A DNA stretch of 50,194 bases from a virus. The stretch lies in IMG/VR virus record IMGVR_UViG_3300024327_000008, positions 1 through 50,194 of that record; one strand, written 5' to 3'. The translations under genes were made by a program, and so were the position numbers. Under the pieces are notes generated by a model. That model was not told the origin of the DNA, did no database searches, and saw only the letters and a program-made list of their open reading frames with translations. Numbering within the stretch: the stretch's first letter is position 1; each line of letters opens with the position of its first letter. This document shows, in pieces, positions 1-50,194 of this stretch.

Positions 1-202
1 TATTTATAATTGAGTCGACCTGACCCATATTGTAATACGTTGATAAATCAGTTGGAGGACTTAACGTTACAATGTTAGAGTCCGTTTGTGATTTCGTATA
101 GTAATCACTTAAATCTGTTGGCGGAGATAGTTCTACTACCTTACCGTCGGTTTCTGACTTATTGTAAAAGTCAAATTCTGCTAATTGTCTTATTCTACTC
201 AT
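1..202 (-). CDS. Tail fibre protein, N-terminal part (runs off the window)
   Basis: Only the first 67 codons are present; the gene continues beyond base 1. The ATG at 202-200 overlaps the stop of the preceding gene as TAATG, so translation is probably coupled. After a short lead (MSRIRQLAEF) the protein contains a 23-residue unit twice, each with LSPPTDLS followed by YY and a Q-x-D-S motif. YYTKSQTDS-type segments are familiar from the shafts of phage tail fibres. Its place at the end of a long fibre array supports a fibre or fibre-tip role. The C-terminal receptor-binding part is not visible, so specificity cannot be guessed. Confidence 0.75.
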   Translation of the reverse strand, partial: MSRIRQLAEFDFYNKSETDGKVVELSPPTDLSDYYTKSQTDSNIVTLSPPTDLSTYYNMGQVDSIIN

Positions 203-480
203 TATATAGGCTTAGGATAAGCATCCTTAACTGCGTCTAAAGCATCATCAAGTGTTGTAGTACCGTTCTTTCTATCCCAGTAAGCCATATCAGCTTGCTC
301 TTCTAATGAAGGGTATTGTCTATCCCTTGTGTATTGATCAAGTTGCCATTCTAAAATGAGTCTTTGCTTTTCAGCCTCCAATTCAGAACTGGTCGCCTCA
401 ACACCCAAGTTCTGGGCTGCGACACCATCTGCGTCGAATGGACCTCCGTCTGGACCTGGCGCTGTTATTAGTTTTATCAT
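202..480 (-). CDS. Small fibre-assembly-chaperone-like protein
   Basis: A 92-residue protein starting at the ATG at 480, which overlaps the TAA of the upstream fibre gene. An in-frame start further upstream at 537 would run deep into that fibre gene and is rejected. The middle is an acidic helix (roughly residues 25-50). It is followed by a YPSLEEQADMAYWD segment and a C-terminal VKDAYPKP. Segments of this kind (R/Q-x-YPS-x-x-x-Q-x-D-M) are common in small phage proteins encoded directly after fibre genes, several of which are fibre-assembly chaperones. I infer that it helps fold or attach the fibre encoded at 480-1883. The family is recognised by motif only. Confidence 0.65.
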   Translation of the reverse strand: MIKLITAPGPDGGPFDADGVAAQNLGVEATSSELEAEKQRLILEWQLDQYTRDRQYPSLEEQADMAYWDRKNGTTTLDDALDAVKDAYPKPI

Positions 481-1883
481 TATCCTGCTCCTAAATATGT
501 AATTGTGATCATTGAATATGTGCCGCCATGGTGCCAAGTGTAACTATTGGTACTACCACTCTTGTAAACGCTAAAACCAACAAACTCCCCTGCCGTAAAT
601 TTATGAGCAAGGCTGAAGTTATGATCCATCCATTGTGTTCCGTAAGTGTGAGTATGGTGATATACCGCACCATTAATTCTATGATGGGCATAGTATCTAT
701 CGTTGTCGTGTGACATAGCGAAGTAATCTATCGAATATACTCCAGGAACATCAAATGTAACCGTATTTCCTGATACTGTTATGTAATTGGTATCAGGAGG
801 GGTTTCGAACCAATTCAATGTAATATCTGTCCAGACATTCGAACTTTGATTACTCGAGTTGTTATACCCCGCCATAACAACTTTTGGAGAATAATCTGTA
901 AATATAGCATCAGTCTCAGCCTTAGTATATCTATTACCCAAAGCTGTAGTTGTTGTAGATGCATAATTAGCATCATCTCCAAGAGCAGCAGCCAATTCAT
1001 TCAATGTATTTAGGTTAGCAGGGGCGGTATCAATAACAGCATTAACCGCGGTCGTTGCAGCACTTGAAGCACTTGAAGCACTTGAAGCTGCAGCACTAGC
1101 AGAACTTGATGCTTCACTAGCTTTAGTAGTTGATATACCTGCTTGGGTTGCAGCAGTATTGGCTGAAGCAGATGCTTCACTAGCTTTAGTGGTTGCAGTA
1201 CTTGCAGAAGATGCCGAAGCACTTGCCGAAGCACTTGATTCAGATGCCTTAGTGGTTGCAACACCTTCAGAGGCACTAGCAGCATTCTTACTTGCCAATG
1301 CATTATTTTCACTTACGCCTGCTGCAGTATTTTCAATTGCAGCTTTTGCACTCCAATGTTTAGCACTATATTTACCAGTTTCAACCGAAGTATCTTCAGC
1401 AGCATCTGCCCATTGACCAGCTTTAGTCTTATGTGAATTAGCAGCTGCAGCACTTGTTGCAGCATTCACCTCTGCAGTTTCAGATAATCCTTGGGCAACA
1501 ACAGAAGCATTCTTAGCCGTAATAGAATCACTTCTATTAGTTGAAGCAGATACATCCGCTGCAATTGAAGCATCTCTTGCCGCTTCAGCAGATGTCTGTG
1601 CTGCACTTGCCGCTGACTGAGCCGCTAATGCATCTGATTTAGCTGTTTGAGCATCAACCTTTGCAGTAGATGCCACATCTCTTGCAGTCTCTGCTAAGCT
1701 CTGTGCTGTTTGTGCCGATGTTTCAGCAATCTCTGCATTAGTCTTAGCTGTTTCAGCCGCTACCTGTGCTGAGTTAGCTTGGGTAATCTTACCATCCATA
1801 TCGGTAATTCTACCCGATACCGTATTAGTTAATCCCGTTGTTTGGGTAACTAAAGCATCTAAGGATTCTTGAATTGTAGGCAT
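480..1883 (-). CDS. Tail fibre: long coiled-coil shaft with C1q-like tip
   Basis: A 467-residue fibre. Residues about 10-290 are almost entirely Ala/Ser/Thr-rich heptads (SAxxAxxSAxxA), as in a trimeric coiled-coil shaft. A TLNELAAALGDDANY module follows, shared with other fibres here, and then a YTKAETD segment. The last ~130 residues are a beta-rich domain with a VTFDVPGVYSIDYFA segment, an FTAGEFVGFSVYKSG segment and an ending ITITYLG. This spacing resembles C1q/TNF-like jelly rolls, which trimerise and bind ligands; I infer a receptor-binding tip. AAAAAGGAGAA precedes the ATG at 1883. It lies directly after a short fibre-base gene and before a chaperone-like gene. The repeated codons give long open frames in other phases that are not genes. 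Confidence 0.8.
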   Translation of the reverse strand: MPTIQESLDALVTQTTGLTNTVSGRITDMDGKITQANSAQVAAETAKTNAEIAETSAQTAQSLAETARDVASTAKVDAQTAKSDALAAQSAASAAQTSAEAARDASIAADVSASTNRSDSITAKNASVVAQGLSETAEVNAATSAAAANSHKTKAGQWADAAEDTSVETGKYSAKHWSAKAAIENTAAGVSENNALASKNAASASEGVATTKASESSASASASASSASTATTKASEASASANTAATQAGISTTKASEASSSASAAASSASSASSAATTAVNAVIDTAPANLNTLNELAAALGDDANYASTTTTALGNRYTKAETDAIFTDYSPKVVMAGYNNSSNQSSNVWTDITLNWFETPPDTNYITVSGNTVTFDVPGVYSIDYFAMSHDNDRYYAHHRINGAVYHHTHTYGTQWMDHNFSLAHKFTAGEFVGFSVYKSGSTNSYTWHHGGTYSMITITYLGAG

Positions 1884-1898
1884 ATAATGTTCTCCTTT

Positions 1899-2360
1899 TT
1901 ATACGTGTTCTGTTATGTATTTGTCTTGCAAGTCAATGATAGACGCTGCCGTATTCATTGCTTGTATGTTTAAATTTGTGGCGTAATCTGGATCGTCGCC
2001 AAGGGAGTCAGCAATTTCTGCTAGTGTATCCATTGAGGCAGGAGCATTTCCGACTAATGCTGATATTTTAGAGTCAATAAAGGCTCCGATATTTGCCGTA
2101 TGTGTGGTACCATCTGAAGTATTAACAGTTAGGTCTCCCGAGGTCCCATTAAAGTTTATATTGTCAACTCCAGCAACTGCTGTAGTTGATATCGCTGTGA
2201 TCTTACCTTGGCGATTAACTGTAAGGACCGGTACAAGAGATGAAGAACCAAACGATTTGGTTTCTACGTCACCTGCATGGGCAACTAATTCTTTTACATT
2301 ACCTTCTTTGACCTTACCGTCAGATCCAAGTAGTTGGGAAAATAGTCTTGACTTACTCAT
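1899..2360 (-). CDS. Short fibre or fibre-base protein
   Basis: A 153-residue protein with an AAAGGAGA ribosome site before the ATG at 2360. The N-terminus (MSKSRLFSQLL, then DGKVKEGNVKELVAHAG) resembles the virion-anchoring ends of phage fibres. A beta-rich middle follows. The C-terminus carries the PASMDTLAEIADSLGDDPDYATN module that other fibres here carry in mid-protein. It then stops after YITEHV, only 15 bases before the next fibre gene. It looks like the proximal half of a fibre whose distal half is the 480-1883 product. Whether the two were once a single gene or assemble as separate subunits cannot be decided from the sequence. Confidence 0.7.
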   Translation of the reverse strand: MSKSRLFSQLLGSDGKVKEGNVKELVAHAGDVETKSFGSSSLVPVLTVNRQGKITAISTTAVAGVDNINFNGTSGDLTVNTSDGTTHTANIGAFIDSKISALVGNAPASMDTLAEIADSLGDDPDYATNLNIQAMNTAASIIDLQDKYITEHV

Positions 2361-2440
2361 CTATTGTTGTCTCCTTTCTTTATACAGTTATTTATAATGA
2401 TTTGAATTTGAATAGGGTATTTCACCCTCTTATGTTTTTC
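2361..2440 (-). promoter_or_regulatory. Intergenic leader with TATAAATA motif and small hairpin
   Basis: This 80-base gap lies between the halogenase stop and the next fibre gene. On the minus strand it holds a hairpin with arms AGGGT/ACCCT (2414-2428) that has no following T-run. It also holds TATAAATA (2389-2396), which matches the T4-type late promoter core, and then an AAAGGAGA ribosome site. No gp55-type sigma factor gene is visible here, so promoter function is unproven. It could equally be AT-rich leader sequence. Confidence 0.3.
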
Positions 2441-3793
2441 TTACCCTTTAAATCTTTTTAATGAGTTGCTCGCTTTGTTTTTATCAATGTGACCTAGTCC
2501 TGCCAAAATCCAATTCCACAACATGACACCTGAACACCCAAAATAATGCTCTAAAGTTAGGGCTGATGGAACAGATGTTTTGCTAATAGACAACATATAT
2601 TTAACTGTTTTTGTCCAAGTATCTCCGCTATTCACATGCCTCCAAAACTCTGTGTCATCTCTACCACCTGTGTAATGTACTACAAGAAAATCTCTAATGT
2701 CATCGTACAACTTTATCATTTCTTTGTTATAGTGATTGATTCTATATTGATTACATGTTTCTTTCTTGGTTTCTTGTAAGTGTTCCATAACAAAAGACAT
2801 TGCTTGGATGATAGTTGTATGTATAGATGTAGCTTCTAAAGGCTCTGCAAATGCGGCTGACAATCCTAAAGCTAGGCAGTTATTTTTCCATAAAACTTCT
2901 GAACGCCCTGAAGTGAACTTGAATTTTCTAAGAATTTCTACGTCACCAAACTTTGCTCTCAATTCCTCTTCAGCTTTAGCATCTGTTATAAACTTAGAGG
3001 AGTAAACATAACCACACCCAAATCTTTCTGTAGTTGGTATTTTCCAACACCACCCTGAATCCATTGCGGTGGCAGTTGTAACAGGCTCATAGTCGTCTGT
3101 AAGTGGCATCTGAAATGCTATTGCGCTATCAACAGGTAAGTTTTTCTCGTAAGACTCCCACTGAATATCCATAGCCCCACACAATACCCTTTTAAACCCA
3201 CTACAGTCTATAAAAAAATCACCTTCATGGGTGTTGTTGTCAGTATCTAATAAACTTATAATTTCACCGTTATCAGTTTTAACCCCATAAATCTCAGCAT
3301 CTATTACTTTAACACCTGCTTTTATAGCATGTTTTGCGAAAAATTCCCCAACTTTAAAAGCATCAAAGTGGTAGCTCACGTTAATAGGCTCTTTTGCTTC
3401 GTATTTCCTACCTATTTCAGATGCTAGATGGAATTTGTCACCATTTACTATTAGGTTCTCACAGAACTCTGTATCAGGGGATAATCCCGAAGTTGATGAG
3501 CCATCTAGTGGAGCAAAGTAAGAAGACCCGTCACCCGTCCAATTAACGTGTTTTATGCCCATCTTTGGTGTTACGTTGCAATATTCTATAAACTCCTTTA
3601 TGTCGATACCTATGTCAAACCATGTGCCCGATACAAAGTCATGCAACATCTGTGTTGCCCCCTCACCCGCACCAACAATGCCTATCTTCTTAGACTCTAT
3701 CAGAGTCACATTATGAGTTGAACCTTGGGTCTTTATAATAGACAAAGCCATTAGCCAACCCGCTGTTCCACCACCAACAATAACTATGTTCAT
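2441..3793 (-). CDS. FAD-dependent tryptophan-halogenase family protein
   Basis: A 450-residue flavin-dependent halogenase of the tryptophan halogenase (PrnA-like) family. These enzymes use FADH2, O2 and halide to make HOX, which is relayed to an active-site lysine and used to halogenate an electron-rich substrate. The sequence shows the FAD-binding GGGTAGW at residues 7-13, IGIVGAGEGAT at 37-47, the lysine motif IKHVNW with K81 (equivalent to PrnA K79), the family signature WCWKIP at 248-253, and EPLEATSI with E320 (equivalent to PrnA E346). No essential residue is missing and the frame is intact. Length is somewhat below the ~500-540 of classical tryptophan halogenases. A characterised cyanophage enzyme of this family, VirX1, prefers iodide. 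Substrate and halide here are unknown. No flavin reductase gene is visible, so the host would have to supply FADH2. The ATG lies just after the stop of a fibre-chaperone-like gene, inside the fibre array. Confidence 0.93.
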   Translation of the reverse strand: MNIVIVGGGTAGWLMALSIIKTQGSTHNVTLIESKKIGIVGAGEGATQMLHDFVSGTWFDIGIDIKEFIEYCNVTPKMGIKHVNWTGDGSSYFAPLDGSSTSGLSPDTEFCENLIVNGDKFHLASEIGRKYEAKEPINVSYHFDAFKVGEFFAKHAIKAGVKVIDAEIYGVKTDNGEIISLLDTDNNTHEGDFFIDCSGFKRVLCGAMDIQWESYEKNLPVDSAIAFQMPLTDDYEPVTTATAMDSGWCWKIPTTERFGCGYVYSSKFITDAKAEEELRAKFGDVEILRKFKFTSGRSEVLWKNNCLALGLSAAFAEPLEATSIHTTIIQAMSFVMEHLQETKKETCNQYRINHYNKEMIKLYDDIRDFLVVHYTGGRDDTEFWRHVNSGDTWTKTVKYMLSISKTSVPSALTLEHYFGCSGVMLWNWILAGLGHIDKNKASNSLKRFKG

Positions 3794-3796
3794 AAG

Positions 3797-4195
3797 CTAA
3801 GTAAAAGTATCTTCTTCGACAGCCACAGCACCCTGTAGTGGGGTGTCTAACTTTGCTATAAGCTTAGGAAATTTCTCTTTAATACTAACCCTTTCTTCTT
3901 GAATTTCATCTATAGCCGTTGAAGATAATCCGTCTAATTCAACCAACTTCTCCCAAAGAGCAACCACCAAAGAATCGGTGCTTGGATAAACGGGCTTTCT
4001 ATTACGAGAATGTTCCGTTTTATAACTATTATCTACGATATCTTGGTATTGCGTCTCAATTTCTGCGTCTGTTGGCGCAATATCTTTGTCAATCCAAATA
4101 ACCTCAGAATAACTAATAGCAGCATCAGGTATCTCCCACGCTTTGTCTTTGTAGTTTTTTTCTAAAACAACTCTTACTTTTATAATATCCACCAT
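3797..4195 (-). CDS. Small fibre-associated protein, probable assembly chaperone
   Basis: A 132-residue protein preceded by AAAGGAAAT. The N-terminal half is a short beta-rich stretch (IIKVRVVLEK, then SYSEVIWIDKDIAP). The C-terminal half is helical, with a PVYPSTDSLVVALWEKLVE segment similar in style to YPS segments in small genes that follow phage fibre genes. It lies directly downstream of the 4210-6693 fibre and three bases upstream of the halogenase. By position and composition I infer a chaperone or connector for that fibre. I do not recognise a named family with confidence. Confidence 0.65.
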   Translation of the reverse strand: MVDIIKVRVVLEKNYKDKAWEIPDAAISYSEVIWIDKDIAPTDAEIETQYQDIVDNSYKTEHSRNRKPVYPSTDSLVVALWEKLVELDGLSSTAIDEIQEERVSIKEKFPKLIAKLDTPLQGAVAVEEDTFT

Positions 4196-4209
4196 AATAT
4201 TTCCTTTTT

Positions 4210-6693
4210 TTATCTAACCCAAAGTCTTCCCGGTAGTGTGTTGACAACAGCAGACGTGTTCCACTCTCCATACCCACAAGACCATGTCCGTGGGGCGTTT
4301 CCTGCGCAACCACCGAAACCAAAACCTGAGTCAGAGCCGCCGTTAGAGGCGTTACTCGCCCCAAATGTATAACCCCCTTCGTCCATCGCTGCGCCAACCC
4401 TTGCTCCTGCCCGACCCACTGAACTTAGCGATGCGTTATCGGTGGTGCTGTTGGTAGAGGTATTAGCAAAACAGTTTATACCATATTTCTGAATGTGTCT
4501 CTCATGGCCTGTCTGTAGAGAGAAACTTGAACCTGAGTATATAAAGCCACTATCTATATATTGTATACCTGTATATGTTGGGTTTGTTGAATTGCACCCT
4601 AGCCCACCAAAGGCAGCACTAGAATTGTTTTGCATGGCGTTGTACATGGTTCTACTTGTAGTGTACACCATAATACAAGGCACGGTTCCGTTCATATCTA
4701 ACAAGACTCTGTTAAAGCTGTAGTAGTTCCATGATTTATATTTAGCCCATGAGCCACCTGTTATATTGGAGTCTGTATCGTTATTTGTTGTACTATTAGT
4801 CCAATACGAAGAGCCTGATGGCATATCACCCCTAGCGTGTACTTTTAAAACTAAAATCCAATGACTACTCTCATGCCAATCAAACTTTGTGTAAGCCTGA
4901 TATGTATTAGTTCCGTCTGTGTACCAATACATACCATTACTAGCAGATGAATTGTCTGCCCTAACATCTGCAGGGGTTGATGCAGGAGACCCTGAAGTTG
5001 TTCCCCTAGGTACGATAACAATACTCCACGAATACGCTTGGTCAGCAGTATCACCGTCTGTATCTGTAGCTCTAATAGTGAATGAATATGCTGTTGTACT
5101 TGCTACTTGACCCATAGTTCCTGAAATAACACCTGTTGAGGTATTAAGACTTAAACCTGAAGGTAAAGTACCACTTGCCAAGCTGTAAGCTGAGAAAGTA
5201 GAACCTGCAGTAAATGTAAAGTTTGTATCTACATCGTAAGACGCGGATGAACCTTCATTTACTGCTGAGATTGTTACTGTGCCACCTGTTGTAGTTGCAG
5301 CGACTGTGTTAATTGTTTGTTGGTAATTCTGAGTAGCTGTGCCACCTGAAGTATCAGTAGCTTTAATAGTCCAAGTATAATTAGTGTTACTTGATACATT
5401 TCCAGCGGTGCCTGTCAATGCTGAATTGCCTAGACTAGGTAACACACAGCCTGTAGGCATAGTTCCTAATACTAAGGTGTATGTTAATTGAGCATCAGTA
5501 TCTACATCATCTGTAAAATCAATACCTAGATTATATGAGAACGTACCACCTTCAGATAAAGCACCAATAGTTACTGTGCCACCTGTTGTAGCAGGATTTG
5601 CATTAGATACTAAGTTCCACTGGGTACCATTACTAATATAGAAAATATCATTATCAGACTTATAAAATAAAGAACCTTCAGGAGATACTGGGCTAGGTAG
5701 CGTAGTACCTACTACAACAGCATCAATACCAGTCAAAGCACTACCATCAATTGCAGGTAAAGCACCTGTCAGCATTGAAGCTGGGTGAGTCGCTGGATGT
5801 GTATAGTTGTTAGCACTTGTAGCTATGCCATCTAACTTAGTATTATCAGCAGTAGTAAAATTAACCTGAGTTAACCCACCATCGCCAACTGAATATGTAG
5901 TGTTAGTATCAGTAAACAAAGCTCCAACAGGAACTGCTGTTTCAACTAAAGGATGTGCAACATTAGATACTTTAGCATCATTCAATAGAACTCTAGTGTT
6001 TAATGCCTTACCTTGTGCTGCACTTAACGCCTCTGTTGTACTTGTACTTGTTAAAGTATTATTAACCGTTACTGTTGTGTCATCTAAAAATGCACTCATG
6101 TTAACATCAAATGATGTAGCATCACTTCGTGTAAATGTAGCAACACCGGTTGATCCGTTTAATGAACCAGAAGCAATATAAGCCGCATTGGTATCATCAA
6201 GGTATAAACTTAAATCAATATTAGTTGCCAAGCCATCTTCATCTGTATATGTTAATATGTTAGCAGCAACTGATAATGTTGTGGTAGTATCTGTATCTGT
6301 TGGTATTACCCAAGTGTTATCCCCTCTTAAGAATGTAGAGGTATTTGGTGTACCAGTAGCACTTAGTTGGGTAATACCAACTGTGTCATCACTAGGTATA
6401 CCAATATCTACATTCTGACCTTGGAATACACACCAGAAGGTTGATCCGGTTGCAGGAGCTGATGAGAATACAATGTTTGATCCTGAGACTAAGAAGCCTT
6501 CAGTACCTGTGTCATCAGGTTCTTGTAATACACCGTTAATGCTTACTAATAACTGTCCTGACTTAGCGGGGTTAATAGTTTGTGTTGCCGCTGTTAAAGC
6601 AAATGTTGTTAGTACACCGTTGAAGGAAGCACTTATGTCATCAACGATTTGATAATTACCAATGTTAGCTGGACTGTTTCCTATGTAAGGCAT
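4210..6693 (-). CDS. Large tail fibre with He_PIG repeats and fibrinogen-like tip
   Basis: An 827-residue fibre. The start is the ATG at 6693, which overlaps the preceding TAA and has CAGGAGAAG nine bases upstream; a longer frame from 6723 lacks this. The N-terminus MPYIGNSPAN is a fibre-base motif, also seen in altered form in the 8942-11815 product. A shaft follows, with DTNAAYIASGSLNGSTG, TSTSTTEALSA and NVAHPLVETAVPVGA segments, which are repeated in the 12145-14412 fibre. Two Ig-like repeats of He_PIG type come next (LPSGLSLNTSTGVISGT; IRATDTDGD). The last ~200 residues are Trp- and Gly-rich (FDWHESSHWILVLKV, KSWNYYSFNRVLLDM, GFGFGGCAG, final GRLWVR). They recall fibrinogen-related or intelectin-type lectin domains; that part is a tentative inference. 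Confidence 0.85.
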   Translation of the reverse strand: MPYIGNSPANIGNYQIVDDISASFNGVLTTFALTAATQTINPAKSGQLLVSINGVLQEPDDTGTEGFLVSGSNIVFSSAPATGSTFWCVFQGQNVDIGIPSDDTVGITQLSATGTPNTSTFLRGDNTWVIPTDTDTTTTLSVAANILTYTDEDGLATNIDLSLYLDDTNAAYIASGSLNGSTGVATFTRSDATSFDVNMSAFLDDTTVTVNNTLTSTSTTEALSAAQGKALNTRVLLNDAKVSNVAHPLVETAVPVGALFTDTNTTYSVGDGGLTQVNFTTADNTKLDGIATSANNYTHPATHPASMLTGALPAIDGSALTGIDAVVVGTTLPSPVSPEGSLFYKSDNDIFYISNGTQWNLVSNANPATTGGTVTIGALSEGGTFSYNLGIDFTDDVDTDAQLTYTLVLGTMPTGCVLPSLGNSALTGTAGNVSSNTNYTWTIKATDTSGGTATQNYQQTINTVAATTTGGTVTISAVNEGSSASYDVDTNFTFTAGSTFSAYSLASGTLPSGLSLNTSTGVISGTMGQVASTTAYSFTIRATDTDGDTADQAYSWSIVIVPRGTTSGSPASTPADVRADNSSASNGMYWYTDGTNTYQAYTKFDWHESSHWILVLKVHARGDMPSGSSYWTNSTTNNDTDSNITGGSWAKYKSWNYYSFNRVLLDMNGTVPCIMVYTTSRTMYNAMQNNSSAAFGGLGCNSTNPTYTGIQYIDSGFIYSGSSFSLQTGHERHIQKYGINCFANTSTNSTTDNASLSSVGRAGARVGAAMDEGGYTFGASNASNGGSDSGFGFGGCAGNAPRTWSCGYGEWNTSAVVNTLPGRLWVR

Positions 6694-7046
6694 TAGATTG
6701 CTTCTCCTGGTTTTATTGGCCAAATTACACTGAGAGGGTCAGTTTGTGTTGTTACATCACGCAATCCCTGTCTGTATATCTGATATTCTAATTTAATGTT
6801 GTCAGGAACATCAGCACCTTGAGTCCAATCAGACTCTTTTAATTTCAAATCTCTTTCATACCGGACATTATTCCAGTTTCCCTCTAATACAGCCGTTATG
6901 GCTTCTGCGTCTGACATGCCTAGAAATTCTTTCAGTGTTTGACCATAACCATCAATAGGGTTTCCCTCTGGGTCAAATTCAGGACATGGTATTAGCAAGT
7001 TAGGATTAAATGTGAATTTTTCGTTATTGTATATAAAATAAAACAT
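6693..7046 (-). CDS. Tail fibre assembly chaperone (Phage_tail_APC type)
   Basis: A 117-residue protein. Its C-terminal half has the hallmark order of the Phage_tail_APC family: RYERDLKLKESDWTQGAD, then LEYQIYRQGLRDVT, then a proline-rich end (VIWPIKPGE). Proteins of this family are encoded beside fibre genes and assist fibre folding or assembly. The N-terminal half (MFYFIYNNEKFTFNP) is not recognised. It sits between two fibre genes, 11 bases after one and overlapping the next by one base. It may serve either, though the fibre upstream (7058-8554) is the usual partner in such pairs. Confidence 0.75.
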   Translation of the reverse strand: MFYFIYNNEKFTFNPNLLIPCPEFDPEGNPIDGYGQTLKEFLGMSDAEAITAVLEGNWNNVRYERDLKLKESDWTQGADVPDNIKLEYQIYRQGLRDVTTQTDPLSVIWPIKPGEAI

Positions 7047-7057
7047 ATTAGACTCCT

Positions 7058-8554
7058 TTAGTATGTATATAAACTAGTCATATACATATTTGGTAAGTAA
7101 TTGTGTGCTGTTTGATCTAGATCTACTCTTACTCCTATACTATTACCGTAAGTATTAGATTTACGTATCTTCAAGACATGCCAGTTATTAGTTGAGTCCC
7201 ATGCCCACGGAGTTACTGCAAAGGAACTTGTACCCGTGTTATTCACCCCATCTAGTGACCATGTTTCTCCATAATTGCCTGCACCATTGTGGTTATAAGT
7301 AAATTCATATTTTTTGCGGCCAGCTTGATTCTGGTGAGAGTAAGCAGCACTTAGTATTATAGTACCACTCGTCCAAAAACTATTAGCAGGCATAATTATG
7401 TCAACTCCCTGATTGCCAATTCCATTGGTGAAATATGGGCTTTGGAAATATCTACTGCCAGATTCGGAATAGCCGCCGGTACCCATTGTTATATAGGGGG
7501 TGGCGTGCCTCATTCCAATACCGGAAGAAATATCCAATTGAGAAGATGAATTTCCACTAAATGAATTAGCAGTAACACTACCAGTAACATCAATACCAGT
7601 AGAGGTTGTTTCAAACTTTGTAGAATTATCGTGTCTTAGCTGGACTGAACCATTAGTATTAAAGTTAGCCATCGTTTTAGTTTCAGCGTGATTTCTTATC
7701 ATTACCCCAGTACCATCAGACGTTAAGACTAAATTACCTTGTGCTATATCTTTAATCAGACTATCAGTACCATCGTGATATATCTGTAAATCATCACTAG
7801 CACCAAACTTAGCCTTGACGTTATCACCTAGTGATACATCGCCAGTCATAGTGCCACCTGCTTTAGGTAATGCTGCATTAGCTGTAGCACCTTGAGCAGC
7901 AGTAGCATAATCAGTAGAATCAAAAGCTTTTACTTGAGTTAGATTAGTTACCTCAGAGTCCATCAAAGCACCTGCTGCAGTTACATTAGTTGTATCAGTA
8001 ACATTAGCACCAGCTTCAATACCGTCTAACTTAGTATTATCAGCAGTAGTAAAGTTCTTTTGAGTTAACCCACCATCTCCAACTGAATATGTAGTATTAG
8101 TATCTGTAAACAAAGCACCAGAAGGAACATTGGTTAAAACTTGTGAATCATCAACCTTACCTGCTAACGCAGTGGTCACTGTCGCTGCATAATTAGCATC
8201 ATCACCTAAGGCTGCTGCTAACTCGGTTAATGTATCTAAAGCTGCTGGGGCTGCTCCAATAACATTTGTAATCTGAGTATTAACATATGTTTCAGTTGTC
8301 TTACCATCAAGTAAACCTTGAAGACCTGTTACTTCTGAAACTGTATGAGCACTTGGGTGGGAATAGTTATTAGCATTATCAGCAACACCATCTAATTTAT
8401 TCTTATCAGCAGGGATCATTAAACCAGAAGCAATTGAAGATGCACCAGGAGTTGCCGCTAGTTTATCCTGTGATATGCTAGTGGTTGCACTGATGTCTTC
8501 ATTAGTGATAGTACCATCTTTGATACCACCAGTTGTTACTTTAGTTAATGCCAT
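7058..8554 (-). CDS. Tail fibre protein
   Basis: A 498-residue fibre with AAGGAGTAAA before the ATG at 8554. The N-terminus (MALTKVTTGGIKDGTIT, then ISQDKLA) is a form common in marine phage fibres. The shaft contains NNYSHPSAHTVSEVTGLQGLLDGK, TLTELAAALGDDANYA, a VLTNVPSGALFTDTNTTYS segment and a DDLQIYHDGTDSLI segment, typical of exchangeable fibre modules. The C-terminal ~160 residues (from about GIGMRHATPYITMG) form a Gly/Tyr/Asn-rich beta domain I cannot assign; it is the likely receptor-binding end. A chaperone of Phage_tail_APC type follows at once. Confidence 0.82.
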   Translation of the reverse strand: MALTKVTTGGIKDGTITNEDISATTSISQDKLAATPGASSIASGLMIPADKNKLDGVADNANNYSHPSAHTVSEVTGLQGLLDGKTTETYVNTQITNVIGAAPAALDTLTELAAALGDDANYAATVTTALAGKVDDSQVLTNVPSGALFTDTNTTYSVGDGGLTQKNFTTADNTKLDGIEAGANVTDTTNVTAAGALMDSEVTNLTQVKAFDSTDYATAAQGATANAALPKAGGTMTGDVSLGDNVKAKFGASDDLQIYHDGTDSLIKDIAQGNLVLTSDGTGVMIRNHAETKTMANFNTNGSVQLRHDNSTKFETTSTGIDVTGSVTANSFSGNSSSQLDISSGIGMRHATPYITMGTGGYSESGSRYFQSPYFTNGIGNQGVDIIMPANSFWTSGTIILSAAYSHQNQAGRKKYEFTYNHNGAGNYGETWSLDGVNNTGTSSFAVTPWAWDSTNNWHVLKIRKSNTYGNSIGVRVDLDQTAHNYLPNMYMTSLYTY

Positions 8555-8576
8555 TGGGGTTTACTCCTTATTGATC

Positions 8577-8584
8577 TATTTATA
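8577..8584 (-). promoter_or_regulatory. TATAAATA motif upstream of a fibre gene
   Basis: An exact TATAAATA on the minus strand in the 64-base gap before the 7058-8554 fibre gene, about 22 bases upstream of its ATG. It matches the T4-type late promoter core. A second intergenic copy lies at 2389-2396. The same octamer also occurs inside coding sequence in this AT-rich window, so the match alone is weak evidence. Confidence 0.25.
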
Positions 8585-8618
8585 CTTCTATTGCTACTTC
8601 CTGCCACGGTGTGATGCT

Positions 8619-8945
8619 TTAGTTGCCATCTGTTACTCCGTCTAATTTTTTAGACATTAAAGGTTTTTCTGAAAGAACTCTTTCTGCTTCTTTTAAATGC
8701 CATTCTCTATTTTGCGGACCATCAAATATCTTTGATTCAATCCAAGAAATAATCTGGTCTTTAGTTAAATCATCAAATTGAGTAAAACCAGAAGAAGGAG
8801 GATTCATATCTAATACATTGTTTACTTCGTAAAAGCTTGAACCATCACTAAAAATTTGTGTATAGTCAACTTTTCTTACTACATTTAAATTAGATTCATC
8901 GTTTTGAACAATTAAATCATTAATTTTATATTCTATAGTTATCAT
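8619..8945 (-). CDS. Small fibre-associated protein
   Basis: A 108-residue protein whose ATG overlaps the TGA of the upstream LamG-tipped fibre as ATGA. The N-terminal half is strand-rich (ITIEYKINDLIVQ, VRKVDYTQIFSDG). The C-terminal half is helical, with DLTKDQIISWIESKI. Proteins of this shape occur next to fibre genes in marine phages. I infer an assembly chaperone or adaptor for the 8942-11815 fibre. No named family is claimed. Confidence 0.65.
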   Translation of the reverse strand: MITIEYKINDLIVQNDESNLNVVRKVDYTQIFSDGSSFYEVNNVLDMNPPSSGFTQFDDLTKDQIISWIESKIFDGPQNREWHLKEAERVLSEKPLMSKKLDGVTDGN

Positions 8946-11815
8946 ATTCCGTATCTACCTCTTCCAGCATTAAAGTTTTGTTGGACTTCGGCCGAAGTCA
9001 AATTTTGTCCATAGAATTGCCATTCAGATCCATAGCCGTATAAACGATGGTTAACATTAATTGCCGCCGCTTGAAAAGTGGTGGAGGTTGTACCAGAAGA
9101 TGCTGATCCAGACTGAATTAACGAACCATTTACATATACCGCATAACTACTTCCATCAAAAGTTAAAACTTGATAATACCATTGTCCAGATGATAATTGA
9201 TGGCTAATTTCTCCACCTGTTCCAGTACCAATATAGAAATATACATTGCCTCCATCTTTGATCCCTTGATAAGTGTATCCTCCTCCTGCCTGGATTCCTT
9301 GCAATTGGAAACTTTCACCAGCTGGTTGTGTTGTACTGCTATAATATACCCACATGCCAAAAGCTCTTGCTCCTGCAGGAGCTGTAAAGGAAGAACTAAT
9401 ATAATCGCCATAACCATCAAATATCATATAGCCATTGTTTGAACTGCTATATGTAGGATTTCCTTGAATAGTTCCGTTATATCCGTTTCCGCTTATATCA
9501 TTCACTGTACTACCAGAACCAGAATAACTACTACCATTAGTCATATCCCAATGTAATAACAAATTTGATTTTATAATTCCATCAGAGCTTACATCTTGCC
9601 ACGTTGATCCGTCATAAAATTTTACTTTTTGACCAAAGCTATTATAATAAAGCTGTCCAGCTCTAGTTCCAGTAGGATCAGAAGCAGCCGATAATAAACC
9701 AAATGGCTTCTCAACATTAACTTCGGTATCGTCTAATACTAAAAACGTGTCTCGGCCATTGGTATTGTTACCTTTATTTGTGAACTTAGAAATTTCAAAT
9801 CCACCATCAGTAACTAACATACCATAGTTATTATTACCAGTTGAAGACCAATCTCCCGCACCTCTAGCTAATTTAATTCCAGAATAATATCCACCGAGTG
9901 AGTTTACGGTAATCCATTCGTGTTGATCAGCTGCATTTCCGACTTGTAAAGAAGCGCTTGGATCGTCTGTTCCAATACCAACGTTACCTGCTGAGGTGAT
10001 GCGCATACGTTCTTCAACTGCATCCTCTGCTATAACAACTCCTGTCTTGTTGACAAAGGCTATATCCCCACCCCACTTATGGAGTATACCTGAAGCACCA
10101 TATGAACTGTGCCCTGCCCTTACCGTAGGAGTGGTAGTGTTACCATTGAAATGTATATTTGTGCCACTGAGGCCAGCACCAGCGCCTACGCCATCTAGGG
10201 TTAGACCGAAGTTAGGGTTACCCACACTAACATCTCCAAAAACATCTAACTTAGAGCCAGGACTCGTAGTACCAATACCTAGCTTGCCACTAAGGTAGTT
10301 CTTATCTTCACCATTGATGTGTAAGCCATAAGCGTTTGTAACAGTTCCAGCCGATATGGCATAAGAGCCATAGAATAATTGGCCGTTTGTTATTGTGCCT
10401 GCATTACTATCAATATGGGATTCAAAGCCTCTTGCCGTTGAAATTGTACTAGAACCATTTGATTCTACTTCTCCAAAAACTCCTCGGATAGTTCCTACAT
10501 TACCAGTATGTCCTACGAGGGTGGCCGCTTTATTATATGACCCGTAGGCGGTGGTAACAGTACCAGTACCAGTTGTATCTATATAAGCAAATGTAGAAGA
10601 ACCGTAAAGATTGGTCACTGTACCTGCTGAGTTTCTAGCATATACTTGTGAGCTTATACCCTTTAATTCAGTAGTTGATCCTACTGAATCAAGCACGGAT
10701 TCTGTTACAAATCTACCACCATATACTAAATCACTATCACCCGTAGCTCTAGTATCAACATTAAGCCCATATACTCTATGTTCATTAGTTGTATCACCAC
10801 CTGTTGTACTTGAGTCTACATCAATAAACAAACCACCTTGTTCTCTATCTCCGCCCGTGGCAGAAACACCTGAGAAGTTACCATCAATGATCTGAGCGAA
10901 ATAATAGTCCAGCGCTGGATCAGTTATATTATGAACCAGTTTTAGTGGATATTGACTATTATCTGATCTAATATCTAATTTAGAAGATGGCGAGTTGGTG
11001 CCTATACCAACACTTCCCAATTCTTTAATAACCATTGTGGATATACCAGACCCGGCAGTACCGTTACCAATATAAGTGTCACCTGTATTATTCATTATAA
11101 TTGGATAATAGTTATTAGTTAAATCTCTTATATTTAAATTACCGCCACTTCCCAATTGCATAGACCATTCGTAATCGGCTTTTGATACTCCACCAGATCT
11201 TTTAATATTAATACCCGGAAAGTGATCACCAACTGCAGTAGATTTAATGTAACCTGATGAAGCTGTAGACACTTCTAAGTTCCCGGTGATTATTCCACCT
11301 GCGAGAGGTAGCTTAGTACCAATACTATTAGTTACTGTGGTGGCAAAGTTAGGATCATTACCTAAGGCCGCCGCTAATTCGTTTAATGTATCTAAAGTAG
11401 CTGGAGATGAAGCAACAAGAGCCGCCACCTGAGTATTAACATATGTCTCTGTTGTCTTACCATCAAGTAAACCTTGAAGACCTGTTACTTCAGAAACTGT
11501 ATGAGCAGCTGGATGACTATAATTATTAGCGCTATCGGCTATGCCGTCTAACTTAGTTGAATTTAACTTAGCGTCTGTAATAGCATTGTCTGCTATATCC
11601 GCTGTAGCGTGAGTAGTAGGGTGACTATAATTATTAGCGCTATCGGCTATGCCATCTAACTTAGTTGAATTTAACTTAGCATCGGTAATAGAATTATCTG
11701 CTATATCCGCTAGTTCAATCGAACCATCAACAATCTTAGATGCATCAATACTATTGGCTGGAATATCATCAATAGTAACCGGTGACGGGGTTGGAGTTCT
11801 ACCTACGTATGGCAT
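8942..11815 (-). CDS. Large tail fibre with LamG/ConA-like C-terminal domain
   Basis: A 957-residue fibre. The N-terminus MPYVGRTPTPSPVTIDDIPA is a fibre-base motif. A 36-residue unit (DAKLNSTKLDGIADSANNYS) then occurs twice in tandem, followed by VSEVTGLQGLLDGK and TLNELAAALGNDPNFA modules. The middle is a long beta-rich shaft with repeated GIGT motifs (SVGIGTNSPSSKLDIRSD, LGIGTTSPGSKLDVFG, NVGIGTDDPSASLQVG), as seen in many trimeric fibres. The last ~210 residues begin LLLHWDMTNGSSYSGSG and contain DGYGDYISS, FGMWVYYS and VLTFDGSSYAVYVNGSL. This matches a LamG_3/concanavalin-like sandwich and suggests glycan binding. It is followed by a small chaperone-like gene. Confidence 0.87.
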   Translation of the reverse strand: MPYVGRTPTPSPVTIDDIPANSIDASKIVDGSIELADIADNSITDAKLNSTKLDGIADSANNYSHPTTHATADIADNAITDAKLNSTKLDGIADSANNYSHPAAHTVSEVTGLQGLLDGKTTETYVNTQVAALVASSPATLDTLNELAAALGNDPNFATTVTNSIGTKLPLAGGIITGNLEVSTASSGYIKSTAVGDHFPGINIKRSGGVSKADYEWSMQLGSGGNLNIRDLTNNYYPIIMNNTGDTYIGNGTAGSGISTMVIKELGSVGIGTNSPSSKLDIRSDNSQYPLKLVHNITDPALDYYFAQIIDGNFSGVSATGGDREQGGLFIDVDSSTTGGDTTNEHRVYGLNVDTRATGDSDLVYGGRFVTESVLDSVGSTTELKGISSQVYARNSAGTVTNLYGSSTFAYIDTTGTGTVTTAYGSYNKAATLVGHTGNVGTIRGVFGEVESNGSSTISTARGFESHIDSNAGTITNGQLFYGSYAISAGTVTNAYGLHINGEDKNYLSGKLGIGTTSPGSKLDVFGDVSVGNPNFGLTLDGVGAGAGLSGTNIHFNGNTTTPTVRAGHSSYGASGILHKWGGDIAFVNKTGVVIAEDAVEERMRITSAGNVGIGTDDPSASLQVGNAADQHEWITVNSLGGYYSGIKLARGAGDWSSTGNNNYGMLVTDGGFEISKFTNKGNNTNGRDTFLVLDDTEVNVEKPFGLLSAASDPTGTRAGQLYYNSFGQKVKFYDGSTWQDVSSDGIIKSNLLLHWDMTNGSSYSGSGSTVNDISGNGYNGTIQGNPTYSSSNNGYMIFDGYGDYISSSFTAPAGARAFGMWVYYSSTTQPAGESFQLQGIQAGGGYTYQGIKDGGNVYFYIGTGTGGEISHQLSSGQWYYQVLTFDGSSYAVYVNGSLIQSGSASSGTTSTTFQAAAINVNHRLYGYGSEWQFYGQNLTSAEVQQNFNAGRGRYGI
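11513..11711 (-). repeat. Tandem duplication, 108-base period, in a fibre gene
   Basis: The stretch beginning gactataattattagcg at 11515 recurs at 11623, with few differences through tgctatatccgct (ends near 11603 and 11711). The period is 108 bases, that is 36 codons, so the frame is kept. It encodes two copies of a DAKLNSTKLDGIADSANNYS unit near the fibre base. High similarity between the copies suggests a recent duplication. Confidence 0.85.
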
Positions 11816-12138
11816 TAACCCATCTCCATAATGCTTAAAGTAGCATCAAGTGAATTAATAATGGATCCTTGTACTTGTAGAATATCACTAGGCTCCATTA
11901 CTACTTTATTGCCTGCCATAACCTCTACTGAAGAGCCTGAAGGAATAGGAATGTCTTTAATGATGTACGTGTCATCACCCGAGTTAACCAATCTAATACT
12001 TGCAGTAATGCTTGAACTTGAAATGTTAGCTAATGTGCAACCAAGAACTACTGTTGTTGTACTTGCCGGAACCGTATATACCGCTACCAAAGTTGTATCA
12101 ATGTTTGCTACAGTCTTTCTTTTAAATGTATTTGCCAT
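11815..12138 (-). CDS. Small beta-rich virion protein
   Basis: A 107-residue protein with regularly alternating strands (TTLVAVYTVPASTTTVVLGCTLANIS, IKDIPIPSGSSVEVMAGNKVV, DILQVQGS). There is no signal peptide and no membrane segment. Small proteins of this pattern occur among tail genes of marine phages, often annotated simply as structural. It lies six bases after the 12145-14412 fibre and overlaps the start of the next fibre. It could be a collar that joins a fibre to the tail tip or a decoration protein; the function is inferred from position only. Confidence 0.65.
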   Translation of the reverse strand: MANTFKRKTVANIDTTLVAVYTVPASTTTVVLGCTLANISSSSITASIRLVNSGDDTYIIKDIPIPSGSSVEVMAGNKVVMEPSDILQVQGSIINSLDATLSIMEMG

Positions 12139-12144
12139 ATCTTA

Positions 12145-14412
12145 TTATCCTAATGCAATTGCCATCGCGACAGCTTCGGCCCTTATGTTATCTAATTCTG
12201 CTTGAAGTCCTGTAACCTCTGAAATACTATGGGCTGCAGGATGTGTATATATTGTATCAGTGAATACCGCTCCTACCGGGACTGCTGTTTCAACTAAAGG
12301 ATGTGCAACATTAGATACCTTGGCATCATTTAATGCAACTCTAGTTTCAAGACCATCAGCTAAACCTTTTAAGACTTTACCTTGATTAGCACTTAACGCT
12401 TCAGTTGTACTTGTACTTGTTAATGTATTGTTTACAGTAACACTCGTATCATCTAATAAAGCACTTAAATCAACTGTGAAAGTTGAAGCGTCACTTCTTG
12501 TGAACGTGGCAATACCAGTTGACCCATTTAAGGCACCACTAGCGATGTAAGCTAGGTTGGTGTCATCTAAGTACAGAGATAAATCTAAGTTTGTTGTTGC
12601 GCCTAATTCATCTACATAAGAAAGAATGTTAGTAGCAATAGATAGTGTTGTAGTGGTTTCAGTGTCTGTAAATACAGCACCAGAAGGTACATTAGTCAAC
12701 ACCTGTGAATCATCAACCTTACCATCTAAGGCTGTTTGTAATCCTGTTGTATCTGCTATTGCATGGGTATGTGCAAAGTCAGCAACAGCAAAGTTTAATT
12801 TGCCGGTAGTATCGTTATACGTAACAACAATATTTGTTTCGGTGTTGGCATCAACCATTGTACCAACGATATCTTCAATCTCTTCGGCATCAATGAAACC
12901 AACTTTATCCCAAGAAGATGTACTTCCATTATAAACTTCGGTTGAATTTAAATCTGTGTTCCATCTAAGGTAACCAGCCTCTGGAGAAGCATCTCTGTCC
13001 GCGGTAGATCCAGCAGGAATGATTGCGGAAGTGCCTGTATTATTAACAACAGAAGCTAAAGCAATAATCTTAATATGAATAATTGTTACTTCATCATCGA
13101 GATCAGCTGGATCTGTAAGAACAACATTTGTTCCATCGGTGTATGTAAAGTCAACAGAACCTAATAACTTAATACCATTAATGAATACTTCTAAGTTATC
13201 AACAGCCCTATTATATCCCCCATTAGGTATTACAAAGTCTGTTTGACCAGATGTAGCAACATATTCGTGTTCTGTAATGTCAGAACCATTAGCAAGGTTA
13301 AGGGCTTTGATGACTTCGATAGTGACGATGTCATCAACTAAAGCTGGATCAGATAGTACAACAGATGTACCAGAGGTTGCGGTGTAATCCACTTCAGGCA
13401 GTTTCATACCATTATAAAATACGTTTACATGGTCACTTAGTGTGTCATATAAAGCCGCAAACGTTGTATCCCCCGCAATGGTAATGTACTCGACAGTGAT
13501 AATTTCACTAGCACCCCCACCACCTCCTCCAGATACTGGGAACCACTGAGAAACTCCGGCAGAGTCTTGAATATATTTATAGAGTAAAGAGTCGTCGGTA
13601 TCCCACCACTCATCTCCTAAAGTAGGGTTCGCTGGTTGAGAAGTACTAAAGCTATTAGTATGCCCGTCCTCTAGACCTATGATTAATTGCTTTGGAGTAG
13701 TACTACTGTCGGTAGTAATAACAACGTTATTACCTGCCACAATTTGTAGACTTTCTTCTCCTGAAGGAGATAGTGTAGTTTGTCCAGCAATAAGCAGGTC
13801 TTTCCAATGAGAACCTAAAGATACCTTAACGGCTCCACCTGTTAAATCTGTGACATTAAAGCCAGTTCCATCGTCAAATCGTATCTCGGATACATCAGTT
13901 ATTACATTAGTACCACTAACATCTTTGACCGTTAATGTCGATGGAAGATTTTGCCAAGAAGTTGTAGTACCATTTGTTGATAAAAATTTACCACTATTAG
14001 ATGACTGTGCGGGAAGTCCTCCACCACTGGTAGCAAAAGTATGTCCTACATGTTCTGATATAGTGTCTGCAACAAATGTCTTGTTTGCAGCGTCGTATGA
14101 AATAGTAACATCATGAAAGTGGCTAGCAGCAGTACTAGAACGTACTGCTATAGTAGTTCCGTCCTTTATTAAATTGTAAGCTTGTTGTCCTGTAATTGAC
14201 ACAGAATGAACGTGCCCGTTAAAATTAGTTAGCTGGAATACTTCTCCAATACTAATTTCAGATATACTAGGGGTTACTCCGTCTGTTTGATGGATAAATA
14301 TTTTTCCATCATGCGTATTGAGCCCTATCTCCCCCAGCTCTAATTGAGTTGTAGAAGGTATATTGTGTTGAACGGCAGATCTAATGTGCTTAATCAGATT
14401 TTGTCTTGCCAT
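12145..14412 (-). CDS. Tail fibre with paired HxH module and repeated shaft modules
   Basis: A 755-residue fibre, first gene after the 14502-14530 promoter, with AGGAG before the ATG. Residues about 62-115 hold a module with HVHSVSIT and then HFHDVTISYD, related to one in the L-like tail-tip protein. In mid-protein come two hook-like segments about 75 residues apart, each with NVFYNGMKLPEVDY or VFINGIKLLGSVDF and then VVL-DPA-DD-VTI. The C-terminal third shares AYIASGALNGSTG, TSTSTTEALSA and NVAHPLVETAVPVGA with the 4210-6693 fibre. It ends in a helical ISEVTGLQAELDNIRAEA. Unlike its neighbours it has no obvious lectin-like tip, so it may be a proximal fibre segment. Confidence 0.82.
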   Translation of the reverse strand: MARQNLIKHIRSAVQHNIPSTTQLELGEIGLNTHDGKIFIHQTDGVTPSISEISIGEVFQLTNFNGHVHSVSITGQQAYNLIKDGTTIAVRSSTAASHFHDVTISYDAANKTFVADTISEHVGHTFATSGGGLPAQSSNSGKFLSTNGTTTSWQNLPSTLTVKDVSGTNVITDVSEIRFDDGTGFNVTDLTGGAVKVSLGSHWKDLLIAGQTTLSPSGEESLQIVAGNNVVITTDSSTTPKQLIIGLEDGHTNSFSTSQPANPTLGDEWWDTDDSLLYKYIQDSAGVSQWFPVSGGGGGGASEIITVEYITIAGDTTFAALYDTLSDHVNVFYNGMKLPEVDYTATSGTSVVLSDPALVDDIVTIEVIKALNLANGSDITEHEYVATSGQTDFVIPNGGYNRAVDNLEVFINGIKLLGSVDFTYTDGTNVVLTDPADLDDEVTIIHIKIIALASVVNNTGTSAIIPAGSTADRDASPEAGYLRWNTDLNSTEVYNGSTSSWDKVGFIDAEEIEDIVGTMVDANTETNIVVTYNDTTGKLNFAVADFAHTHAIADTTGLQTALDGKVDDSQVLTNVPSGAVFTDTETTTTLSIATNILSYVDELGATTNLDLSLYLDDTNLAYIASGALNGSTGIATFTRSDASTFTVDLSALLDDTSVTVNNTLTSTSTTEALSANQGKVLKGLADGLETRVALNDAKVSNVAHPLVETAVPVGAVFTDTIYTHPAAHSISEVTGLQAELDNIRAEAVAMAIALG

Positions 14413-14427
14413 ATTGAGCTCCTATAT

Positions 14428-14442
14428 ACTGTATTCAACAGT
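14428..14442 (-). promoter_or_regulatory. Leader hairpin next to a fibre-gene ribosome site
   Basis: Arms ACTGT and ACAGT around a five-base loop, ending five bases before the AGGAG of the 12145-14412 gene. It lies in the ~80-base untranslated leader expected from the 14502-14530 promoter. It is too weak alone to claim regulation. Confidence 0.25.
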
Positions 14443-14501
14443 TCCTTTTTCTAAGTTCTTTTGTAGCTGGGTAAGTTTTTACAGCTCTATTTTTAAAATC
14501 A

Positions 14502-14530
14502 ATTATACGCAACTTTGACCAAATTGTCAA
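14502..14530 (-). promoter_or_regulatory. Strong sigma70 promoter for the distal fibre cassette
   Basis: On the minus strand a perfect -35 TTGACA (14530-14525), a 17-base spacer and a perfect -10 TATAAT (14507-14502) stand just downstream of an intrinsic terminator and about 90 bases before the 12145-14412 ATG. The -35 box is part of a 16-base inverted repeat, TTGAC-N6-GTCAA (14515-14530). That could be a repressor or activator site. The match is to full consensus, so promoter activity with host RNA polymerase is very likely. Confidence 0.85.
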
Positions 14531-14555
14531 GAGTTATTTTTCTTTCGTCAGACGT

Positions 14556-14586
14556 AAAAAAGGGGGCAACGAATCCGCTGCCCCCC
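14556..14586 (-). terminator. Rho-independent terminator after fibre gene 14601-17282
   Basis: The minus strand reads a ten-pair stem (GGGGGCAGCG with CGTTGCCCCC, one G-U pair) with a GATT loop at 14562-14585, followed directly by six T residues (14561-14556). It begins 15 bases after the stop of the 14601-17282 gene. This is a textbook intrinsic terminator and should end the morphogenesis transcript here. Confidence 0.92.
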
Positions 14587-14600
14587 TTTAAGGTCACTGG

Positions 14601-17282
14601 TTAGTAAGTCCCGCCGTCTAACGTATTAGACATCTCAAACTTGTACCCGCTAGCACCATCGGAAACTACTGTTAAGTGTTTTCCTAAGTGTGTAGCGTCC
14701 AAGGCTGAAGGTACTTCTCTTTCTCCAGATAGTGCTGCTTCGCCAATTGGGTTAACCCAAAGCTCTTCATACACCTTCTGCCATTGCTCAGATCTGTTAA
14801 CCATAGTGGTTTCACTATCGCCCAACTTAATCTCTTTAGCAGAAATTGGAGCTGTTTGAACTGTACTGATAGTAGCACCTTCAACATGGTCTGCACCAAA
14901 TATGAAGCTTTCTCTGCTATCGTCCCAACCCATGAAGCCCATTCGTGCTTGAGTATCAAAGTATGGGAATACAATTCCTAGATCATTAGTGGTAGCCGAA
15001 GTAGGAGTTTCATCTCCTCCAATACGGAAAGTAGCATCATCAATAGTAACCACGGTTGAGTTAACAGTAGTCATGTCGCCATTAACTGTTAAGTTGCCCC
15101 CAATTACAGTGTTGCCCGCTACATCCAAATTACCTAAGTTATCTACTGATAATTTAGTAATACCTGAACCACCTGAAACCTTGAATAGATCAGGGTCTTT
15201 AAAGATGGTTTGGTTACTAAAGGCAGATGAGATATCGTCTGTAACTACTAGTACTGTACCCGAAGTTACAGAAGTAACCGTAGTTACTTCAGCACCAATC
15301 TTAACAGACATACCTTCAGTAAGCCCATGAGTGCCTCCGAACGTCCAAGTCTTGTTACCTGCACCAGATGAAGTAGCAGTGTGTGCACTAGCAGGAACAC
15401 TAAGATCACCTTTTGAGTATACAAGGTTATTGTCCGTAATAGTAGAACTATCTAGAACAACACTTGTAAGAGTACCGTCATTAATATCAACTTTATTAAT
15501 ATTAACTTCGCCCGCAGCAGATGCGTTAATATTGATATTACCAGAAATAGCTTCAATAGTATTACTACCATCGAATTCTAGATTACCAAAAGTAACTGCA
15601 CCTCTTAAACGAGTCCAACCTTTAACATCAAAGTTAGGATCTGCTCTAGTTCCGCCTGTACCATGTACAATAACATCACCATTACCATTGACCTCAAATT
15701 CTAAACCACCCGCTTTGCGTAGTTGAATACCCGAGAATCCATCCAGAGTTAAAGCACCTGCTGTAGTCTTAATTTCAGTAGCTGCACTGAACGTTAAGTC
15801 CGTAGCTCCTAAATCTAAGGCCGTAGCTGAGTTTAACACAATAGAGTTGGCATCGATAGAAACAGTACCTGTCGCATCAATGTCTACACCACCTGCTGAA
15901 TTAACAGTAATGTTCTTACCTGCTGCATCATTATTTAAGTTAATACCGCCAGCTAAAGTTTTGAGCTCAATTGCTCCAACTCCAGTGCCTTGAGTATTCT
16001 CAATAACAATTGTATCATCTGTACCGCCATTAGCCTGTAGGTTAATAGCGTTAGCACCATCTCGGTTAGAAGCTATCTTAACGCCACCAACATCTGATTG
16101 AATGCTTACAGAAGTATCCCCTGTGCCTTGATTAGACAGGATAGAGATCGTTTCAGACGCACCACCATTCGCGTGCAGCTTAATAGCATCTGCAACGTTA
16201 CCTGTAGAGTATAAGTTTACCCCACCAGCATCGGAAGATAGTTGAACCGAAGCGCTGCCACTTGTAGCGGAAGTACCTTGATCAGAGTGAACACGTATAG
16301 TATCACTCGTACCACCATCCGTATGGATGTATACAGCATCAGCTTGATTACCTGTTGAACTGATAGTTACACCACCAGCTACTGAGTCAACTTTTACTGA
16401 GTCTACACTAGTACCTTTCTGAGCCTGTACTAAAATAGTTCCAGAGGTACCACCGTTTTCAAGGATAGTAACAGCAGAGCCATTATTAGTAGAGGTTAGA
16501 TCAATAGTACCTAAAGCACTAACATCGATACCACCTTGTGAGGTAATATCAATTGCTTGTGAAGAAGTACCATTTGAATCGATCTTAACAGTTGCAGCAC
16601 CAGTACTATTACTAGCTATTAGCTGAACAGCACCTGTGCCATTTTCACCACCATCTAGTATTACCTTACCACTTGTAGAATCTAAAGTAATAGTCCCAGC
16701 TGCCCCGTTGGCCGTTAAGGCTACGTTTGCTGCAGAAGTTACTGAGTAACCTGCATCGCCAGTACTAATACTAATTCCATTTCCTGTTCCAGTATTGCTA
16801 ATATAGTCAATATTAAGTAAACTAATCTTACTATTAACATCTTTCTTATCTAGTACAACTGTACCATTTAAGCTATAACCATACTTGGAATCTGTACCAT
16901 AAGTAGCTCCTGTTCCATCATCGGAACGAACTACTAATTGATTTGTAGTATTTTCAGAATCATATACTACGAAATCGGTTCCAGAGGTGAATAAACTAAC
17001 ATCGTAACTGTTAGAGCTCCCCTCTGATTTAAAGCGCATCGCACGAGAATTACCACTAGCAGCGTCCGCAGTACCTATTAGGAAGTCCTGCAGAATTACG
17101 TTAGATGATTCATCAAGTTTAAAGAATTTACCTTGTCCGCCGAGTTCTGTTATGTTCCCGTTAGCTTTAGTAATATATAGAGTTTCATTTCCATCTGAAT
17201 AAGATAGTAAACCAAACTCCGTTGCGTTTGTACCCGGCGGGAGTAATCCCGTGGTACGTTTTATTTTTATTAAATTTGCCAT
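14601..17282 (-). CDS. Large repetitive tail fibre protein
   Basis: An 893-residue protein starting MANLIKIKRTTGLLPPGTNATEFG, a fibre-base type N-terminus, with GAGGACA before the ATG. Residues about 270-465 contain four successive 45-50-residue units of the form GGT-x-DTI-x-V-x(3)-QGT-...-GGV-x-I-...-ADAI-x-L. This suggests a beta-helical or beta-prism shaft. The C-terminal third has a DATFRIGGDE segment and a short ending, SNTLDGGTY. That ending resembles the MESLDGGNY ending of the small protein at 17343-17726 just upstream. A trimeric fibre or needle of the tail tip is the likely role. No catalytic motif was found. It is the last gene before a strong terminator. Confidence 0.82.
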   Translation of the reverse strand: MANLIKIKRTTGLLPPGTNATEFGLLSYSDGNETLYITKANGNITELGGQGKFFKLDESSNVILQDFLIGTADAASGNSRAMRFKSEGSSNSYDVSLFTSGTDFVVYDSENTTNQLVVRSDDGTGATYGTDSKYGYSLNGTVVLDKKDVNSKISLLNIDYISNTGTGNGISISTGDAGYSVTSAANVALTANGAAGTITLDSTSGKVILDGGENGTGAVQLIASNSTGAATVKIDSNGTSSQAIDITSQGGIDVSALGTIDLTSTNNGSAVTILENGGTSGTILVQAQKGTSVDSVKVDSVAGGVTISSTGNQADAVYIHTDGGTSDTIRVHSDQGTSATSGSASVQLSSDAGGVNLYSTGNVADAIKLHANGGASETISILSNQGTGDTSVSIQSDVGGVKIASNRDGANAINLQANGGTDDTIVIENTQGTGVGAIELKTLAGGINLNNDAAGKNITVNSAGGVDIDATGTVSIDANSIVLNSATALDLGATDLTFSAATEIKTTAGALTLDGFSGIQLRKAGGLEFEVNGNGDVIVHGTGGTRADPNFDVKGWTRLRGAVTFGNLEFDGSNTIEAISGNININASAAGEVNINKVDINDGTLTSVVLDSSTITDNNLVYSKGDLSVPASAHTATSSGAGNKTWTFGGTHGLTEGMSVKIGAEVTTVTSVTSGTVLVVTDDISSAFSNQTIFKDPDLFKVSGGSGITKLSVDNLGNLDVAGNTVIGGNLTVNGDMTTVNSTVVTIDDATFRIGGDETPTSATTNDLGIVFPYFDTQARMGFMGWDDSRESFIFGADHVEGATISTVQTAPISAKEIKLGDSETTMVNRSEQWQKVYEELWVNPIGEAALSGEREVPSALDATHLGKHLTVVSDGASGYKFEMSNTLDGGTY

Positions 17283-17297
17283 TTAATTGTCCTCAAT

Positions 17298-17335
17298 ACT
17301 CTATATAGAGTCGTGTGAGATCCGATATATATCGG
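17298..17335. repeat. Two adjacent 14-base perfect palindromes
   Basis: In the 60-base gap between 17282 and 17343 lie ACTCTATATAGAGT (17298-17311) and CCGATATATATCGG (17322-17335), each a perfect palindrome, separated by 10 bases. Their centres are 24 bases apart. Neither is followed by a T-run, so they are not terminators. They could be protein-binding sites or RNA hairpins that shield or process the message before the 14601-17282 gene. Confidence 0.8.
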
Positions 17336-17342
17336 GTTAAAA

Positions 17343-17726
17343 TTAATAGTTCCCCCCGTCTAGGGACTCCATATCAACTGTTGTGTAATCGTACACTCCT
17401 CCTACTGGAATGTCTCCGCCCGCTAGGGCTAAGACTCTCCAATCCAAGGTACCTGGCGATGTCTCCCGATAAACCAGCATTTGGTTATCGTTCGTGTCAT
17501 ACCAGAGGTCACCCTCAGACGCTGTAGTTGGGGCGTCGTCTTGCACAAATTGTTGATCCGCTATTTGTTCTAATGCAGCTTGTACATTAGTAGCGGTTAT
17601 AGTGCCATGTGGGGAGAAAGCAAGATACTGTGCTTCTCCTATACCTGCTATCGTTGTTGCTATGGTCTCATTATTAGTAACCGTTACGTTACTAATAGTT
17701 TCAGTGACTGTTACCGTAATACTCAT
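17343..17726 (-). CDS. Small tail-tip or fibre-adaptor protein
   Basis: A 127-residue protein with a strand-rich N-terminus of repeated V-T-V-T pairs (MSITVTVTETISNVTVT). The middle segment ATNVQAALEQIADQQFV is typical of fibre N-termini. A domain with SEGDLWYDTNDNQMLVYRE, seen in many phage fibres, comes next. It ends MESLDGGNY, like the neighbouring fibre. Its ATG overlaps the end of the 17723-18061 gene by four bases. It is probably a short fibre or an adaptor between tail tip and fibre; no enzymatic motif is visible. Confidence 0.7.
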   Translation of the reverse strand: MSITVTVTETISNVTVTNNETIATTIAGIGEAQYLAFSPHGTITATNVQAALEQIADQQFVQDDAPTTASEGDLWYDTNDNQMLVYRETSPGTLDWRVLALAGGDIPVGGVYDYTTVDMESLDGGNY

Positions 17727-18061
17727 CGAGTAACTCCAGGAGATACTGTAACAGTTCCCTCGATAATTCGAGTAACTGTACCAGTATCAGAAGTAACCTC
17801 AACGTCGTACACATGTGTAAATGCCGGATTTAATGCATCTGTCTGGGTATCTGTTAATGAAATATTAAAAGACCCCATTGGCCCATTTACTAAACTAGTA
17901 GTAAATGATGCCGCCACATCTGACGAATAGTGAGATTTCCTCACCTGAGATTCGAAAGTATAGTTGGTAATGTCGACTGGAGAACCATTCTCCTCAACTC
18001 TGACTTGCATGTTGTAGGTAGCACCTTGCTCTAGTGTTATATCGTGCTTTCCTGCAGCCAT
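17723..18061 (-). CDS. Small tail protein, Ig-like beta fold
   Basis: A 112-residue protein with the strand order HDITLEQGATYNMQVRV, VDITNYTFESQVRKS, GSFNISLTDTQTDAL, HVYDVEVTS and a final EGTVTVSPGVTR. Phage proteins of this form lie just after the central tail-tip gene and are thought to help anchor fibres or baseplate parts. The sequence shows only the Ig-like beta character. It overlaps the next gene by four bases, so the two are probably co-translated. Confidence 0.7.
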   Translation of the reverse strand: MAAGKHDITLEQGATYNMQVRVEENGSPVDITNYTFESQVRKSHYSSDVAASFTTSLVNGPMGSFNISLTDTQTDALNPAFTHVYDVEVTSDTGTVTRIIEGTVTVSPGVTR

Positions 18062-18065
18062 TTGC

Positions 18066-19547
18066 TTAGCTCCTTTGTAGTTGCGCTTCTAGAGACTCTA
18101 CTTTATTCGTTAATTCCTTAACAGCTTCCACTAGAACGGCAGTTAATCTACTATAATGTAGAGCCTCTGCTTTGCCGTCTTTCGAGCTGACTACTTCAGG
18201 AATAACATCCAGGACATCATCTGCGATGAGTCCCAACTCCTTTTGCCCGTTGGATTTCTTATTGTAAGAAACACCTTCGAGTTTGAGAACCTTGCCTAAG
18301 GCCCCCATAATTGGTTTAATATTTTCTTTTAATTCTCTTGCAGAACTTTCGTAGATTGTTCCACCTACGTATAAGTTCTTAGCTACTGTTGCTCCACCTT
18401 TAACTGTGAGGGATACAGAGCTGTCCGAAAGACTTGTTGCCTCTGCTGTATTAGATAGGTATAGCCTGCCATCGTTATACATATACAAAGGAGTAGTCGA
18501 TGCCCCTGCTACAGTTGCCTGCCCATGCATAGTAAATTGACTATTCACTCCATACATAGTAGCATTTCCGGTACCTCCTGCAACTTTAAAGTACTGCCCA
18601 GGGTCTTCTGTGTACCACTTAAAGTCCCCATTATTATTGCCGTCACTTCCTGCAATAAAGCTATTATCATTGTCCATAGTAATAGCTCTAGTAGTTATAC
18701 TAGAGTTGAAGTCTGCAGTTGAAGCTACTGTTAAGGTGCTTGATAAGTTTAAGGCATCTTTAATATCCACTGTGTTACTTGCACCGTGTATATCACCGTT
18801 AATTAATATAGTATCTGCAGCTGCGTTGCCTAAAGTAACATTACCATTTAAGGTAGTGGCTCCCGCAACTGTGATTGCGCCTCCTACTGTTAAGTCAGTA
18901 CTTGTACCGGATAGAGTAACGTCCCCATTAAAAGTCGTGGCACCTACTGTTCCAGTTAACGTAATAGTATCGGAACTAGCGTTACCTAGAGTAGTGTTAC
19001 CTAAAACACTTAGGCTGCCCGAAGTGGCTAAACTACTACCAAAGGAAGTAAGCCCGGAAACGTTTAGCGTGCCTGTAACCACAGCATTGCCCCCCACAGT
19101 AAGATCAGTTGTTGCCCCCTCTAGTACTACGTCCCCCTCGAAGGTGGTACTCTGAAACTTGCCGGTAACTGTGATATTATCAAGAACCGAGTCTCCAAGT
19201 ACGGTATTGCCCTTTAGGGTAGTAGTGCCTTCTACTGTTACATTAGAAGAAAATGTTTTTACTCCTGATATAGTCTGAGTAGAAGCTACGTTAACGTACT
19301 CCGATCCAGTTAAGTTGTCTAGCTTATTTACGTTTATTTGATATTCACTACTAAGGTCTGACCAACCTGTAATAGTTTTCAAATTAAATTTATTCGTGCT
19401 TCCGTCCCACCCGATAACTCCAATAGGTAAGTTAGTAGTTCCCGTGCCGTTAAACATCTTTGCATGATCATCTGCTCTGTCTACTAGTTCATCTCTGAAA
19501 TCTGTGTATAATGAATCTAGGGTTGGTTTATTCCAATTTGCTGCCAT
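18066..19547 (-). CDS. Tail fibre with S74 intramolecular chaperone domain
   Basis: A 493-residue fibre. The shaft is built of repeated TLNGNVTLGN and TVGGNAVVTGTLNV motifs of trimeric beta fibres. The last ~94 residues are a Peptidase_S74 chaperone: SSARELKENIKP at its start, LGLIADDVLDVIPEVV in the middle, and a C-terminal coiled coil (LTAVLVEAVKELTNKVESLE). Such domains guide trimer folding and then cut themselves off at a serine near the domain start. The conserved Ser and Lys of that region are present. The mature fibre would then lack these residues. It directly follows the gpJ-like gene and is the first fibre of the array. Confidence 0.88.
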   Translation of the reverse strand: MAANWNKPTLDSLYTDFRDELVDRADDHAKMFNGTGTTNLPIGVIGWDGSTNKFNLKTITGWSDLSSEYQINVNKLDNLTGSEYVNVASTQTISGVKTFSSNVTVEGTTTLKGNTVLGDSVLDNITVTGKFQSTTFEGDVVLEGATTDLTVGGNAVVTGTLNVSGLTSFGSSLATSGSLSVLGNTTLGNASSDTITLTGTVGATTFNGDVTLSGTSTDLTVGGAITVAGATTLNGNVTLGNAAADTILINGDIHGASNTVDIKDALNLSSTLTVASTADFNSSITTRAITMDNDNSFIAGSDGNNNGDFKWYTEDPGQYFKVAGGTGNATMYGVNSQFTMHGQATVAGASTTPLYMYNDGRLYLSNTAEATSLSDSSVSLTVKGGATVAKNLYVGGTIYESSARELKENIKPIMGALGKVLKLEGVSYNKKSNGQKELGLIADDVLDVIPEVVSSKDGKAEALHYSRLTAVLVEAVKELTNKVESLEAQLQRS

Positions 19548-19548
19548 T

Positions 19549-22500
19549 TTATTGTACTCCTCGTGCGTTCCAAGTTAATTTTCCTTCAAAAGATTTTATA
19601 GCCCCAGTAAGGGTGCCATAGTCACTTTTATCTAATATGTACACATAAAAGAAGGATGGTGTAGGCACATCTTCGAAATCATGTATAGTGAACCTAGAAG
19701 GTACTACTGACCCATCTAGTTCTGTTGTGTAGGCTGTATTTAAGTAATTAATATCCTTAAAATCTTTAAGGAAAAAGACCCTAAATACCTTCATACCCTC
19801 TTTTGTGCTGTGCCACTCGCCTCCTTGGGTGTTACAAACCACTTCGTTATTATCTGGTTGGCGAGAAATTCCTGCGCCATCTGTATAATAAAAAGGAGCT
19901 CCGTCCTCTCCACTGCCGTAGACGTTACACAGCCCCGAATTTGTGTCAACAGTCTCGGACCCAGAGTCCGTGACCATCTTAAGGCTTAGCTTAAGCTTGA
20001 ACTCGTCCAAGGCCATTAAGTCGTTATTACCCCCGTCAGTATTAAATACCGTATGAGCTTTCACATACCTAAAAGTGTGGAGTGCCATAGTGGAGGTACC
20101 CACTACTTTAGTCCATCCTGTCTCATTTGTTAGTACTCCAGCATCGGGATCAGTATTACTATAATATAAAGTAGTCGAAGGGGTCACCGCCCCGTGTAGT
20201 ACCCTAGTATTCATAGCTGCTTGAATAGAGCTCGGGTCTAGTGTAACACCGAAATCCCACTTCTGCCAGAAACTAGCAGATGAGGTACCTGGTTCTAGGT
20301 AGAACGGGTACCCTGCAGAAACCTGCGACTGAGGACTAGTAAAACTATTATTAACAAAATGCTCTCTCCATGTCTCCACCGTATTAACCGGTAGGAACGC
20401 GGAAGTAGCTCCTTTATGTATACTAGTAGTTTCAATAGTAGTTACTTCTGTAGGGTAACTAGCGGGATTATCTTCATCTAAGGTAGAGTTTCTGTTTTCA
20501 ATAAGTATGAAGTCAGGCGGCTCAGATACGATAGCTACTGTACTTAGAGCAGGAGACATATTACCTGCGCTATCTACGGACCTAATCCAATACTTAAACG
20601 TCCCTCCTATAGTTTCCATATGAGATATAAATAAGCCTGCCGTAGTAGACACAGGCTCTAAAACGCCCCATTCAGCCTCGGTAGACGAGCTACAAGAAGG
20701 TGAACCATCTGGGCACCTTTTTACTTCATAGCTGTTAATATCTAGTTTTGCTACATTAGAGGCACTTGGCCATCTAAGTAGTACGTTGTTATCCACTACT
20801 TTAATATTTAGAGTGGCAGGAGCATCCGGTACAGGTACATCCACAGCTATATCTGTAGCAACCCCGTAGTTGCCTGCGGAATCTTTAGCTACAATAGTAA
20901 AGGTTACAGGACTACCCGAATGCCAAGTAACAGGAGTAGAATATGAAGTAGAGTACGTAGTCTTTAGGACAGCCCCCGTACTGTCTCTAATCTCATATAA
21001 GTCTACAGGTAAGTAGCCTCCGGCGGAGTCCCCCGCATGTACAGGAGCTGTCCAACTTAATAGAGTCATTATACCAATAAAAGAATTAGATAAGCTCTGT
21101 ACTTGTCCCAGTCTCTCTACTTCTGCTAATACCCATCCCGTTCCCTCTGCTTGCACAGAGTGTACGGGCTCCTCTGAGTAGTTACCTGCAGAGTCTATCG
21201 CTCGGACAAAGAATCTTGTATCATCAATATTATTTGCAGGGTCATAAGGTCTCCAGTCCACTCGTAATGTGTGGTCTAGTGTCAAAGCCCTGGTTATAGC
21301 CGAGTTAGCCGTGTTGTCTAGTCTCTTGGCCCAGGTTGCTCCACTTCTTAGTTCGTACTCTACAATATCTAAATCTGCGGAAGGGGCAGACCATTTAATG
21401 GTAGTATTCCCTCCTGAGATACTATAAGTTACTCCATAAGGTATCTCAGGATTATTAATAGTAATATCTATACTATGGTTGGTACCTTTATTTCCTGCGG
21501 AATCTATTGAGGTTACCCAGTACCTTCTAAACTGTCCTCCACCCCAGGTTACCTTTTCAGAATACCTAGTAGAAGACTTACGAGGGGATAGTATAGTGGC
21601 AGAACCATACGTGTCTCCCTTTTTAATTTCCCAGAATTTAACAGGAAGTAAGTAATCTACATTATTATCGTAGTCCGCCTCCCCTGCCGTCTGTACTCTC
21701 CAATTCGTTACTTGATCAGGCCCTACTAAAGTGTAGGCCAAATCCTTTATATCTACAGGGTTACGTATCTCTACAGAGTGTTTCTGCCAAGGGCTAAGGT
21801 TCCCAGCACTATCTATTGCTCTAACCCAGAAGTCTCTAGAGGGCTCTCCCGAAGAAGGGCCCCAAGTTACGTTCTCGGAATGAGTAGTAGTCTTAATAAG
21901 ACCAACTAAGGTGGCAGAGTCTCCTGTAAGGCCTCCTTGCCTGATTTCATAGTTGGAAATAGGTAAAGACCCTATGGTAGGGCTTACCCAAGAAAGAACT
22001 GCCGCACCCGTCGAGTCCAAAGTATGAACTACAGGATTAGTGGACCAGTCTGGGCTCTCCACTAAAATGTCTATACTGGCTGGTGCGCCATAATTTTCTG
22101 CCATATCTTCGGGAGCTACCCAGTACTTTCTAGTACCTCCCCAGCCTACATTAATGCTAATGCTGGGCGCCCCTAGGTTGTGTATTCGGGCGGCGTAATT
22201 AGATGACCAAGTATCTCCATATCTAATGTCATATTCATTAATTTTATAAAAGCTATTTACTCCAGGTACCCAACTAATAACAACATTTGTACCTACGAAA
22301 GAGTAGGTTAAAGAAGTAGCAGGGTCTGGAACTGTGACTTCAATAGAAGCTTCTGCATCATACGTAGAGTACACCCCACTTGTATCTTTTGCCCTCAATA
22401 GGAAGTTATGTGTTCCCGCTTTTAAGTACCAACCCCCCTCTGCTCCAAATGATAGAGAGTTTTCTTTTAGTAATACGGTATTAGAGGCGTCTCCCCAAGT

Positions 22501-25500
22501 ACTCCCTTCTTGTATCTCATAGTACCTTAGGTCTAAATCCTTAATAGGCTCCCAGTCCAGTCTAGTACCAGTACTTTTATCTGTGGTTATAGTGAACTTA
22601 GAAGAGTCTGTAGTCCACACGTTGCCGTCTGACACCCATTGGCCTACACAGGCGTTAGATACCCAACTATGGTTTAAATCACCACACCTAGTTTCGTCTG
22701 AAACGATGGCTCCGGTTGCAGGGTCTATAGGACTTTGTGCAGTACACAGGGCCTCACTATTTAGTATAGAAGAGCCATCTAACGTACTACATCTACCTTG
22801 GCCCTCACAATCAGACTGTGTTCTAGCGTACGTTAATCCACTACAATACTTGGTAACGGATGAAGGCGGTTTAGCTAGTCCTAGTACCGTTTTTGATACC
22901 TGCACATACATAGAAACGTTATTAGTTATAATACTCTGAGCTCTTACTTTTACCTCGTAGGTACCTTTAGGAGCGTCTAATACTTCTGTGTTTAAAAATT
23001 CGGTGTCTGGCAAGTCTACCCAAGTACCTTTATTAACACGATACTTTACAGAGTACAAGCGTATATAAGGGTAATCTGTTGGAGCCTGCCATTGAATAAT
23101 AACTTTATTACGTACTTGACCATCTGACCCTACGTACGAAGTCTCGTACACGTCTAGGTCCGCTGGAGGCGGTGTAGCTACTAGAATATTAGGAACATTG
23201 CTAATATTTCTCTCGTCTAGCTCACTAAAGTCTAGTCCCTCTTCTATTATGCGGTACTTATCCTCATGGTACTCCATGGCAAGTACTTCATACTCATTCT
23301 TTTTTGACTCTTTAACCCCGACAGTGCGCCATACCTGCGCGTCTACTACACCTGTCTCTTCTAACAGCCACATATAATCTGCTTTAGGTTCGTTAGTCAA
23401 AGAATGATGGTACTCTATACTATCAGGAGCCGAGGCAAAAGACGTGACATCTACATGCACCTCATGGTCTGCAACTATATTAGTAATAGTGGCGGTCGCT
23501 CCTGTAGTTTTATTAGTTACAGTTCGTCCCAGGTACTTACTAGAAAAAGACATCTTGCTATCGTATATTGAGAAAGGTGTCCCAGGTACTCCTGTACCCC
23601 CCTCAGACGCACTAATTTCGGTATCTAAGTCTATGTCTTCAGTAACTAAACTGTCTATAGTTACAGGGTAATTCTCTACGAATAAATAAGGAGCCCACTG
23701 GCCTCCGTCACTTATACAAACTTCCTTAGCTTCAAGACCTGCTACAGGAGCGGTAGGGTAATAAAGCTCACCTGCGTGCGGGTGAGCCACCCCGGGAGAA
23801 GACTCCTGAGGCTTTAAACACGCTTTATCTGTGTGTATTACATTTAATGTATAGTTTGCTCCGGGGAGCATCTGTACAGCACTATCTAATATAATATTTG
23901 TTTTGGTGGAGCCCGACTTAATTCGCCCTCCGTATCTATTGCCAGAGCGAGTAGGGTCCTGTACTTTTATTAGGTCTCCCGGACGTAGTACTGCAGCTTC
24001 TAAGCCAGACTTGAAACTTAACGTCTCTGTCTCTAGAGTATCGGTTAGTAGAGTCCAAGTACCTATTCGGTGTGCTTGCCCCCTAGAAGTACACCCAAAA
24101 GATGTAATGTCTGTCTTACGTATACCGTATCTATCTACTCCTTCCCTGTCCTCAACATACTCTACTTTTCTTCTATAGAAGTCGTCAGGGTCGTTCCAGT
24201 TCACCAAAGCCACGGTCTTTCGTGCCTTCTGTGAAGTACCTGAGTAAGAGAACTCTCCTCCTAATACGTTAGCGGAGGTAAATAATTGAGTAGGCTCTTT
24301 TGGAGAATCTTGTACAGGCACTAATTGCCCATTAGCCCAGTAAGATAGCCCTCTAAATGCGAAGGCTAAATCTTGTATTACTTTTATAGCCTCTTGTTGG
24401 TCCTGTATGTACACGTTACACGCAAACCTAGGCTCCAACAAGGTAGCACCTGCAGCGTCTTTAAATCCGGATTTTACACCTACAAAGTCTCCTGCATCAT
24501 CGACTGCGTCGCAGTATCTTGCAATCTGGTATAGGGCCCATTTATCAATTTGCGTACCTCTAATGTACTCCCCGAGTCCGTAACGTTTATTGGTAATTAT
24601 GTCATAGTAGATCCACGCAGGGTTGCTGGTCCACATTACATTATTGAAAGTGCCGTCCCAGTGCCCCGAATATAGGTTGTCCCCCGCTGCTAAAGTGTCT
24701 GGATCATATCCGTGGTAGTTTGTAGGAACCTTACACTTTATGCCTCGGATATGGTAAGCTCTCTTAGGTATACTACTGAACTGCCTAGCATTAATTTGAG
24801 TAGCTATCAAAGCAGTATGCGGGTATCTTAATTTGTTATCAATAATACGGGTAAAACTTTCCCAGTAAATAGTATCATTTAAAGCACTATCACTAGCTTC
24901 GTCCGTTAGCCTAAGTATCTTTATAGTAACTTCAGTGCTATAAATCGTCTTATCTAAGTTAATTCTGTGTTGTCTAGTATACTTTGACGTGGTCTTTCCA
25001 TCGAAAGAAGCGGATACAACTTTATGCCAGTTACTATCATTATTATACATAAGGTAGATTTCATAGTCTACCTTTGCACCGTGTATATCGCCATTTTCCT
25101 TATCTTGAGTCGTCAACTGATTACAAGAGATAGTTACTGCTATAGCATCTAGGTCTCCATTATATATAGTAATAGGAGGAGCGGTTCCCACTCCTTTTTT
25201 AATTTCAGCTTGCACAGCTTCCTGACCCCTAATACTGCCCGCATCCGGAATCACCTCTTGATCAGTTGTTCCCATAACTGAGTATGTCTTAACATTATCA
25301 AAGTTATAAGTACCGTTAGTATTCATCAGAGGGGTCTCATTATAGAAGATACTCTCATGGCCGGCTACTAGACCTACTATTTCTCCCTCAGAAACTGCGT
25401 CTAAAACCTGGGCGTACTGTACAGAATGGAGAGTATCTGGGTCCTCAACTGCCTGTCGAGGAGACCCTCCGCCTTTTCCTCCACCACCTGAGCCTCTTAA

Positions 25501-25518
25501 TACGTTATTACTGGCCAT
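19549..25518 (-). CDS. Central tail-tip protein, lambda gpJ-like
   Basis: A 1989-residue host-specificity protein. The N-terminal third is the conserved gpJ core (HSVQYAQVLDAVSEGEIVGLV, SIFYNETPL, KRYGLGEYI, YCDAVDD). It forms the tip hub and baseplate-like ring. From about residue 770 on there are FN3-like domains. Five closely related units carry a DSAGN motif at a regular 308-312-base spacing (20561, 20871, 21183, 21491, 21801), about 103 residues each, with more diverged units upstream. A Cys-rich insert (CSGLTYARTQSDCEGQG to about VSNACVG, coded near 22620-22860) recalls inserts in other virion proteins here. It is much longer than lambda gpJ (1132). It overlaps gpI by 11 bases. It would contact the receptor together with the fibres. 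Confidence 0.92.
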   Translation of the reverse strand: MASNNVLRGSGGGGKGGGSPRQAVEDPDTLHSVQYAQVLDAVSEGEIVGLVAGHESIFYNETPLMNTNGTYNFDNVKTYSVMGTTDQEVIPDAGSIRGQEAVQAEIKKGVGTAPPITIYNGDLDAIAVTISCNQLTTQDKENGDIHGAKVDYEIYLMYNNDSNWHKVVSASFDGKTTSKYTRQHRINLDKTIYSTEVTIKILRLTDEASDSALNDTIYWESFTRIIDNKLRYPHTALIATQINARQFSSIPKRAYHIRGIKCKVPTNYHGYDPDTLAAGDNLYSGHWDGTFNNVMWTSNPAWIYYDIITNKRYGLGEYIRGTQIDKWALYQIARYCDAVDDAGDFVGVKSGFKDAAGATLLEPRFACNVYIQDQQEAIKVIQDLAFAFRGLSYWANGQLVPVQDSPKEPTQLFTSANVLGGEFSYSGTSQKARKTVALVNWNDPDDFYRRKVEYVEDREGVDRYGIRKTDITSFGCTSRGQAHRIGTWTLLTDTLETETLSFKSGLEAAVLRPGDLIKVQDPTRSGNRYGGRIKSGSTKTNIILDSAVQMLPGANYTLNVIHTDKACLKPQESSPGVAHPHAGELYYPTAPVAGLEAKEVCISDGGQWAPYLFVENYPVTIDSLVTEDIDLDTEISASEGGTGVPGTPFSIYDSKMSFSSKYLGRTVTNKTTGATATITNIVADHEVHVDVTSFASAPDSIEYHHSLTNEPKADYMWLLEETGVVDAQVWRTVGVKESKKNEYEVLAMEYHEDKYRIIEEGLDFSELDERNISNVPNILVATPPPADLDVYETSYVGSDGQVRNKVIIQWQAPTDYPYIRLYSVKYRVNKGTWVDLPDTEFLNTEVLDAPKGTYEVKVRAQSIITNNVSMYVQVSKTVLGLAKPPSSVTKYCSGLTYARTQSDCEGQGRCSTLDGSSILNSEALCTAQSPIDPATGAIVSDETRCGDLNHSWVSNACVGQWVSDGNVWTTDSSKFTITTDKSTGTRLDWEPIKDLDLRYYEIQEGSTWGDASNTVLLKENSLSFGAEGGWYLKAGTHNFLLRAKDTSGVYSTYDAEASIEVTVPDPATSLTYSFVGTNVVISWVPGVNSFYKINEYDIRYGDTWSSNYAARIHNLGAPSISINVGWGGTRKYWVAPEDMAENYGAPASIDILVESPDWSTNPVVHTLDSTGAAVLSWVSPTIGSLPISNYEIRQGGLTGDSATLVGLIKTTTHSENVTWGPSSGEPSRDFWVRAIDSAGNLSPWQKHSVEIRNPVDIKDLAYTLVGPDQVTNWRVQTAGEADYDNNVDYLLPVKFWEIKKGDTYGSATILSPRKSSTRYSEKVTWGGGQFRRYWVTSIDSAGNKGTNHSIDITINNPEIPYGVTYSISGGNTTIKWSAPSADLDIVEYELRSGATWAKRLDNTANSAITRALTLDHTLRVDWRPYDPANNIDDTRFFVRAIDSAGNYSEEPVHSVQAEGTGWVLAEVERLGQVQSLSNSFIGIMTLLSWTAPVHAGDSAGGYLPVDLYEIRDSTGAVLKTTYSTSYSTPVTWHSGSPVTFTIVAKDSAGNYGVATDIAVDVPVPDAPATLNIKVVDNNVLLRWPSASNVAKLDINSYEVKRCPDGSPSCSSSTEAEWGVLEPVSTTAGLFISHMETIGGTFKYWIRSVDSAGNMSPALSTVAIVSEPPDFILIENRNSTLDEDNPASYPTEVTTIETTSIHKGATSAFLPVNTVETWREHFVNNSFTSPQSQVSAGYPFYLEPGTSSASFWQKWDFGVTLDPSSIQAAMNTRVLHGAVTPSTTLYYSNTDPDAGVLTNETGWTKVVGTSTMALHTFRYVKAHTVFNTDGGNNDLMALDEFKLKLSLKMVTDSGSETVDTNSGLCNVYGSGEDGAPFYYTDGAGISRQPDNNEVVCNTQGGEWHSTKEGMKVFRVFFLKDFKDINYLNTAYTTELDGSVVPSRFTIHDFEDVPTPSFFYVYILDKSDYGTLTGAIKSFEGKLTWNARGVQ

Positions 25519-26152
25519 CTGTTTCCTCCGTAGTTACTCCGGCGCTAATAAGAGCGCCACCAACTATTAATTCTCCGTAACACAAAGGTATTGGTAGTCC
25601 TTGTGCAGAAGTATTTACTGGGCCATTAAAGTTGTAAGACTGCCCGTTGTTTACCTCACTAGTCTGAGGCTTGTTTGGCTTAGGGGCCAGCATCTGCGCT
25701 ATCCCTGACATCATTAAACTCATTCCCGCTTGAAGAGCAAAAGATGACAAAGATACCGCAGTACTTGCCCCAACACCAAAGGTACCCATGCCGACTGCCC
25801 AGGTACTAGCAAATGTTGAGCCAGTGCCCACGCCAGTAGCTAGCCCTGCCAAATAAGGTGCAAATACAATAAGAGCCCCTAGTAGTATCATGCCTACTCC
25901 AGAACTCTTAGAGCCGCTAATAATAGGTATAAACTTTAGGTCTCTCGAACCTAGAGGGTCCATTAAGTGCTGCTGCCCTAAGTATTCTTCTGCAGAGGTA
26001 ACGTGGTACTCTCTGTCCATAATGTACTCGTAAAACCCCGGCATATTGGCCTCTATAGCCTTTGCTGCTTCGTGGGGGTTTGACACGTCTAACGTCCACT
26101 CCCTCCCGAACTTCTCTCCTAAGTCCCCGTATAATGTTACTTTTCTTAACAT
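25508..26152 (-). CDS. Tail assembly protein, lambda gpI-like
   Basis: A 214-residue protein in the I position between K and J. The N-terminal ~85 residues form a ubiquitin-like beta-grasp pattern (LRKVTLYGDLGEKFGREWTLDV, LKFIPIISGSKS). A hydrophobic Gly/Ala-rich middle follows (GMILLGALIVFAPYLAGLATG; SLSSFALQAGMSLMMSGIAQML). The end has the typical NTSAQGLPIPLCYGELIVGG. These are the usual elements of gpI, which is needed for tip assembly or DNA injection. The hydrophobic region may enter the host membrane during infection; that is an inference. Confidence 0.88.
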   Translation of the reverse strand: MLRKVTLYGDLGEKFGREWTLDVSNPHEAAKAIEANMPGFYEYIMDREYHVTSAEEYLGQQHLMDPLGSRDLKFIPIISGSKSSGVGMILLGALIVFAPYLAGLATGVGTGSTFASTWAVGMGTFGVGASTAVSLSSFALQAGMSLMMSGIAQMLAPKPNKPQTSEVNNGQSYNFNGPVNTSAQGLPIPLCYGELIVGGALISAGVTTEETDGQ

Positions 26153-26874
26153 AATGATTTGTGCCTTAATACATGTGTGGTGTTCTTTTGGTATGCCTCT
26201 CCATATATATCTTTTGTAGAGAGCCTCCCCATTAAATGGTGTAGTATCATATTATTACCTAAGTAGATAGCTAAGTGGTTAGAAACATTAGATAGTACCT
26301 TCATTAATATTACATCATGTTTCTCAATCTTTGTGTGGTCTTTAACCTCTATAAAATCCCCCTCAGTCCAGCTATCCCAGTTGTCTGCATAGTAGTCTTT
26401 GCCTGTTGCCCACCAATCGTACTCAGAAGGGAACATCTTGTACTTAACACCGAATTCTTGCTCATAGTAATCTATGAATAAGGTTTGGCAATCTAACACC
26501 CCGTAAGCAAATACTCGCCCTGTTAAAGGGGCAGAGTAGGCTTCCGGGAGTAACTTCGACCACTCTTTTGCGGGCCAAGAGATTATGTGCCAAGGGAGTC
26601 CTGACCTACTGCAGGAAACCTTGTCTGCCTCACTAGGGGTGGAGGACGCATTTGGGTGGCTATGTATAACAGCCAGTATTTCTCCTAAGTCTTCAGCTTT
26701 TGCGTAATCATAAGGGTCTAGTACAAAGTCCTGCTCCTCATGGCCTTCTGCTATATTTTTACACTTAAAGTACTTTTGCTTACCCTTAATATTTAGCAGC
26801 AGACCACAACACTCTTGGGGAAACGCGTACTCAGCATGCTCTTCTATAGCCTCTTTGGTTTTATCTGATATCAT
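26146..26874 (-). CDS. Tail tip peptidase, lambda gpK-like (JAMM + NlpC/P60)
   Basis: A 242-residue two-domain protein. The N-terminal JAMM/MPN metalloprotease has E21 in the ECCGLL segment and the complete zinc motif HSHPNASSTPSEAD (H71, H73, S81, D84). The C-terminal NlpC/P60-like domain has the nucleophile C129 in VLDCQTL and H200 in NHLAIYLGN. Proteins of this family sit in the tail tip; the NlpC/P60 part can cut peptidoglycan stem peptides during entry. Both sets of catalytic residues are intact. It overlaps L by four bases and I by seven, as in the lambda order L-K-I-J. Confidence 0.92.
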   Translation of the reverse strand: MISDKTKEAIEEHAEYAFPQECCGLLLNIKGKQKYFKCKNIAEGHEEQDFVLDPYDYAKAEDLGEILAVIHSHPNASSTPSEADKVSCSRSGLPWHIISWPAKEWSKLLPEAYSAPLTGRVFAYGVLDCQTLFIDYYEQEFGVKYKMFPSEYDWWATGKDYYADNWDSWTEGDFIEVKDHTKIEKHDVILMKVLSNVSNHLAIYLGNNMILHHLMGRLSTKDIYGEAYQKNTTHVLRHKSLC

Positions 26875-29174
26875 CTTCGTAGTCCCAGCCCTACTCCAGG
26901 GAAGCCCCCGTAAGGTAGTATAGCCTTGTTTAAGTTCCAGCAGCTTCCTGTGGAACTATTCCAGTAGTGGTTTTCAAGCACACAAGCTGCTTCAGTTGTT
27001 GCTGAAACATAAGGTTCTGCAAACCTCAGCTCACAGCTTGTAAGCTTCTTAGCGCAGTAGTCCTTTGTTGCATCAGAAGTAGGCTCATCATCTTTAGTAT
27101 AGTACTGGGTGCCCGTGTAACCACACTCTCCTCCTCTATACTTCCATAAGCAAGTATTCTGTATAATCTCTCTTTTAGGTAGTTTAATTCCTTCCACGTC
27201 CCAAGCAGGGGCTAACTCGAATTCTATTAGTATCTTATTTTCTGCCACCTTGCGGTCTATAAAGTATATATCATCTTCGAAAAACGCCTCAGGGTCTGAA
27301 GTATTGATAACTAGATTATTATAGTACGTTAAAGTGTGCCCGTCTGTGCCCGAGATACTACGAGTACGTAAGTCACCTCTAGCCCAGGTCTGACTTACTT
27401 GGAAGTTATCAACTAGTATTTCATCATTAGATCCTCCCGCGCCTCCAGATGCAAATATCTTGAAACGGGTTCTAGAAGCTCTGCTCCTATCTGCCAAATA
27501 TAAGGTTGTACTAAAATTTAAGAATCCGGAAGACGTAGGTGAAGTGTATATGTACCCCGGCATAGTATACCCTGCTGCTACGTACAAATCAGACACTAAA
27601 GCATACGATGCCTCTGTAGTCCAGGTGCCGTCTCCATTATCTGTCTCTACAACTAACTTCTGAGTACTGCCTGTAACTATTCTGTAATCGAACTCTATGC
27701 TATACTCTCTATTAGCAAAAGTGTTAACGTCAATAAAGGCCCAATCTAATATGCCCGAGGCTTCCACTCTTAAACACGTATCGTGGGAGGTGCTGCTTGA
27801 GTCGTATACTGAGGTGAGTGTTGTACCGGCACTCCCGTACCATGAAGTGGTTGCACCTGTAAAGTTGCTATTAACCCCCTCGACTAGCTTCAACTCTTCC
27901 GAGCCTTCATACATATATTCTAGTACTATATTATGGGCATGAGCAGTAGGACGAGGGAGTAATACAAGAACAGCATCCAAACGGTATCCTGCTCCCCCAC
28001 TTATAGTAGTATAACTTTTCAAAGCCCCTTCAGGGGTTAGTTCTATGGAGTTAAATGACGCAGGTACTAAACTACTAGGGTAGTACGCGTAGTGAGGGAC
28101 TTCTCCCGCCATAGGGGTATGATTAGTAGTAAATAATATAGTAAATAGTTTGGTAACGTTACTCCACTGCACGGATACATTATGAGAATGGCCCACAGAA
28201 CTACTAGTTACGGCGGATATAGTTAGCCCAGGGGTTTCTAATAAGGAGTATAGCTCTTCGTCTGTAAGTAGTACCTCGTGTGCGTGAGGGACGGAGGCGG
28301 GCCCTACTACTGCTACCCCGTCTGATAGCAAAGGAGGCTGTGCAACCTCTAAATAGACTCCGTCAGCATAATTATACCCCATACCTTGGGTAGCTTCTGC
28401 ATTACTAATTTCAAGTATAGACCCCGTACCATCAGTCTGAAGAATAGGCTGGGACACTAAAGAGATGCTGTTAGTACTTGCGGTTGTGGTAATTTGGGCA
28501 CCATCGCCTAAAGCACATACTTCAGCATTAGTAAGGGTTACTTTATGCGAGTGGTTATGTGTAGCCTCTGGCTCAAGTCTTAACCCCTCAGGGGCGGCTA
28601 TCTCTTTCCACTCAGTATTATGGTTTACATACCAAGTACCCCCAGCAGCCGCACACGTAGCACAGTCGTACTCCCCCCAGCTATTCCCAAAGCTAAGGCA
28701 GTCAGACTTGCTATCTTGGTAGGCTGTATCAGTACAAGTCCCTGCCACTACAGTATTATCCGCTAGTTTACAGAAGTTATCTAAGAACCTGCCATAGGTT
28801 CTTTTTCTGTTGACCTGTACACCCACTAAATCATTATAATCTCTAGTTAGCCCCGATATCACCCCTCTAGCATCTCCAGACGCCGTAGTGGTGATATTGG
28901 CTAAACTCATACTTGGTCTAGGTATTTGTTTAGACCCTGTGGCCTCAAAACCCTTAACCTCTATCGGATAAGGGTAGTATACGTCTCCTTGCCATATGAT
29001 TTCTCTGTCGATATTATTTGTACCAGCGTGAAATCGCAGTATATCTGTATTCCCTATAGAAGGTACAGAGCCTACATCCACAGTAAATAGCTCAATTAAA
29101 GCATCCGTATTAAGGGACGACGATATTTGAGATATAGTGGACCTCTCCGCGATTTGTACTAAGGATTTACTCAT
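26871..29174 (-). CDS. Minor tail protein, lambda gpL-like with large inserts
   Basis: A 767-residue protein, more than three times lambda gpL (232). Gene order and ends identify it: an N-terminal IELFTVDVG segment with TDILRFHAG and DIYPYPIEVKGFE-like region, a C-terminal TCLWKYRGGECGYTG and a final YGGFPGVG. Lambda gpL holds an iron-sulfur cluster with four Cys. Here Cys residues in CLWKYRGGEC and in YCAKKLTSC could do the same, but this is inferred. Inserts include HxH pairs (HNHSHKVTLT, HAHEVLLT, GHSHNVSV, HAHNIVL), Cys mini-motifs (DSKSDCLSFGNSW; TTEAACVLENHYW) and a jelly-roll-like, carbohydrate-binding-type region coded near 27385-27885. Confidence 0.88.
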   Translation of the reverse strand: MSKSLVQIAERSTISQISSSLNTDALIELFTVDVGSVPSIGNTDILRFHAGTNNIDREIIWQGDVYYPYPIEVKGFEATGSKQIPRPSMSLANITTTASGDARGVISGLTRDYNDLVGVQVNRKRTYGRFLDNFCKLADNTVVAGTCTDTAYQDSKSDCLSFGNSWGEYDCATCAAAGGTWYVNHNTEWKEIAAPEGLRLEPEATHNHSHKVTLTNAEVCALGDGAQITTTASTNSISLVSQPILQTDGTGSILEISNAEATQGMGYNYADGVYLEVAQPPLLSDGVAVVGPASVPHAHEVLLTDEELYSLLETPGLTISAVTSSSVGHSHNVSVQWSNVTKLFTILFTTNHTPMAGEVPHYAYYPSSLVPASFNSIELTPEGALKSYTTISGGAGYRLDAVLVLLPRPTAHAHNIVLEYMYEGSEELKLVEGVNSNFTGATTSWYGSAGTTLTSVYDSSSTSHDTCLRVEASGILDWAFIDVNTFANREYSIEFDYRIVTGSTQKLVVETDNGDGTWTTEASYALVSDLYVAAGYTMPGYIYTSPTSSGFLNFSTTLYLADRSRASRTRFKIFASGGAGGSNDEILVDNFQVSQTWARGDLRTRSISGTDGHTLTYYNNLVINTSDPEAFFEDDIYFIDRKVAENKILIEFELAPAWDVEGIKLPKREIIQNTCLWKYRGGECGYTGTQYYTKDDEPTSDATKDYCAKKLTSCELRFAEPYVSATTEAACVLENHYWNSSTGSCWNLNKAILPYGGFPGVGLGLRR

Positions 29175-29524
29175 AGATCATGTACTCTAGTGAACTTGGC
29201 TTGCACAGTTAGTACACCTAGCTGAGGGTACGACACGCTCCAGTTATTTACAATTACTTTAATAGCTTCTGTACCATAAGGGGGTGTCCATGTAATGGCT
29301 TGGATACCTCCAGTACTGTCAAAGAAATTAGTTAATTTCTCTCCATCTGCTTGTTTGCGGTTTTTCCACGTTAAGTCCCAGGTTTCTGTTATAGTATTAA
29401 TACCGTCACGAGACCTTTGCATATACCCATCCCCAAATTGGGCGGCCAAAATACGGGGCTTCATGTCCTGCTTTAGTGCCTTATCTGGGTTAAACCCTAC
29501 TGTTACATCATAATTATATGCCAT
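29171..29524 (-). CDS. Minor tail protein, lambda gpM-like
   Basis: A 117-residue protein with the family pattern: RILAAQFGDGYMQRSRDGIN, then TWDLTWKNRKQADGEKLTNFFDS, TWTPPYG and a final VQAKFTRV. Members of this family form part of the tail tip at the end of the tape measure. Length and position, directly after the tape measure gene and overlapping L by four bases, fit. No unusual features. Confidence 0.92.
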   Translation of the reverse strand: MAYNYDVTVGFNPDKALKQDMKPRILAAQFGDGYMQRSRDGINTITETWDLTWKNRKQADGEKLTNFFDSTGGIQAITWTPPYGTEAIKVIVNNWSVSYPQLGVLTVQAKFTRVHDL

Positions 29525-29527
29525 ATC

Positions 29528-32500
29528 TTAAATTTCCGAAAGTATTCCACCAGGTCTCTTTTCTTCCATAAGAACCTGTTGTACTTGTCCTGCAATCATA
29601 TCGCCTAAAGCTTCTATGTCGCCCCCGTTATCCTTACTGGAAGAAGACTCAGCCTTCGCAGTACCTTGTTCCATATTGATGGTGACAGCTACATTATTGT
29701 ACACTTCCCCACCTGAACCCCCTGGAGGGGTATTCTGTATAACTGGAATAGACTTACCGTCTGGTAAAGGTACAATTGCTTCATTGTGCTTACCTTCCCC
29801 TACTAAACCTAAAGTAGGTTTATTTACTAAACCTCCATTAGCGAAAGCTTTGAAGCCTCCAGCAGCAACTCCGCCATTTGCGAACATTGCCCCTACTAAC
29901 AGGTCTACTCCGGTATCTACCGCTTTACTCATCAATACATTACCAATGCTAAAAGCGATGCTGGATAGCATTGTCTTCCACTCAAACTTACCAGTTCTAA
30001 GAGCTTCGCCCAATGCCATTTTCATGCTACCAGCTGCAATACTATTTATCTGGGTCATCTCAATACCAAATTGATGAGTAAGTTTGCCAAAGTCTGAGTT
30101 ATTCATCTTCCAGTCTCTAGCTCTTTTATCTCCTGCTGCTTCGTTGTCTTTTGCTTGTCTATTTAAAAAGTCAGTACCTGCAGCAGAATTATCTGCCGCA
30201 TACTTTTCCGCATCCTCTTTACTAAAGCCATTTCTTGAGGCGTCTCCTAGAAGCTCCGCTCTGCTAGTAGCTTGAGCTTCTATACTAGTAAGTATACTGT
30301 TTAAGGTTCTATAGCTATCAGCACTTATAGTAAGTTTCTCAGCCTCTGATATCTTACCATCCTCTCCTATACCTATTAAGAGTTTAGTGGTAGCTGCGTC
30401 TTCGCTTAGGTATCTTACCTGAGCCTCTGCTGCCGTATACAAGTCTTTAAATATAGCAGCTTTATCCGGAGATATATAAGCTTCTGGGTCTCCTCCCGCA
30501 TATTCAACTAACCCCGTGGAAGGGTTGCGAGTAGCTGAACCGCCTAAAGCTCTTAATAAAGCTTTTTCACTTTTATTAACATGAGCTAACTCAGTGTCGC
30601 CGTTGCGTCCTCTAGAAGCAAGTCCGCCATTTGCGAACCCGAACATTCCTTTAGTCTTAGAATACCCATTTTCTGCTTCTTCCGTCCAGTACTTATCAGC
30701 GTCTGGGCTAAGTAGTCTACCTAACTCGAAACCACCCCAACCTGCAAGTCCTACAAGTCCTACAGTGCCTCCCATGGTAGGCTTAGCGCCCATGAATGAC
30801 CCTTGTAATCCGAAAGGCATTTTTCCAGCCTTCCACCATGCACCAGTACTTCCTTTAGAACCGAAGGCGCTTTCAAACATTCCGTTTGGTAACCACCCTT
30901 TACCCATTCCTTTAGAGTTCATTAAAAATTCTGCGAATTTAGCCGCAGAAGCTCCAAGACCAAAGTTAGTCCAGTAATCCTGGTTAGCCTTGTTAGCGTC
31001 TTTATCAATTCCCCACGTATTTTTGTAATTCTCATTAGCAGCTTTACCACCGTTAGAGAACTTCTTCATAGTTATAGGGTTAATACCTTTAGTAGGTACA
31101 GAATCCATAACACTTTGCTGTTCTTCGTTAGACTCCATGTACCAGTCAATTAACTCTGCTATAGAGAGTCCGATACCTGCAGGACCTAGGCCCCACTTTA
31201 GGAATGACTTACCGAATCTAGCTGCATTAGCTCGCATAGAAGGTCCGCTGCTTCTAGGGATACCTGCCCCTTTGAAAGGTAGCTGTCCTTGAGGGAACAA
31301 GTCTAGTTGACCTGTACCTCTATTAACATTAGCTAAATCTTTTACAAACTGTTTCTTCCACTTATCAGAGTATACATTCTTAGAGTCTACACCCGGTAAC
31401 CCTGGTTGATGGCCTGCGCCTTTCAACCACTTCTGGTCAAAACCTTGGTTACTCTTAAACAACGAAGACTGTGTAGCTTTAGGCTTCCCGAAGGCACCTC
31501 TAGCTTCTTGTTCCCCTATAGTCTCAAGTACATTAACACCGTGCAACGCAGCCATAGACTTCCAACTATTAAGAGCCTGAGTCCCCCCGTTCACACGCTT
31601 ATTAATACCGTATCCTTTCTTATCTGCAAACTTACTTCCAGTACTTGTTTCTAATGGGTCGATTTGACTAATGTTTGGGTTGGTATTCAGTAGCTTGTTT
31701 AGTAACTGTAGAGAGTTTGGACCCCCTTTAGGGGCGTTCATACTTATAGAAGTTACTTTAGTACCTGTCTTATCTAATGTGTAGGTTAAAGAACCTTTAA
31801 CCCCATTCTTAGTGCCGGAGACTTCCCCTGCTCTCCACTTATCTGCAGGGTAATGTTGCATAGTTACACCTTTACTAAATCTACCGTCGAAGATAGCCTT
31901 AGCGGAGCGCATATTATACTTACCAGTAGGGCCGCCTTCTGAAAATCTAGGTACTCTATCTTCGTTAATTGCTTCGATTAGCCCTTGATGCTTCTTGGTC
32001 GCGGCTGCATTAATTACATACTCACCATTAGACAACCAAGCCGGAATCTTATCTTCTTTAGGACCGCCTGGTCCAGCGATGTGTCCACCTGCAGCAAAGG
32101 TATTAGGCACTTTATTTGCCTTATCACCTAAGGTAGAGGTTACCCCCGCGCCTGTTGTAAGTTCTTTAAACTTATTGGAAAGTGCTAGTACCTCCATCCC
32201 CAGTGTTTTAAAAGGGTTTGCCAAGTCTGCAATAGCCGTAATGGTATTAGTTATACTACCGGAAACCTGTGGAGATAACCTGTGGTCTATAGAAGCCAAT
32301 AAAGAAGCTGTAGTTACCAAACTCTTGGCACTTTCTTTTGCTCTATATAACTGCTCTGCAGCTATAGCTTCCGCCTTAGCTAGTTTATCCTTCTCGAAGT
32401 CGGATAACATAGCCTGCTTAATCTCTGAAGCACCTTGATCAATGAGCTGGTCTCCCAGTCCTCTCCAAGTGTCGTTCCAAAACTCGTTGTACCCGTCTTC

Positions 32501-35500
32501 CCCGTATAAGCTGTTGTCCCCTTTTAGATTTTCTGCCATCCTGTCTATAGGGTCCAAGAAGGCTTCTTCCCACAAGTCTGCTGCGAAAGTAATGCTGTCT
32601 CTGAAGTCCTCCTGGAACTCCACAAATCTATAGTGCATTTCATCACTGAAAGCACTTCCTGCAGCAGAGGCGCTCTCTTTGCTAGTAAATACAGAGTCAG
32701 TTTTGTATACTTCTTTAGTTAGCTTGTGTTCGTCTTCGAAAGTATCTAAAATACGTTTACGATTTACTAAGAACAACTCCTGCTGCTCTAATTGTAGGGT
32801 GCTTAACTCTATCCCCGAAAGGGTCTTAGTGTTAAGGTCGTCCCCTGCCTTAACTATAGTATCCTTAACATTCTTTATCTTCTGTTCTATAGACAGGTAC
32901 TTCTTCTGGTAAGAAGCTGTCTCTGCTAATTTCTTAATTGTAAGAGTATTAATACTGTTAAAGAACTCATACTCTTTTGAGGCAACGTCTAATGCTTTAT
33001 CTGCCAAGGCACTCTCTGCCTCTCTCTGTGCGTTTAAATCAATATAAAGGCTTAGGTACTCTTTCTCTACTCGTAGCTTCTTCTGCTTTAAAGACACTAT
33101 AGCTGCTTCTTTGGATAGAGAGTCCTGTAGCTCTTTGTTACCAGTTTCTTGTGCTAGTGAGTACTTTAACGATGTCTCCCACGCTGCTACTTCTAGCTTA
33201 TTTGTTCTATCTTGCAGATCGTACCTGGTCTTCTGGCTATCAGTATGCAGGACTCCGAAGTCGTAGATCTCTTTGTGTAGGTCCGCAGTAGCACTGTAGT
33301 GGCCAGTTTCTTTCGCCATCTTATTACTTTTAACTTCTACGGTCTCCCTCTCTTTAGCTAGACGTAAAATTTGCCCCTCTACCTTGTACTGTGCAAGGTA
33401 TAGGTCTAGTTTTTTGGTTAGACGTGCTTCTTCAAACTGCAGGAATATTTGGCGATCCTGAGTCTGCTGAGCACTAGGTTTTTTGCCTCCAGTTTCTGCA
33501 TAAAGTTTCTTCTTCCTGTTCTCAAAGTCAACTAAATCTTTTGCTGCTTTATTAGTATAGTCCTGGAAGGACTTAGTAGACCCGTGATTAGCTCTACTAA
33601 TTACGGCGTTCTCTTTTGAAACAGTCCCTGCAGCTTCTTGTGCTGCTAATAATGATCTGTCTAGCTCTAATTCTTTTGTCTTTATGTCTAAAGTGTTTTG
33701 GTACGCCCTGTAATTCTTATTTAAAAGTATGTTGCTAAGGCCATGTAACTTGGCTTGCTCTGCTTGTATCTTAGCCCCAGACTTAAGGATACCTAGTCTG
33801 ATCTCCTCTCTTTTTGCCTGGGACAGTTCCTTCGCAGGGTTTAGTAGAGATGCTTCAGCTAACTTCTTCTCGTGCTCTAGTTTTTTAATATTGGTGTTAA
33901 CCTGTGCGTCTTCGTGTGTCATTTTCTCAGAAACACTTTGAGCAGACTCAAAAGGAGCGTAAATTTTTGAAAGTCTCCCTTGTTTAGCGGCTAAGTCATT
34001 AAGAGCTGAGTACTCTGCTCTTAGTTTAAATAAAGCCATCTGCAAGGCTTCTACAGCTACTTTTGCCTCGTTGTGCGTCTCAGCACCTTCTAGAGCTATA
34101 GAAAGCTTGCTTCCCTTCAACATACTATCTACGTGTTTTGCTAGACCTACCCAAGACTCGGTAAACTGCTGTAGATTTAACTTAGACAGAACAGTTTTTA
34201 GTTCCTTAGAATCTTTTGCAGCGTCTAACGCAGGTTTCAGTTTTGTGAAGTTTTGAAGAAGGAAGCTATCCTTAGCTACAATATTATTCTGGCTATCAAA
34301 AGCATCCCTTATTTGCAGTTTAATACTCTGGGTATCCTTACTTTGGCTATGTAGGTGCTCGGAGACCAAGTCTTTAATTATTTTTTTAGCCTCAGGGGTG
34401 TCTAAAGACGAAGCGGTGTCCCCCTTCAAGTTATACTTACTTTGGTAGTAAGAGGCGCCTTGTGATAACTCTACTTTCTTCTCTTCCTTAGGTGAGTATA
34501 TACTATCAAAAGCAGACGCGGCGGCCTTCAAGTCCTTAGACATACGCTCAGTTAGCTCAGCAAACTTATCATAGGGGGTAGCCGAGAATGCGGTTGTAAC
34601 TTCAGACCAGGCCTTGCCCAGCTCTTTAGATACATCTTTCATGCTCTTCAAGGCAGCTTCTAGGTTCTTAAACTCAAGAGTACGCTTCTTAAGTGCCTTG
34701 TCTCCTTTCTGCAGGACTTTTAACATCTTCGCTTCACTACCAGACCAGAATCCAGTAGCGTCCTCTATGTCCTTAGTATCTGTACCCAAGTCTTGTAAGG
34801 TCATACCATGTTTGGCAGCTGCAAAGGTTAGAGCCTCGAGACTATCTCGTGCTGCGTCAAATTGAGTTTCAGAAAGGCCTAAGGTAGCTATGTCCAGGAC
34901 ATCATCCCAAAAAGCTCCCCATCCAGTACCTAATTCTTGCCACTCTTGAAGTTTAGTAACGTTCTCTGACAGTGCATCAGACATACTAGAGTATGCGTTA
35001 GCTGCTAGAGAAGCTAGTCGTATCTGAGAGTTAATGCCTCCGTCCGCTTCTAGCATAGCACCTGCTACATTGTTAGCGGCAATAGCTTGAGTATCCATGA
35101 CATTAACTAGACTCTCGGTAGAGTCTGCGTACTCGTCTGTGCTTATCTTAGAAAGCCCTAGTGCTTTCGAAGCAGAATCTAACATTGCACCTATCATTGG
35201 CACTATAGCGAAGGCTGCTAAAGCTCCCATAGCTAAGCCCTTTATTGCGGAGCCAAAAGTATATAGGGCTAAAGTGGAGGTTTTTAAACCCATCTGCAGG
35301 TGTAGTAGGCTCTTATCTACGAACCCGCCCTTTCCAAAACCTTTAAAGTTCTTTGCTGTGCGGTTCATCTCACGATCGAACGTCTTATGCATCTCGCTAT
35401 ACTCTGTAGAGATATTCTTACGCATCTTTCTATTTTCGTGTAGGAATGCTCGGGTCTTAGACACGCCCCTACCCGTCTGCTTATCTACCTGGGTCTTAGA

Positions 35501-37546
35501 CTGTGATAGCTCAGAATCGGCGTAGTTAGCTACTGCCTTATGTTTTACTTTATTTAATGATTTTTGTGCCTTTACTGCTTCCCACTTAAGTTTAGTATTT
35601 CGGCTTAAAGATCTGTTTTCAGCGGCAACAAAACGTGCATTAGCGTCTCTGTCCATAAGACCTTCAGGAGCGAATTGACCCTGTGTAAAGCCTCCAAAGC
35701 TGGAGTTCCAGCTGGTTCTGCTATAATGGTTCTTTCCTTGGCTCATAGCGCGGGTTTTTTTTGCTGCGTTAAGCTTTTGCCCCATTAGTCTCTGGTACGC
35801 CTTCTCTTTGTTAGAGTACCCTTTTGCAAATTGTTCGCTATTCTCTGGAGTGCCTTTGCCTAGAATCTTACTCATAGGGTTTTTGAGAGTATTTTTAGCT
35901 AGGAAGCCTAGTAGGGTGGCAAAGGCTGCTACTAGCAGTTGAGGAACTGCCAGTATCCCATTAATAATTGGGGAGATGAGCGTATTAATGCCCTCGCCTA
36001 AACGAAGACCCATCTCCATCATCTGGGCTTCTAGTCTACCAAAAGGGTTAGACTCTACTGATTTGCCCACATTACCAAACTTCTCTTCTGTTTGAGTAAG
36101 TACTTCGTTTAGTACTGCCTGAGATTTTTCGAATGTAGTCAATTCTTTTGCAGTCTTGCCTAACATTTCCGCATACTTTTTAGTGGCAGGCTCTAGTCTT
36201 AGAATGATACCTAATTCGTCTAGCACTTCTGGCTCCGCTTTTACTACACCACGTGTTAAGCGATCTAGTGCATCTCCCATGTCTCTACCTAGTGCAAGAG
36301 CTGCCATTTTTGCAGCCTCTCCCATCTTCTGAATTTGACCTGCATCAAACCCTGCAGCAGTTGCTAGCGTAGTGGTTTGGGCTGCTTGTTTAAAGTCTAC
36401 CGTCATATCCACAGCTTTCTGTAGGTTCTTAGTGATATTAACTAAGTTAATATTCGTAGAGTTTCCGTATGCTTCCATACTACCTATAAGCACCGTCATG
36501 TCCCCTGCACTCTTTAAAGCACGAAATGCTGCACCAATTGCGAATACTTTCGCAGCGATGTCAGCATATACCCCTACTAAGGAGTTGGGAGCATCTACCC
36601 CGCCCTGATTCATTAAGGAGAAGCCTTTTGCCCCTCTATTAACATTTCCAGCTACAGCTCTATTCCTACCATAGTTACTTTTTTCAGGTGCCTTAGCTGT
36701 GTTAGTGCGCACTGCTTTAGAGTTTGAGGCAGTTGCACCTGTGTTTTTTTCAATAGCAATCTGTAAAGACTTAGAACTTTTTGCGGTACCTTTTTGCGTG
36801 GTGTTTCTAAGTGTCCAGGCAGAGTCTGCCTTGCGGGCTTTTCGGACACTAGGGTCTTTATTTAGTTGTTCTTTCCACTGCTCCCGAGAAACGACTGCGC
36901 CATTAAGAAGGTACCCTTCCCCTTTATGAATCTGCTGTCTAGCGGCTTTACCTACGGCAACTTGCCTAAGTATTCTCGTTTTGGCAGCAGGACTTACTAG
37001 AGCACCTACTAGATCCGCTATGCCGCGGGTTAGCATTTCCATATTACGGTTTAACAGGTTCATCTGTCTGTTTTGCTTACTAAAAGTAGTATCCATCTTC
37101 CGGAAAATAGATTCCATCTGCTCAAAGGCTTTAATAGACGTCTGAACACCTACCTTAGTGTCTTTCTGAAGCCCTGCGCCTGCAGCTATGCCTAAGTTAC
37201 TTCCTAAGTTGGCTCCTTGTGTAGTAGTACGTGTAGTACCTCGGCCTGTAACTCTAGCACGTAGATTGATGCCTCTTTTCTCTAGTAGTTTGATCTGACT
37301 AAGCATAGAACTACGGAATAGGGTCTTATTTATGGTAGCATTAACCTTAAGGGCACTCGTGCCTCCAGTCTTACTAATAATAGCAAGAGCTTGGGATATA
37401 CTAGACTTTAGATGCGTTCGGTTAACCTCAAGTTTTACCTTTTTGGTCCCTTTCGCCATAGTATTTAACTGTTTAAGGTCCTTTAGTACGGGTTTTAGCC
37501 CGCTACTGGTTACTTTAACTACTACTTTTTTCTGTTTATCAGCCAC
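29528..37546 (-). CDS. Tape measure protein
   Basis: A 2672-residue tape measure, the longest gene here. It starts at GTG 37546, overlapping the upstream stop; MADKQKKVVVKVTSSGLKP follows. Long charged helices alternate with hydrophobic stretches (LLVAAFATLLGFLAKN; GLAMGALAAFAIVPMIGAM). The QTTTLATAAGFDAGQIQKM region and the C-terminal FANGG repeats with GLVGEGKHNEAIVPL are typical of the family. At about 1.5 angstrom per residue the tail would be near 400 nm, long for a siphovirus. A compact segment around residues 1876-1995 (coded 31560-31920) looks like an inserted globular domain, perhaps GNAT-like. It sits upstream of gpM in the standard tail order. Confidence 0.93.
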   Translation of the reverse strand: MADKQKKVVVKVTSSGLKPVLKDLKQLNTMAKGTKKVKLEVNRTHLKSSISQALAIISKTGGTSALKVNATINKTLFRSSMLSQIKLLEKRGINLRARVTGRGTTRTTTQGANLGSNLGIAAGAGLQKDTKVGVQTSIKAFEQMESIFRKMDTTFSKQNRQMNLLNRNMEMLTRGIADLVGALVSPAAKTRILRQVAVGKAARQQIHKGEGYLLNGAVVSREQWKEQLNKDPSVRKARKADSAWTLRNTTQKGTAKSSKSLQIAIEKNTGATASNSKAVRTNTAKAPEKSNYGRNRAVAGNVNRGAKGFSLMNQGGVDAPNSLVGVYADIAAKVFAIGAAFRALKSAGDMTVLIGSMEAYGNSTNINLVNITKNLQKAVDMTVDFKQAAQTTTLATAAGFDAGQIQKMGEAAKMAALALGRDMGDALDRLTRGVVKAEPEVLDELGIILRLEPATKKYAEMLGKTAKELTTFEKSQAVLNEVLTQTEEKFGNVGKSVESNPFGRLEAQMMEMGLRLGEGINTLISPIINGILAVPQLLVAAFATLLGFLAKNTLKNPMSKILGKGTPENSEQFAKGYSNKEKAYQRLMGQKLNAAKKTRAMSQGKNHYSRTSWNSSFGGFTQGQFAPEGLMDRDANARFVAAENRSLSRNTKLKWEAVKAQKSLNKVKHKAVANYADSELSQSKTQVDKQTGRGVSKTRAFLHENRKMRKNISTEYSEMHKTFDREMNRTAKNFKGFGKGGFVDKSLLHLQMGLKTSTLALYTFGSAIKGLAMGALAAFAIVPMIGAMLDSASKALGLSKISTDEYADSTESLVNVMDTQAIAANNVAGAMLEADGGINSQIRLASLAANAYSSMSDALSENVTKLQEWQELGTGWGAFWDDVLDIATLGLSETQFDAARDSLEALTFAAAKHGMTLQDLGTDTKDIEDATGFWSGSEAKMLKVLQKGDKALKKRTLEFKNLEAALKSMKDVSKELGKAWSEVTTAFSATPYDKFAELTERMSKDLKAAASAFDSIYSPKEEKKVELSQGASYYQSKYNLKGDTASSLDTPEAKKIIKDLVSEHLHSQSKDTQSIKLQIRDAFDSQNNIVAKDSFLLQNFTKLKPALDAAKDSKELKTVLSKLNLQQFTESWVGLAKHVDSMLKGSKLSIALEGAETHNEAKVAVEALQMALFKLRAEYSALNDLAAKQGRLSKIYAPFESAQSVSEKMTHEDAQVNTNIKKLEHEKKLAEASLLNPAKELSQAKREEIRLGILKSGAKIQAEQAKLHGLSNILLNKNYRAYQNTLDIKTKELELDRSLLAAQEAAGTVSKENAVISRANHGSTKSFQDYTNKAAKDLVDFENRKKKLYAETGGKKPSAQQTQDRQIFLQFEEARLTKKLDLYLAQYKVEGQILRLAKERETVEVKSNKMAKETGHYSATADLHKEIYDFGVLHTDSQKTRYDLQDRTNKLEVAAWETSLKYSLAQETGNKELQDSLSKEAAIVSLKQKKLRVEKEYLSLYIDLNAQREAESALADKALDVASKEYEFFNSINTLTIKKLAETASYQKKYLSIEQKIKNVKDTIVKAGDDLNTKTLSGIELSTLQLEQQELFLVNRKRILDTFEDEHKLTKEVYKTDSVFTSKESASAAGSAFSDEMHYRFVEFQEDFRDSITFAADLWEEAFLDPIDRMAENLKGDNSLYGEDGYNEFWNDTWRGLGDQLIDQGASEIKQAMLSDFEKDKLAKAEAIAAEQLYRAKESAKSLVTTASLLASIDHRLSPQVSGSITNTITAIADLANPFKTLGMEVLALSNKFKELTTGAGVTSTLGDKANKVPNTFAAGGHIAGPGGPKEDKIPAWLSNGEYVINAAATKKHQGLIEAINEDRVPRFSEGGPTGKYNMRSAKAIFDGRFSKGVTMQHYPADKWRAGEVSGTKNGVKGSLTYTLDKTGTKVTSISMNAPKGGPNSLQLLNKLLNTNPNISQIDPLETSTGSKFADKKGYGINKRVNGGTQALNSWKSMAALHGVNVLETIGEQEARGAFGKPKATQSSLFKSNQGFDQKWLKGAGHQPGLPGVDSKNVYSDKWKKQFVKDLANVNRGTGQLDLFPQGQLPFKGAGIPRSSGPSMRANAARFGKSFLKWGLGPAGIGLSIAELIDWYMESNEEQQSVMDSVPTKGINPITMKKFSNGGKAANENYKNTWGIDKDANKANQDYWTNFGLGASAAKFAEFLMNSKGMGKGWLPNGMFESAFGSKGSTGAWWKAGKMPFGLQGSFMGAKPTMGGTVGLVGLAGWGGFELGRLLSPDADKYWTEEAENGYSKTKGMFGFANGGLASRGRNGDTELAHVNKSEKALLRALGGSATRNPSTGLVEYAGGDPEAYISPDKAAIFKDLYTAAEAQVRYLSEDAATTKLLIGIGEDGKISEAEKLTISADSYRTLNSILTSIEAQATSRAELLGDASRNGFSKEDAEKYAADNSAAGTDFLNRQAKDNEAAGDKRARDWKMNNSDFGKLTHQFGIEMTQINSIAAGSMKMALGEALRTGKFEWKTMLSSIAFSIGNVLMSKAVDTGVDLLVGAMFANGGVAAGGFKAFANGGLVNKPTLGLVGEGKHNEAIVPLPDGKSIPVIQNTPPGGSGGEVYNNVAVTINMEQGTAKAESSSSKDNGGDIEALGDMIAGQVQQVLMEEKRPGGILSEI

Positions 37547-38380
37547 TATATGATACCTTATTAGGATTCGCTTTTTTATCGCGCTCCTTGGCCGTTCTCT
37601 CAGCCTTTTTAGTCAGTATGCCCGAACGGACATTGTCAATCATTTTTATAAATTGGAGGGTTATTTTCTTATCTAGTACTTCTTCTATATCACAAAAGTC
37701 CGAGAAGGGACCTAAGTCTTTACCCATGTAAGTACCGGACATGCCTTCCCATTTATCCCCTAAAAGGTTGTAAATGTTAAAAGCATCTTGAACTTCATAA
37801 GGAAAATCCTCCATAGTAGGAGGTATATCTTCCTCATCGGGCTCAGTGCCTAACTGTTCGTGGATTCGCATTATACTATCTAAATTGAATCCTTGTTCTT
37901 GGAACTTGAACAGTTTGTTAACTAAGTCCTCTACAGCTTCTAGCTGTTCTTCGTAAAATTTTGCAGGTCACCTACAGTCTCAGCTACGAAGTTATCAAAG
38001 TCTGGAGAATTCTTCATTAGTGTGTATGCATTATCTTCTGAGTAATCCATCATAGACTCCCCATCTACACCCTCTAATTCTACAAGTAAGAAATCACCTA
38101 AATACTTATACTTAAATCCTGTCCAGCCTTTTACTACTGCTGCTACGTATAATTGTAAGAATAAATCATCATCTACTTCTTCAATTGGTTGACGCGTTTT
38201 ACGGTCAAACTTAGTTGTAGAAGACTTCTTACGTAACTTTAGTAGCTCATCACGACCTAAGAATGTTAGTTTAAGTTTAAAATCTTTGTATCCTGGGAAT
38301 TCTACTTCCGTAGTCTTACTTGGAGTCATAAGTGACTCTAGGCTTGGCTTGATAATCGGGGTTGCGGGGGCGTTTGCCAT
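37539..38380 (-). CDS. Tail assembly chaperone, frameshift product (gpGT-like)
   Basis: Read as 38380-37955 and then 37955-37539 after a -1 slip, this gives a ~280-residue fusion. The first 142 residues are the G product; then 28 codons (YEEQLEAVEDLVNKLFKF onward) lead into the frame that contains MRIHEQLGTEPDEED and ends KKANPNKVSYSG. The T part is acidic, then strongly basic at its end, as in lambda gpT, which recruits the tape measure and tube subunits. The T frame has no good ribosome site of its own, whereas a classical slippery heptamer lies just before the zero-frame stop. The position between tail tube and tape measure is diagnostic. Confidence 0.82.
37940..38380 (-). CDS. Tail assembly chaperone, short product (gpG-like)
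   Basis: A 146-residue protein starting MANAPATPIIKPSLESLM, with CGGAGAAA before the ATG. The N-terminal half is beta-rich (VEFPGYKDFKLKLTFLGRDELLKL). The C-terminal half is helical and acidic and ends TVGDLQNFTKNS at TAG 37942-37940. It coats the tape measure during tail assembly and is not part of the finished virion. Most ribosomes should end here; a minority slip to make the longer fusion. Confidence 0.85.
   Translation of the reverse strand: MANAPATPIIKPSLESLMTPSKTTEVEFPGYKDFKLKLTFLGRDELLKLRKKSSTTKFDRKTRQPIEEVDDDLFLQLYVAAVVKGWTGFKYKYLGDFLLVELEGVDGESMMDYSEDNAYTLMKNSPDFDNFVAETVGDLQNFTKNS
37955..37961 (-). promoter_or_regulatory. -1 ribosomal frameshift site
   Basis: On the minus strand the zero frame reads CAA AAT TTT ACG. 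The heptamer A-AAT-TTT fits the X-XXY-YYZ rule, and a slip on it re-pairs both tRNAs (AAA TTT). The next codon is then TAC in the downstream chaperone frame. The zero-frame stop TAG follows four codons later (37942-37940). This is the standard arrangement for the gpG/gpGT switch of long-tailed phages. Confidence 0.85.
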
Positions 38381-38423
38381 GTGTGTTTCTCCGTTGTTAA
38401 TAATAAATTGGTTTTACATAAAA

Positions 38424-38437
38424 ATAACACCTGTTAT
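38424..38437 (-). terminator. Second, weaker hairpin with T-run
   Basis: Arms ATAAC and GTTAT around a four-base loop, followed by a run of T on the minus strand. It lies just after the stronger terminator at 38446-38471 and may add to it. The stem is AT-rich and short, so it may do nothing. Confidence 0.3.
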
Positions 38438-38445
38438 CCTTATGG

Positions 38446-38471
38446 AAAACCACCTGCGCCGAAGCACAGGT
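38446..38471 (-). terminator. Terminator/attenuator after the tail tube gene
   Basis: Stem ACCTGTGC with GCGCAGGT (one G-U pair) closed by a TTCG tetraloop (38452-38471), followed by GG and TTTT. It lies 20 bases after the tail tube stop. The C(UUCG)G loop is very stable. The T-run is short, so partial read-through is likely. That would give high tail tube and low chaperone and tape measure expression. Confidence 0.72.
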
Positions 38472-38490
38472 AGTTCAAAGATTTACAGTT

Positions 38491-39621
38491 CTATGTGATA
38501 GAGTTGTAGTATGCTACAGTCATCTCATTGTCTGAACCAATCTCGTAGTCTCCAGCACCATTAGTACCTTGTGCACTAAATGAAATAGTGGTGGCAATAA
38601 CGTCCTGAACGTCTACTGTTGGAATCTGTAACTGACAAGCTGGAATGTCGAAAGTAACTGAAGGAGTACCCTTCGCACCTGTTCCACCCATAATCATGCT
38701 CAATGCATGATAGTTCTCAGTTTCAGTAAATGCAGCCATATCATCAAATAGATCGCCAGTGTCGTTTGCACCCGCAGTACCTGTTTTCAAGTAAGCATTT
38801 AAAGTTCCACTGATAGTACGAGAACCAGTAAATGAACCAATAGGCTCGTTACGTACACCCAACTCTTCTGGAGTTAAGTATGTGATTCCGTTATCAATAG
38901 AAATAGACCCGCCTGTTAGAGCTAGAGTATAAGTCTTTGCTGTGTGACCCGCAATCCCTGCTTTTGCAGTTCTAGCTAAAGTAACAGTTGACAACTTGTT
39001 ACGGATGAAGTCTGCTGAAGTAGGTACTGCCATGTAGTCAGTTCCTGCAGTCCACGAACCTTTAGTAGCAGTGAAGTCTGTAATCACGTTAGCGAATCCA
39101 GACCAAGTTGCTTGTGCAATTCCATCAATACTAAAGTCAATCTCTACAGAGTTAACAGTAGCATCAGATAGATGGTACACAGTACTATCCATTACGAAGT
39201 ACAATTGCATCTTCATAGCTTCCGCAATATTAGATGTAGAAGTAGAGACACTCATTGTATCTTTCGTACCGTGTACACCTTCATCAGCGTCTGCTAGTGC
39301 ATCACCCCAAAGGCCTGCCCATAAGATACGCTCGCCAGATGAGTTAACATCGTCAGTGCCATCATTACGTTGGAAAGGACGTACGTAAGTTGTGAACGAC
39401 CAGTCTACTGGTGCTAAACTATCATTGAAAGAACGGTGTCCACGTTGTGGAGCTGTTCCTGCTTCATTTAAAGTAATGTCTGTTGCGTTTGTAGCCTGTG
39501 AAAAGCTATACCCGTCTAAAACATTAAGTTCAAAAGTATTAGCTGTTGCTGCGGCACCCGACCAACCGGATGATACAGTAGATGCTAATACTTTGGTATT
39601 ACGACTAAGATTTAAAGCCAT
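38491..39621 (-). CDS. Major tail (tube) protein
   Basis: A 376-residue protein, MALNLSRNTKVLASTVSSG, with AGAGGTAAATA before the ATG. It has the features of siphovirus tube proteins seen in marine phages: a FELNVLDGYSFSQ segment, VDWSFTTYVRPF, a long middle with VNSVEIDFSIDGIAQATWSG, a GSFTGSRTISGTLNAYL segment, and a strand-rich end. It polymerises around the tape measure. It lies directly after the tail terminator and before a strong hairpin, as expected for an abundant product. The identification rests on position and pattern. Confidence 0.82.
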   Translation of the reverse strand: MALNLSRNTKVLASTVSSGWSGAAATANTFELNVLDGYSFSQATNATDITLNEAGTAPQRGHRSFNDSLAPVDWSFTTYVRPFQRNDGTDDVNSSGERILWAGLWGDALADADEGVHGTKDTMSVSTSTSNIAEAMKMQLYFVMDSTVYHLSDATVNSVEIDFSIDGIAQATWSGFANVITDFTATKGSWTAGTDYMAVPTSADFIRNKLSTVTLARTAKAGIAGHTAKTYTLALTGGSISIDNGITYLTPEELGVRNEPIGSFTGSRTISGTLNAYLKTGTAGANDTGDLFDDMAAFTETENYHALSMIMGGTGAKGTPSVTFDIPACQLQIPTVDVQDVIATTISFSAQGTNGAGDYEIGSDNEMTVAYYNSIT

Positions 39622-39694
39622 TTTTATTTACCTCTTATATACTTTGAGCTGTGGTATGTTGATCGCTATTGTCGTCTCACCCACTTAGCTCAGT

Positions 39695-40135
39695 TTAAGG
39701 ACTTACTTCGTATAACACTTCTAAAGTTAGTTCTCCTACTCCATAGGGAGCAAGTAACCCTTCGTCAGTGGAAATAGAGTTAAGCCGTATTTCCTGAGTA
39801 ACCTTACCTGTATCATAGGTTAACTCATTATTATCGTCGATAACGCGTTCGATATCAACTAATAATTTCTCTAGTTCTATTACGGGCTCTTCTTGCTGTA
39901 CGTAACATCTGATTGTTACTGCAAGATGCCCCCATTTAAAACCGCCAGGGAGATAATCCCTAAATTCGTTGCCAGCTACTACGCTGACGGAAGGAAAGTC
40001 AAATACTTCGTCCCAGAACTCTAACTTATTAGTAACGTTACTGTTAACGTCTATGTTATAAGGACTGGAACCATTGATTCCTTTTAATTTTGCTACTAGT
40101 GCGTCTACTATCGCTCCACGGGCTTTACCTGCCAT
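39695..40135 (-). CDS. Tail terminator protein (gpU-like)
   Basis: A 146-residue protein with the usual elements of the family: an N-terminal helix (ARGAIVDALVAKLKGI), FDFPSVSVVAGNEFRDYLPGG, an AVTIRCYVQQEEPVIELEKLL stretch with VDIERVIDD, and a C-terminal SISTDEGLLAPYGVGELTLEV strand. Such proteins cap the growing tail tube and join it to the head. It lies between the neck protein and the tail tube, the normal position, and overlaps the upstream gene by one base. Confidence 0.8.
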   Translation of the reverse strand: MAGKARGAIVDALVAKLKGINGSSPYNIDVNSNVTNKLEFWDEVFDFPSVSVVAGNEFRDYLPGGFKWGHLAVTIRCYVQQEEPVIELEKLLVDIERVIDDNNELTYDTGKVTQEIRLNSISTDEGLLAPYGVGELTLEVLYEVSP

Positions 40136-41430
40136 TACATTCTCCTAGTTCTTAAATCAAACTTGTTGTGTATGTACATCTCTGCTACTTCACGTATTGA
40201 TTTATCAATTAATCTTCTAGGGTCTCTGAATTCGTTTCCCTGCTTATAGCCTCTTTCGAAAGTTTGGTAAGGTCTTTTCATGTACTCATAAAAAGCGGTA
40301 ACTTGGCCCTCTCTCGTAAAGCTCATTTGAGTAACCTTAACACTTGAAGCAAGTCTCCCACTTCTGTAAACTAGTGCAGGGGCCTTCATGTTCTGCTTCA
40401 GTTGACCGTGTAGTAACGCATTGATCATACTGGTCACGTTTACTAATGAAGTAAATCGACCTCGTGGATCTTGAAGCCTTTGTGTTGTGGCCACCTTCTT
40501 AGCTGCACTCTTAGCTGCCATGCTCTTGGATTTAATAGAAGCTAAAGTAGGTACGACTAACCTCTTTTTTGCTTTCTTCCTAGATACCTTTTTTGAGGCT
40601 TTGGAGGTAGAAGGGGTTTTCTTTGAGTCAAACCCATCTAGTGCTTTATCTATTGAAGTATCTACGTACTTTAAAACAGAAGGACTGGCTTTAGTGTTCC
40701 CCCAATTCTCATCATTTGCGATAGCTAATACTGCTTTCTCAAGTGCTACTTTAAACTGTTCGTTCCCTTTTCTCTCTGCCGCAGCCAGCGTACCTTTATT
40801 ATCTTTAGCTAGCTGTAAGTCTACGTATAGAACAAAAGCTTTTTTTATGTTACCTGCAGTAGTGAAAGTGGTAGATGCCTGTGTCTTAATAGTAACACTA
40901 TCTAAATCCAGCTTTGTACCTGCTGCAGACTGTAAAAATACTGCATCTAAGGCATTTTCTGCTACTTGATACTTTGCTGCAAACTTCTGCCACTCTTTGT
41001 AGGCCAGTAGAGTTCTGTACTCTACTGCCGCTAATACTGTATCGGACCCGTGCCCTATATTAAAAGCAGTGGAAAACTTAGGCGCACCCTCTCCTAGTAT
41101 ATTTACAAAATCAGGGTCTGTTGCTAGCCCAGCTTTCCACTTGCTTAGCACACCATAGCTTTTTGCACTATAATAGTTATATGCTCCAGAGGAAGTACGT
41201 GTATCTTTGAACTTAGTATTTAGCGAGTTAACTACCATAGTAGCTGCTTTAGAAGCAGAAGCTCTGTCTAAGTCATACACCCCTTTATCCATAAAGTGTG
41301 TAATTAAAGATGCATGCCCTACTCGAAAGCTATGGCTAACACCGCCCTTTTGTAGCTTTGGCTCTCTTAGGTCAGTACTTAATCTTCTTGTTATTCTTTT
41401 TACTAATAATTCTAGAGATTTTTGAGACAC
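40135..41430 (-). CDS. Neck / head-tail joining protein with extra N-terminal domain
   Basis: A 431-residue, very basic protein. The C-terminal ~110 residues (PRGRFTSLVNVTSMINAL, YRSGRLASSVKVTQM, VTAFYEYMKRPYQTFERG) resemble HK97 gp10-type tail completion proteins, usually ~120-190 residues. The N-terminal 300 residues are additional: a long helical region, then a Lys/Ser-rich linker (KKTPSTSKASKKVSRKKAKK). Position between the connector and tail terminator supports a neck role. The linker might contact packaged DNA. The function of the extra domain is not known to me. Confidence 0.72.
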   Translation of the reverse strand: MSQKSLELLVKRITRRLSTDLREPKLQKGGVSHSFRVGHASLITHFMDKGVYDLDRASASKAATMVVNSLNTKFKDTRTSSGAYNYYSAKSYGVLSKWKAGLATDPDFVNILGEGAPKFSTAFNIGHGSDTVLAAVEYRTLLAYKEWQKFAAKYQVAENALDAVFLQSAAGTKLDLDSVTIKTQASTTFTTAGNIKKAFVLYVDLQLAKDNKGTLAAAERKGNEQFKVALEKAVLAIANDENWGNTKASPSVLKYVDTSIDKALDGFDSKKTPSTSKASKKVSRKKAKKRLVVPTLASIKSKSMAAKSAAKKVATTQRLQDPRGRFTSLVNVTSMINALLHGQLKQNMKAPALVYRSGRLASSVKVTQMSFTREGQVTAFYEYMKRPYQTFERGYKQGNEFRDPRRLIDKSIREVAEMYIHNKFDLRTRRM

Positions 41431-42458
41431 TAAGCACTCCTGTACAAATCAAGTATACGTTTGATATGTGCAGGAAAGTCTTGAGGTTTATCTGTTGGAG
41501 ACGTTTTCGACGATATAGTCACACCATCAGAAATTGCTTTCCTAGGTGTAGACTCTTTCTTGTAATAGTACGTAACTAAATCGTAACAGGCAAGTTTTAA
41601 ATCATCAGGAGTAGCTGGGTAGCCACCCTTGTATGTAACTTTAACCGTGTCAGGTCCAGTAGGGAATTGTGAAATTAACCCTTGTGGTCCTACTCTTACT
41701 AAGCGGTCTGATTCGGCATCGAACATGTACTGAGGCTGGGCAACCCAAAAGTTGCCTGCGCTAGTACATGCTGCTGCGTTAGTGAAGCCAGAGGCACTGC
41801 AGTCCCCGGTCCATCTGTTGGCAGTAAAGTCCCATGTGTCACCTGCGGTGTGACCAGTAGTTGCTCCAAGTGTAACAGACAGCCCATTCTCTAAAGATTG
41901 TTCTGTACCTGTTACTGCGATTCCCGTTTTATACCAATTTGCACCCCCGTCTCTAGACCACTTTAAAGTGTCCGGAGATCCTGCGCTTTCGATTTCTACT
42001 CTATATTGACGACCCACCTCACCTGTAGTAGTGGTGGACTGGTAACTTTTGAAAGACAAGTCATTTAAGCCTGCCCCCGAATAAGTAACTGCATGACATG
42101 CAGCTTCCGTCGTCTTTGTAGAATCACTACACTGAGGTTGATTAGATACTAATAAGTGATAGTTTTCAGCATTTGCTAAATTATCTTCAACTGTTTTCTT
42201 ATCTAATGTGTTGGTTTTACGTTCCTCAACTGAAACAATTTCCTTGATAGGAATTTCTGTAAGGTATATAAAGTCGTGACCTCCACCGTTAAAGTATTCT
42301 ACTTTATCAGTTGTATAGAAGTCAAGAAAAGACCTATTGCAATAGGTTTTTACAAGAGCAGAAACATGGCCGATAAGCGTATTAAGCTTAGCGTCAGCAG
42401 TAGTACTATTTATATTTGTGTAGGCTTTATAATCACCTAAATCTACTAAATTTGCCAT
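41430..42458 (-). CDS. Head-tail connector (gp6-like) with Cys-rich insert
   Basis: A 342-residue protein. The N-terminus (LVDLGDYKAYTNINSTTADAKLNTLIG) and C-terminus (YKGGYPATPDDLKLACYDLV and IKRILDLYRSA) form the helical HK97 gp6-type adaptor that binds the portal. Between them lies an insert of about 150 residues with two Cys mini-motifs (STKTTEAACHAV; FTNAAACTSAGNFW) around a beta-rich domain (VEIESAGSPDTLKWSRDGG). The usual length without the insert is 100-200 residues. The insert is probably displayed on the neck surface. Its one-base overlap with the neck gene suggests coupled translation. Confidence 0.8.
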   Translation of the reverse strand: MANLVDLGDYKAYTNINSTTADAKLNTLIGHVSALVKTYCNRSFLDFYTTDKVEYFNGGGHDFIYLTEIPIKEIVSVEERKTNTLDKKTVEDNLANAENYHLLVSNQPQCSDSTKTTEAACHAVTYSGAGLNDLSFKSYQSTTTTGEVGRQYRVEIESAGSPDTLKWSRDGGANWYKTGIAVTGTEQSLENGLSVTLGATTGHTAGDTWDFTANRWTGDCSASGFTNAAACTSAGNFWVAQPQYMFDAESDRLVRVGPQGLISQFPTGPDTVKVTYKGGYPATPDDLKLACYDLVTYYYKKESTPRKAISDGVTISSKTSPTDKPQDFPAHIKRILDLYRSA

Positions 42459-42478
42459 CTGATTCCTTCTGTCCTTGT

Positions 42479-42500
42479 AAAAACCTACAGCCCCCGTAGG
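42479..42500 (-). terminator. Weak terminator/attenuator after the capsid gene
   Basis: The minus strand has arms CCTAC and GTAGG (42484-42500) with a seven-base loop, then TTTTT. It lies in the 79-base gap after the capsid stop. The five-pair stem is short, so it would at most reduce read-through to the connector genes. Confidence 0.45.
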
Positions 42501-42537
42501 GACTATAGATTTCTATATTACTAAGTGTTAAGTACGA

Positions 42538-43950
42538 TTACGCGAATGTACCTACAGCTAGTCCACCTGATAAGTTACCTGCACCAGTTCCGCTTCCAGC
42601 AATGATTTGCTTGAAACCGAAGCGCTGTGTAGCAACTAATACACGTGATTGCTTCTCTACGTAGTACTCAGACTGAACGTTGAAACCACGTTGACGAGGC
42701 ATTAGGAAGTTAGCTTTATCAACCATTACTCCCCAAGTAGAGCCCGCAGTAGTAACATTAGGCATCTCTGGAGATACAATTACTGCCATGCCGAACACTG
42801 TACCAACTTGACCGTTAAGTTTAGTAGCGTTATCAGCACCTACTAAGTTAACATCAGCAAACTCAGTATCTTGTAAAAGATCCCAGTAAGTATTCTGAGA
42901 AACAACACAAGCTAAGCCATTAGTGTTTAATCCGTACTTACCTAACTCACGACGTAACTTAAGAATATCAAGAGCCTTCACTTCTGTACCCGCAGCTACA
43001 GTAGTTCCACCTTTAACAGCGATGTTAGTTAAACCCATAAACGGATCACCTGCACCAGTGTCACCAGCTAATAACTGCTCTTCAACTTTACGTGCATGAC
43101 CACGAACTAAAGAATCTTTAAGTAAAGGCATCATAGCGATAATTGAATCTTCATCAAATTCGTCGATCATAAATGTCTTACTTGCCATCTTAGCAGTTGT
43201 TAAGTAGATTTCACTCAATGTAACTGTCTTCTCAGCACCAGTTGTAGCGTCTGTACCATAAGTACCCGTACCAACCCAGTCAGCCTTAGCAGCATCAGGA
43301 GCAATTGGTAAAGTCATTTGAGCCGCGTTTAATTTGATTTCACGGAACAAAGGAGCAACTACTAGATTTTCTTGAACTTCTTTCTCAATGTTATTTGAGA
43401 TAATATGCTCATAATCTGTAGAAGAGATTTGACCTGATTGTGCACCACCGATTAAAGAAGTTGCTGCACCACCGGCTTTAAGCATTATGCCTAAGTCACC
43501 AGCTTTCTCAAGCATTTCACGACCGTGCTCAGTTTCGCCTAGTTGCTTACCAAGTAAAGAAGCAGTTAAAGCTGCAACTTCGAATTGACCGTAGTCTACT
43601 TCGAAACCTTTAGTTCCTGCATGGTCAGAGAATTCCATCTTGTTTGAACGTAAAGCTTCGATTTCAGCTGCTTTTTCAGCGATCTCGTTCTTCATTTCAG
43701 ACATTACAGTCATTGCGTCTTCTTGCTTCTCAGTAATACGTGCTTCTAGTTCTTTAACTAAACGCTCTGCACCTGTTTGGCCCATTTCGATAATAGCAGC
43801 CTTTTGAGCTTCAGCTTCTGCTGCCGCTTTAGTTGCTGCTTCAGCAGTAGCTTTAGCTTTCGCTGCAGTCTCTGCTTGTTTCATAGCGATATCAGCTGCA
43901 GTTTTCTTTGCTACTTCTGCCATCATTTCTTTGATTTGATTTTCATCCAT
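42538..43950 (-). CDS. Possible internal start: scaffold plus capsid without protease
   Basis: Inside the fused gene the ATG at 43950 (residue M196, MDENQIKEMMAEVA) is preceded by CAGGAAAATAAAACA, a reasonable ribosome site. Starting here gives a 470-residue delta-domain plus capsid protein, the form used by HK97-like phages with separate protease genes. It would explain how a capsid needing hundreds of subunits avoids an equal number of proteases. This is a prediction from sequence only. Confidence 0.5.
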   Translation of the reverse strand: MDENQIKEMMAEVAKKTAADIAMKQAETAAKAKATAEAATKAAAEAEAQKAAIIEMGQTGAERLVKELEARITEKQEDAMTVMSEMKNEIAEKAAEIEALRSNKMEFSDHAGTKGFEVDYGQFEVAALTASLLGKQLGETEHGREMLEKAGDLGIMLKAGGAATSLIGGAQSGQISSTDYEHIISNNIEKEVQENLVVAPLFREIKLNAAQMTLPIAPDAAKADWVGTGTYGTDATTGAEKTVTLSEIYLTTAKMASKTFMIDEFDEDSIIAMMPLLKDSLVRGHARKVEEQLLAGDTGAGDPFMGLTNIAVKGGTTVAAGTEVKALDILKLRRELGKYGLNTNGLACVVSQNTYWDLLQDTEFADVNLVGADNATKLNGQVGTVFGMAVIVSPEMPNVTTAGSTWGVMVDKANFLMPRQRGFNVQSEYYVEKQSRVLVATQRFGFKQIIAGSGTGAGNLSGGLAVGTFA

Positions 43951-44535
43951 TGTTTTATTTTCCTGTTCTAAATGAGCACCTATGGTGTCATCCTTAGCAC
44001 CAGTCATTGGTGCATCATTTTTTACATATTGAGATTTGAAAGCCTCAAACTCTTCGTTAGACCCATCAAAACCTTTAGCCAACGAAAAGAGGCTATCAGC
44101 GTTTGCTGGTATTGATACTACAGATACTTCGTGCAACTCTAAGTCTTTAATAACGAAAATATCTGTATCAGCGTCATAATCAGCGTCTTTAACTCTAAAG
44201 CCGACTGAGAATGCTTTGAGTATACCTTCTTTTACAAGATCGTATACTACTCCGGCAGATTTACTGATCTCTGCCACAATCTCTAAACCCTTATCTGTAA
44301 CACTATAATCGACCATCTGACCTATTGGTTGTGCTCTATCATGGTATGCCAGGATAATTGGGTTTTTGAGATAATTAGTTAATGCGGACTCTGTTCTCCA
44401 AGCCTCTTTTACGATAACATCACCAACTCTATCTTTGCTGGTAGTGTTTGCATATCCACGTACTGTAATAGTACCGTCTTCTGCCTCCGATTTTGAAGAT
44501 ATTAAAGAGTCTAAATGAAAAGACTTATTTAGCAT
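42538..44535 (-). CDS. Fused prohead protease, scaffold and major capsid protein
   Basis: A 665-residue polyprotein. The start is the ATG at 44535, because GGAGGT lies eight bases upstream. A longer frame to 44679 only reads a DNA repeat of the preceding gene in another phase. Residues 1-150 are an S78/HK97 prohead protease with H65 (AYHDRAQPIG), S110 (KAFSVGF) and E136 (LHEVSVVSIPAN). Residues ~196-320 are an Ala/Lys/Glu coiled coil like the HK97 delta (scaffold) domain. The rest is an HK97-fold capsid protein (MASKTFMIDEFDED, LRRELGKYGLN, FGMAVIVSPEMPN, QRFGFKQII). The protease would cut the scaffold away during maturation. Confidence 0.9.
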   Translation of the reverse strand: MLNKSFHLDSLISSKSEAEDGTITVRGYANTTSKDRVGDVIVKEAWRTESALTNYLKNPIILAYHDRAQPIGQMVDYSVTDKGLEIVAEISKSAGVVYDLVKEGILKAFSVGFRVKDADYDADTDIFVIKDLELHEVSVVSIPANADSLFSLAKGFDGSNEEFEAFKSQYVKNDAPMTGAKDDTIGAHLEQENKTMDENQIKEMMAEVAKKTAADIAMKQAETAAKAKATAEAATKAAAEAEAQKAAIIEMGQTGAERLVKELEARITEKQEDAMTVMSEMKNEIAEKAAEIEALRSNKMEFSDHAGTKGFEVDYGQFEVAALTASLLGKQLGETEHGREMLEKAGDLGIMLKAGGAATSLIGGAQSGQISSTDYEHIISNNIEKEVQENLVVAPLFREIKLNAAQMTLPIAPDAAKADWVGTGTYGTDATTGAEKTVTLSEIYLTTAKMASKTFMIDEFDEDSIIAMMPLLKDSLVRGHARKVEEQLLAGDTGAGDPFMGLTNIAVKGGTTVAAGTEVKALDILKLRRELGKYGLNTNGLACVVSQNTYWDLLQDTEFADVNLVGADNATKLNGQVGTVFGMAVIVSPEMPNVTTAGSTWGVMVDKANFLMPRQRGFNVQSEYYVEKQSRVLVATQRFGFKQIIAGSGTGAGNLSGGLAVGTFA

Positions 44536-44806
44536 CTTTAACCTCCGCTTTTGGAGCCGCTTTTGGAGCCGCTTTTGGAGCCGCTTTTGGAGCCGCTTTT
44601 GGAGCCGCTTTTGGAGCCGCTTTTGGAGCTGCTGCAAATTGCTTTGCAATAAATCTTTGGAATCTAATATAAGACCCATAAGCTCTATTAATTACTGCGT
44701 AAGGGACAGGAACTTCTGCATCACTACGATACTCGCCTCTGTCCAATACTTTACCTAGCTTTTGAAAGTAACTTAGTACTTTTGATTCTAGTTCTGTTTT
44801 TGTCAT
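44525..44806 (-). CDS. Small protein with AAPK-repeat tail
   Basis: A 93-residue protein between portal and protease genes. Residues 1-58 form a compact part (ELESKVLSYFQKLGKVLDRGEYRS, VPVPYAVINRAYGSYIRFQRFIAK). The rest is seven near-perfect AAPK repeats followed by AEVKDAK, similar in style to the basic tails of histone H1-like proteins. The tail could bind nucleic acid or act as a flexible arm. Its stop lies 11 bases inside the protease gene, whose ribosome site is within this gene. I know no firm function. Confidence 0.7.
   Translation of the reverse strand: MTKTELESKVLSYFQKLGKVLDRGEYRSDAEVPVPYAVINRAYGSYIRFQRFIAKQFAAAPKAAPKAAPKAAPKAAPKAAPKAAPKAEVKDAK
44547..44630 (-). repeat. 12-base tandem repeat, seven copies
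   Basis: The unit gcttttggagcc (plus strand) occurs seven times head to tail, the last copy with one change. It codes for AAPK in the 44525-44806 gene. Because the unit is four codons, copy-number change would lengthen or shorten the tail without a frameshift. The identity of the copies points to recent slippage. Confidence 0.95.
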
Positions 44807-44808
44807 TG

Positions 44809-46002
44809 TTATTCCTCTGAGTTTGGTTTAGGCTTTTTCGGAGCCCCACCTTCCTGACCTGAGACACCAGATGCTGAGCCAGATACATTTGCCGGAATTC
44901 GAACTTTTTCTAGTTCAGGATCCGATATATCCTCAAGTCTAAGCCTACTTCTTGCCTCGGCACCCGTCATAATTCCATTATTAACTAGTGCTGAGTAGTA
45001 CTGGGCTTCATCTTTAAGTTCAGGTCTTAGGGCTTCTACACCTTGCACAACAATTTCCATGTCATACGAAAAGAACCTTTCTAAACCTGCTACTAACTTT
45101 CGTACTATTGGAAGTACTGTACTTAAGTAAAATAGTCGCAGATTCGGGTTTATATTAGCATTGTTACCGGAGTCTAGAAGGATAGGAGGAACTCCTAATG
45201 CCTTTAGGATTCTAGTCTCGTGCGCAGTAACTGCGTCTTCAAAATCTAAGTCTTTAAACGACTTCTGATTTATAGTATCTAACTCTAGTCCACCATCTAA
45301 GATTAGAGGTCTTCTGCCTCCTGATCTAGGGTTATACTTTCTGATCCAAGATTCTAGTAATCTTTCTTTAACTTTGGCAGATAATGTATTAGGACTTTTT
45401 ATTACAAGTCCTGGTACTGCGCCGTTGCTAAAGAAGTTATCTTGGAAGTCATGCATTTTAGCTAGTGTATCTAATGACCTTGTAGCTGAGGACAGTCTGG
45501 AGTCCCCTCTAAAGATAGAGTTTGCAGAGTTCTCCTTTATATGAATTATCTCTTCTGGCTTAAATTTCTTTTGCTCGTACTTATAGTGATTAATAAAAGT
45601 TTTTTTGTCTGATATAATCTCTACGTTCTGTGCGGGTAGATGGTATAAGTGTGCTCCATCAAAGTACATAAATATGTTACCCTCAGTAATAAAATCTAGG
45701 AATATAGCGCGTCTAAACGTACTACTATCCTGGTAAGGGTTCGGTTGATAATTTATCAACTGGTCAATTTTGTTCTTTCTAAGAAGAGCGTTCCCTGCGA
45801 AGGGTAACTTATCTCCTACATCTATGTTAATTGAAGCTGCGGCGTCTACAATAAGGTTAATACCTCTGTTAACTACCTCTACTTCTTTGTATGCTACGTT
45901 GTATCTTCTCCACGGTTTCGTCGATGCTGAAGAGCTTTCAGATCCGTGTATATCAGGCTGTGCTGGATTTAGTTTTGATACAAACTTATCAAATAGTCCC
46001 AT
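44809..46002 (-). CDS. Portal protein (HK97 family)
   Basis: A 397-residue portal, MGLFDKFVSKLNPAQ. Typical segments are AYKEVEVVNRGINLIVDAAAS near the start, then ALLRKNKIDQLINYQPNP, FLDFITEGNIFMYFDG, HIKENSANSIFRGDSRL, and ARILKALGVPPILLDSG-like (ETRILKALGVPPILL). The C-terminus is a low-complexity Gly/Ser/Lys tail. It forms the dodecameric ring through which the terminase packages DNA. It overlaps the HNH gene by 14 bases and is three bases from the AAPK gene. Length is in the normal range for HK97-type portals. Confidence 0.92.
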   Translation of the reverse strand: MGLFDKFVSKLNPAQPDIHGSESSSASTKPWRRYNVAYKEVEVVNRGINLIVDAAASINIDVGDKLPFAGNALLRKNKIDQLINYQPNPYQDSSTFRRAIFLDFITEGNIFMYFDGAHLYHLPAQNVEIISDKKTFINHYKYEQKKFKPEEIIHIKENSANSIFRGDSRLSSATRSLDTLAKMHDFQDNFFSNGAVPGLVIKSPNTLSAKVKERLLESWIRKYNPRSGGRRPLILDGGLELDTINQKSFKDLDFEDAVTAHETRILKALGVPPILLDSGNNANINPNLRLFYLSTVLPIVRKLVAGLERFFSYDMEIVVQGVEALRPELKDEAQYYSALVNNGIMTGAEARSRLRLEDISDPELEKVRIPANVSGSASGVSGQEGGAPKKPKPNSEE

Positions 46003-46366
46003 ATTCTTTTTTCCTACGTTTTTGTACCCAACGTTCTTGCTTTGGGCCGGTAGTCAGATTAGGCTTCTTACCATATATACTGTGAAGTTTCAGATGGTGC
46101 GTATGGCAGAGGGTTACTGTTTCGTCGTACACTTTCGCGTGCTCCTCTTCAATAAATCTGTCACGAACTCCCATGATGTCATCTACAGTATTAATAGTAA
46201 TTCCGTTCTCTTTCAACCATTTCTCTAATAACTCAGTCATTCCATAAAAGTGGTGAAAGTCTAATTCCTCAGTACTGCCACATATTTTACACTCAGAGTC
46301 TTTATCGTATGCGCTCTTAGCGCGGTCACGGACATACTTTACTATGTCCCTCTTTAATTCTGTCAT
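45989..46366 (-). CDS. HNH endonuclease
   Basis: A 125-residue HNH protein. The zinc ligands are C26 and C29 (CKIC) with C87 and H90 (CHTH); the catalytic core is LDFHHFYG (H38, H39) with a final HHLKLH. Small HNH proteins next to the large terminase are common in cos-type phages, where they work with the terminase in DNA cleavage. Being between terminase and portal fits that better than a homing endonuclease. It is the first gene after a strong promoter. Confidence 0.9.
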   Translation of the reverse strand: MTELKRDIVKYVRDRAKSAYDKDSECKICGSTEELDFHHFYGMTELLEKWLKENGITINTVDDIMGVRDRFIEEEHAKVYDETVTLCHTHHLKLHSIYGKKPNLTTGPKQERWVQKRRKKEYGTI

Positions 46367-46375
46367 ATAATTAAC

Positions 46376-46389
46376 CTTGAATAATCAAG
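46376..46389. repeat. Short inverted repeat in the morphogenesis leader
   Basis: CTTGA-ATAA-TCAAG, a perfect five-base inverted repeat, lies between the promoter and the HNH ATG, about 35-40 bases downstream of the -10 box. It could be an operator or an RNA hairpin in the leader. There is no independent support. Confidence 0.35.
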
Positions 46390-46422
46390 TATTTTTCTTA
46401 TATCTCTAATTTTTATACAGTA

Positions 46423-46451
46423 ATTATACTTGTGTTGGAGCAAAAAGTCAA
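46423..46451 (-). promoter_or_regulatory. Sigma70 promoter of the head-tail operon
   Basis: On the minus strand: -35 TTGACT (46451-46446), 17-base spacer, perfect -10 TATAAT (46428-46423), about 57 bases before the HNH ATG. It sits in the 109-base gap after the terminase stop. It should drive HNH, portal, capsid and tail genes. No terminator-like structure precedes it, so terminase read-through is also possible. Confidence 0.85.
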
Positions 46452-46475
46452 GACATATTTTTCCGGTGTCCTTAA

Positions 46476-47777
46476 TCAAAAGGTAACGTACGCAGCTACG
46501 AAGGTATATAAACTGTACCTAAGAGCATCCGCCATATGCGAAGCCATGTTATGAACGGGCTTCTCCTTTAGTAAATTCAAATTTGGATCCCATTGATACT
46601 GATCCAAGGAAGCTAAGGACTTTTTACATCTCTGATCTACTATAAGTTGGTTGTTCTCTACTATTGTAGCCACCGAGGAGATTCCCGCCAAAACATCTTT
46701 TGTAGCGTTGACCGTCGAAATATCGTAGTCTTGAGCCAGGTCCCACCGCATTTGCTGCGCGGCGGAATCAATGTAAATGACATCGATGTCCCACTTCTCT
46801 ATTAAATCTCGAATAACTTCAGCATGCTGCTCAGTAGTTTTCTCGGCTTCCATGTATTCGTCGACAAGATAATATAGCTCTGTTTCCCAATCGTAAGCCA
46901 TTACACAAAAGGCAGTAGGGTCTCTATATCCGACATCGAGACCTGCAAACACATCCATATTGCTAACATCTAGATCCTCTAGGTCCTCTACACAATTCTC
47001 GAAATCGAAGTCCCAAATCTGTCCCTCAAACTGGTTGAAGTCCGCAAGGTACTCCTGTGAAAATTCAGCCTTCGACATTCCCTTTTTAGCTTCTTCAATA
47101 TCTTTAGCACTTACACGGGGATTTTCATGGTATGTAGCATGTATACTAGCCCAGTCCGTGAATTCTTCACTAAAACCTCGATGATAGAAGTCTGCGAACC
47201 AGTTGTTTCTACCACGAGGTGTAGATATGAAAATAGCCTTGGAATTTGGCTTGTCAAGAGTAGGTCTAAGAGCAACATTAAATGCCTCTAAGCCGTCTGA
47301 TAATGCAGCCTCGTCGAAGATAATCAAATCATACGAACGACCAACCACGGAATCTACTTGATTCACAGAGCCCATACGAATAGTAGAGCCATTGGAAAGT
47401 TCAATAATTTTATCCTTCGCATTGTCTCGAGTTACCTCAAGATCGAAATGTTTGATCAGGCTACGCTGTAGATCGAATGAAATTTGAGAAAGTGAGTAGT
47501 TGGGACTCATTATCAGGATATTAGTACCAGGAACTAAGGCAGATAGCTGCCCTATAATATTTGATATATATGTTTTGCCCTGGCGTCGAGATAGTGCAGC
47601 AACAATAAACCTATACTTAGGGTTGTTAACTGCATTAAGTAGGGCTACCTGGGACCTAATCGGTTGAATCCCTAGTAACTCCATGTAACTATCTATAGGT
47701 AATTTAATAAACCTATCTGCTTTGTCGAAAGTTTGAATACTTTCGGCACTAATATCATCTCTGCTAATCTCTAACAT
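46476..47777 (-). CDS. terL: Terminase large subunit
   Basis: A 433-residue packaging ATPase/nuclease. The ATPase has Walker A SRRQGKT at residues 63-69, Walker B LIIFDE at 151-156, and a coupling segment ISTPRGRNNWF. The nuclease domain has the acidic residues of the RNase H-like site in FAGLDVGYRDP, VIYIDSAAQQ and HMADALRYS. All are intact and the length is normal. It translocates DNA into the prohead through the portal and cuts it. It follows the holin-like genes and is separated from the head genes by a promoter. No small terminase is seen in the window. Confidence 0.95.
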   Translation of the reverse strand: MLEISRDDISAESIQTFDKADRFIKLPIDSYMELLGIQPIRSQVALLNAVNNPKYRFIVAALSRRQGKTYISNIIGQLSALVPGTNILIMSPNYSLSQISFDLQRSLIKHFDLEVTRDNAKDKIIELSNGSTIRMGSVNQVDSVVGRSYDLIIFDEAALSDGLEAFNVALRPTLDKPNSKAIFISTPRGRNNWFADFYHRGFSEEFTDWASIHATYHENPRVSAKDIEEAKKGMSKAEFSQEYLADFNQFEGQIWDFDFENCVEDLEDLDVSNMDVFAGLDVGYRDPTAFCVMAYDWETELYYLVDEYMEAEKTTEQHAEVIRDLIEKWDIDVIYIDSAAQQMRWDLAQDYDISTVNATKDVLAGISSVATIVENNQLIVDQRCKKSLASLDQYQWDPNLNLLKEKPVHNMASHMADALRYSLYTFVAAYVTF

Positions 47778-47780
47778 TTA

Positions 47781-48215
47781 TTATCTCTTCATTGCGGCTG
47801 ACCCAAAGTAAAAGCCTATAATATTCATAATAGCTACAGGTAGCCACTCTGGGGTTACAAACCCCTGTAAAGTAATGTACTCAGTTACAGTATGTGTAGT
47901 ATCTATAAATAGGAACTTAACCCCCTCTGTAATCTCAATAGGTACATTGGTTTGAATCCCCAGAATAGGGGCCAGGAATACAATTCCGATCCCTGCCATT
48001 AAACTCATAATAACTATGAAGCGCCTAATCCAGGCTGCATTAGGGTTCTGCATCTGACGTGCATTATTAACGCCCTTCTCTACTTGTAGATTAGACTGCA
48101 TTAACATTTTATGTTGCTCAGCTTTATCAGCCTGCGCCTGCCCCCACATCTTCATTAGTCCACCCATTGCGGTGGACCCTAACATACTTATTGCTTCAAT
48201 TGGTAATCCAAACAT
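47781..48215 (-). CDS. Holin-like membrane protein (GTA-type 3TM holin?)
   Basis: A 144-residue protein. The N-terminal MFGLPIEAISMLGSTAMGGL is amphipathic. An acidic/Gln-rich helix (WGQAQADKAEQHKMLMQ) follows, then a membrane segment after RRFIV (about residues 64-88), a further hydrophobic stretch (VKFLFIDTTHTVTEYI) and a final membrane helix (WLPVAIMNIIGFYFGS) ending AAMKR. The layout resembles the gene-transfer-agent-type holins with up to three membrane segments found in marine phages. Lysis function is inferred; no endolysin is visible nearby. Confidence 0.65.
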   Translation of the reverse strand: MFGLPIEAISMLGSTAMGGLMKMWGQAQADKAEQHKMLMQSNLQVEKGVNNARQMQNPNAAWIRRFIVIMSLMAGIGIVFLAPILGIQTNVPIEITEGVKFLFIDTTHTVTEYITLQGFVTPEWLPVAIMNIIGFYFGSAAMKR

Positions 48216-48225
48216 ATATTCTCTC

Positions 48226-48531
48226 CTATTTCTTGCAATTGCAAGTAGTTTTCTTAGGTGTATCTAGCAGCTTATCAGCTACTTTGTACACTACTGCTTT
48301 TAGTCCAAAGATCACTAGTACTAGTATGCCTACGATAGTAGTGTACCATTCTGGTGCTTTGCCTAAGTTTTCCCACGCCTGAGCAAGAGTTACCTCGCTA
48401 AAGATAGGGGCTAGAAAGTTCATGACAATAGGGAAAGAGAATACAATTACTATTGCTTCATCCTTCCAACTATTGTCCATGCTTTCTTCTGCAATTTGAT
48501 GATCTAGTTTCTTTTCTTCTTCCATATTCAT
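48226..48531 (-). CDS. Small two-helix membrane protein, holin-like
   Basis: A 101-residue protein with a charged start (MNMEEEKKLDHQ), two predicted membrane helices (AIVIVFSFPIVMNFLAPIF and WYTTIVGILVLVIFGLKAVV) joined by an AQAWENLGKAPE loop, and a Lys/Cys-rich end (KKTTCNCKK). Size, helices and basic tail fit class II holins or holin partners. AAGGAGTAAG precedes the ATG. It pairs with the 47781-48215 protein ten bases downstream. Confidence 0.65.
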   Translation of the reverse strand: MNMEEEKKLDHQIAEESMDNSWKDEAIVIVFSFPIVMNFLAPIFSEVTLAQAWENLGKAPEWYTTIVGILVLVIFGLKAVVYKVADKLLDTPKKTTCNCKK

Positions 48532-48548
48532 ACTCTCTTACTCCTTGC

Positions 48549-48635
48549 CTAACAACAATACATAAATGGGGCCCAATCACAGGTCGCCATGAGTAATTCA
48601 CCATTTATATATGGCAAAAGTGCTACCCCTTCCAT
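48549..48635 (-). CDS. Possible 28-residue ORF
   Basis: Within the 105-base gap between 48531 and 48637, an ATG one base after the upstream stop (TAATATG) opens a 28-codon frame. It contains LLPYINGELLMATCDWAPF and ends YCC. It fills the gap almost exactly, stopping just before the ribosome site of the next gene. There is no clear Shine-Dalgarno; coupling to the upstream gene would be required. Hydrophobic residues and three Cys would suit a small membrane or lysis peptide. It may also be chance. Confidence 0.35.
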   Translation of the reverse strand: MEGVALLPYINGELLMATCDWAPFMYCC

Positions 48636-48636
48636 A

Positions 48637-49140
48637 TTAATTTGCAAGAGGATTGTCTAATGCTCGTTGTACCTTAGCATTTAACCTATCCTCCAACTCT
48701 TTTATGTCTGTTTTATTAGATGCCCTTAATTGGTCACGTTTAGTTTCAAATCGTACTTCAGCATCATCAATCATATCTCGTACTTTATCCTCTAAAGCAT
48801 TAACATCATCTTCTGTTCTATCCGATACCTTTTCAATTCTACTAATATCATCACGTAATCCGTTTTTGATATCTCTTGTATAATCCAATGTACTTTCAAT
48901 CTTAGCATCCATCAAATCCATTTGAGTTTGATAAGCACCAACATCTAAGTTAGCAATACCTTCAATCTTCTGATACATAGTGAATCCACCATACAACGTA
49001 CCCATCACTGTAGATAATACAGCGAATGCCATACCTAATTGTGTAGGGGTCAGTTTATAACCAAGGATACTAAATTCACCGTTGGCGAACTTATCCTTAA
49101 TTGCATCAATTTTATTTAAGTCTTTGCTTAGGTCTGACAT
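48637..49140 (-). CDS. Membrane-anchored coiled-coil protein
   Basis: A 167-residue protein. A charged helix (DLSKDLNKIDAIKDKFANG) leads to a single membrane segment at about residues 32-52 (TQLGMAFAVLSTVMGTLYGG). About 100 residues of charged coiled coil follow (DDISRIEKVSDRTEDDVNALE, FETKRDQLRASNKTDIKELE). The topology, short inside and long coiled coil outside, is like an inner-membrane spanin, but no lipoprotein partner with a lipobox is visible. The next gene upstream encodes a secreted protein that also ends in a coiled coil. The function is unknown. Confidence 0.72.
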   Translation of the reverse strand: MSDLSKDLNKIDAIKDKFANGEFSILGYKLTPTQLGMAFAVLSTVMGTLYGGFTMYQKIEGIANLDVGAYQTQMDLMDAKIESTLDYTRDIKNGLRDDISRIEKVSDRTEDDVNALEDKVRDMIDDAEVRFETKRDQLRASNKTDIKELEDRLNAKVQRALDNPLAN

Positions 49141-49141
49141 A

Positions 49142-49540
49142 TTAATTCTCGAATTGTAATCTTCTAAGTTTCTTCAACTCTTGTTCTAACTTCACCACTT
49201 CTAATCGTTTCTTTCTAAGTTCCAATTGGTATAACGTGTTACAGTTTATACGTTCCTTTGGAGCATTCAATGGTATTACTATCCTTGCATATAAACCCAA
49301 ATCCTTTGTTGTAGGATTATCTGGATCATCAGAACTAAATGGTGTTTGAGCATTATTAACAATACCTGTTATACCAAACTCCATATTCATTGTACCACCA
49401 ATAGCATTAGAACAATCTAAATTACCTGCTCTAAACTTATCAGATGCATAGCTATTTGTCATAGAGGGTAACTGTAAAGACAATGCATTATTAGCATTCA
49501 CATTTAAACTTAACATCATTAATATAAAGAAGTATCTCAT
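49142..49540 (-). CDS. Secreted protein with C-terminal coiled coil
   Basis: A 132-residue protein with a signal peptide (MRYFFILMMLSLNVNA, likely cut after NVNA). The mature part is beta-rich (NALSLQLPSMTNSY, GGTMNMEFGITGIV, GLYARIVIPL) and has two Cys (LDCSN; INCNT) that could form a disulfide. The end is a basic amphipathic helix (YQLELRKKRLEVVKLEQELK). There is no lipobox Cys. Its ATG overlaps the stop of the chaperone-like gene as ATGA. It is probably periplasmic or exposed in the envelope; the function is unknown. Confidence 0.72.
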   Translation of the reverse strand: MRYFFILMMLSLNVNANNALSLQLPSMTNSYASDKFRAGNLDCSNAIGGTMNMEFGITGIVNNAQTPFSSDDPDNPTTKDLGLYARIVIPLNAPKERINCNTLYQLELRKKRLEVVKLEQELKKLRRLQFEN

Positions 49541-49938
49541 TTTATCTTAGAACAAATCCTAGATGCTATACCTGTTGATATAACATCACTCTTAATTAGT
49601 TTAGACTTAGAACAAATATATGTTGAATTACTCAAGTCTTTAGTATTAATGTATAAATCAAATGACACCGTTTCAAGATAATCCATTTTCATTATCTTAT
49701 ACGTTGTTACGAAGGGTACTGGTTCCCATTCAGAATCAAATACCCCTATTTCGTAATATGAAACATCACTTCGTCTATTGAATAATCTCATCTTAGTTTT
49801 TTGAATACCTGAAATAAATGAGGATTCAAATTTAGGATAAGTTGGAGTCATCTCATGTGCTTTCGCGTCAACTGTCAATACTAGCCCTGCAATGAAAAAT
49901 GCAACGCATATTAATATTGTGACTCCACTATTATTCAT
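49537..49938 (-). CDS. Secreted pilus-chaperone-like protein
   Basis: A 133-residue protein. I place the start at ATG 49938, one base after the upstream stop; a TTG at 49962 would add eight residues in overlap and is less likely. A signal sequence is clear (VTILICVAFFIAGLVLTVDAKA). The mature part has TKMRLFNRRSDVSYYEIGVFD, WEPVPF, and SFDLYINTKDLSNSTYIC. This recalls the N-terminal Ig domain of periplasmic pilus chaperones (PapD type), but lacks a second domain, so the link is weak. Two C-terminal Cys (YICSKSK; SRICSKIK) could pair. Confidence 0.7.
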   Translation of the reverse strand: MNNSGVTILICVAFFIAGLVLTVDAKAHEMTPTYPKFESSFISGIQKTKMRLFNRRSDVSYYEIGVFDSEWEPVPFVTTYKIMKMDYLETVSFDLYINTKDLSNSTYICSKSKLIKSDVISTGIASRICSKIK

Positions 49939-49939
49939 A

Positions 49940-50194
49940 TTACTTAGCGATACACTCAGCAACTAATACAGCACTGTATACACCACCTGGGAATGCTTTG
50001 TCATACCCGTTTGTGGCTGATAGAGTGGCAGAGAACCAAGTTGAGCCAGCAACCGTTAGGTCGTATTCAGTAGTAGCATCATATGTTACCTTTGCCGCTT
50101 CATAACCAGACATACCAGCATCAGAAGTTTGTGCTACCGCAGTTGAACCAGTCCAAGTAACTGTATCAATTAAAGCAGGTGAAGATGAGAAACT
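49940..50194 (-). CDS. Secreted-type beta-rich protein, C-terminal part
   Basis: The last 84 codons of a gene that starts beyond base 50194; the stop is TAA at 49942-49940. The visible part is strand-rich: PALIDTVTWTGSTAV, YEAAKVTYDATTEYDLTVAG, STWFSATLSATNGYDKAFPGG, and a final VYSAVLVAECIAK. The G-x-Y-x-x-x-x-V ending resembles the donor or last strand of pilin-like and spore-coat-U-like subunits. It is followed with one-base spacing by a chaperone-like gene, an order also seen for subunit and chaperone pairs. The N-terminus is not seen, so secretion is an inference. Confidence 0.6.
   Translation of the reverse strand, partial: SFSSSPALIDTVTWTGSTAVAQTSDAGMSGYEAAKVTYDATTEYDLTVAGSTWFSATLSATNGYDKAFPGGVYSAVLVAECIAK

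Follow-up and report, generated by a model that had tools for sequence, protein, structure and literature searches.

A predicted flavin-dependent halogenase encoded in an exchangeable tail fibre cassette of a virus with a lambda-like late region

Published accounts of phage halogenases go back at least to 2010 (PMC2984593 and PMC3037559), and the described enzymes closest to the one considered here are PyrH, SttH, PrnA and RebH (PF04820), MibH, and VirX1 from cyanophage Syn10. PMC8269204 sets out the motifs Trp1 to Trp4 in its available text: groups A and B are characterised by Trp4, group B also by Trp3, and group C, which is without Trp3 and Trp4, comprises BrvH, MibH, VirX1 and others; KrmI, also a group C enzyme without Trp3 or Trp4, is nonetheless listed there with Trp regioselectivity. 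The accessible portions of the literature examined name no demonstrated physiological substrate of a phage halogenase, and the open-licence papers, within their accessible text, yielded neither a link of phage halogenases to fibres nor a report of a halogenated virion residue; PMC7283501 is about RNA-phage capsids chlorinated chemically with hypochlorous acid. For cyanophage S-CREM1, PMC9964418 describes a halogenase and ten 2OG oxygenases along with a virion proteome. With regard to genetic setting, the fibre regions of pelagimyophages are described in the available text of PMC7029224 as host recognition clusters with glycosyltransferases ('halogenase' has no match in its main text).

We analyzed a stretch of 50,194 nucleotides, referred to as the window, from a virus record whose late region resembles that of lambda and includes genes for terminase, portal, head, major tail protein, minor tail proteins, and J. 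An Rfam scan gave no match and a tRNA search found none. On the minus strand, an open reading frame at 2441-3793 starts with ATG and encodes 450 amino acids without an internal stop. Its product belongs to Pfam family PF04820 Trp_halogenase (residues 2-407, E 3.1e-97, 326.7 bits with a cut-off of 21) and matched PHROG 2928 'tryptophan halogenase' (E 3.9e-104). Its sequence relatives in the PDB are tryptophan halogenases (E down to 9.8e-65), VirX1 being more remote (5.9e-38). An AlphaFold (AF2) model, for which the protein and 45 viral relatives served as input, had a mean pLDDT of 95.2 and a pTM of 0.93. Foldseek matched the model to PyrH (E 2.6e-39; TM 0.83-0.89 to PyrH chains by query length), and VIA-align gave Z scores of 47.4 for SttH, 45.2 for PyrH, 45.1 for PrnA, 40.2 for MibH and 37.8 for VirX1, so that the predicted fold is that of PrnA and PyrH. 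The sequence-only reading had named a complete flavin-dependent halogenase at this position and had proposed the structural comparison with PrnA and VirX1; reading frame, Pfam and PHROG matches, and fold all agree with it. The gene thus bears every sign of encoding a working enzyme, its activity being a prediction.

Compared with PyrH, SttH, PrnA and RebH, the enzyme shares the fold (Z 40-47), the FAD motif, the catalytic Lys and Glu, and WxWxIP, but it is without Trp3 and Trp4, is shorter (450 aa in comparison to 511-550 aa in the PDB chains) and is only 30-32% identical in structural alignments. As announced from the letters, the GxGxxG motif (GGGTAG, residues 7-12), the WxWxIP signature (WCWKIP, residues 248-253) and E320 are all present. 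In an alignment of 46 viral sequences, E44, K77 and W248 were conserved throughout (46/46 each) and W250 in 44/46. The catalytic lysine had been placed at K81, which is a lysine in only 32/46 sequences; K77 is to be assigned instead, which aligns with K75 of PyrH in a sequence alignment counted by hand. K75 is the catalytic residue of PyrH. The catalytic Lys and Glu of the window enzyme are K77 and E320.

E320 is found in 39 of the 46 aligned viral sequences and is replaced by Gln in the other seven. A natural Gln for the catalytic Glu (EPLQ) was observed in the viral halogenases of loci L016, L035, L037, L045, L047, L054, L057, L004 and L005, and the halogenases of S-PM2 and Sf-CH3 likewise have Gln at this position. 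According to the available part of a review, a Glu to Gln change inactivated one tested halogenase, so some viral relatives may be altered in this respect, the window enzyme not being among them.

With regard to the substrate class, inspection of the alignments by eye showed that Trp1 reads ATQMLH and Trp2 APLDG, and that Trp3 and Trp4, the motifs which, in the available text of PMC8269204, mark the free-tryptophan halogenases of groups A and B, are both absent, as they are from group C enzymes. In the alignment to PDB sequences, AKEP of the window protein stands opposite QRAQ of PyrH, and YFGCSGVMLWN opposite YYHGFETYS. Free Trp is a less likely substrate because the Trp3 and Trp4 motifs are missing, although the motif test leaves room for it, since KrmI is listed with Trp regioselectivity. 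MibH (PDB 5UAO, entitled lanthipeptide tryptophan 5-halogenase) has a similar fold (Z 40.2), no Trp3 or Trp4, and at Trp2 the sequence APFDW, which comes closest to APLDG; as only a few residues are concerned, the Trp2 likeness is no more than suggestive. By its PDB title MibH comes from peptide biosynthesis, whereas no peptide cluster is visible around the window gene. VirX1 (6QGM) is likewise a viral flavin halogenase without Trp3 and Trp4, its gene also lies near structural-type genes and its fold is similar (Z 37.8), but it is just 26% identical in the structural alignment and belongs to a separate viral clade.

These features bear on a role as an auxiliary metabolic gene, in which the target halogenated during infection would be a small molecule of the host (an indole, phenol, pigment or signal, or the precursor of an antibiotic). 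Such a role is the usual view in the accessible text of papers on cyanophage prnA and would suit both the many small aromatics that VirX1 takes in vitro, as stated in the part of a review available, and KrmI, listed in PMC8269204 as a group C enzyme able to act on Trp. The absence of Trp3 and Trp4 from the window enzyme speaks against it, as do the window genes scanned, among which no biosynthetic partner was recognised, and the surroundings of the gene, where the hli-gene context of S-PM2 is not seen. We consider a metabolite role rather doubtful.

Relatives of the halogenase are held by 82 of 50,697 phage records, mostly cyanophages and none at 60% identity or more. An IMG/VR profile scan found at least 583 related stretches among 600 candidate stretches, so the statement that phage halogenases are rare does not hold. 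Among the best 80 of these at least 583 loci, 45 have two or more halogenase genes and 36 have directly adjacent ones. Bacterial relatives are also numerous (at least 543), which would be in line with a metabolite role; the best 80 of these at least 543 loci are 32-38% identical to the window halogenase. The proposed phylogeny of viral and bacterial halogenases was calculated with FastTree from 240 sequences. Of the best 80 loci from bacteria, nine for which the ORF caller gave no halogenase ORF were left out, and locus L009 was counted with the bacteria. Among the matches listed, the window halogenase falls into a virus-only set of 39 (support 95), its nearest listed relative being locus L014 (58%). 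VirX1 is located in a separate viral set of 38 (support 98), to which the window enzyme does not belong. The deeper order of the tree is unsure because of several long branches. Judged from its sequence, the enzyme is a member of a known family and represents a new viral lineage. A recent acquisition from a bacterium is unsupported, as identity reaches at most 38% for bacterial and 57% for viral relatives (best 80 each).

The halogenase gene is part of a run of minus-strand genes which extends from 14412 to the window end and comprises fibre-like genes, a PF16778 gene, small genes mostly of no known function, and the halogenase gene itself. The run begins with a fibre gene for 755 aa (12145-14412), followed by genes for a tail fibre of 957 aa with a ConA-like lectin domain (8942-11815; Laminin_G_3; Pfam and PHROG matches), a tail fibre of 498 aa (7058-8554; PHROG 24456, E 5e-91), a tail assembly chaperone-type protein (6693-7046; PF16778, E 3.6e-13), and a tail fibre of 827 aa counted from ATG (4210-6693), for which Pfam and PHROG matches indicate putative Ig and fibre-repeat domains and whose C-terminal part is aromatic. 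The longest ORF of the latter has 837 aa from TTG, with its end at 6723, and the protein had no match to PDB sequences. Directly upstream of the halogenase gene and separated from it by a 3-base gap is a gene for a 132-aa protein (3797-4195; PHROG 9114 of unknown function, E 4.8e-07). Downstream follow genes for a fibre-like protein of 153 aa (1899-2360; PHROG 8713 tail fiber, E 1.8e-11), which is the first one, and for a fibre-like protein of 467 aa with Ala-rich repeats (480-1883; PHROG scan and comparison with a sister record). All these genes are on the minus strand.

The fibre setting proposed in the sequence-only reading was therefore correct insofar as the halogenase gene lies inside a run of fibre-like genes. 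The chaperone-like gene, in contrast, is not beside it, since the PF16778 match (6693-7046) is separated from it by the large fibre gene, and the adjoining 132-aa protein has no chaperone match. For the latter, no Pfam match was found, the best PDB match had an E value of 0.43, and a strict pattern scan of IMG/VR found it in the sister record only; neither these searches nor PHROG gave a match that would make it a chaperone or an obvious substrate. The aromatic tip of the large fibre, which had been pointed out as a possible substrate, is real but no outlier: among 19 proteins compared, its densest 120 aa contain 17 Trp and Tyr residues, tied with the fibre at 8942-11815, and are richest in Trp (7 in comparison to at most 6 elsewhere). 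In the region 1-9000, 11 terminator-like hairpins were counted where 5.0 were expected, and a promoter scan found 21 sites where 26.8 were expected.

Four records cover a cassette boundary in this region, namely the window, the sister record IMG/VR 3300024258_000612 with locus L002, IMG/VR 3300024302_000014 (G024), and IMG/VR 3300025478_000017 (G031). The boundary lies between 13514 and 13515: from 13515 on the records are about 99.8% identical, and below it they differ. G024 is 99.8% identical to the window at 13515-35506 and 28506-49621, and G031 at 13515-34490; both part from the window at base 13515, within the fibre gene 12145-14412. Of the protein encoded there, the first 299 aa are kept and identical to those of allele B, and the remainder is different, with 12 of 176 positions equal in an ungapped comparison. 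The junction of allele A is present in the window and in the sister record (100% identity over 2,785 bases, 315 of them beyond the boundary), whereas G024 and G031 have the allele B junction, and an exact 30-base search of IMG/VR for the junctions found these three other records and no further one.

Beyond the boundary, G024 has 10.4 kb of other genes, whose products contain lectin-like, Mtd_N, Gly_rich_2, and C1q domains; one further product matches a tail fibre PHROG, and the small products have no known function. Short stretches of 63-591 bases in G024 still match window genes at 68-83%, as is to be expected from shared fibre modules. G031 initially runs along with G024 before the two diverge in turn (allele C), its part of the array amounting to 3.8 kb. 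A halogenase gene, which in allele A is found 9.7-11.1 kb from the boundary, is present neither in the 10.4 kb of array in G024 nor in the 3.8 kb in G031. The segment is replaced wholesale between backbones of about 99.8% identity, and the halogenase gene is carried in allele A of a hypervariable, exchangeable fibre cassette, which is a new genetic setting. As in the host recognition clusters of the pelagimyophages, a hypervariable fibre region with enzyme cargo is involved, but the pelagimyophages of PMC7029224, going by its available text, are T4-like, whereas the window phage has a lambda-like tail region. One allele B fibre (L191, 8409-9881) carries Mtd_N, the N-terminal domain of a major tropism determinant; no reverse transcriptase (PF00078), a candidate explanation of the variable cassette, was found in the three sister records.

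A gene that sits in a fibre segment exchanged between near-identical phages fits poorly with a metabolite role. It could also be a passenger: a mobile gene which ended up in a fibre region prone to recombination and is functionally unrelated to the fibres, or is no longer selected for. Fibre cassettes recombine, and cargo can travel with them. In the covered parts of alleles B and C, only fibre-like and small genes and no enzyme domain were recognised, viral halogenases occur in many different neighbourhoods, and Gln takes the place of the catalytic Glu in 7 of the 46 sequences aligned, all of which would be compatible with a passenger. We nevertheless think this quite improbable, as catalytic residues and fold of the window enzyme are intact and the virus-only clade of 39, among the matches listed, suggests long maintenance in viruses.

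The sister record is 99.9% identical to the window over 11,793 bases. The halogenase gene shows no difference, and the same is true for nearly everything else in the shared stretch; all ten differences fall into the fibre gene 480-1883 (L002:9911-11314), in codons 10-165 of the Ala-rich part, where gene conversion or another local diversification is possible. Fibre-like genes go on for about 5 kb beyond the window end, with products including a 749-aa protein with a Gly_rich_2 match, a 247-aa protein that appears collagen-like by eye, and a 393-aa protein for which no PHROG match was found. At about 8-19 kb from the halogenase gene, five radical-SAM matches were detected. One of these proteins resembles PDB 5WGG 'Radical SAM domain protein' (6.5e-08), which we take to be a peptide thioether maturase, and another resembles cytosylglucuronate decarboxylase, SkfB, and viperin. 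A PIG-L deacetylase is also present, together with a weak polysaccharide deacetylase match under the cut-off (E 0.00078). That no metabolic genes lie around the halogenase gene is hence true for the window genes scanned, but it does not extend to the sister record with its five radical-SAM matches and PIG-L deacetylase. The region past the fibre run (L194, 4201-15826) contains, besides radical-SAM genes and the PIG-L deacetylase gene, genes for a Peptidase_S74-domain protein and for a protein with both glycosyltransferase and radical-SAM matches.

Radical-SAM and deacetylase genes beyond the fibre run raise the idea that the halogenase takes part in remodelling of the envelope or surface, acting on an aromatic moiety of some surface component of the host, one possible purpose being the exclusion of superinfecting phages. 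The five radical-SAM matches, PIG-L, and weak polysaccharide deacetylase match (E 0.00078) within about 20 kb would fit this, as would the glycosyltransferases of the pelagimyophage clusters in the text of PMC7029224 available to us. However, the FAD motif starts at residue 7 and leaves no space for an N-terminal export signal, so the enzyme would need to encounter any surface target inside the cytosol, and we judge such remodelling to be quite unlikely. Radical-SAM proteins are no general companion of halogenases, either, as PF04055 was found in only 4 of 22 other halogenase records (three over the cut-off).

The neighbourhoods of viral halogenases were compared in 23 hand-chosen, halogenase-bearing virus records, mostly longer contigs, counting matches over the family cut-off, with PF13759 alone standing for 2OG-Fe(II) oxygenases; left out of the count were weaker matches, one additional fragment of a 2OG frame (G013), and two weak halogenase fragments (G006). 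PF13759 had 54 matches in 14 records, 45 of them within 5 kb of a halogenase gene (random placement: 15.8 expected, at most 28 in 5,000 simulations), and Gly_rich_2 had 18 matches in ten records, 12 of them within 5 kb (5.5 expected, at most 13 simulated), numbers to be read with the reservation that matches are not independent, as some records are kin, and that random placement makes a weak null, given the general tendency of phage accessory genes to cluster. Among 111 neighbour proteins picked from 235 and scanned, 18 and 5 matched two 2OG oxygenase PHROGs; several tail fibre PHROGs were found, and others were ferrochelatase, carbamoyltransferase, and 'endonuclease V' PHROGs. In Syn10, two halogenase genes lie side by side (L010, 7989-11094), and the second of them (9502-11094), whose product matches 6QGM across 530 aa, is the VirX1 gene. 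Gly_rich_2 proteins are encoded upstream and 2OG oxygenases downstream, each at a distance of a few genes; the window gene has neither a second halogenase gene beside it nor 2OG oxygenase genes nearby, and no PF13759 or PF13640 match was found in the window or the sister record.

Halogenase genes also lie within two genes of a fibre gene (L014, L022), of portal and head protease genes (L015), of a head closure gene (L017), of a terminase gene (HTVC008M), and of collagen-like genes (DSL-LC01), and in L031 a tail-sheath stabiliser gene is found across one gene from a halogenase pair. Non-structural neighbours are replication genes (L064), sugar-nucleotide genes (L031), and, in S-PM2 and Sf-CH3, hli genes and tRNAs.

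The swapping of the segment between near-identical phages and the nearness of relatives to 2OG oxygenases and glycine-rich structural proteins lend partial support to the proposal of a fibre- or cell-surface-linked role. Since the gene sits in an exchangeable cassette and viral halogenases are often found close to 2OG oxygenase and structural genes, we favour a virion protein as substrate over antibiotic or metabolite roles. By analogy to known family chemistry, a host flavin reductase would supply FADH2, which would react with O2 and halide to HOX; no flavin reductase (PF01613) was found in the three sister records. HOX would then travel to K77, and E320 would help to position or activate the aromatic substrate. 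The physiological substrate would be a Trp or Tyr side chain on a receptor-binding fibre or another virion protein encoded beside the halogenase, and its halogenation might tune fibre binding, stability, or host range. That a halogenase of a virus lineage, carried in allele A of the fibre cassette, acts on an aromatic side chain of a fibre or virion protein is plausible, and we put it forward tentatively. It is weakened by the adjoining fibres being only mildly rich in aromatic residues, by the many viral relatives with non-structural neighbours, and by the lack of a 2OG oxygenase in the window phage.

If it is true, enzymatic halogenation of viral proteins would be a new route for a virus to vary its receptor-binding surface. 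The viral relatives also make up a large collection of halogenases for which proteins are possible substrates. The cassette setting, together with the nearness to 2OG oxygenase and glycine-rich structural genes, makes the question directly testable on virion proteins. A broader idea, which we consider unlikely, is that marine phages carry tailoring sets (halogenases and 2OG-Fe(II) oxygenases, here radical-SAM proteins) that modify their own receptor-binding proteins and are swapped with the target fibre alleles, so that not only sequence but also side-chain chemistry would diversify host range.

Two further observations were made on the collected halogenase loci. L009 (MT835646.1), one of 94 loci, was deposited as Bacteriophage sp. 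from human faeces, although to the eye it resembles a contig of bacterial origin, carrying two halogenase genes and TonB-like genes of receptor size. After a multi-halogenase array, a small protein of 52-78 aa, in most cases of the form KMI ... VAGP, is encoded in 10 of the 18 loci inspected (L053, L058, L061, L062, L063, L066, L071, L072, L075, and L082).

Follow-up and report, generated by a model that had tools for sequence, protein, structure and literature searches.

Chaperone-usher fimbriae, whether of the CFA/I class 5 or of the Saf/Caf1/Dra FGL type, combine pilin subunits of incomplete Ig-like fold with a two-domain PapD-like periplasmic chaperone and an outer-membrane usher. Two kinds of phage-encoded envelope protein also bear comparison with the locus described here, namely the spanins (Rz/Rz1) and T5 Llp with similar superinfection-exclusion proteins. 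In T5-like phages, llp lies in the terS/terL/oad neighbourhood.

The locus ends a 50,194-bp IMG/VR virus record, the whole of which was analysed and is called the window below. Late genes of the window are on the minus strand, its TerL is ~50% identical to those of T5-like Vibrio and Serratia phages, and its tail region includes a lambda-J-like protein. The minus-strand order is A (partial), B, C, D, a tiny ORF, E, F and TerL, and the spacing of the window ORFs from A to F is operon-like. All of the ORFs that a first-pass annotation had listed were present:

49940..50194, minus strand: A, exported protein of predicted pilin fold, C-terminal 84 of ~164 aa, the gene running off the window (fold from the model of the complete protein of L007)
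49537..49938, minus strand: B, ATG at 49938, predicted single-domain PapD-like exported chaperone of 133 aa (model and PDB matches)
49142..49540, minus strand: C, small exported protein, two cysteines conserved, helix at the C-terminus (homology to bacterial C)
48637..49140, minus strand: D, predicted membrane-anchored helical-stalk protein with a conserved C-terminal LDNPL motif
48549..48635, minus strand: 28-aa microprotein, MEGVALLPYINGELLMATCDWAPFMYCC (conserved in relatives L011, L021 and L094, with third-position bias)
48226..48531, minus strand: E, holin-like two-TM protein (phrog_2524, E 5e-18, a PHROG without function; holin slot in relatives)
47781..48215, minus strand: F, holin-like membrane protein (phrog_38283, E 3e-9, a PHROG without function; holin slot in relatives)

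Elsewhere in the window, a single 713-aa ORF (42538-44679) encodes a head-maturation protease fused to the major capsid protein, and its start overlaps a 12-bp tandem repeat of 7.4 copies (44545-44633); this repeat also codes for the tail of APKA repeats in an overlapping ORF of 93 aa (44525-44806). A tryptophan-halogenase-like gene (2441-3793; phrog_2928, E 4e-104) lies among the tail-fibre genes.

The 5' part of A was supplied by a sister contig, L007, which is 99.97% identical to the window across 7,050 bp and carries the complete gene at 5107-5601. Upstream of A, L007 has two additional exported genes, G (189 aa, with a signal and a C-terminal hydrophobic segment) and H (295 aa), themselves preceded by genes for PhoH, a collagen-like fibre and TerS. 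The window's four genes proved to be the 3' portion of a cassette of six, G-H-A-B-C-D, whose order is fixed in more than 100 marine viral loci. Scans of viral contigs gave 331 confirmed stretches with C as the query and 536 with D. Among 159 loci, located with C and D and never with A, B, G or H as queries, profile searches found the adjacent pairs G-H in 118, H-A in 119, A-B in 135, B-C in 138 and C-D in 139; since there is overlap between some loci and contig ends truncate many, these figures count loci, not independent phages. Co-occurrence of the genes is far above chance. The genes are thus conserved together in related phages, on which the first-pass annotation had let its proposal stand or fall, and the undescribed envelope module that it proposed, with pilin-like and chaperone-like proteins beside holin-like genes, holds. 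In some phages, Pelagibacter phage HTVC115P and long contigs among them, G, H and D also occur without A-B-C (L005, L132, L133, L141, L146, L149, L150, L152), so the cassette consists of two parts; D is duplicated in L147, L149 and L150.

Signal peptides and lipoboxes were called by simple rules. Signal-peptide-like N-termini were found in 60/65 sequences of A, 62/74 of B, 57/67 of C, 50/56 of G and 51/74 of H, and in 0/62 cytoplasmic control sequences; since the rule also fires on the single hydrophobic segment of D, it cannot separate an anchor from a signal. Upstream of G in some relatives is an exported M48-protease-like protein (L013 3221-3745; match below cut-off).

Structures were predicted for the full L007 A protein (pLDDT 90.8, alignment of 64 sequences) and for B (pLDDT 90.8, alignment of 73 sequences). 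The best PDB matches of A in Foldseek were CfaB, PapG pilin domain, CS17 and FimF, from E 2.6e-3 for CfaB, the first, to 1.2e-2, with FimG and CsuA/B lower in the list. These E-values are moderate, the TM scores are 0.4-0.5 and unrelated beta-sandwiches are interspersed, so A resembles a pilin subunit of incomplete Ig-like fold at the level of fold only. B matched the N-domains of SafB, DraB, Caf1M, PapD, FaeE and FimC, from E 6e-5; the matches span one domain, as against the two of PapD-like periplasmic chaperones, and MSP-type domains are among the remaining matches. Against BFVD, B had no match with a named function; one match was a 116-aa protein of phage Eowyn, and 116 aa is also the length of the gene product encoded immediately before Eowyn's C. 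Chiefly because independent searches with A and B led to the two partners of a single known pair, the models make it very probable that A has a pilin fold and B a chaperone fold, and the initial descriptions of A as pilin-like and of B as recalling one domain of a pilus chaperone agree with the predicted structures.

Details of the two models bear on this assignment. The N-terminal extension of A has no assigned strands, and its alternating conserved I22-G24-V26, ahead of the first strand, is suggestive of a donor strand in the model. The conserved cysteines of A lie at the start of the first strand and in the last strand, a placement that differs from the usual disulfide of classical pilins. 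In B, the invariant C108 and C128 are on the last two model strands (106-112 and 126-130), the place of the F1-G1 disulfide in FGL chaperones. Such a disulfide is present in FGL chaperones and absent from FGS and class 5 chaperones (PMC4133393). PDB sequence searches with profiles of phage A, B, C, G and H and of bacterial A and B returned nothing meaningful, and gave A and B no link to known pilins or chaperones at the level of sequence.

C, with a core of 100-140 aa, occupies the usher's place in the operon. It had been described as a secreted protein with a C-terminal coiled coil; the export signal stood, while helical periodicity of the short C-terminal tail was not significant (p=0.69), so the coiled coil is a matter of sequence pattern only. 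D, described as a membrane-anchored coiled coil, has a stalk of significant helical periodicity (p=0.003) behind its N-terminal hydrophobic segment. The tiny hydrophobic ORF is genuine, with 28 aa as the better reading of its length: three diverged relatives have kept the protein, with base changes mostly at third codon positions, and on these grounds its dismissal as noise was rejected. In relatives, the order TM protein, then 3TM holin or E or F, then endolysin recurs, and the exchange of E and F with a curated 3TM holin ahead of endolysins supports the earlier label "holin-like" for both. Between D and the holin, many marine contigs carry an EF-hand-like TM protein (L047 3942-4307) or a staphylococcal-nuclease-like protein (L084 8634-9143).

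The A-B-C trio extends beyond the marine cassette. Among Vibrio phage records, A was found in 179, B in 179 and C in 181, the carriers comprising T5-like Ceto, an 82-kb group and Queuovirinae. In the cases read, two fibre-like genes precede A-B-C and a short lipoprotein gene follows. This lipoprotein is conserved (L004 8239-8442, L198 8854-9030, L199 8125-8280), and in L198 a 224-aa ORF stands between it and A-B-C. In Ceto a holin and an M15 endolysin adjoin the trio, and in the Vibrio Queuovirinae the trio is inside the head-tail module. Two Klebsiella phages, Eowyn and Miami, and one Erwinia phage have the genes in the order B-like, C, A-like, in regions that are accessory or rich in tRNAs and lie apart from the lysis and virion genes; here C was recognised at E 1e-8 to 1e-12 with phage and bacterial profiles (one value 5e-8), and assignment of the B-like and A-like genes relied on position, signal peptide and cysteines, together with the Eowyn match in the fold search. 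In a tree of C, with an arbitrary root and a short alignment, marine phages, Vibrio phages, enterobacterial phages and Alphaproteobacteria formed separate groups on long stems, so no recent exchange is evident.

In Alphaproteobacteria the trio is a stand-alone operon, found on chromosomes and on a Mesorhizobium plasmid. A and B precede C in all 26 bacterial loci examined, in the order A-B-C or A-B-C-A-A, and most members of the Rhizobiaceae-family set have one or two further A paralogues after C. Profile-profile comparison with hhalign (A 4.5e-14, B 6e-11, C 3.5e-20) confirmed, from sequence profiles, that all three phage families are homologous to their bacterial counterparts. Alphaproteobacterial carriers, among them some Rhizobiaceae and Hyphomonadaceae, are sparse: 24/200 species in one family, 10/137 in another and, class-wide, 2/385 genomes with the query genome included. 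We rejected the idea that the bacterial copies are prophages, since the longer loci have ordinary chromosomal neighbours (by eye, trpB/trpA, carB, DAHP synthase and Tad genes) and showed no G, H, D or terminase gene; L160-L165, filed under bacterial bins yet carrying the marine phage cassette, were left out of the bacterial set. A Vibrio nigripulchritudo conjugative plasmid (L203 7270-10051) has a fimbria-like operon encoding a pilin, a 264-aa protein of which one end is pilin-like, B, C and an EAL-domain protein.

Usher genes, which the first-pass annotation had suggested looking for, were sought in these relatives. With a PF00577 search that detected the E. coli usher as positive control, no outer-membrane usher was found in any of 22 cassette-bearing viral records, of which Ceto is complete and many of the others are fragments. 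Among 37 trio-bearing bacterial genomes, PF00577 was likewise missing from 35, and in the other two it was on another contig.

We therefore weighed several functions for the module. Tentatively, and at somewhat below an even chance, we read A-B-C as an usher-less chaperone-pilin module that makes a short surface or periplasmic polymer, its most likely use in phages being to coat the infected cell. For this reading count the independent matches of A and B to both halves of the chaperone-usher pair, the donor-strand-like extension of A, the placement of the B cysteines, the fixed marine order, the Vibrio phage records, the bacterial operons, the Vibrio plasmid operon, the enterobacterial phage sets remote from lysis genes and the lack of an usher; against it count the moderate E-values of A, the missing sequence link, the placement of the A cysteines and the adjoining lysis genes. 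A would be a pilin that polymerises by donor-strand exchange, and B, judging from its fold and operon pairing, a one-domain PapD-like chaperone holding A in the periplasm; that the two act as a pair is likely. C, from the position of its gene, may be a small exported stand-in for the usher, serving as platform or anchor. That the module makes a polymer at all seems somewhat probable. The phage-only additions, namely the exported G and H and the inner-membrane stalk D, could tether the structure, either anchoring it or linking it to lysis. As it lies among the late genes, the module would give the infected cell a short fibre or coat, placed on its outer membrane or beneath it, and a surface location of its product is presumed here. 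The most likely purpose of such a coat would be to block phage adsorption, either as superinfection exclusion or by preventing progeny from re-binding to the dying cell or its debris; granted the rest, adsorption control has about an even chance of being the purpose. Of the roles suggested in the first-pass annotation, envelope remodelling against superinfection is the one that we favour. A more far-reaching version, in which C is a miniature outer-membrane translocation platform and A-B-C a separate usher-less fibre-secretion pathway with which phages coat infected cells, is doubtful.

The neighbourhood of the marine cassette raises the question of lysis. Once holin and endolysin have acted, the exported proteins and the D stalk might take the place of spanins by disrupting the outer membrane or fusing it. 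Recognised lysis genes (GTA-type 3TM holin, GH19, GH108, SleB-like, lysozyme-like) occur within seven genes downstream of D in 35/112 loci, or 70/112 when E and F are counted, and the cassette directly adjoins lysis genes in many marine contigs, as the trio does in Ceto. D has an i-spanin-like predicted topology, and by the simple rule, applied over a few kb, a credible lipoprotein was found near the endolysin in only 1/39 relatives. In the window itself, no endolysin was found among ~29 ORFs scanned against PHROGs and none of A, B, C and D has a lipobox, in line with the earlier remark that neither an endolysin nor a lipobox spanin is visible. While these neighbours favour a lysis role for the marine cassette, the trio also stands alone in bacterial chromosomes, in operons without phage genes, and is found inside the head-tail module in Queuovirinae and within accessory regions in enterobacterial phages. 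In many phages lysis genes follow fibre genes anyway, and we know of no spanin with pilin or chaperone folds. The spanin-like function once suggested is thus unlikely, though lysis is the foremost of the alternatives, and the occurrence of the core without lysis genes in bacteria and other phages leads us to place its function in the making of a fibre or coat.

Such a fibre could instead belong to the virion, with A, assisted by B as an assembly factor, forming or modifying particle fibres or whiskers and joining at or after lysis. Fibre-like genes adjoin A-B-C in Vibrio phages, collagen-like or other fibre-like genes lie upstream in marine phages, and the Queuovirinae position is within the head-tail module. 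However, A, B and C bear export signals whereas tailed phages assemble in the cytoplasm, and the core is found in bacteria without phage genes, which makes a virion appendage quite improbable. Pilin and truncated chaperone folds without an usher would also suit a decoy, A and B mimicking host pilus parts so as to block chaperone-usher or other pilus assembly and thereby remove a receptor. This is very improbable, considering that bacterial operons with several A paralogues resemble a working system rather than an inhibitor, that most trio-bearing genomes have no usher to block and that the host spread is very wide.

In the sources searched the module is undescribed. No Pfam model matched phage A, B, C, D, G or H or bacterial A, B or C above the curated cut-off, no NCBIfam model matched above cut-off any of the proteins searched there, and the papers searched on usher-less fimbriae, on pilins of phages and on the virion proteomics of related Vibrio phages yielded neither a description of these genes nor an experiment on them; a proteomics paper on Alteromonas R7M (PMC8265664) does not settle the question. 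If true, the chaperone-pilin reading would give a testable function to exported genes in hundreds of marine phage contigs and ~180 Vibrio phage records, and to genes of some Rhizobiaceae, Hyphomonadaceae and Vibrio plasmids, all currently annotated as hypothetical. It would also allow a test of what a donor-strand polymer at the outer membrane minimally needs, as the pilin system would then work with half a chaperone and without an usher.

Compared with known systems, the module shares with T5 Llp and similar superinfection-exclusion proteins its small exported products and its occurrence in T5-like phages in a terS/terL/oad neighbourhood. This likeness is one of gene neighbourhood; the module has no lipoprotein here and is a multi-gene pilin system, whereas Llp is a single receptor blocker. 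Like the spanins, the cassette lies near holin and endolysin genes in many relatives, and D combines a predicted inner-membrane anchor with a helical stalk; unlike them, it has no lipobox partner in the window, comprises six genes, includes predicted pilin and chaperone folds and has a core present in bacteria. From chaperone-usher fimbriae it differs in having no usher, with the 100-140-aa C in the usher's place, in the one domain (~110 residues) of B where two are usual, and in showing no detectable sequence similarity. It resembles these fimbriae in the predicted pilin fold of A, the PapD-like N-domain of B, the export signals and the pilin-chaperone operon order, and, in bacteria, in the extra pilin paralogues downstream.
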